Below the pieces are notes generated by a model. It saw only the letters and a list, made by a program, of their open reading frames with translations. It did no database searches and was not told where the DNA came from. The position numbers and the translations under genes were made by a program. Positions 1 to 25,731 of a stretch of 25,731 bases of DNA are shown in pieces (the first letter of the stretch is position 1; every line of letters starts with the position of its first letter). Source of the DNA: a virus. The stretch spans positions 1-25,731 of the IMG/VR virus record IMGVR_UViG_3300008459_000338; one strand, 5' to 3'.

Positions 1-642
1 TCCGTGTTGTACGGGTGAGGTTAGTTCATAATAAGTTGCGTTAGTTTCCACTAAACCATATGTCACTCTAAATGGAATTCCATCCCCTGAAACAAAAGAA
101 ACATATGTATTACCGGATAACGTATAATTCATTGGGTAATTTGCGTCATGTGAATCCACATATGTTAAATAAAGATTCCAATTTTGATATGGCGCTTGAA
201 TTGGTGTGATAGTTGTATGTGCTGTTGAACCTGATATTTGTATGTTAGATGTAAAAGTCCCTAATGTTGAACCAGATACTGGCATGTTAACTTCTCGATA
301 AACATCCCTTCTTAAAAATGCATATTCATCATATGGTAAACTTCCCCTAAAATCATTATCACTACCGTCTGAATTTAAATATAATCTCTCATTTAGATAG
401 TCGTAATTAGTTGAGCCTGTATAAAGATTACGAAATATCATTCTTAATTTTCCGTATATTTTATAATTTACACTTTTATTTCTTTCAGTATTAAATAATT
501 CAGCAACATCTAAAACAATATCCTTATCTCCAATTCTTAATAAAGATTCTGAAGTGTCTAAATTTATTCTTAAATCTAGTTCTTGCTCAGGCGCATTTGC
601 GTATTTTTCACTTGGTAATAATATTTTTTTATTCTCTTCCAT
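1..642 (-). CDS. Partial structural-looking protein, cut by left edge
   Basis: An open frame of 214 codons starts at the ATG at 642-640 and runs to base 1 without a stop, so the C-terminus lies outside the window. The start overlaps the stop of the upstream gene as TAATG, which supports both this start and translational coupling. The N-terminus (MEENKKILLPSEKYANAPEQ) is charged; later parts are rich in Thr, Ser, Gly, Tyr and Val in a beta-strand-like pattern, as in phage tail proteins. There is no signal peptide or membrane segment. I do not recognise a family. It follows gp25, gp6 and the 1268-aa gene, and in T4 gp6 is followed by further baseplate wedge genes (gp7 to gp12), so a baseplate or tail-fibre-attachment role is a reasonable but unproven inference. 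Confidence 0.75.
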   Translation of the reverse strand, partial: MEENKKILLPSEKYANAPEQELDLRINLDTSESLLRIGDKDIVLDVAELFNTERNKSVNYKIYGKLRMIFRNLYTGSTNYDYLNERLYLNSDGSDNDFRGSLPYDEYAFLRRDVYREVNMPVSGSTLGTFTSNIQISGSTAHTTITPIQAPYQNWNLYLTYVDSHDANYPMNYTLSGNTYVSFVSGDGIPFRVTYGLVETNATYYELTSPVQHG

Positions 643-3600
643 TAATCAATTGGTTTGGGGAACGCATTTAGTGGTCCGAATCTTTCAATAAATTTATCAA
701 CCGCGGTTTTGCCGGGTCTCAATCCAAAATAAAATAAAAATGGTGTTGAAAGAATTTGATAATTTCCGTCATAGTTTGTTGACGTGGGTTTTATAAAGAA
801 ATCAACCTCATTTGTCCACGCTGTTGAAACCCAACTAGTTGTTTCTCCTTTTCTTATCCATAATGTTCCTGCTGTTGGGTTACTTAATGTTCCGCTTGTG
901 ATTTCTAACACAGTAAACCCTTCTTCTTGGTAATCGTAATTTGTGTGTGAACCTATTAGTGTTGTTTGTATGTCGGCGAATACATCATTAAATGAAACTC
1001 CACTATATGTAAATGTATTTCCAGAATACTCTTTTGTCATTGGTAATAAAACAAATTTATGAGTCGTATCACCAGTATATTTGTAACCATATGTCATTCC
1101 TTGTTTAGGTTGTTTTTGAACTGCAGTATACCTCCAAGATTGATTCGTACCAGAACCAAACCCCGTTCCATTTTTATTCCATAAAAAGAAAGGCACTTCT
1201 TGTGATGCTTCAGTTAATCTACCTGGTTCGTTTAAACAAGCTCTAACTCTATAACCATCTCCATCATCTAAAACAAGATTTAATGGTATTGGTCCACCAT
1301 CTAATAATGTTGGGTACTCTTCTACGTCTAATATTTGTGGACTATATACGGCATAGTTTCTATTTTGTAAATCAAATTCCTCTATGCCCGCCTCATTATT
1401 AATTGATATCAATTGTAGAATGTCTCCATTTAAAACATATCCATCCATTTTATTTGGAAGTACACTATTGAATCCGTCGTTGTCAAAAAATTTCGTATAA
1501 CTTCCATTTGCACCAAGATAATCCATTTTATAATTTATGTATAATCCCAACATTTCTTTAAAATTTTGATAAGAAGTTGGTCCTATATTTCTTACAATTG
1601 AACAATTTGGATCTAAAGACGGATCTATACAGATTTCTTTAATAAATTCATCTCTAGGTCCTAAGTCAACGATGGTTGTTGGGTGATTTAATGTCTTTCT
1701 AGTTGCATAATCAAAGGTTGTTCCGTTAAATCTTGTGGATCTATAATAAAATCTTTTATCTGGATTTGCCACTGTTCCTGCTTTGAAATAAACTAAACTC
1801 GAACAATACTTTGTTCTTCCGAAATTTAATTGTACCGCCGCTTCATTTGTCCATCTAACTTTTGCTTTAAATGGAAAGAAATATAAAGAACCTGTTAACC
1901 AGTTATCTAAAAAAGAATAATTTGACACACCTTCACAAAATAATTTTCCAACTAATTTTCTTTTTGAATACTCAGTTATCGATTTAAAATTAACTTCCCA
2001 ATTACCGGTATCCGCAGCGGGAACAATCGTAAATAATCCATATCTAAATTCAGAATAACCACTTTTTGTACTACAAGTATTACATGGATTGGAAGATACA
2101 CTTTTAATAACTTGTCCAACTTTAAAATTACTTCCAGTACAACTTATTCCTGAAGTTATATTACCTGCAGTTAAACTGCTGTAAGGTGTTGACGCATCCG
2201 AAACACAATATGTTCCAGACACCATAGACTCATCATAAACGGTAACATACTGTTGGCATCCGCCTTCTAATTCACTATTTAAACCTGAACTGCCGTCGCC
2301 GCTTAATGGTGATTGTGAATCGTATATTTTATAACCCTGTGGCGCGGTTGGTGGGTTACCTCCACTATAACTAAGCGCTTGTGTGTCGTCAAAATAATAT
2401 GTATTAACCCCATTTATCGATTCAATATATATGTTAAGTGTTGTATATCCACCAGAGGTGTTAAATTTAACAATATATCTACCGGTATAATCATCTAATA
2501 TATCATTCGCGGTGTAACCAGATATTATAGTCGGTGTAATTGTTGTTCCCGAACAGGCAGTTGATGGTATACTGAAATAAAGTCTTGTTGTTGATGCATC
2601 GCCATCTGTATAACTTGAGCAACCGTATGTTGTCATAAAGGTATCTGGTATTGCCGTTCCTGTACCAATTTCTAAATATAAGTCAGCAGGATCCGAACTT
2701 TGATTTGGTAACTCATTTGAATAATCCAAATTATCACATGTTTCGCATTCTGGGTAAATTGCAATACCTAAACGAACAGTACCAAATCTTTGTAATGGTT
2801 CAATAACTAAAGTATCAAAAAATCCAAATGGTCTCCAATCTATAATCGTTACTCCTAATGCTCTGGCATAAATTCTAAAATTATATAGTGTTTGAAATGG
2901 TAAAATTAAAACTTGTACTGCAGCAATAAAAGCATAATAAATAAGCCTTTCAAATGTATTAAGTATTATTGCAATTAAAATTGCAAATGTAAATTTTTGG
3001 ATACCAAAATTTACTGGTGGAGTTACCACACTATTTTCACAATCATCTTCTGTTTTAGGTGAAATTTCTTTAATCCCTAAATAAGTATTTCTACCAATAC
3101 CTCCGCTTGAAAAATAAGAACCCATAAAAGAAGAAACGCCGTAAACTTTATTATAATTAAATTTATAAAAATAGTCGTTTGGTTTATAAGAACCTTGTTC
3201 ATTCCTAAAAATAATATCATCGTTTAATGCTGACGATGGGTAATCTGCCCAATTTGTAGACCACGCATATGATTTTTCAACATCATTAGTGTATTCTCTA
3301 ATATTAGGAACTAAATATGAACCGACAGTTCTGACTCTCCCTAATGATTGGTTTTTCATTGAGATTCTAAATCTATAACAACCCGATGTTGGTACTCCTC
3401 TATTTGGATCGTTAGTAATTACATTTTCACCAAATTCGTCGGTGTACATATAATCCATATTCATTGGTACGGGTAGGACAAATGCACCGTCATCTCCTAT
3501 ATCTTCATTTAATTCATACACTTCGAGTATTGGACGATTGTTATCATCCTTTTGTGATGTAAATCTAAGAACTTCAATTTGTGCAGGTTCAGATATTAAT

Positions 3601-4448
3601 GAGCACTTGTCGCCCATCTTATTTGTTGGTGTGCAGTTTTTGTTAACGGCATTGTTACCCTGATCACTAAATATTGAACCTAAAAAATATGCTTTAGGTT
3701 CAACTTTAACACCCTTTTCCGATAAATCGAAATCAGTTCTTGTTATCCCAATATCGCATAATTCAACATTACCCCAAAATGGGTATACTTCAATATTTTT
3801 ATCAAATGAAACAATTTGTGGTAATGCGCTTAAATCCTTAGACGCTTTAAATTTATATGAATTTTGAAACTTATCTACACCCATTCCCTGTCTGATAAAA
3901 TCATCAGGTCTTAATGAAAAACAACCAATGTCGGATAAATCAACATCTACGTGAATTTTTTGATATCCTAATGGTACCCCCCAAATCATGAAATCACCTG
4001 AGCTGTTAGTTTTTACTGTGTATGAATAATAATGCTCATAGACTTCCAAATATTCTTCCCTTGTTAAAATATCGCTTTGATCTGGAAAAGTACCAGTTGC
4101 TTCTTGTCCGCTATGTTGTTGTCTTGATGGTAAAAGATTATACCTATAACCATTTTCATCTTTATCTGTTTCCGATGTATATGGGTACAATGAAGATATT
4201 ACAGGATCATTAACGTGAATGTCCTTTTGAGGTACAAAAATCGACACTCTTGCGTTTGGTATACCTAAACCATTGTTTACTGAAATCCTCCCGCAAACAA
4301 CGCCATAATCGGAACACAAAGATGTGTACGCATCTTGTTGGCTGAATTTTAAAGACAAAATTTCGAGTAAATCGTAATCCTGCTTTAATTCAACCGTAAC
4401 CAATTGATCTTCCCCAATATTTGTCGAAATTCTATGTGATTGCATCAT
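642..4448 (-). CDS. Large putative virion protein with regulatory-like beta domain and hydrophobic segment
   Basis: This 1268-residue protein has no function I can assign. Residues about 48-75 (core VVCGRISVNNGLGIPNARVS) resemble the start of carboxypeptidase-regulatory-like or transthyretin-like beta-sandwich domains, which are common in phage surface proteins. Residues about 485-525 are strongly hydrophobic, forming two candidate helices split by Glu500-Arg501. The following part is rich in Gly, Ser, Thr and Tyr and in cysteine, with CxxC pairs (CETC near 568 and CNTC further on). The C-terminal tail contains LRPGKTAVDKFIERFGPL. It follows gp25 and gp6 in the same direction, so a baseplate-periphery role (perhaps the position of T4 gp7) is inferred from context only. 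Two consecutive ATGs are possible starts (4448 and 4445). An AU-rich hairpin ends two bases before the first. Its stop overlaps the next start as TAATG. Confidence 0.85.
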   Translation of the reverse strand: MMQSHRISTNIGEDQLVTVELKQDYDLLEILSLKFSQQDAYTSLCSDYGVVCGRISVNNGLGIPNARVSIFVPQKDIHVNDPVISSLYPYTSETDKDENGYRYNLLPSRQQHSGQEATGTFPDQSDILTREEYLEVYEHYYSYTVKTNSSGDFMIWGVPLGYQKIHVDVDLSDIGCFSLRPDDFIRQGMGVDKFQNSYKFKASKDLSALPQIVSFDKNIEVYPFWGNVELCDIGITRTDFDLSEKGVKVEPKAYFLGSIFSDQGNNAVNKNCTPTNKMGDKCSLISEPAQIEVLRFTSQKDDNNRPILEVYELNEDIGDDGAFVLPVPMNMDYMYTDEFGENVITNDPNRGVPTSGCYRFRISMKNQSLGRVRTVGSYLVPNIREYTNDVEKSYAWSTNWADYPSSALNDDIIFRNEQGSYKPNDYFYKFNYNKVYGVSSFMGSYFSSGGIGRNTYLGIKEISPKTEDDCENSVVTPPVNFGIQKFTFAILIAIILNTFERLIYYAFIAAVQVLILPFQTLYNFRIYARALGVTIIDWRPFGFFDTLVIEPLQRFGTVRLGIAIYPECETCDNLDYSNELPNQSSDPADLYLEIGTGTAIPDTFMTTYGCSSYTDGDASTTRLYFSIPSTACSGTTITPTIISGYTANDILDDYTGRYIVKFNTSGGYTTLNIYIESINGVNTYYFDDTQALSYSGGNPPTAPQGYKIYDSQSPLSGDGSSGLNSELEGGCQQYVTVYDESMVSGTYCVSDASTPYSSLTAGNITSGISCTGSNFKVGQVIKSVSSNPCNTCSTKSGYSEFRYGLFTIVPAADTGNWEVNFKSITEYSKRKLVGKLFCEGVSNYSFLDNWLTGSLYFFPFKAKVRWTNEAAVQLNFGRTKYCSSLVYFKAGTVANPDKRFYYRSTRFNGTTFDYATRKTLNHPTTIVDLGPRDEFIKEICIDPSLDPNCSIVRNIGPTSYQNFKEMLGLYINYKMDYLGANGSYTKFFDNDGFNSVLPNKMDGYVLNGDILQLISINNEAGIEEFDLQNRNYAVYSPQILDVEEYPTLLDGGPIPLNLVLDDGDGYRVRACLNEPGRLTEASQEVPFFLWNKNGTGFGSGTNQSWRYTAVQKQPKQGMTYGYKYTGDTTHKFVLLPMTKEYSGNTFTYSGVSFNDVFADIQTTLIGSHTNYDYQEEGFTVLEITSGTLSNPTAGTLWIRKGETTSWVSTAWTNEVDFFIKPTSTNYDGNYQILSTPFLFYFGLRPGKTAVDKFIERFGPLNAFPKPID

Positions 4449-4450
4449 TC

Positions 4451-4490
4451 TTATAATAAATAGAAACTAAGTGATTTTCTATTATTATAA
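4451..4490 (-). promoter_or_regulatory. AU-rich intercistronic hairpin touching a start codon
   Basis: Arms at 4451-4466 and 4476-4490 are complementary over 15 base pairs with one bulged base, around a 9-base loop. In the minus-strand transcript the hairpin lies between the gp6-like stop and the ATG at 4448 and ends two bases before it. No U-run follows it, so it is not a standard terminator. It could occlude ribosome entry, mark an RNA processing site, or protect a 3' end. The structure is seen directly; the function is not known. Confidence 0.6.
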
Positions 4491-4502
4491 AGAAAAAACA
4501 TT

Positions 4503-6335
4503 TTAATATGTAGTCGTACCGAGAGATTTAGTTCTAACCATAATATCTACATTTGGGAACCTAATTTGAAATATTTGATTTGATTTCATGAATACTGTCA
4601 TATCAGATTGTAAAATTTCCTTTGTGGTATTATCCTTATACGATTGTGCCACTTGGGAACTTGAATATTGTTCTCCAATTTTATTATAAACACGAATATC
4701 AATTACATTCACTACCCCTGCAACATTACCAATTGTTTTAGATAAATCTCCCACAAATAACGGATCACCCATTTTTCTTTTTTCAATTGCAAAGAAATCT
4801 GTTGTTCCGTCAATAACCGCTCTTATAATATCAGTTGGGTTCGTATTTTTGTCAATGTGTAAGTCAATTTGTAATGATAAATCGATTACTTCTCCACTTT
4901 GAATATCAATATAATCGTTTATCATTCTATATTCAGAAAGGTAATTTAAAATATTATTTTTCAATGTGTTAGAAACGGTATCGGTTAATTTACCATTCTG
5001 ATCGTAAGATAATATTTTGATTCTAACCTTATTATCTTCTTCCATAACATTCACTTTTGCAGGTGCACCATATGTTGATGGCATAGTTTCTACTAAAGAT
5101 TTATAGTCATTTAAAGTTACCGCTCGTTTTTGTGCGGAAAAATTATATGAAACCATATTTCTTATTTCTTCAATAGTTGGCTGATCTGCACCACCAACAG
5201 CGGGTGTCACATTCGCAACTCTAAGTGAATCTGAAACTTGTGAGTTGTAAGTTGTGTTCGGTCCGTTTATATTAAATTCTATATTATCAACACTACTAAT
5301 TACATTAACTCCTAAATTTGAGTTTTTACCGCCGCCAATTCTATATTTTATAAACAAAGTAGTTCCTGCTTTTGGTACTGCACCTAATGACATGTTGTTT
5401 AAATATGTTGCTAAATTAACCTTTAAATCGCCTGTCATGTAATTATCCAAATTACTTAATGGATCAACAGTACCCGCGCCAAACGTCACAGCAAAATATC
5501 CTTCTGGTGTTATTTCAGAATAGAATTTATTATTAACATTTACATATGCACCCGCTTTAAAATTATCTTTGTCAGATACCGCAGTCGGATCCGCAACAAA
5601 AACTTTGTTTTGAATTAAAGAATCCACCTCATACCATTTATTGGCAATAGACGCAAATTCGGTAGATGTTGGATTACTAGTAAAACTTGTACCATCTTTA
5701 TGAATTGCAGACACAACACCTAAAACATTTTGTTCTGGTAAATATAATTTAAGAAAAGGTCTCTGATCTAACTCTGTAATTACCCTCTTATAAACTCTTG
5801 TAACGCCGTTTACCACGGGTTCTCTTTTAGTTATTGTATAAGATATCAAAGTATTATTCGAGTCAAAATTTGGTATCTTTAGCCTGTTTGGTTCACCTCT
5901 ATCATTAAACGGATCTGAAAAATCAATATCATTTATTGATTCAAATGTCTGTCCACCACCTGAAATTTGTGCACCTAAACGTAAAATCCCCAAATATCTT
6001 TCATCTTCTTTATCCCCTCTAACTGGTACGTTAATTGAAAAGTCAGCCAATGCAACTGAAGGTCTGTTACCCGGTATTTTAATACCATATGTTTTAGCTA
6101 TATGAAATAAAGATTGTCTTTGTTGAGCAAAATCTAACATTGTTTCTTGCCAAACTCTATCAATGTGAAAATGAAGGTTATCCGCTACGGCAGCGTTTAA
6201 ATCCAACATTACTGAAAATATTGAAGCATCATTTGTGTTCTTAATTAAGTCGGGATAGTATTCAGATGTTAGATTAACTAATTCTTGTCTTAAACTCGCA
6301 AAATCCCTTGTTGCGTATGATATTTTTTTACTCAT
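4503..6335 (-). CDS. Baseplate wedge protein, gp6/baseplate-J-like
   Basis: A 610-residue protein close in size to T4 gp6 (about 660). The first 100 residues follow the gp6 pattern: an initial YATRDFASLRQEL helix, then NDASIFSVMLDLNAAVADN and FAQQRQSLFHIAKTYGI, the region in which family members carry the 'lifetime of the baseplate' helices. The central part (about 300-430) reads as a baseplate-J-type beta region, including the IRNMVSYNFSAQKRAVTLNDY segment typical of the family just before the C-terminal domain. In T4, gp6 dimers form the wedge ring around the hub and drive sheath contraction. The gp25-like gene ends one base upstream (TAA, A, ATG), so the two are probably coupled, matching the known gp6-gp25 association in the wedge. 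The leader (TTTAAAATG) has no Shine-Dalgarno. Confidence 0.9.
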   Translation of the reverse strand: MSKKISYATRDFASLRQELVNLTSEYYPDLIKNTNDASIFSVMLDLNAAVADNLHFHIDRVWQETMLDFAQQRQSLFHIAKTYGIKIPGNRPSVALADFSINVPVRGDKEDERYLGILRLGAQISGGGQTFESINDIDFSDPFNDRGEPNRLKIPNFDSNNTLISYTITKREPVVNGVTRVYKRVITELDQRPFLKLYLPEQNVLGVVSAIHKDGTSFTSNPTSTEFASIANKWYEVDSLIQNKVFVADPTAVSDKDNFKAGAYVNVNNKFYSEITPEGYFAVTFGAGTVDPLSNLDNYMTGDLKVNLATYLNNMSLGAVPKAGTTLFIKYRIGGGKNSNLGVNVISSVDNIEFNINGPNTTYNSQVSDSLRVANVTPAVGGADQPTIEEIRNMVSYNFSAQKRAVTLNDYKSLVETMPSTYGAPAKVNVMEEDNKVRIKILSYDQNGKLTDTVSNTLKNNILNYLSEYRMINDYIDIQSGEVIDLSLQIDLHIDKNTNPTDIIRAVIDGTTDFFAIEKRKMGDPLFVGDLSKTIGNVAGVVNVIDIRVYNKIGEQYSSSQVAQSYKDNTTKEILQSDMTVFMKSNQIFQIRFPNVDIMVRTKSLGTTTY

Positions 6336-6336
6336 T

Positions 6337-6789
6337 TTAAATGTTTAATATTATAAAATCTGAAGTTGCGAACGCACCGTTATCTACGGTATAACTTATT
6401 TTCACTACTGCGGTGTATGGTTTATTTGCATGATCGCTTACTCTGAAAAGTCTTTCGTCTTCGTTTTCTTGTAAACTTCTTGTCTCATCTGGATCGTCCT
6501 CCGCTGACATAACATCAATATTATTTATTTCTAAATTTGGTATATATTTTTTAACGACGTCTCTTATTTCCTCTTCAATTAAATTAAATGTAACGGCGTC
6601 ATTCTGATCGAATATAAATTGATATAGTCTTGTACCAAAATCAGGTAAAAAATAACGACTACCTTTTTTAGTCAATAAAAGATGTATAAGATTTGCTCTT
6701 ATTTCTCTTTCAGGGGAAGCCGTCATTTTAACGAACTTACCTTCTAAACTGTCTCTAAATGGAAAATCCACTCCGTATGTTACTGCCAT
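6337..6789 (-). CDS. Baseplate wedge protein, gp25-like
   Basis: A 150-residue protein of the gp25/GpW family (T4 gp25 is 132). The diagnostic stretch is at residues 27-54: an Arg/Asn-rich helix with NLIHLLLT followed by KKGSRYFLPDFGTRLYQFIF. It continues with a helix (IEEEIRDVVKKYIPNLEI) and strands, the usual gp25 fold. The C-terminal part has an acidic insertion (about 97-113) before the final strands. In contractile systems gp25 sits at the wedge core, contacts gp6 and gp53, and nucleates sheath polymerisation. It is the first gene after a strong terminator on the same strand, so it probably starts a new transcription unit. It ends one base before the gp6-like start. Confidence 0.92.
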   Translation of the reverse strand: MAVTYGVDFPFRDSLEGKFVKMTASPEREIRANLIHLLLTKKGSRYFLPDFGTRLYQFIFDQNDAVTFNLIEEEIRDVVKKYIPNLEINNIDVMSAEDDPDETRSLQENEDERLFRVSDHANKPYTAVVKISYTVDNGAFATSDFIILNI

Positions 6790-6838
6790 ATTCTATAAAT
6801 ATAAACAATACCAAAATGGTTATGTATCTATTTTAAAC
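6790..6838 (-). promoter_or_regulatory. AT-rich leader, presumed promoter region of the gp25-gp6 unit
   Basis: This short stretch lies between a terminator and the gp25-like start, so a promoter for the downstream tail genes should lie here or read through. The minus strand reads ATATTTATA at 6794-6802, five bases upstream of the ATG region. I cannot identify convincing -33/-7 Bacteroidota elements or a T4 late TATAAATA box in the right orientation. Confidence 0.25.
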
Positions 6839-6867
6839 AAAAAAGTCAGAACTTATGTCCTGACTTT
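6839..6867 (-). terminator. Intrinsic terminator after the thioredoxin gene
   Basis: On the minus strand AAAGTCAG and CTGACTTT form an 8-bp stem, extendable by a G-U and an A-U pair, around a short loop, and are followed directly by a run of T (plus-strand A-run at 6839-6844). It starts seven bases after the thioredoxin stop codon and precedes the gp25-like gene. This is a textbook rho-independent terminator closing the replication/nucleotide unit. Confidence 0.88.
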
Positions 6868-6873
6868 CTATTT

Positions 6874-7140
6874 TTAGTTATTTAAATGTTCATTCAAAAC
6901 ACCCGAGTATTTTGATTTACTTGATAAACCTGTAATTCGACTAACTTCTACACCATCTTTTATAATTATTACTGTGGGTACAGATCTAATTTCATATTTT
7001 GTTGCTTCCTCAAATTCATCATCAACATCATATTCGGTAAATAACACATTTTCATATTGTGACTTAATTTCAGTTAATATTGGAGCTAAAGCTCTACAGG
7101 GTCCGCACCACGTCGCACCAAATTTTTTAAATTCTATCAT
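6874..7140 (-). CDS. Thioredoxin-like protein
   Basis: An 88-residue thioredoxin-fold protein, shorter than cellular thioredoxins (about 105) because the first beta strand and helix are trimmed. It has the classic active site WCGPC (residues 11-15) and the cis-proline loop SVPT (Pro55). It is cytoplasmic, with no signal peptide. It would reduce disulfides, and its position 27 bases after the large ribonucleotide reductase gene suggests it re-reduces the C-terminal CxxC pair of that enzyme. T4 uses a separate thioredoxin/glutaredoxin, NrdC, for this. The leader is A-rich (AAAAAAAACAAAAATG) without Shine-Dalgarno. It is the last gene of its unit and a strong intrinsic terminator follows. Membership of the family is clear; the NrdA partnership is inferred from adjacency. 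Confidence 0.93.
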   Translation of the reverse strand: MIEFKKFGATWCGPCRALAPILTEIKSQYENVLFTEYDVDDEFEEATKYEIRSVPTVIIIKDGVEVSRITGLSSKSKYSGVLNEHLNN

Positions 7141-7167
7141 TTTTGTTTTTTTTAATAAATATCCAAT

Positions 7168-8946
7168 TTATGCTTCACAGCTCACACAATCTGGGTTCAT
7201 TGCTTGTTGTGCAATATCTCCCCTTAATACCGATTCAGTTCTCATGTAATACAAAGTCTTAACACCCTGCTTCCACGCTTCCAAGTGAACTTGATTTATC
7301 CATTTTGGATCCGCTATTGCAGGAAAGGCTAAATTCAATGAAACTGCTTGATCGATATATTGTTGTCTTATACCCGCTTGTCTAATTAAATCTAATTGGT
7401 TTATTTCTTTAAATGTTTTAAATACATCTCTAATTGGAACCATTTTGTATTTATTTGTTTCTTCAACTTCTTTAACTTCAACCACTTTTGAATCCACAAA
7501 ACAATAATCATCTAAAAAATCTAAACCTAAAACCGAACCTCCGTCAGACAAAATCTGATCCCAAACTTCTTTGGTGTTTTTTCCAATTTTACGTAGTACC
7601 CTTTCTAATTCAGGGTTTTTGCGAATAAAAGTACCTTTTGATGTTTGTTCGGTAAATACATTTGCTGCCCATGGTTCGATACCACTACTTACATTACCAC
7701 TTAATTTAGAATTTGATACTGTAGGCGCAACCGCTCTTAAATGCGTATTTCTCATACCAAAATCTTTACACCATAATGGTTCTCCTAAATCTTTAGCCAT
7801 ATCTCTACTCGCTCTTTCAGATTCAATTTTAATTTGAGAAAATATTTTACGAGTTTCGAATTGCGCAGGTAATCCTTCAAATGGAATTCCTTTTTGTTGT
7901 AAGTATGTGTGCCATCCCAACACCCCTAAACCTAACGCTCTACCTCTTTCTGCCGAACGAACAGCATTTTCAAATCCTCTCATATTCTTTGCTCTTTGGA
8001 TAAATTCTTCCAATACGCCATCTAAAAATTGAGTTGATGTGTAAACTAAATCTGTGTCTTTCCATTCGTCATATTTTGCTAAATTTAAAGAACTTAAACA
8101 ACAAACAAATGAATGTTGTTCATCAGTATGTAAAACAATTTCAGAACAGATGTTAGTCATGTGAACTTTTAGTCCATTCTTTTTATACATGTCAGGATTT
8201 TGTTTATTAACATTACCCTTGAACATGATATATGGTTCTCCTGTTGCTTTTCTTTTCTGTAATAATTTACCCCATTTTCTACGAGATTCACTATCACCTT
8301 CTTCTAACTTCTTCATAAACTTATCACTAACCACAACACATTGATGTAGGTTTAATGATTGACGATTCACATCACCTTTTGGTTCTCTAACTTCTAAGAA
8401 ATCTTCAAAGTCTTTGTGTTCAATTTTAATATTAACCGATGCGGCACCTCTACGAACTGAACCTTGATTTGTAGCAAGGATGGTTGAATCGTAAATTTTA
8501 ATAAATGGTACAACACCATCTGATGTTCCGTTACCTGTTATTTTAGCTCCTGCAGGTCTAATCATATTAATACCAACACCAACACCGCCTCCGTGTTTTG
8601 CAAGCAACATTAATTCTAAATTTTTATTACCAATTTCAAATATACTGTCACCTACATCAATACCAAAACAAGATATTGGTAATCCTCTATCTGTTCCCGT
8701 ATTTGATAATACAGGTGTTGCTAAACATAACCAACCTTTCCAAATGTAATCAAAAAATTTTGTAGCTAACGCAGGTTTGCCTAATCTTTTGGCAACTGTT
8801 GTTGCAACTCTCCAATATGCATCTTTAGGTTTTTCACCCTCTTGTAGATAACCTTTTGATATTGTTTTTACATAAATTTCTGTGTTTGCCCATTCAGGGT
8901 AGTCGACACCAATTTCCCAACCGAGTTCTTCTCCGTAGTATTTCAT
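7168..8946 (-). CDS. nrdA: Class I ribonucleotide reductase, large (catalytic) subunit
   Basis: This 592-residue protein reduces ribonucleoside diphosphates to deoxy forms for phage DNA synthesis. Landmarks by comparison with E. coli NrdA: Cys93 (in ISCFG, like C225), Asn265/Cys267/Glu269 (NICSE, like N437/C439/E441, the thiyl radical site), Cys282 (before CLSSLNL, like C462), Tyr566-Tyr567 (LYYMRT, like Y730/Y731 of the radical path) and a C-terminal redox pair Cys587/Cys590 (CVSC). Loop residues GGGVGVG are present. It is about 150 residues shorter than E. coli or T4 NrdA and begins directly in the catalytic-domain region, so the N-terminal ATP-cone that gives dATP feedback inhibition is missing. 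It follows nrdB by 17 bases and precedes thioredoxin. All catalytic residues seem intact, so I expect it to be active. Confidence 0.95.
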   Translation of the reverse strand: MKYYGEELGWEIGVDYPEWANTEIYVKTISKGYLQEGEKPKDAYWRVATTVAKRLGKPALATKFFDYIWKGWLCLATPVLSNTGTDRGLPISCFGIDVGDSIFEIGNKNLELMLLAKHGGGVGVGINMIRPAGAKITGNGTSDGVVPFIKIYDSTILATNQGSVRRGAASVNIKIEHKDFEDFLEVREPKGDVNRQSLNLHQCVVVSDKFMKKLEEGDSESRRKWGKLLQKRKATGEPYIMFKGNVNKQNPDMYKKNGLKVHMTNICSEIVLHTDEQHSFVCCLSSLNLAKYDEWKDTDLVYTSTQFLDGVLEEFIQRAKNMRGFENAVRSAERGRALGLGVLGWHTYLQQKGIPFEGLPAQFETRKIFSQIKIESERASRDMAKDLGEPLWCKDFGMRNTHLRAVAPTVSNSKLSGNVSSGIEPWAANVFTEQTSKGTFIRKNPELERVLRKIGKNTKEVWDQILSDGGSVLGLDFLDDYCFVDSKVVEVKEVEETNKYKMVPIRDVFKTFKEINQLDLIRQAGIRQQYIDQAVSLNLAFPAIADPKWINQVHLEAWKQGVKTLYYMRTESVLRGDIAQQAMNPDCVSCEA

Positions 8947-8963
8947 AATCTATTAATTTTTTT

Positions 8964-9977
8964 TTAAAATATATCGTCCCAATTTTCTCCTTCGCCCGCC
9001 TTGCTGTAATCGGTAGGTCTCATTGCGAAGAAATCCGTATGTGTTACACCACCTGTTAAGTGATAGAACCAATCTAATTCAGATGCTTTCTTTTCATTAA
9101 ATTCGAAATAATCATCAGTACCTTTAATTGGGCTATAACCTAATTCTGCTAATTTTTCATTAACTCTTTTTGTGATAAATTCTTTTAAATCATTCTTTTT
9201 AAGGTTTTCTAAATCACCCATTTCAAAAATCTTATCAATGAATTTATGTTCTAAATCTCTAATGATTTCCGCAGCTTTATAGATATCAGATTTTGCTTCT
9301 TCTAATAATTCAGGAAACTCTTGACACATATGTCTGAATAATTGACATCCCATTTTTGAATGTAATGATTCATCTCTAACACTCCACTTCATTTGTTGTC
9401 CAATTCCTTTCAATAGATTTCTCATTTGGAAAGAATATAATACTGCGAATGATGAATATAACGCCACACCTTCCGCAAATGCTGAGAATATAGCAAGTGA
9501 ACGAGCAACCTCAACTCTTGCCGTATGATTCTTTTCTAAATCTTTAGGAGTCCAATCTGCGGTAGTATTAGTTAGAAGTTCAAATCTCTCCTTCATTGTT
9601 TCATCATGCAAAAAGCCTGCGAAATCATCTAATCCTAATGTTTCATTAAGATATGAATATGCCACCGAATGTATCGTTTCTTGAGAACCAAATGCCATTG
9701 CCATCTGTCTAATCTCATGTTTTGGAAACCATTTAGTAACCATACCAGTCCAATAGTCCGATACCGCACATTCAGTTTGTGCGAAACCTAAAAGAATATT
9801 ACCAACTAAATGTTTTTCTTCTTTTGTTAAATTTTCGTTCCAATCTTTTATGTCTCCTTGCATTGGTATTTCAGTGTGTAACCAAAATGCCTGCATTTGT
9901 TTTAACCAACCTTCATTATAATAATCAGGATATTCAAATGGTTTATATGGAATTCTATCTGTAAATAATTTACTCAT
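8964..9977 (-). CDS. nrdB: Class I ribonucleotide reductase, small (radical) subunit
   Basis: A 337-residue ferritin-like subunit that generates the radical used by NrdA. Metal ligands aligned to E. coli NrdB: Glu69 (in place of Asp84), Glu100 and His103 (QETIH, like E115/H118), Glu169 (FAEG, like E204), Glu203 and His206 (RDESLH, like E238/H241). The spacing 69-100 and 169-203 equals that of E. coli. Tyr107 sits seven residues after Glu100, exactly like radical Tyr122. The C-terminus ends in a flexible acidic tail (NWDDIF) of the kind that docks on NrdA, and Tyr324 may serve as the Tyr356 equivalent. The first ligand being Glu is a departure from the common Asp. It is transcribed before nrdA, with an A-rich leader. 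No inteins or introns interrupt it. Confidence 0.95.
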   Translation of the reverse strand: MSKLFTDRIPYKPFEYPDYYNEGWLKQMQAFWLHTEIPMQGDIKDWNENLTKEEKHLVGNILLGFAQTECAVSDYWTGMVTKWFPKHEIRQMAMAFGSQETIHSVAYSYLNETLGLDDFAGFLHDETMKERFELLTNTTADWTPKDLEKNHTARVEVARSLAIFSAFAEGVALYSSFAVLYSFQMRNLLKGIGQQMKWSVRDESLHSKMGCQLFRHMCQEFPELLEEAKSDIYKAAEIIRDLEHKFIDKIFEMGDLENLKKNDLKEFITKRVNEKLAELGYSPIKGTDDYFEFNEKKASELDWFYHLTGGVTHTDFFAMRPTDYSKAGEGENWDDIF

Positions 9978-9999
9978 TTTTTTTAATATCTTGTTTATT

Positions 10000-11385
10000 T
10001 TATTTTATTGCTGCTGTTTTTTTCTCTTGATTTTTTTTATAAATCTCCGCTGCTCTGTTTGCTCTTTTTTGAACTTCTTGTTCCTCGTGCCCCAATAAAG
10101 TATTTTGTGATTCCGTATCAATAACTAAAAATTCATTGTTAAATTTACAATTTTGGAATACCACACCATCTTGCCCAATACGAGATTTAATTAAAGATAA
10201 TGTTGCTAAGTTATGTTCTTTTTGTTCTAATGTTTTACCAATTGATAAAATAACGTGTGCAATTTGTGCCTTTTTGATTGAGCCACCCATCTGATCACCA
10301 GTAACAACTTCTGAAGAAATTGAATCTCTATTACCTTGTGTTGCAGTCCATATTGCCATTTCGAATTCAGTTGTCATAGATTCTAAACTTCTCATAACTG
10401 AACCTTCACCTTTCCATTCTTCGCCATTTGTTGCTTTATCGGTTGAAATACAATCCACATAATCCAAGACTAATAAATCAATTTTTTTATTACCTTCAGA
10501 ATTCATCTTTCTGATTTTATTTTTAATTTCAGAAACCGTTACACTATCACTTGCCAATTTCAAAAGTTTTAAACTACCCTTAGATTTAGCTTGCGCTTCT
10601 TCTACTTTTGCTTTTACCTCTTCCTTAAATTCAGGTTGATCGTCAGGTCTGATTTCTGTCCAAATTGTATAGTGTTTTCTTTTAATATTTCCCGGATTAT
10701 CCTCAAAAAATATTTGAACTACATTATATCCTAAATTATATGCTGTATTTGCAAACTTAGTAAGTAGGGTAGTCTTACCAGTGCCCGTAGGTGCTAATAC
10801 AATCCCTAATTCTCCAATCCCTAATCCACCCTTAAGCAAATTGTCAACCCCAACAATACCTGTCGGTAATGGATGTCTAAAGTCCTTTTCTAACGCTCCG
10901 TCAATATCGTGAAATACATCCGTAGCCTCGTCATTGGCTAAACCAACTTGTAACGCTTTTTGAATGATTTCCTCAATCTTATTATATGCTTCAAATTCGC
11001 CACTTTCAATAATGCTCTGAACACTTTTAAGTTCTCTTTTTAAATTTTGTTGCTTACAAAAATTAAGGGCTGTGTCTCTTATGTACTCTGTTTGAGACTC
11101 GTTATTTTTAATCGCTTCTAATGTGTCAACATGAACCTTAGAGGAATCTTTATTTCCACCTTCAGCCATAATCTTCTGTGCCAATGTGTTGTAATCAGGA
11201 ATTTTATTATATGTCTTATATAATTCCTTTGTGTTTTCCATAATAAATCTAAAAGAATTATTATCAAAAAACTTACTCTCTAATACGTCAATGATTGTTT
11301 CACCGTATTTTTTATCTTCAATAATCGCCTTAATCAAGGATTGTTGAAACGAAAACCCTAGATACCCAAAATTCCTTTCTTCCAT
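10000..11385 (-). CDS. Replicative DNA helicase, gp41/DnaB-like
   Basis: A 461-residue hexameric-helicase-type protein. Residues 1-145 form an all-helical N-terminal domain, as in DnaB and T4 gp41. The RecA-like motor follows: Walker A APTGTGKTT (198-206), a catalytic Glu region in IFFEDN (225-230), Walker B LLVLDYVD (304-311) and the TQGNR motif (349-353), equivalent to the TQ/SQLNR sensor of DnaB-like helicases. Its length is near T4 gp41 (475). It would unwind the fork 5' to 3' and recruit a primase, which is not in this window. The C-terminal tail is Lys/Glu-rich. It lies between the 148-aa unknown and nrdB in the DNA-metabolism unit. No Shine-Dalgarno is visible upstream. Confidence 0.92.
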   Translation of the reverse strand: MEERNFGYLGFSFQQSLIKAIIEDKKYGETIIDVLESKFFDNNSFRFIMENTKELYKTYNKIPDYNTLAQKIMAEGGNKDSSKVHVDTLEAIKNNESQTEYIRDTALNFCKQQNLKRELKSVQSIIESGEFEAYNKIEEIIQKALQVGLANDEATDVFHDIDGALEKDFRHPLPTGIVGVDNLLKGGLGIGELGIVLAPTGTGKTTLLTKFANTAYNLGYNVVQIFFEDNPGNIKRKHYTIWTEIRPDDQPEFKEEVKAKVEEAQAKSKGSLKLLKLASDSVTVSEIKNKIRKMNSEGNKKIDLLVLDYVDCISTDKATNGEEWKGEGSVMRSLESMTTEFEMAIWTATQGNRDSISSEVVTGDQMGGSIKKAQIAHVILSIGKTLEQKEHNLATLSLIKSRIGQDGVVFQNCKFNNEFLVIDTESQNTLLGHEEQEVQKRANRAAEIYKKNQEKKTAAIK

Positions 11386-11409
11386 AGTAGTTGTATATAT
11401 ATTTTAAAA

Positions 11410-11856
11410 TTATAATTCGAATTCCAAATACGCCGTTTCCAATTCTTCTGAAGACAAAATGTCTGTTAAATCTGACAAAATTCTCTTCAATCTTGGACGA
11501 ATATCAACCGTGTATCTAACCTTAGGATGGTAGTAATACGCGGGGAATATCCTTTGAATAAATACATCTTCACCCAACTTAATTTCCAACAAAAAATGTT
11601 CTTTTTGCCCGTCATTTGAATCTTCCACATTCTCTGAATTGAGGATATAGTTTTGATTTTCGCATAGATAATTGGAACTTTTTATTTTCAAATCGTAAGA
11701 AATATCTTCGCAAATATTTTTTACATAGTAATGTAAATCCATAGAGCGTCTTGATTGCTCAACATGATCTTTTACATTGAAAAACCTTTGGCAAATGATA
11801 TTGCCGTCTAAAGTCAGAATGAACTCAAATTTTGTAATGTCTAACTGATTACTCAT
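11410..11856 (-). CDS. Unknown 148-aa protein with internal duplication
   Basis: I do not recognise this protein. It appears to be built from two copies of one unit, residues about 15-57 and 93-135, which align without gaps at an offset of 78. Each has a hydrophobic strand pair ending QRFF or QRIF, then a basic/acidic helix with conserved Arg, Asp, Lys, Ile, Asp and Leu positions (R36/R114, D40/D118, K46/K124, I48/I126, D51/D129, L56/L134). A Ser/Asn/Asp-rich linker (about 70-86) joins them. It has no signal peptide or membrane helix. Its start overlaps the end of the nuclease gene by 8 bases, and the helicase gene starts 24 bases after its stop, so it is embedded in the replication operon and probably made in fixed ratio with the nuclease. 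A replisome-accessory role is inferred from location only. Confidence 0.8.
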   Translation of the reverse strand: MSNQLDITKFEFILTLDGNIICQRFFNVKDHVEQSRRSMDLHYYVKNICEDISYDLKIKSSNYLCENQNYILNSENVEDSNDGQKEHFLLEIKLGEDVFIQRIFPAYYYHPKVRYTVDIRPRLKRILSDLTDILSSEELETAYLEFEL

Positions 11857-12883
11857 AATTTTTAATTTTTATTATTTTTTTATTTTTGTTTTTGTAATTC
11901 TTTTCAATTCTTGTGAGCCTCATGAATGGATCTAAAAAATTCAACCACGCATCTTCGTACTTAGGTAATACATTAAAGAGTCCGTCTTCTGTCATCATCT
12001 TCATTGTATTTTTATAAGACCTACCCTCAGGATCTAAAGGCTCATTTATTAATTGGGTTACACTTTCTTTAGCTTCATCCGTTAAAAATGGTTCAGTCAA
12101 ACTCACAATACGACTGTTTACATCAAAAAATTCTTCCCCGAATACTCCGTATTTTGTAACTCCTGTAAGTAAATTAGCTAACGATTTATTGTGCTTATCA
12201 TTTTCAAATAATAAGTTACACTTATCCTTAACCTGTTCAACCGTAATTGGTTGATTTTTTAGTTCAGGGATAAAAGACAAAAGTCGTTTTATACCCATTC
12301 CTCTTATTCCTGCGATGTTGTCGGAATTGTCTCCACAAATCATCTTAACTAATCTTACATTTTCTACAAGAATTTCTTCGTGTTGGTAAACAATCGTATC
12401 GTTTTGTTTGTATAATTTTTGATGTGATGGATTAAAGATTTCCGTGTTTTCAGATACAAGTTGTATCAAATCTCCATCTGATGAATAAATAATTTTTTTC
12501 TCGTTTGGTGAATTTTGCGTGTAATATGCAATACAATCATCAGTTTCACAATATTCGTATTCACCTTGTCTAACAAATAGTTCTTCTAAATATTGTTTAA
12601 TTCTATCTCGTTGGTAGTTGTAAGAATTTAAGTCTTCTTCAGTTCTAATTCTTTGTCTTCTATTTTCTTTATAATGAATGTATATTTTTCTTCTGGTTTG
12701 TGAACCTTCATGTCCATCCCAAAAAACCACAATTTTATCTAAACTATATGTGTTAAATGCTCTTTTTAGGGTATTGAGGAAATGATATATTCCCCCAATA
12801 TGTGTTCCTTTGTAAAAGAGGTTTTTTGCACCGTAGTAACCAATTGTAAGTAAATTATCACCATCAACAAGTAAAACCGACAT
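11849..12883 (-). CDS. RNase H / FEN-type 5' nuclease
   Basis: A 344-residue 5'-3' exonuclease of the T4 RNase H/FEN family (T4 Rnh is 305). It shows the expected acidic metal-binding motifs: LLVDGDN (Asp7, Asp9), VFWDG (Asp56), ETDD (Glu113, Asp115, Asp116), SSDGD (Asp136, Asp138) and GDNSDNI (Asp185, Asp188), followed by a helix-hairpin-helix-like GIRGMGIKR (192-200). The basic stretch 64-80 fits the helical arch over the DNA. It would remove RNA primers and flaps from lagging-strand fragments. The C-terminus is an unusual Lys/Asn/Ile tail. It is a free-standing nuclease, not part of a polymerase I. It lies nine bases after the UvsX-like gene and overlaps the 148-aa gene by 8 bases. Confidence 0.92.
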   Translation of the reverse strand: MSVLLVDGDNLLTIGYYGAKNLFYKGTHIGGIYHFLNTLKRAFNTYSLDKIVVFWDGHEGSQTRRKIYIHYKENRRQRIRTEEDLNSYNYQRDRIKQYLEELFVRQGEYEYCETDDCIAYYTQNSPNEKKIIYSSDGDLIQLVSENTEIFNPSHQKLYKQNDTIVYQHEEILVENVRLVKMICGDNSDNIAGIRGMGIKRLLSFIPELKNQPITVEQVKDKCNLLFENDKHNKSLANLLTGVTKYGVFGEEFFDVNSRIVSLTEPFLTDEAKESVTQLINEPLDPEGRSYKNTMKMMTEDGLFNVLPKYEDAWLNFLDPFMRLTRIEKNYKNKNKKIIKIKNYE

Positions 12884-12892
12884 TAAATTTTT

Positions 12893-13873
12893 TTATAGAT
12901 CACTTTCTTCTGTCACAACTTCCACTTCTGCGATGTCTGCAACATTAACACCTAACATCTTACCGATGTAATCACCCTGTTCTTTTTTATAATCCTCAAT
13001 TGATTTCTTCTCTTCAGAATCTTCTTTTGCCGACATAAATCCGTGGGCTGTAACTAAGATACGTCCGTCTTCATAACCTGAACCATTGATGTGGTTTTTC
13101 ATTATGGAAATTTTTGTTCTTGTAGCTATTTTAATTTTTCTCTTATCTTTTGTGATTGAGATTTTTGTTGTTCCTGCTCCTTTTTGATTACCAAATAAAA
13201 ATACAATACTTGAGTTTAACCAAATTGCTTCTCCACCTTTTGCTTTAATCTTAGGTTGTCCGAAAGGATTGTCAGGTAATTCTACCCAAGGTTGGTTAAC
13301 TATGATTAAGGAGTTCGTATGAGGCTTATCTGTTCTTCTTGAACCTGAAATACGTTGATTGATACCCATTCCAATTTTGTCAGCCAATACCGACGCGTTG
13401 TGTTGTTTACCACCTTTACCATCGTAAGTCATTTTACATGGAACCGAACCTACCGAATCCCAAAGGATTAATAAATCATGAGGTAAATCTCCCTTTTCTT
13501 GTGCGTCTAATAATTCATTGATATAATCTGTGATTTGTTCAATGTATTCAAAATCGCTATTAAAAAGGTAATCTCCGTTCTTATCAAATCCCATTAATTC
13601 TGCGTGTTCCCAACTCCATTTTTGTTCAGTAATAACAAACACAGGAATAACACCTTTCTTTTGTGCATCTACCGCAGCTTTAACTAAAGCCGTAGTTTTA
13701 CCTGTATCACTATGTCCTAACAACATATTGATGTGCCCCATTGCGGGTCCTGGAAGTCCTGTGGCATCCAAGAAAGCATCTCCTAAATCAAAGAAGCGAT
13801 CTGGTTTATATTCGGCTTCTTTTGAGAATTTCTTCTTAATTGCGTCGAAACTATTTTTTTTAATACCTGCCAT
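12893..13873 (-). CDS. uvsX: UvsX/RecA-like recombinase
   Basis: A 326-residue RecA-fold ATPase. Walker A is GHSDTGKTT (53-61). The catalytic Glu is Glu83 in VITEQKW, the place of E96 in E. coli RecA. Walker B is LLILWDS (134-140), and NQPW (193-196) matches the NQ sensor of RecA/UvsX. Lys/Arg-rich segments at 230-260 are candidates for DNA contact. The C-terminus is acidic (EVEVVTEESDL), as in UvsX and RecA. It promotes strand exchange for recombination-dependent replication and repair, working with the adjacent gp32-like protein; in T4, UvsY and gp32 cooperate with UvsX, but no UvsY is seen here. The gene lies between the ssDNA-binding protein and the 5' nuclease. The leader is AAAACAAAATTATG without Shine-Dalgarno. 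Confidence 0.92.
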   Translation of the reverse strand: MAGIKKNSFDAIKKKFSKEAEYKPDRFFDLGDAFLDATGLPGPAMGHINMLLGHSDTGKTTALVKAAVDAQKKGVIPVFVITEQKWSWEHAELMGFDKNGDYLFNSDFEYIEQITDYINELLDAQEKGDLPHDLLILWDSVGSVPCKMTYDGKGGKQHNASVLADKIGMGINQRISGSRRTDKPHTNSLIIVNQPWVELPDNPFGQPKIKAKGGEAIWLNSSIVFLFGNQKGAGTTKISITKDKRKIKIATRTKISIMKNHINGSGYEDGRILVTAHGFMSAKEDSEEKKSIEDYKKEQGDYIGKMLGVNVADIAEVEVVTEESDL

Positions 13874-13885
13874 AATTTTGTTTTA

Positions 13886-13916
13886 AAAATGGGGTTTCTG
13901 ACGTTATCTCCACCCC
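13886..13916 (-). terminator. Weak GC hairpin with T-run between gp32-like and uvsX genes
   Basis: On the minus strand GGGGT and ACCCC (plus positions 13912-13916 and 13891-13895) can pair around a 16-base loop, followed by ATTTTT. The stem is only 5 bp and the loop is long, so this may be an attenuator, an mRNA 3'-end signal behind the abundant ssDNA-binding protein transcript, or chance. It sits in the 54-base gap after the gp32-like stop. Confidence 0.3.
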
Positions 13917-13927
13917 TCTGTTAATAA

Positions 13928-14776
13928 TTAGAACGGTAAATCACCGTCTACATCGTCTTCTTCTTGTGGATCAACCGTTGGAGTGGTTGATTTTGGTGCT
14001 CCGATTGTTTCTTCTGAAGTTGTTGTGTTACTTGAAACAAATTTGTTTTGGTTACTATCCCAACGTGGAACTTCACCTTTTGCAACCATGTCTAAGTAAT
14101 CTTCGCCCTTCTTAGAATAAACATCAGCCCATGTTAACGTATCTTCTAACCATGCTTTAGCAATGTTTTCATCGGTATGTAATGGACTTGCGTCATCATT
14201 TAATACTGAATTGATTACAGTGTATTCTTTACCTGTGCCTGATTTAGTTAGAGATAATGTTAAAATTAAATCTCTACCTTTAGTTGAATCGGTAATATCT
14301 CCTTTATTACGGAAGATTGGGAAGATTTTGTCGATAACGCCATCTCCTTTTGCATTGTGTTTAAATCTCCAAAATTTAACACCATCGCTTTCGTGATCTC
14401 TATCAATCACTTTAACGATGTAGAATTTACGAGAACGGTATGTTCTTGCTAATTCTCTATCCGATTCAACACCTGTAGCTTCAAGTGCTTCTTTCACCTC
14501 GTTTAATGGTGAACGTTTTCCTTCTTGTTTTGGGTCGTATAATTTAACCCATTTTCCATCTACTTGAACTTCGTGGAAATAAACCTCAGTAAATGGTGAA
14601 GCACCATCTTTTGTAGGTAAAATACGGATACGTCTTTCTTCGCCCTTAGAACCTTTAGGTAATACGGTTGTGAAATAACGTTTTAATCTGTCTTCAGAAG
14701 ACATCTTGTTGCTGTTGCCACTTGTGGCATTTTTGTTTTTTTCGTACTGAGCAAGTACTGCGTCAAATGTACTCAT
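13928..14776 (-). CDS. Single-stranded DNA-binding protein, gp32-like
   Basis: A 282-residue protein aligned by eye with T4 gp32 (301). The N-terminal part has a basic helical lead (to about 33), then the core begins with RRIRILPTKD (48-57) and FHEVQVDGKWVKLYD (67-81), matching the IRFLPSK and NHGFKKNGKWYIE region of T4 gp32. T4 binds zinc through one His and three Cys here; this protein keeps the His (His68) but has no cysteine anywhere, so the zinc site is lost. The C-terminus is a Ser/Thr/Pro linker ending in an acidic tip (EEDDVDGDLPF). It coats ssDNA during replication and recombination and is the first gene after a strong terminator, ahead of uvsX. The leader TTAAATTATG fits a Bacteroidota-style start. 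Confidence 0.85.
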   Translation of the reverse strand: MSTFDAVLAQYEKNKNATSGNSNKMSSEDRLKRYFTTVLPKGSKGEERRIRILPTKDGASPFTEVYFHEVQVDGKWVKLYDPKQEGKRSPLNEVKEALEATGVESDRELARTYRSRKFYIVKVIDRDHESDGVKFWRFKHNAKGDGVIDKIFPIFRNKGDITDSTKGRDLILTLSLTKSGTGKEYTVINSVLNDDASPLHTDENIAKAWLEDTLTWADVYSKKGEDYLDMVAKGEVPRWDSNQNKFVSSNTTTSEETIGAPKSTTPTVDPQEEDDVDGDLPF

Positions 14777-14820
14777 AATTTAAAATTTAATTTATAAAAT
14801 TGTTATACTAAAATATACAT
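14777..14820 (-). promoter_or_regulatory. AT-only leader of the gp32-like gene, presumed promoter
   Basis: This almost pure A/T stretch lies between a strong terminator and the first gene of the DNA-metabolism unit, so a promoter is expected here. The minus strand carries TATAAATTA (near 14790-14798) and TATAAC-type boxes, but base composition makes such matches cheap and I cannot pin a start site. It could also be an unstructured autoregulatory target, as gp32 binds its own A/U-rich leader in T4. Confidence 0.3.
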
Positions 14821-14849
14821 AAAAAAACCCAGACTATAAAATCTGGGTT
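14821..14849 (-). terminator. Intrinsic terminator at end of the right structural block
   Basis: On the minus strand AACCCAGA (rc of 14842-14849) pairs with TCTGGGTT (rc of 14826-14833) as a perfect 8-bp stem with an 8-base loop, followed directly by a run of seven T (plus-strand A-run from 14821). It lies 25 bases beyond the stop of the 75-aa gene and just ahead of the gp32-like leader, so it separates two transcription units. Confidence 0.9.
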
Positions 14850-14874
14850 AAATTATTTTTAAAGTATTTTTAAA

Positions 14875-15102
14875 TTACCACGTAATCAAGTATCTTGGAT
14901 ATGTTCCCATATCATGGAATTTTTTTGTAACACCATATCCTGCACTTTGAATTGAGCCTGTTACGGTATCGTCAATATAATTACCTTCAATCATTACTGA
15001 AAATAATCCATTACTTGCTGCACTACCTATTGTTGATTCAACATATGTTAATCCTGTAAATGCGTTGATTGCTGTTGTGCGTCTTGTTGATGCGTTTGTC
15101 AT
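14875..15102 (-). CDS. Small unknown protein, 75 aa
   Basis: A short, apparently beta-rich protein with no cysteine, no signal peptide and no membrane helix. It starts with a Thr/Arg-rich segment (MTNASTRRTTAINAF) and continues with SVMIEGNYIDD, then a SAGYGVTK turn and an aromatic end (TYPRYLITW). The alternation suggests a small sandwich; I have a loose impression of similar small modules in other marine phage proteins but cannot name a family. It is the last gene of the right structural block, 23 bases after the ferritin-like gene, and an intrinsic terminator follows. The leader has AGAAGG directly before the ATG, the only Shine-Dalgarno-like string seen here, though probably too close to work normally. 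The coding call rests on position and composition. Confidence 0.7.
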   Translation of the reverse strand: MTNASTRRTTAINAFTGLTYVESTIGSAASNGLFSVMIEGNYIDDTVTGSIQSAGYGVTKKFHDMGTYPRYLITW

Positions 15103-15125
15103 TCCTTCTTTTAATTTTTTTTATC

Positions 15126-15497
15126 TTATTCTAATGTAATTAAGTATTTCAATTTATTAAATAATCCTAACATTTCGTCTCTTATATTTAATAAATTTGT
15201 ATCTGTTTCTTCAAATTGTTGGTTGTATTGGTTTAATGCCTCACAAACCTTACTTATCATGTCAGAAACATTTAGTTCTGATAAGTTAAATAATTGAATT
15301 TGATTGGTGTTTTCATCTAATTTAAATCTTCCGTATTTACCCATTGCTTCCTCAACAAAAGTATCAATTAAATCGTCTAATGCATCATACGTTGTACCAA
15401 GTGCAGTATGTCTAGCATAGCCTTTGGTTTGCCAATGCATTACTTTAAGTTGTGATTGTAAGCCTAAAAAGAAATTTATATTAGAAGCTATATTCAT
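15126..15497 (-). CDS. Small helical protein with Dps/ferritin-like metal motif
   Basis: A 123-residue, mostly helical protein. Residues 18-50 resemble the ferroxidase region of Dps: MHWQTKG (His21), His30, then DLIDTFVEEA with Asp45 and Glu49. In E. coli Dps the matching string is DHLDTMAERA with Asp78 and Glu82, after HWNMRG (His51) and His63; the match needs a 3-residue gap. Two further amphipathic helices (about 75-97 and 99-122) would complete a four-helix bundle. It is shorter than Dps (about 167). I think it may belong to a phage family of unknown function (DUF5856-like), but this is memory, not a search. Its start overlaps the upstream gene by 17 bases. A metal-binding or structural role is inferred; an evolved, non-catalytic bundle is also possible. 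Confidence 0.75.
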   Translation of the reverse strand: MNIASNINFFLGLQSQLKVMHWQTKGYARHTALGTTYDALDDLIDTFVEEAMGKYGRFKLDENTNQIQLFNLSELNVSDMISKVCEALNQYNQQFEETDTNLLNIRDEMLGLFNKLKYLITLE

Positions 15498-16113
15498 CTT
15501 TTTCTTCTTCTGGATTAAACGATTGATTTATTTCTGGTGTGTAATTTGTAATATCATCTTTTGTTAAAACATATTCGTTTTTACCGCTTTGTTGCATTTC
15601 ACCTTGTTTGTGAGCAAAAAACTCTTGTGGTTTCTCGTTGAATGGGTATGAATCTAATGAACGCATCTCTAATTTTTCAACTGGAGTACTTGGTTTCATT
15701 TCTTCAACTTTACTACCTAACATATCAATTTTAGCCATAACCTGATCCATTTGAGCAAGTTTTTGTTCCAAATCTCCTAATTTAGTAAATACGTCATCCA
15801 TTTTTGAGATTACCTCGGTGTTATCCGATTGTTTTTCATCAAAATCTCTTTTAACGCTTTTAACCATATCAACTAAATCTGTAATGTCAATTTCCTCAGT
15901 TGTATCGGTTTCAGGCGCAGGTGCTGCTCCCATGTCAGGTGCAGGCGCAGCCATATCAGGTGCGGGTGCTGCCATTGGGTCTGCCATTGGGTCTGCAGGA
16001 GGTGCTGCTGCGGCATCGGCTTCCGGTGCTGCTTGTTCCATAATCATCGTTTTACCATATCTATTTATGGCTTTGTAACGATTCAATTCTTCTTGTAATT
16101 TTTTTTCTAACAT
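15481..16113 (-). CDS. Ala/Pro-rich coiled-coil protein of unknown function
   Basis: A 210-residue acidic protein in three parts: a short helical N-terminus (LQEELNRYKAINRYGK), a low-complexity Ala/Pro/Asp/Met segment (about 28-69) with repeats of ADPM and APAPDM, and a heptad-like helix (about 83-140) rich in Asp, Lys, Met and Leu. The tail (about 150-210) is polar and ends EEEKDEYSF. It has no cysteine, signal peptide or membrane helix. The low-complexity part is a local G+C peak in an AT-rich genome. The layout (tether, flexible linker, coiled coil) would suit a scaffold, linker or virion-attached protein, but I cannot assign it. It starts three bases after the 67-aa gene and overlaps the next gene by 17 bases, so the small genes are probably coupled. 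Confidence 0.8.
   Translation of the reverse strand: MLEKKLQEELNRYKAINRYGKTMIMEQAAPEADAAAAPPADPMADPMAAPAPDMAAPAPDMGAAPAPETDTTEEIDITDLVDMVKSVKRDFDEKQSDNTEVISKMDDVFTKLGDLEQKLAQMDQVMAKIDMLGSKVEEMKPSTPVEKLEMRSLDSYPFNEKPQEFFAHKQGEMQQSGKNEYVLTKDDITNYTPEINQSFNPEEEKDEYSF
15904..16032 (-). repeat. In-frame low-complexity repeats encoding Ala/Pro/Asp/Met
   Basis: The DNA encoding residues about 28-69 of the 210-aa protein is repetitive. It includes a perfect tandem 12-mer (15971-15982 and 15983-15994, encoding ADPM twice) and degenerate copies encoding APAPDM. All units are multiples of three bases, so copy-number change would alter linker length without breaking the frame. Confidence 0.8.
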
Positions 16114-16116
16114 GGC

Positions 16117-16320
16117 TTAATCTTGTAATAATTGTCTACCGTCTTCGGTAATATATTTTTTATTTATTCTTTCTACGATTCCGTCTTTAGAACGAATTAT
16201 ATAACATTCTCCTGTTACTAAATCGCACTCTTCTCTTTCCATACCATCATTTGATGTTCTTTTAGTCTGTTTAGGGCTTAAGAACTGATCCATGGTATTA
16301 TTTAATCTATTATTCTCCAT
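16117..16320 (-). CDS. Small unknown protein, 67 aa
   Basis: A 67-residue soluble, charged protein that I cannot assign. The N-terminus is polar and probably flexible (Asn/Thr/Lys/Arg-rich to about 26). The rest, from EREECDLVTGECYIIRSKDG to YITEDGRQLL, looks like a small beta-hairpin domain, with Cys32 and Cys39 framing a turn. It is too short for a zinc finger by sequence alone, since no further Cys or His pair is present. It begins 33 bases after the stop of the giant hub-like gene and ends three bases before the next start. The compact, regular second half and tight packing argue for a real gene. Confidence 0.72.
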   Translation of the reverse strand: MENNRLNNTMDQFLSPKQTKRTSNDGMEREECDLVTGECYIIRSKDGIVERINKKYITEDGRQLLQD

Positions 16321-16352
16321 ATTGCGTTTTTATATAAATATCTATAATATCA
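16321..16352 (-). promoter_or_regulatory. AT-rich leader of the 67-aa gene
   Basis: A 32-base gap between the giant gene and the 67-aa gene. The minus strand reads ATATTTATA at 16333-16341, the same string as upstream of the gp25-like gene. It may be a promoter or translation-enhancing element for the small genes; no hairpin or Shine-Dalgarno is seen. Confidence 0.22.
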
Positions 16353-19300
16353 TTAATATCCCTTATCCATAGTAAAATAAACAACTTCACCATCATGTAC
16401 TCCTAAATCACTCATTAATTTTTTTGATAGTCCTATACCGTAGCCGTCTAAACTAGGTCCTTTATGTATTGCACCTGAGATATTTGATAGATTTATTTCA
16501 GCCACAGTTTCACCAATTGGTAATACTGTGATTGATTTACCATTTGACGGGTTAGTAAATGTTGTTTTTGCTTTTACGATAAAATTAGCAGATACTCTTA
16601 AGTCAAATTTTATAGCATAAAAATAATGAGTATTGTCATTTTTAATGTCATTCCACAATATATTTTTGTGATTTACGTCACCTGTGTTTTTTGTTTTATT
16701 TGTGACTCTCGCTAAAATTCCCATTTCTATGTTTTCGTCCACTTTATATGTGGTGCCACCCATTTGACAAGCAACCGCTCTAAAATATGTCTGATCGCTA
16801 TTTTTTGATACTTGATTGTTTTTAACTTGGACGATATATTTTTCGCCGTTAAATCCTCCCCAACTTACCCCAAATTCGTTTGCACCAGATGTGTTTAATA
16901 GAATTTCACCTTTTGGTGCTACTTTTTTATCTCCCGTATCAATTAGAAACGAACCATTGTTAGTTTGTAAAATCTCTTCATTTTTATTCGCGCCGTTTGT
17001 TACTTTAGATTGTTCATTTACTCTTGCAGTTGCGGCTTTGGAAATTTTATCGAAAAGAACCCTAAAGCTCGAATAGAAAGAGTCTTTTGGATTTGGTAAG
17101 GATTGATAAGGTATTCTTGTTCCTTTAAATATAGTCGTTATATTACCCGCCCTAATATTATGTGACACATCGGTAATCCAATATGAGCCTCTAAACATTG
17201 GGATGTTTTTCAAATAAAAATACATTGTGGGTTGTATCATAACATTACCCATCATTGTTACTTCACACGTGTACGATCTCATTCTATATATATCAAATAA
17301 ACCTACATCCATTTGTGCAACCCCTGCTCCTGATTCTGATCTACCCAAATTTTCAACCGCTTGCATAGATTCTGAGGTTTCTCTTTGTGATGTCTGATCC
17401 AATTGTATTCCTTTGAACATGGATTGATTTTCATCTCCTGCACTAACTTCAAATGCAATAACTTTATTTGATTTATATAAATCACCCACATTAGCATTAT
17501 CTAAAACATTTACAACAAGTGGACTTTGTGCGCTTTGAAATAAATTACCACTATCGTTTTTAAATTTATTTTGTTGTTGTTTTATATCCGACATTTCTAA
17601 TTGCTTAGACGTTGGTCCAACATATTGTATAATAATCTTAGGTGAAGATTCTTGATAATCCACATCTAAAAATGTCCCAAAAAGATTTTGAGCTACTTTT
17701 TTAGAGGGTGTTGTTTTTGATTTTGTACTAAAGTTCGTTCCATAAAAATTAACATAGGCAGGTAATGCTCTCATATCAAAACCAGTTCCTTGTAATAACA
17801 TTGATATTACACTATACAAATTTGCTTTGTCATTTTTTGGATCGTCTAACGATAATAATTTTTCTAAACTAAGAAATGCGACATCTCCAATGTCTTTATT
17901 TGCTTTATCCAAAAATAAAAATTCTTCCATTAATGGTCTTGCGCCTAACGAATTACCCGCAACCCATTTGTCATTAAACACTTTAAAATAGTTGTATTCC
18001 TCAAGTTTTAGTGCCGCGTCAGCGTGCCCACTAAAAATGGTTAATTGATTGTTATTTGCATTTGTCTGTGGTAAATTTACCAATTGTGTCACTAATCTAT
18101 CTAAATAAGTTCCTAACCTTAATGTGGATGTGGTTAATATTGTTGTTAGGTAAGCTTGAAATTCTCTTTTGTTTGTAAACTTACCATCTTTATAACCTCC
18201 TGCAAAAATTTGTATTAAAGGTCTAAATAATAAAACATTTTCCTCACTTAATTCTACATTATTTATTGAGAAAAAGTTTAAATAATTAGCATCAATATCT
18301 TCACCAACATATAATTTAATAAATGATGCGTTACTTAATTGTGTGATTTCATCGTATGGTTCGTATTTAAATGTGTTTACACTATCAAAATTTGAAAACC
18401 CGTACCAAACATGAGGCGAAATTTCTTTAGCATTACCTAATGTTAATTTCATTAAATTATCCGTACTTAATATTTTTTTAGTTATATTTTTTAACTTATT
18501 TTTTTGTTTTGTTTTTAATATATCTAAAGGTAAAATTTGTGGATCTGTTTTTTCTTTTGGTACTGTAACAATGTCTTTTAATAAATCTTGAAATTTATCA
18601 TAACTTACAACATGTAAACCACTCGCACCAGAATATGGTTCAAACTTGTGACTTGGTATTTCATCATTAATTTTTTCACTTGCAAAATCTAAAAAACAAC
18701 TTTCAAATTCATCTAAAATTGATGGACTAAACGTTGCAATTAAATCTATTACTTTTCTATAGTCCGCACTAATACTATATTCGTTATCGTTAGTTTTTGG
18801 TAAACTACTTATAAAGCTTCTATTATATTGTGAATAATTTGGAAATGTTTTTCCACTAAACGGAGTTGTAACTAATTCATCCTGCCAAATAACTCTATAT
18901 GATGATTGTTCTTTGTGATTAAAACCTAAACTATTAACAGTTTTATTAGTTAAATTGGTGATTGAATTATCTCCGACTGAAGGTAATAAAGTATAAAACA
19001 TATCACTAGTTACCATAACTGAATTGTTAATGTAGTTTGTAAAATATGTGATGCCATCGCCAATTGGCTTTTGTATTGAATTAATTGTACCGCCCGTAAC
19101 GTTTGATTCAAACGATGGGCTACCGATTGTTACATCATAATGTGCGTAACCATTAACTACTTGGTGAAAAACAGCGTCATAAAATGGATGTATACCCACA
19201 TTTTTAGGGCTAATGTAAGAAACATAATTTCCATCTATAAGAAATATGTTTTCTGGCATTCTGGTATCGTTATTATCAAAAAATAAATTACCATCAATTG

Positions 19301-22142
19301 CCGTTGTTACGTTGTTTGTTGTAAAACCACTTAGTATATCCGTTCCGTCATTTATAAACGTTTTATATCTATGATAAATCGAACCCCATTTAAGTATTAA
19401 ATGATATGGAATATAATGAGACGCATTAACCTCTCTAAACAAAGAGGACATTCTTGCCTTATTTGGTTTTGTTAAAAAATTACCTGATGGTCCAAAATAT
19501 GTGCTTACGTTATCTTCTAAATCTAAAAATGGTAATGAATTTAATAAAAGATACGCTGAACCCACATATTTCCCATTGGAGTTTCCTTTAGTAAAATCAT
19601 TAAATAATTGTTTATGAAAATATGGTGTGTTTAATATATTAACAGATTCATTATTTTGTATTTTTAAATTTTGACTAAACAAATCATCAATATACGCATC
19701 TTTTACCCACATGTTCGATTCTATTGGTGTACTAATAAAACCTTCTTTTGTGTTAACCGAAAGGAAATTTTTAATGTTTAAATCGTCAGAATTAAATTCC
19801 TTTTTATTTAAATAATTTAAATATAAACTTGAGTTATATGGGTATATTGATTTACGATAATCTTCTGAGGTGTAGTTAATTATATTTTTATTTAAATCAA
19901 CATATGAATTATTTTTTTGTGCTTTTTGTGATTGTCCGTACTGTTCTATATGAAAGGTGTTTTCCTCGAAATTTTTTAAATAACCAGTTGTTGGTAGTTT
20001 ATCTTGATAATATGGGTATCTTTCAAATGGTGAGTATGATAAAAGATATTGAATTAATGTGTCTTTATTATTTATAGTTCTTAAAATATCGATAATATCA
20101 CTATCTTCTTTGAATATTTTTGAAATATTGTCAAACTCATTATTAGCCAACTCTTGTATTGTTTTACTATTGAACGTGTCCAACAATGTCGCATACCTAC
20201 CTCTTTCGAACATTTCATATATGATACTTGATATTGCTTTATTACCATATGGTATACTTGTTACAATATCAAAACCATTTGTTATTGTTAAAATGTCAAC
20301 GTCAGGTGTGTTATTTTCAAAAATATAATTTATGGTTCCGACGCCTCCTTCTTTTTCTGCCAAAGGATCAATTCTTTTTGTTGCTGTACCATGATAATTT
20401 TCAACAAAATCAATCTCAGGCCATAATAACACACTATTCGATTGAAGTGCTGTTTGTAAATCTGGATCACCAGGATATGCTATAACTTTTTGTTTTGAGC
20501 TTGAGTCTGTTTTTTTAATCTCAGGCCATGGATATATATTATCATCGTTTGGTGTTTCATCTGAATATCCTTTTAAAACCTTTTTCCTTTTACTACCTAC
20601 CTCATGAGCTCTACTATGGACATCTTTTAGTAACCTAATATATACGTCGGCATTAGCCATAATTACCCCAAAAATATTTCTAACTGTTGGTTCAAACCCA
20701 ATACCTTTTTGTGGATCTTTAATTACTTTATTCATCTCGTCCTCGACAAATTTTTGTAATTTATTTCTTTGTGCGACAAACGATGTTTCAATATCGGTAA
20801 TATGAGTCCTTAAGGTTTCGTATTTTACTACAAATTTAGAATCTTGAACATCAACATAATAATCAATATTTTGTATGTTATTTAAGAAATTAAAAGTTTG
20901 TTGTTTAAAGTTAACACCAGAAGCGTTTAGCTTTTGTTCTGCAAAAATTGCAGTATTACTTAATTTAGTTTTAAAATTTGTAATAATAGAATCTAATGTT
21001 TTATTATTTTTTGGATTTTTAACATTTGTTAATTCATTATTTTCAGTTTTAGCTAAAAATGTTAATCTATTACTGTTCACTAATATTGAATCATTACTTA
21101 AATGTACTTGTGCCCAACTATCAACAGCACTTAAAAATTCTTGAATTAACTTCTCAAATTCTTTAATTCCGTCAAAAATATGAAAATCAACTTTTTGATC
21201 TAAGATTTCTCTTTCTAATATTTTATCCAATGTTCTGGCAACGCTAATAAGTTCCCTTAATGTTTTTGGATTGTTTAAGAAACTTTTAGGTAGTAATCCT
21301 CTTGACACGTAATCACTATATACTGATTTCAACAATGTATAACCTTTACTAGATTTAGATACTGTTTTAGTATATTGTTGTGTATTCGGATTGTATTTTG
21401 CTTCCTTATCTTGTTCAATAGCATACATATAAGGTGCATTTAAAATACCCGTTAATGGGATGTCATTTAAAAATGCATATGTGGAGCCGACAAAAGTTGT
21501 GGATATATCAAAATTACCATTCGAACCATTATATTTTGATGTGAATTTTGTAAGATGTAATCTATATCTTATCGCCTTACCATAAAACCCTTTTACCGTT
21601 AAATAAAATATAGGCCATGGTAAATGAAAAAATGCTTTATAAGGTGAATTTTCTGGTGACTCAAAAAGTGTTTTACCTCTAACGTCCACAAAATTAATAT
21701 TAACTTGCGGAATAAAATTTGCACCCTTAACACTAATATTAACACTTTCAATACCAAATGATTGTGCTGAGGTATCTGATATATTATTAGTTAATGTAGT
21801 TTGTTTACCGTTTTTATCTGTAACAGTTTGATTTGTTTCAATAAATGAATTAGTCCAACTTGTATCTAAATCCCCACCATTAGCATTTCTTAACATATTA
21901 AGGTTACCCTCAGCAATAGATAATAAATTACCTGTTGCTTGTTGATTTCCTGAAACTGAAAGAATACTTCTTGGTATTAAATCAGCCTCTAAATTAACAT
22001 ACATTACCAATTTTTCTTGCGCAACACTTCTCATTGCAACATTACCGCCTTCAACCACACTATTAGGATCAATTAGGATAACGTTGTTCTGATCTACCTT
22101 AACAAGTATGTTTTCTGTATTTTTTAAATTATTGTTGCCCAT
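16353..22142 (-). CDS. Giant baseplate-hub-like structural protein, 1929 aa
   Basis: The largest gene in the window. The N-terminal part (about 130-230) reads as strands with FHLPWPIFYLTVKGFYGKA and later FDISTTFVGSTYAFLNDI, like the tube-like domain of baseplate hub proteins. Near residues 1615-1680, YTCEVTMMGNVMIQPTMYFY, then RGSYWITDVSHNIRAGNITT and FKGTR resemble the closing domain of hub proteins of the gp27/gpD/XkdQ type. About 1300 residues of Asn/Lys/Phe/Tyr-rich sequence separate them and are unassigned. A further C-terminal extension (about 1730-1929) ends IGLSKKLMSDLGVHDGEVVY, a pattern seen in double-psi barrels. T4 gp27 is only about 390 residues. The start overlaps the gp53-like gene by 14 bases. 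Few cysteines and no signal peptide. Hub assignment is by motif resemblance; no lysozyme motif seen. Confidence 0.75.
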   Translation of the reverse strand: MGNNNLKNTENILVKVDQNNVILIDPNSVVEGGNVAMRSVAQEKLVMYVNLEADLIPRSILSVSGNQQATGNLLSIAEGNLNMLRNANGGDLDTSWTNSFIETNQTVTDKNGKQTTLTNNISDTSAQSFGIESVNISVKGANFIPQVNINFVDVRGKTLFESPENSPYKAFFHLPWPIFYLTVKGFYGKAIRYRLHLTKFTSKYNGSNGNFDISTTFVGSTYAFLNDIPLTGILNAPYMYAIEQDKEAKYNPNTQQYTKTVSKSSKGYTLLKSVYSDYVSRGLLPKSFLNNPKTLRELISVARTLDKILEREILDQKVDFHIFDGIKEFEKLIQEFLSAVDSWAQVHLSNDSILVNSNRLTFLAKTENNELTNVKNPKNNKTLDSIITNFKTKLSNTAIFAEQKLNASGVNFKQQTFNFLNNIQNIDYYVDVQDSKFVVKYETLRTHITDIETSFVAQRNKLQKFVEDEMNKVIKDPQKGIGFEPTVRNIFGVIMANADVYIRLLKDVHSRAHEVGSKRKKVLKGYSDETPNDDNIYPWPEIKKTDSSSKQKVIAYPGDPDLQTALQSNSVLLWPEIDFVENYHGTATKRIDPLAEKEGGVGTINYIFENNTPDVDILTITNGFDIVTSIPYGNKAISSIIYEMFERGRYATLLDTFNSKTIQELANNEFDNISKIFKEDSDIIDILRTINNKDTLIQYLLSYSPFERYPYYQDKLPTTGYLKNFEENTFHIEQYGQSQKAQKNNSYVDLNKNIINYTSEDYRKSIYPYNSSLYLNYLNKKEFNSDDLNIKNFLSVNTKEGFISTPIESNMWVKDAYIDDLFSQNLKIQNNESVNILNTPYFHKQLFNDFTKGNSNGKYVGSAYLLLNSLPFLDLEDNVSTYFGPSGNFLTKPNKARMSSLFREVNASHYIPYHLILKWGSIYHRYKTFINDGTDILSGFTTNNVTTAIDGNLFFDNNDTRMPENIFLIDGNYVSYISPKNVGIHPFYDAVFHQVVNGYAHYDVTIGSPSFESNVTGGTINSIQKPIGDGITYFTNYINNSVMVTSDMFYTLLPSVGDNSITNLTNKTVNSLGFNHKEQSSYRVIWQDELVTTPFSGKTFPNYSQYNRSFISSLPKTNDNEYSISADYRKVIDLIATFSPSILDEFESCFLDFASEKINDEIPSHKFEPYSGASGLHVVSYDKFQDLLKDIVTVPKEKTDPQILPLDILKTKQKNKLKNITKKILSTDNLMKLTLGNAKEISPHVWYGFSNFDSVNTFKYEPYDEITQLSNASFIKLYVGEDIDANYLNFFSINNVELSEENVLLFRPLIQIFAGGYKDGKFTNKREFQAYLTTILTTSTLRLGTYLDRLVTQLVNLPQTNANNNQLTIFSGHADAALKLEEYNYFKVFNDKWVAGNSLGARPLMEEFLFLDKANKDIGDVAFLSLEKLLSLDDPKNDKANLYSVISMLLQGTGFDMRALPAYVNFYGTNFSTKSKTTPSKKVAQNLFGTFLDVDYQESSPKIIIQYVGPTSKQLEMSDIKQQQNKFKNDSGNLFQSAQSPLVVNVLDNANVGDLYKSNKVIAFEVSAGDENQSMFKGIQLDQTSQRETSESMQAVENLGRSESGAGVAQMDVGLFDIYRMRSYTCEVTMMGNVMIQPTMYFYLKNIPMFRGSYWITDVSHNIRAGNITTIFKGTRIPYQSLPNPKDSFYSSFRVLFDKISKAATARVNEQSKVTNGANKNEEILQTNNGSFLIDTGDKKVAPKGEILLNTSGANEFGVSWGGFNGEKYIVQVKNNQVSKNSDQTYFRAVACQMGGTTYKVDENIEMGILARVTNKTKNTGDVNHKNILWNDIKNDNTHYFYAIKFDLRVSANFIVKAKTTFTNPSNGKSITVLPIGETVAEINLSNISGAIHKGPSLDGYGIGLSKKLMSDLGVHDGEVVYFTMDKGY

Positions 22143-22455
22143 AATATAATTTATACGATTCTACACCATTTTTATAATCTTGTAAAGTGTCCAATAAAGG
22201 AAACGGTACTCTAATGTAAAAATTATCGGGGATTAAAAATTCAACGCTACCCGCCAAAGGGTTTGCTAAAAGAATTAACCAACTAAATGTAGGTGAACCA
22301 TAATATTCTTGTGAAATTTTATCTAACCTGTCTTTACCTTTTTTGTATTGAATATATTTGTCTGTGCCTTTTATTGGTATTTCAATTCCTGGAACTATTT
22401 GGAAATTCCCATCATTTTCAAAAAATTGGTATCTATCGTAATATTGTCTACTCAT
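22129..22455 (-). CDS. Small gp53/LysM-like baseplate protein
   Basis: A 108-residue protein. The core DRLDKISQEYYGSPTFSWLI, then LLANPLAG and FLIPDNFYIRVPFP follow the LysM-like pattern of tail-X proteins and the region of T4 gp53 with IYGNPQLYWVLLMCN. In contractile tails this fold joins wedge and hub (gp53) or binds peptidoglycan-like surfaces (gpX). It is shorter than T4 gp53 (196), so it would be a minimal version. The N-terminus is aromatic (YYDRYQFFEN). It starts one base after the stop of the upstream tube-initiator-like gene and overlaps the giant gene by 14 bases, which strongly suggests co-translation. Fold resemblance is good; which of gp53 or gpX it replaces is not settled. Confidence 0.72.
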   Translation of the reverse strand: MSRQYYDRYQFFENDGNFQIVPGIEIPIKGTDKYIQYKKGKDRLDKISQEYYGSPTFSWLILLANPLAGSVEFLIPDNFYIRVPFPLLDTLQDYKNGVESYKLYYGQQ

Positions 22456-22456
22456 G

Positions 22457-25400
22457 TTATACTTTATAGAAGTTTAATTTATTTCCCACTGGTGGTGTTT
22501 TTTTATTAACCCAAATTTTGTTCATAATAGGTTTTTTAGCTTGTGGATCTGTAACATCAATTTCAATTGGTTCACTTGCGGGATATGATAAAACTTTTTC
22601 GTTTGGAACCCCTACCATTGGCTTTATATCCGCAAAATTTACAGTTTGTCCAGTTTTTGGTAAAATTCTTTGTAATCTAATACTAACTTTATCTAATAAT
22701 GTAATGTCACCATCACCCATACCAATATCTGAAATTTCATTTTTCTTATATTCTTCTCTAATATCTTGTAAATTATCTTTGACTAAATATGGTAATACCT
22801 GTTGACTATCTTGAATTGGTAAACCACCGATTGCATTAAAATCTAAAGATGTGTTAAATTTAGAATTAAGAGATGTGTATACCGAATTACAATATTCAAT
22901 TGCATTTTTATATTGATTGTAAAATTCGGTACCAGTAAACCCAGTTAAAATATTTTCATAATATGTTGAACCTGATATTTGTGAATCGCTTTCAAATTTT
23001 ACCATATAGTTTGCAAAATCAATTGTTGTTATTACTTTATCTCTAGCGGCGTCTAATTCTTTAATTGATTTTAATGTGTTAATGTCGTCAATCTTTGCGT
23101 CAACTAATTTTTTTATAATTGGTTTTAAAATATTTTCAGAATCACCAACCAGTGCTTCACTTGATGAATCAAATATTTTAAAAATATCTAAATTTAAATT
23201 TCTAAATTCAATTTCAGAATCTAAAATTGATTTTAGCTTTATAACATAATACGAAAAATCTTTTGCATCATCAAATAAACCTAATAAATTCATATTACCC
23301 GCGGTTGCGCCTGAGTATACATCTAAATTACTTTTAGGTCTGTAATTAGATGAAAATAAAAGTCCTGCAATTATATCTCCATATTTAGAAACTACATCAC
23401 TGTATGCACCTTTAAACATATTAACATAATTGTTGATATCCTCGTAAATTGAATTAACTAATTCTGTATAATTTAAATTTGTTCCATCTTTTTTTCCAAT
23501 CGTAACTCCTTGAGAAACCTTGGTACTTGGGTTATCTAAATCGTTGATTAATTCAAATTCTGGTTTTTTAGATAATTGCTCTAAGAATTCTTTTGTAAAT
23601 TCATCTGCTTTTTTTCCACCTATGGTTGTCGCGGTAGATTCGGATCTTTCATCATACATTTCAGTATTTGCAAAAAAGTTTGATGAGAGTGCGTTTTGTA
23701 ATCTTTCCACGGGTTTTTCAAGTCCTTGTCCACCAATGAAACTTACTTGTAATTGAACAGTCGCCACCATTGGTTGATAACCGATTCCTTCTGGATTCAT
23801 GTCCCATGGTCCGTCTTCATATGAAATATTAACATCTCTAATAATAATTTTAGAGTGATAAAAATCACCTATTCTTACTACACAAACGGGCGGTGGTCCA
23901 AAAGACGTATTTCTTGAATTTAAATCTGAACTTTCCGATAATCCTTTAATTGGTATTGTATCTCCAGGTCTAAGACATTGTAATAAAAACGTTAGCCTGC
24001 TGTTTAAACCTTCGGGTGTTGTTGAGTGAAAACCTGGATGAAAATATTTTAACTTCTCCTTTAGTGATGTGAATGCAATTGGTGAATTTGCTTCCAATTG
24101 TTTAAAATAAAAACATTCTGATAATGTTTTCATTATAATTCTTTTCATCACATCAATTGGTGGTTTTTTATTAAATGTAGTTTCAGTTCCGTCTTTTTCA
24201 ACTTTTAGTTTTGGTACTTTTGATTTAGTTGGATCTGGTTTTTTAGGTTGGGCTTCCTTCTTAGTTATTTTAATATTAAGATTAGATTGTCTACAAAAGA
24301 ATGCAACAGGTGCATGGTCTTTTAAGCCATAACTTGTATAAATTTTTTGCTTACAATTTAAATTATCTTGTCCTCCTCCATTTTTTAAAATTGCACTTTC
24401 TCCATCAGTTGCAAACGCAACCGTTAATGTTCCACTATTACCTTTATAACCAAACTGATCGAAAGTATATGTGGTTAATGTGTCTTTAATTTTTATTCCA
24501 GTTCCAACGTATTCTTTTAATTTAGTATCGTCTAACCATTTTACTGTTGGTGGTGCACCCTCACTAATACCTTGGAAGATATCACTAACAATTGAATATG
24601 CTCTTCGTATTCCTAAATAGAAATTATATTTGTCATCAGCAACTTCAGATGTTGAGGTATATAAAACTATGTTAATTTCTTGTACTGTATCTCCGCTTAA
24701 TGCAGTTTTAATTGTTGTGATATAATTGCTATATTCTGTAAAATTTTTGTTTAAATCTTCAAAAGCATTTGTAATATTTAAAACTTGTTTTTGAATTGTG
24801 GCGCCGCTTGTTTCTGGTGGTAATACATCTTCTGTTGTGAAAATTGTTTTTCTATCTTTTTTACCGTTTTCGGTTTTTTCTATCGCTAATTTTTCTAAGT
24901 CCGAAGTTAAACTTGAAATAAAATTTGTTTTAACTCCATAATATTCAGTTTCTAATGGTGAATATAATTCAGCCGTTGTGCCAGCTGCACTACCTATTCT
25001 CGGTCTGTCATTCATGAAAAATAACTTTGCGTTTAGTTCAGGTATTTGATTTGTTTTTTCTGGTGATGTACTTGGTGCGTTACCTGGAACATCTTCTGAT
25101 GTGTACTTATATTTCTGTATTACATCTTTAGGTGTACCCGCATTTAAATATGCTTTTATATTTCCAACATCATTTTTATCTAATGTTGTGTATGTTTGAA
25201 TCAAACTATAAAAATCTAAATCTTGACAACCAGCAAAAAATGCATTGATATAGTTATCTGATTCTTCGTCTGATTTATCTTTAAAAAATTCTCTTGTTAA
25301 TAAATTTAATATACTTGGATGATCAACAACAACCTTAAATGAAATTTGTCCACTTCTTGATGTGTTCTGATACGTATAAATTGGTTCAGGTCTACCTAAA

Positions 25401-25731
25401 AATGAGTTTTCTTCCCATTTAGCGGAGTTTTGTTCACTTACCTTTAAATCGTAAGGTGGAAACCACATAACTCTACCTCCGTTTGGACCTTTCTCACATG
25501 CAGGTAAATCAGAAACTCTAAACCCATCTCTATTTGATGTTTTCCATGCTAAATTTTCAATAGAAAACATATATTTTTTTGCATAAAATCCGCCGCCATA
25601 TGGGTAACCATTAACAATATTACTTGAATCTTGAAATGATTTTTTTCCGTTTGACATCGGCGCTATATTTGGATTCCAAGCTCTTCCTTTACCTCCAATA
25701 ACACTACCATCGTATTTCCTAATAATGGCGG
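22457..25731 (-). CDS. Large baseplate/tube-initiator-like protein, N-terminus beyond right edge
   Basis: At least 1090 codons. The first in-window ATG (25657) is probably not the start: the frame stays open for 24 more codons to the edge, reading AIIRKYDGSVIGGKGRAWNP, which looks like coding sequence, and there is no A/T-rich leader at 25657. After that ATG, residues 65-112 (FPPYDLKVSEQN, then ENSFLGRPEPIYTYQNTSRS) resemble the start of tail tube/baseplate initiator and LysM-type tail proteins. A Lys/Pro linker lies near 480. About 578-640 (FGPPPVCVVRIGDF, then GYQPMVATVQLQVSFIGG) resembles the gp48/gp54 tube-initiator fold. The last 400 residues are helical and unassigned. It precedes the gp53-like and hub-like genes, so a central baseplate role fits. 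It is far larger than T4 gp48 or gp54 (about 320-360 residues). Confidence 0.75.
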   Translation of the reverse strand, partial: AIIRKYDGSVIGGKGRAWNPNIAPMSNGKKSFQDSSNIVNGYPYGGGFYAKKYMFSIENLAWKTSNRDGFRVSDLPACEKGPNGGRVMWFPPYDLKVSEQNSAKWEENSFLGRPEPIYTYQNTSRSGQISFKVVVDHPSILNLLTREFFKDKSDEESDNYINAFFAGCQDLDFYSLIQTYTTLDKNDVGNIKAYLNAGTPKDVIQKYKYTSEDVPGNAPSTSPEKTNQIPELNAKLFFMNDRPRIGSAAGTTAELYSPLETEYYGVKTNFISSLTSDLEKLAIEKTENGKKDRKTIFTTEDVLPPETSGATIQKQVLNITNAFEDLNKNFTEYSNYITTIKTALSGDTVQEINIVLYTSTSEVADDKYNFYLGIRRAYSIVSDIFQGISEGAPPTVKWLDDTKLKEYVGTGIKIKDTLTTYTFDQFGYKGNSGTLTVAFATDGESAILKNGGGQDNLNCKQKIYTSYGLKDHAPVAFFCRQSNLNIKITKKEAQPKKPDPTKSKVPKLKVEKDGTETTFNKKPPIDVMKRIIMKTLSECFYFKQLEANSPIAFTSLKEKLKYFHPGFHSTTPEGLNSRLTFLLQCLRPGDTIPIKGLSESSDLNSRNTSFGPPPVCVVRIGDFYHSKIIIRDVNISYEDGPWDMNPEGIGYQPMVATVQLQVSFIGGQGLEKPVERLQNALSSNFFANTEMYDERSESTATTIGGKKADEFTKEFLEQLSKKPEFELINDLDNPSTKVSQGVTIGKKDGTNLNYTELVNSIYEDINNYVNMFKGAYSDVVSKYGDIIAGLLFSSNYRPKSNLDVYSGATAGNMNLLGLFDDAKDFSYYVIKLKSILDSEIEFRNLNLDIFKIFDSSSEALVGDSENILKPIIKKLVDAKIDDINTLKSIKELDAARDKVITTIDFANYMVKFESDSQISGSTYYENILTGFTGTEFYNQYKNAIEYCNSVYTSLNSKFNTSLDFNAIGGLPIQDSQQVLPYLVKDNLQDIREEYKKNEISDIGMGDGDITLLDKVSIRLQRILPKTGQTVNFADIKPMVGVPNEKVLSYPASEPIEIDVTDPQAKKPIMNKIWVNKKTPPVGNKLNFYKV

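Follow-up and report, generated by a model that had tools for sequence, protein, structure and literature searches.

A small DUF5856 phage protein with a Dps-like predicted fold and a putative four-residue metal site

Crystal structures of Dps show a metal site shared at a two-fold interface, to which one subunit contributes its two His and the partner its Asp and Glu. Bona fide Dps genes are known in phages, in the Gratiaviridae and in Lactobacillus phages (PMC8008677, PMC6669764). The protein described here belongs with a different set of small phage proteins. Virion proteomics had been proposed in the first-pass annotation of this DNA as one check on the protein, and published mass spectrometry does place its relatives in purified virions. 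ORF78 of LIMEstone1 was found there (13.15 kDa, 3 peptides, 28% coverage) and is recorded as a 'confirmed structural protein' with a putative late promoter in front of it (PMC3296691). In Sajous1, gp217 was detected in virions with 10 spectra, and its Phyre2 model was a ferritin at 96.7% confidence (PMC10892097). In Klebsiella phages VMC03 and VMC04, gp108 and gp100, labelled 'starvation-inducible transcriptional regulator', gave 26 and 27 virion spectra, above the authors' cut-off (PMC13119998); from this label, shared with the family described below, and from the family's occurrence in Klebsiella T4-like phages, we infer that both are DUF5856 proteins. The spectral counts of these relatives in virions are low and contamination is possible. 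In T4, lysis inhibition lasts slightly longer when rI.-1 is overexpressed (Golec 2010, cited through a review, PMC6832632). RaK2 carries a homologue of this gene and has no RI, RI.1, RIII or T (PMC3622015).

The stretch of DNA analysed here, referred to as the window, is an IMG/VR record of 25.7 kb (25,731 nucleotides) which is AT-rich (32% GC) and carries T4-type genes for a baseplate wedge, NrdA/NrdB, a thioredoxin-like protein, DnaB helicase, an exonuclease, UvsX and a gp32 SSB. The first-pass annotation had drawn attention to residues 21-50 of a 123-aa reading frame, placing them at 15348-15437, and this position is exact. The gene and the codons of interest are as follows.

15126..15497, minus strand, DUF5856 / PHROG 858 protein of 123 aa (Pfam, PHROG, AlphaFold2)
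15435..15437, minus strand, codon for His21 in HWQTKG, equivalent to E. coli Dps His51 (invariance, Dps alignment)
15408..15410, minus strand, codon for His30, equivalent to Dps His63 (invariance, Dps alignment)
15396..15398, minus strand, codon for Gly34, at the place of Dps Asp67 (residue tallies in relatives and Dps)
15363..15365, minus strand, codon for Asp45, equivalent to Dps Asp78 (invariance, Dps alignment)
15351..15353, minus strand, codon for Glu49, equivalent to Dps Glu82 (invariance, Dps alignment)

The protein scored 71.4 bits against Pfam DUF5856 (PF19174; cut-off 34.6) and matched phrog_858, named 'starvation-inducible transcriptional regulator', with an E-value of 7.6e-19. It is therefore a member of DUF5856, a known family annotated without a function. 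Relatives were found in 253 IMG/VR stretches, of which 80 were kept for analysis, and in 1,233 phage records by tblastn; PF19174 was also matched by all 71 aligned relatives. RI.-1 of T4 (NC_000866 58819-59205) is a homologue, 30-31% identical to the window protein. Among 299 bacterial genomes sampled, only one had a DUF5856 Pfam match, so this is essentially a phage family. That single copy (G213:C1:214909-215169) lies in a 0.9-Mb bacterial genome and keeps all four of the residues discussed below.

Conservation was examined in 177 distinct full-length relatives, taken from four pattern searches and from annotated phages, with a median pairwise identity of 29%. Exactly four of the 123 positions were fully invariant in all 177 sequences, namely H21, H30, D45 and E49, although most of the sequences were fetched with peptide patterns overlapping the motif, which biases the set towards conservation. 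These are the four residues that had been named beforehand as possible metal ligands; they do not vary freely, and a random draw of exactly these four from 123 columns would occur 1 time in 9 million. They are also kept in members found by tblastn or Pfam, comprising T4, Lw1, 44RR, Klebsiella K65evo3, kage, Menlow, Coodle, LIMEstone1, Sajous1, KcrB, P19250A, DSL-LC05, ctNMl277, ctfne034 and the bacterial-genome copy. The next most conserved positions were D107 (99%) and G53, Y118, N104 and A32 (98-99%). Position 18 (15444-15446) is Lys in the window clade and His in 72% of relatives, where it forms an HxxH in helix A. This His and the near-invariant N104, D107 and Y118 of helix D may be extra metal ligands or second-shell residues that are absent from Dps.

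The spacing of the invariant residues is that of Dps. All 177 relatives and all 28 bacterial Dps sequences had the arrangement H-x14-D-x3-E, which was found in none of 15 ferritins; the longer pattern H-x8..11-H-x14-D-x3-E arose in 0.03% of shuffles of the window protein. The proposed overlay of H21, H30, D45 and E49 on H51, H63, D78 and E82 of E. coli Dps (NC_000913), with one 3-residue gap, holds. The gap lies between the two histidines, which are 9 residues apart in the window protein and 12 apart in Dps (H-x11-H, HWNMRGANFIAVH). In 37 relatives of another clade the spacing is also 12, for example HWRAKGDGSYAKH, and the gap thus reflects a loop of varying length that joins helix A to helix B.

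Comparison of profiles matched the family to Dps along all four helices and 116 columns (E 3.6e-5), the ligand columns being equated. The score was 35, and in a control of 100 column shuffles it did not rise above 20. When the four ligand columns were masked the score dropped to 15 and the match was lost, indicating that most of the sequence evidence for homology to Dps comes from the four ligands. Searching PDB sequences with the DUF5856 profile returned mostly Dps, the best being H. pylori NapA (HP-NAP, E 6e-4); the profile is needed for this, as a search of the same sequences with the window protein alone gave chance matches only. Comparison with Pfam had also been proposed, for DUF5856 and Ferritin, and it bore out the former only: a Ferritin (PF00210) search of the window gave nothing above cut-off and 3 of 71 relatives matched weakly, the best with an E-value of 0.003. 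The profile of FtnA-type ferritins did not match the family profile (probability <1%), and classical ferritin is thus ruled out as the closest relative.

The first-pass annotation had judged the helices sufficient for a bundle. AlphaFold2 without templates, applied to single chains, agreed, giving a four-helix bundle for the window protein (mean pLDDT 88, pTM 0.83) and the same fold for the T4 homologue (pLDDT 91). The predicted helices are as follows.

15429..15491, minus strand, helix A, residues 3-23, with His21 (AlphaFold2 model)
15333..15419, minus strand, helix B, residues 27-55, with His30, Gly34, Asp45 and Glu49 (AlphaFold2 model)
15219..15269, minus strand, helix C, residues 77-93 (AlphaFold2 model)
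15135..15200, minus strand, helix D, residues 100-121, with near-invariant Asn104, Asp107 and Tyr118 (AlphaFold2 model, conservation)

The Foldseek check proposed together with structure prediction pointed the same way: Dps structures made up almost all of the top 32 PDB matches to the window model, mostly with TM-scores of 0.60-0.74 and probabilities near 1, at E-values of 0.06-1. The top matches to the T4 model were again mostly Dps, and neither model had a PDB match at E 0.001. Among viral predicted structures, close matches were found in other phages and in a 'Putative DpsA' of a crAss-like phage. Two BFVD entries from giant viruses that infect eukaryotes, A0A7D3V608 (Fadolivirus) and A0A481ZC29 (Pithovirus LCPAC404), matched the window model with TM-scores of 0.81-0.85 and 29-32% identity, and these model comparisons suggest that the miniature Dps extends beyond phages. 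The BC helix, which lies at the dimer interface in Dps, is absent from the window model, where the BC region has only a 3-residue helical turn at 72-74. With helix A starting at residue 3 and helix D reaching residue 121 of 123, the protein has no basic DNA-binding tail at either terminus and its net charge is negative. Given this lack of a basic tail in an acidic protein, Dps-like DNA binding is unlikely.

Taken together, the profile and the predicted fold support well a likeness of the window's DUF5856 protein to Dps. In the model, helix A has H21 close to its end and helix B has H30 close to its start; D45 and E49 are 15 and 19 residues past H30 on the unbroken helix B. At 1.5 Å per residue this separates H30 from D45 by ∼22 Å, too far for one chain to bring the four residues together at a single metal, and a common site would need a two-fold dimer of the Dps type. 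A large distance between these residues had been named beforehand as an objection; as the Dps site is itself inter-subunit, the distance within one chain gives no refutation of a Dps-type site. The exact helix-B spacing is kept, and by analogy with Dps it predicts the same inter-subunit site in the window protein.

The first-pass annotation read the motif as a Dps- or ferritin-like ferroxidase site. The bundle, the profile and fold match to Dps and the invariance of the four residues all favour that reading; the fifth ligand does not, its place being taken by Gly34. The residue at this position in the 177 relatives was G in 101, N in 53, D in 15 and E in 1. An Asp or Glu stood at the Asp67 position in 24 of 28 Dps sequences as against 16 of the 177 sampled relatives, and the fifth carboxylate is present in T4-like members (D in T4; E in Lw1, K65evo3 and 44RR). 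From its sequence the window form, with Gly34 in place of Asp67, may hold one metal rather than two, or may bind more weakly.

The reading we prefer, by a modest degree of confidence, is that the window protein is a minimal metal protein of the Dps type, carried at low copy in the virions of at least some phages. Its dimer, metal, chemistry and purpose we infer as follows. Each subunit would be the bare core of a ferritin-like four-helix bundle, and its pairing with a second subunit would follow the two-fold symmetry of Dps. His21 and His30 from one chain and Asp45 and Glu49 from its partner would then come together and hold a metal. Fe(II) is the likeliest candidate and would be oxidised with peroxide or oxygen. 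For the phages that carry it, the protein would be a low-copy accessory, either of the virion or of late infection, and it would keep iron and peroxide off phage DNA and proteins. A bolder extension, that the whole DUF5856 family (>1,200 phages including T4) is a miniaturised Dps packaged and delivered with the genome, acting as a ferroxidase that is active with neither a cage nor a DNA-binding tail and guards phage DNA, on entry or during replication, against Fenton damage, seems doubtful to us.

The neighbours of the gene were then compared with those of its relatives. Two of them are fixed in the window's clade.

15481..16113, minus strand, ORF of 210 aa, coiled-coil-like and rich in Ala and Pro, that overlaps the DUF5856 gene at the latter's 5' end (directly upstream in 80 of 80 close relatives)
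13928..14776, minus strand, gp32-type SSB (PF08804; downstream homologue in 79 of 80 close relatives)

Upstream lie this 210-aa ORF, which has Ala/Pro/Met repeats (ADPMA, APAPDM) and a heptad-like stretch, then a 67-aa ORF and a 1929-aa ORF (16353-22142, minus strand). The last is conserved upstream in at least 65 of the 80 relatives and received no confident PHROG or Pfam assignment; it is probably a large virion protein of the window's phage group. Downstream lie the SSB, UvsX, exonuclease, DnaB helicase and ribonucleotide reductase. Between the gene and the SSB is a 75-aa ORF (14875-15102, minus strand) with no family match and a homologue in 26 of the 80. The gene had been described as sitting among tail genes. 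This is true only at a distance, with baseplate genes 6-9 kb off on either side, and does not describe its nearest neighbours. The 210-aa and 67-aa neighbours showed no homology to gp214-gp216 or gp218 of Sajous1. No T4 late-promoter consensus (TATAAATA) was found directly upstream on the coding strand near the gene, and a perfect match at 16333 is on the opposite strand. Outside the window clade the neighbours vary and include rI, endolysin, spanin-like, tail spike/fibre, portal and glycosyltransferase genes. A gene that changes its place while these residues stay fixed looks more like that of an accessory enzyme than like one for a core structural component.

This last point bears on the first alternative, that the bundle has been re-used as a minor virion or assembly component in which a metal such as Zn or Mn locks the dimer with no ferroxidase chemistry. 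The presence of relatives in purified virions, one of them encoded within a small group of virion genes and recorded as a 'confirmed structural protein', is consistent with this, as are the loss of the fifth Dps ligand from most sampled members and the want of a DNA-binding tail in the window protein. However, T4-like members retain the full five-ligand Dps set, a structural metal site would be expected to vary between His, Cys, Asp and Glu more than was seen in the 177 sequences, and neighbourhoods as varied as these are unlike those of a core structural gene. Structural re-use is a real but rather unlikely explanation.

Genes for lysis also lie close to some members, which recalls the possibility that the protein is a lysis-timing accessory, the T4 protein modulating lysis inhibition with RI, RI.1 and RIII, perhaps as a redox or metal sensor. 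In T4-like phages rI.-1 overlaps or adjoins rI, and its overexpression has the slight effect noted above, although this effect is weak and indirect. In several phages unrelated to one another such genes are beside or near the DUF5856 gene: endolysin in MW202828 and KcrB, a spanin-like lipoprotein and lysozyme in MW202655, holin and endolysin in P19250A and the antiholin rI in T4 (loci L083 4487-4957, L090 3294-3761, L088 2693-3846, L089 4084-4907 and L093 1657-1950). A general link to lysis cassettes drawn from these five phages was rejected, as most of the neighbours tallied for IMG/VR relatives were tail spike/fibre, SSB, portal or unknown genes, and endolysins made up a minority; the link thus remains a lead only. 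RaK2, with its homologue but without RI, RI.1, RIII or T, further argues against a lysis-timing function, as do the window clade, in which the gene adjoins SSB, and the many IMG/VR relatives that adjoin tail spike/fibre genes. We regard this explanation as improbable.

Two further explanations have very little chance of being correct. A 'Ferrojan horse', that is an iron-carrying tail part used in entry, has been put forward for Sajous1, which has a homologue in gp217, but the same paper found no TonB or FeoB dependence (PMC10892097), a 13-kDa cytosolic-type bundle with no receptor-binding domain is a poor candidate, and relatives have been placed in virions with a position in the tail only presumed. 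A likeness that is convergent or accidental, in which a helical bundle with a polar cluster is unrelated to Dps or metals, draws on the loss of the profile match upon masking, the commonness of four-helix bundles and the weak Foldseek E-values, but sits badly with the exact 15/4 spacing common with Dps, the members with the 12-residue His spacing of Dps, the collinear match over four helices and the top structural matches being almost all Dps.

The preferred reading, a minimal metal protein of the Dps type, was anticipated in part by the 'starvation-inducible transcriptional regulator' label and the Phyre2 'ferritin' result for Sajous1. In the open-licence literature no paper was found that ties DUF5856 or T4 RI.-1 to the Dps ferroxidase ligands. 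What the sequence and model comparisons add is a candidate miniature Dps-like protein with an invariant, putative four-ligand site. The best-studied phage, T4, has in RI.-1 a gene that still lacks an explanation, and the Dps link gives a hypothesis that can be tested there by biochemistry; it also accounts for the odd 'starvation-inducible' label of PHROG 858. If true, iron and peroxide handling would join what virions carry, and the limit to which Dps can be trimmed with its metal site kept would be shown.

The window protein can finally be set beside the known systems. With bacterial Dps, such as E. coli Dps and H. pylori NapA, it has in common the predicted four-helix bundle, the equivalents of four ligands and the identical helix-B spacing. 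It differs in being ∼45 residues shorter, in having no BC helix and no N-terminal tail (which some Dps also lack), in an A-B turn shorter by 3 residues and in the Gly that replaces the fifth ligand Asp67. Classical ferritin and bacterioferritin have only the general bundle topology in common with it, and their intrasubunit ExxH di-iron ligands are absent. The Dps proteins of the Gratiaviridae and Lactobacillus phages were recognised as ordinary Dps, whereas DUF5856 falls below the Pfam cut-off for Ferritin, and those reports do not discuss it. Sajous1 gp217 is homologous to DUF5856 and has the four residues in common with the window protein; the available part of the paper describing it does not mention the ligands, the link to DUF5856 and T4 RI.-1 or the distinction between Dps and ferritin (PMC10892097). 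The closest system is T4 RI.-1 and DUF5856 at large, of similar length and with the same helices and four invariant residues, from which the window clade is set apart by K18, by G34 where T4 has D, by a longer B-C loop and by an SSB gene beside it instead of rI.
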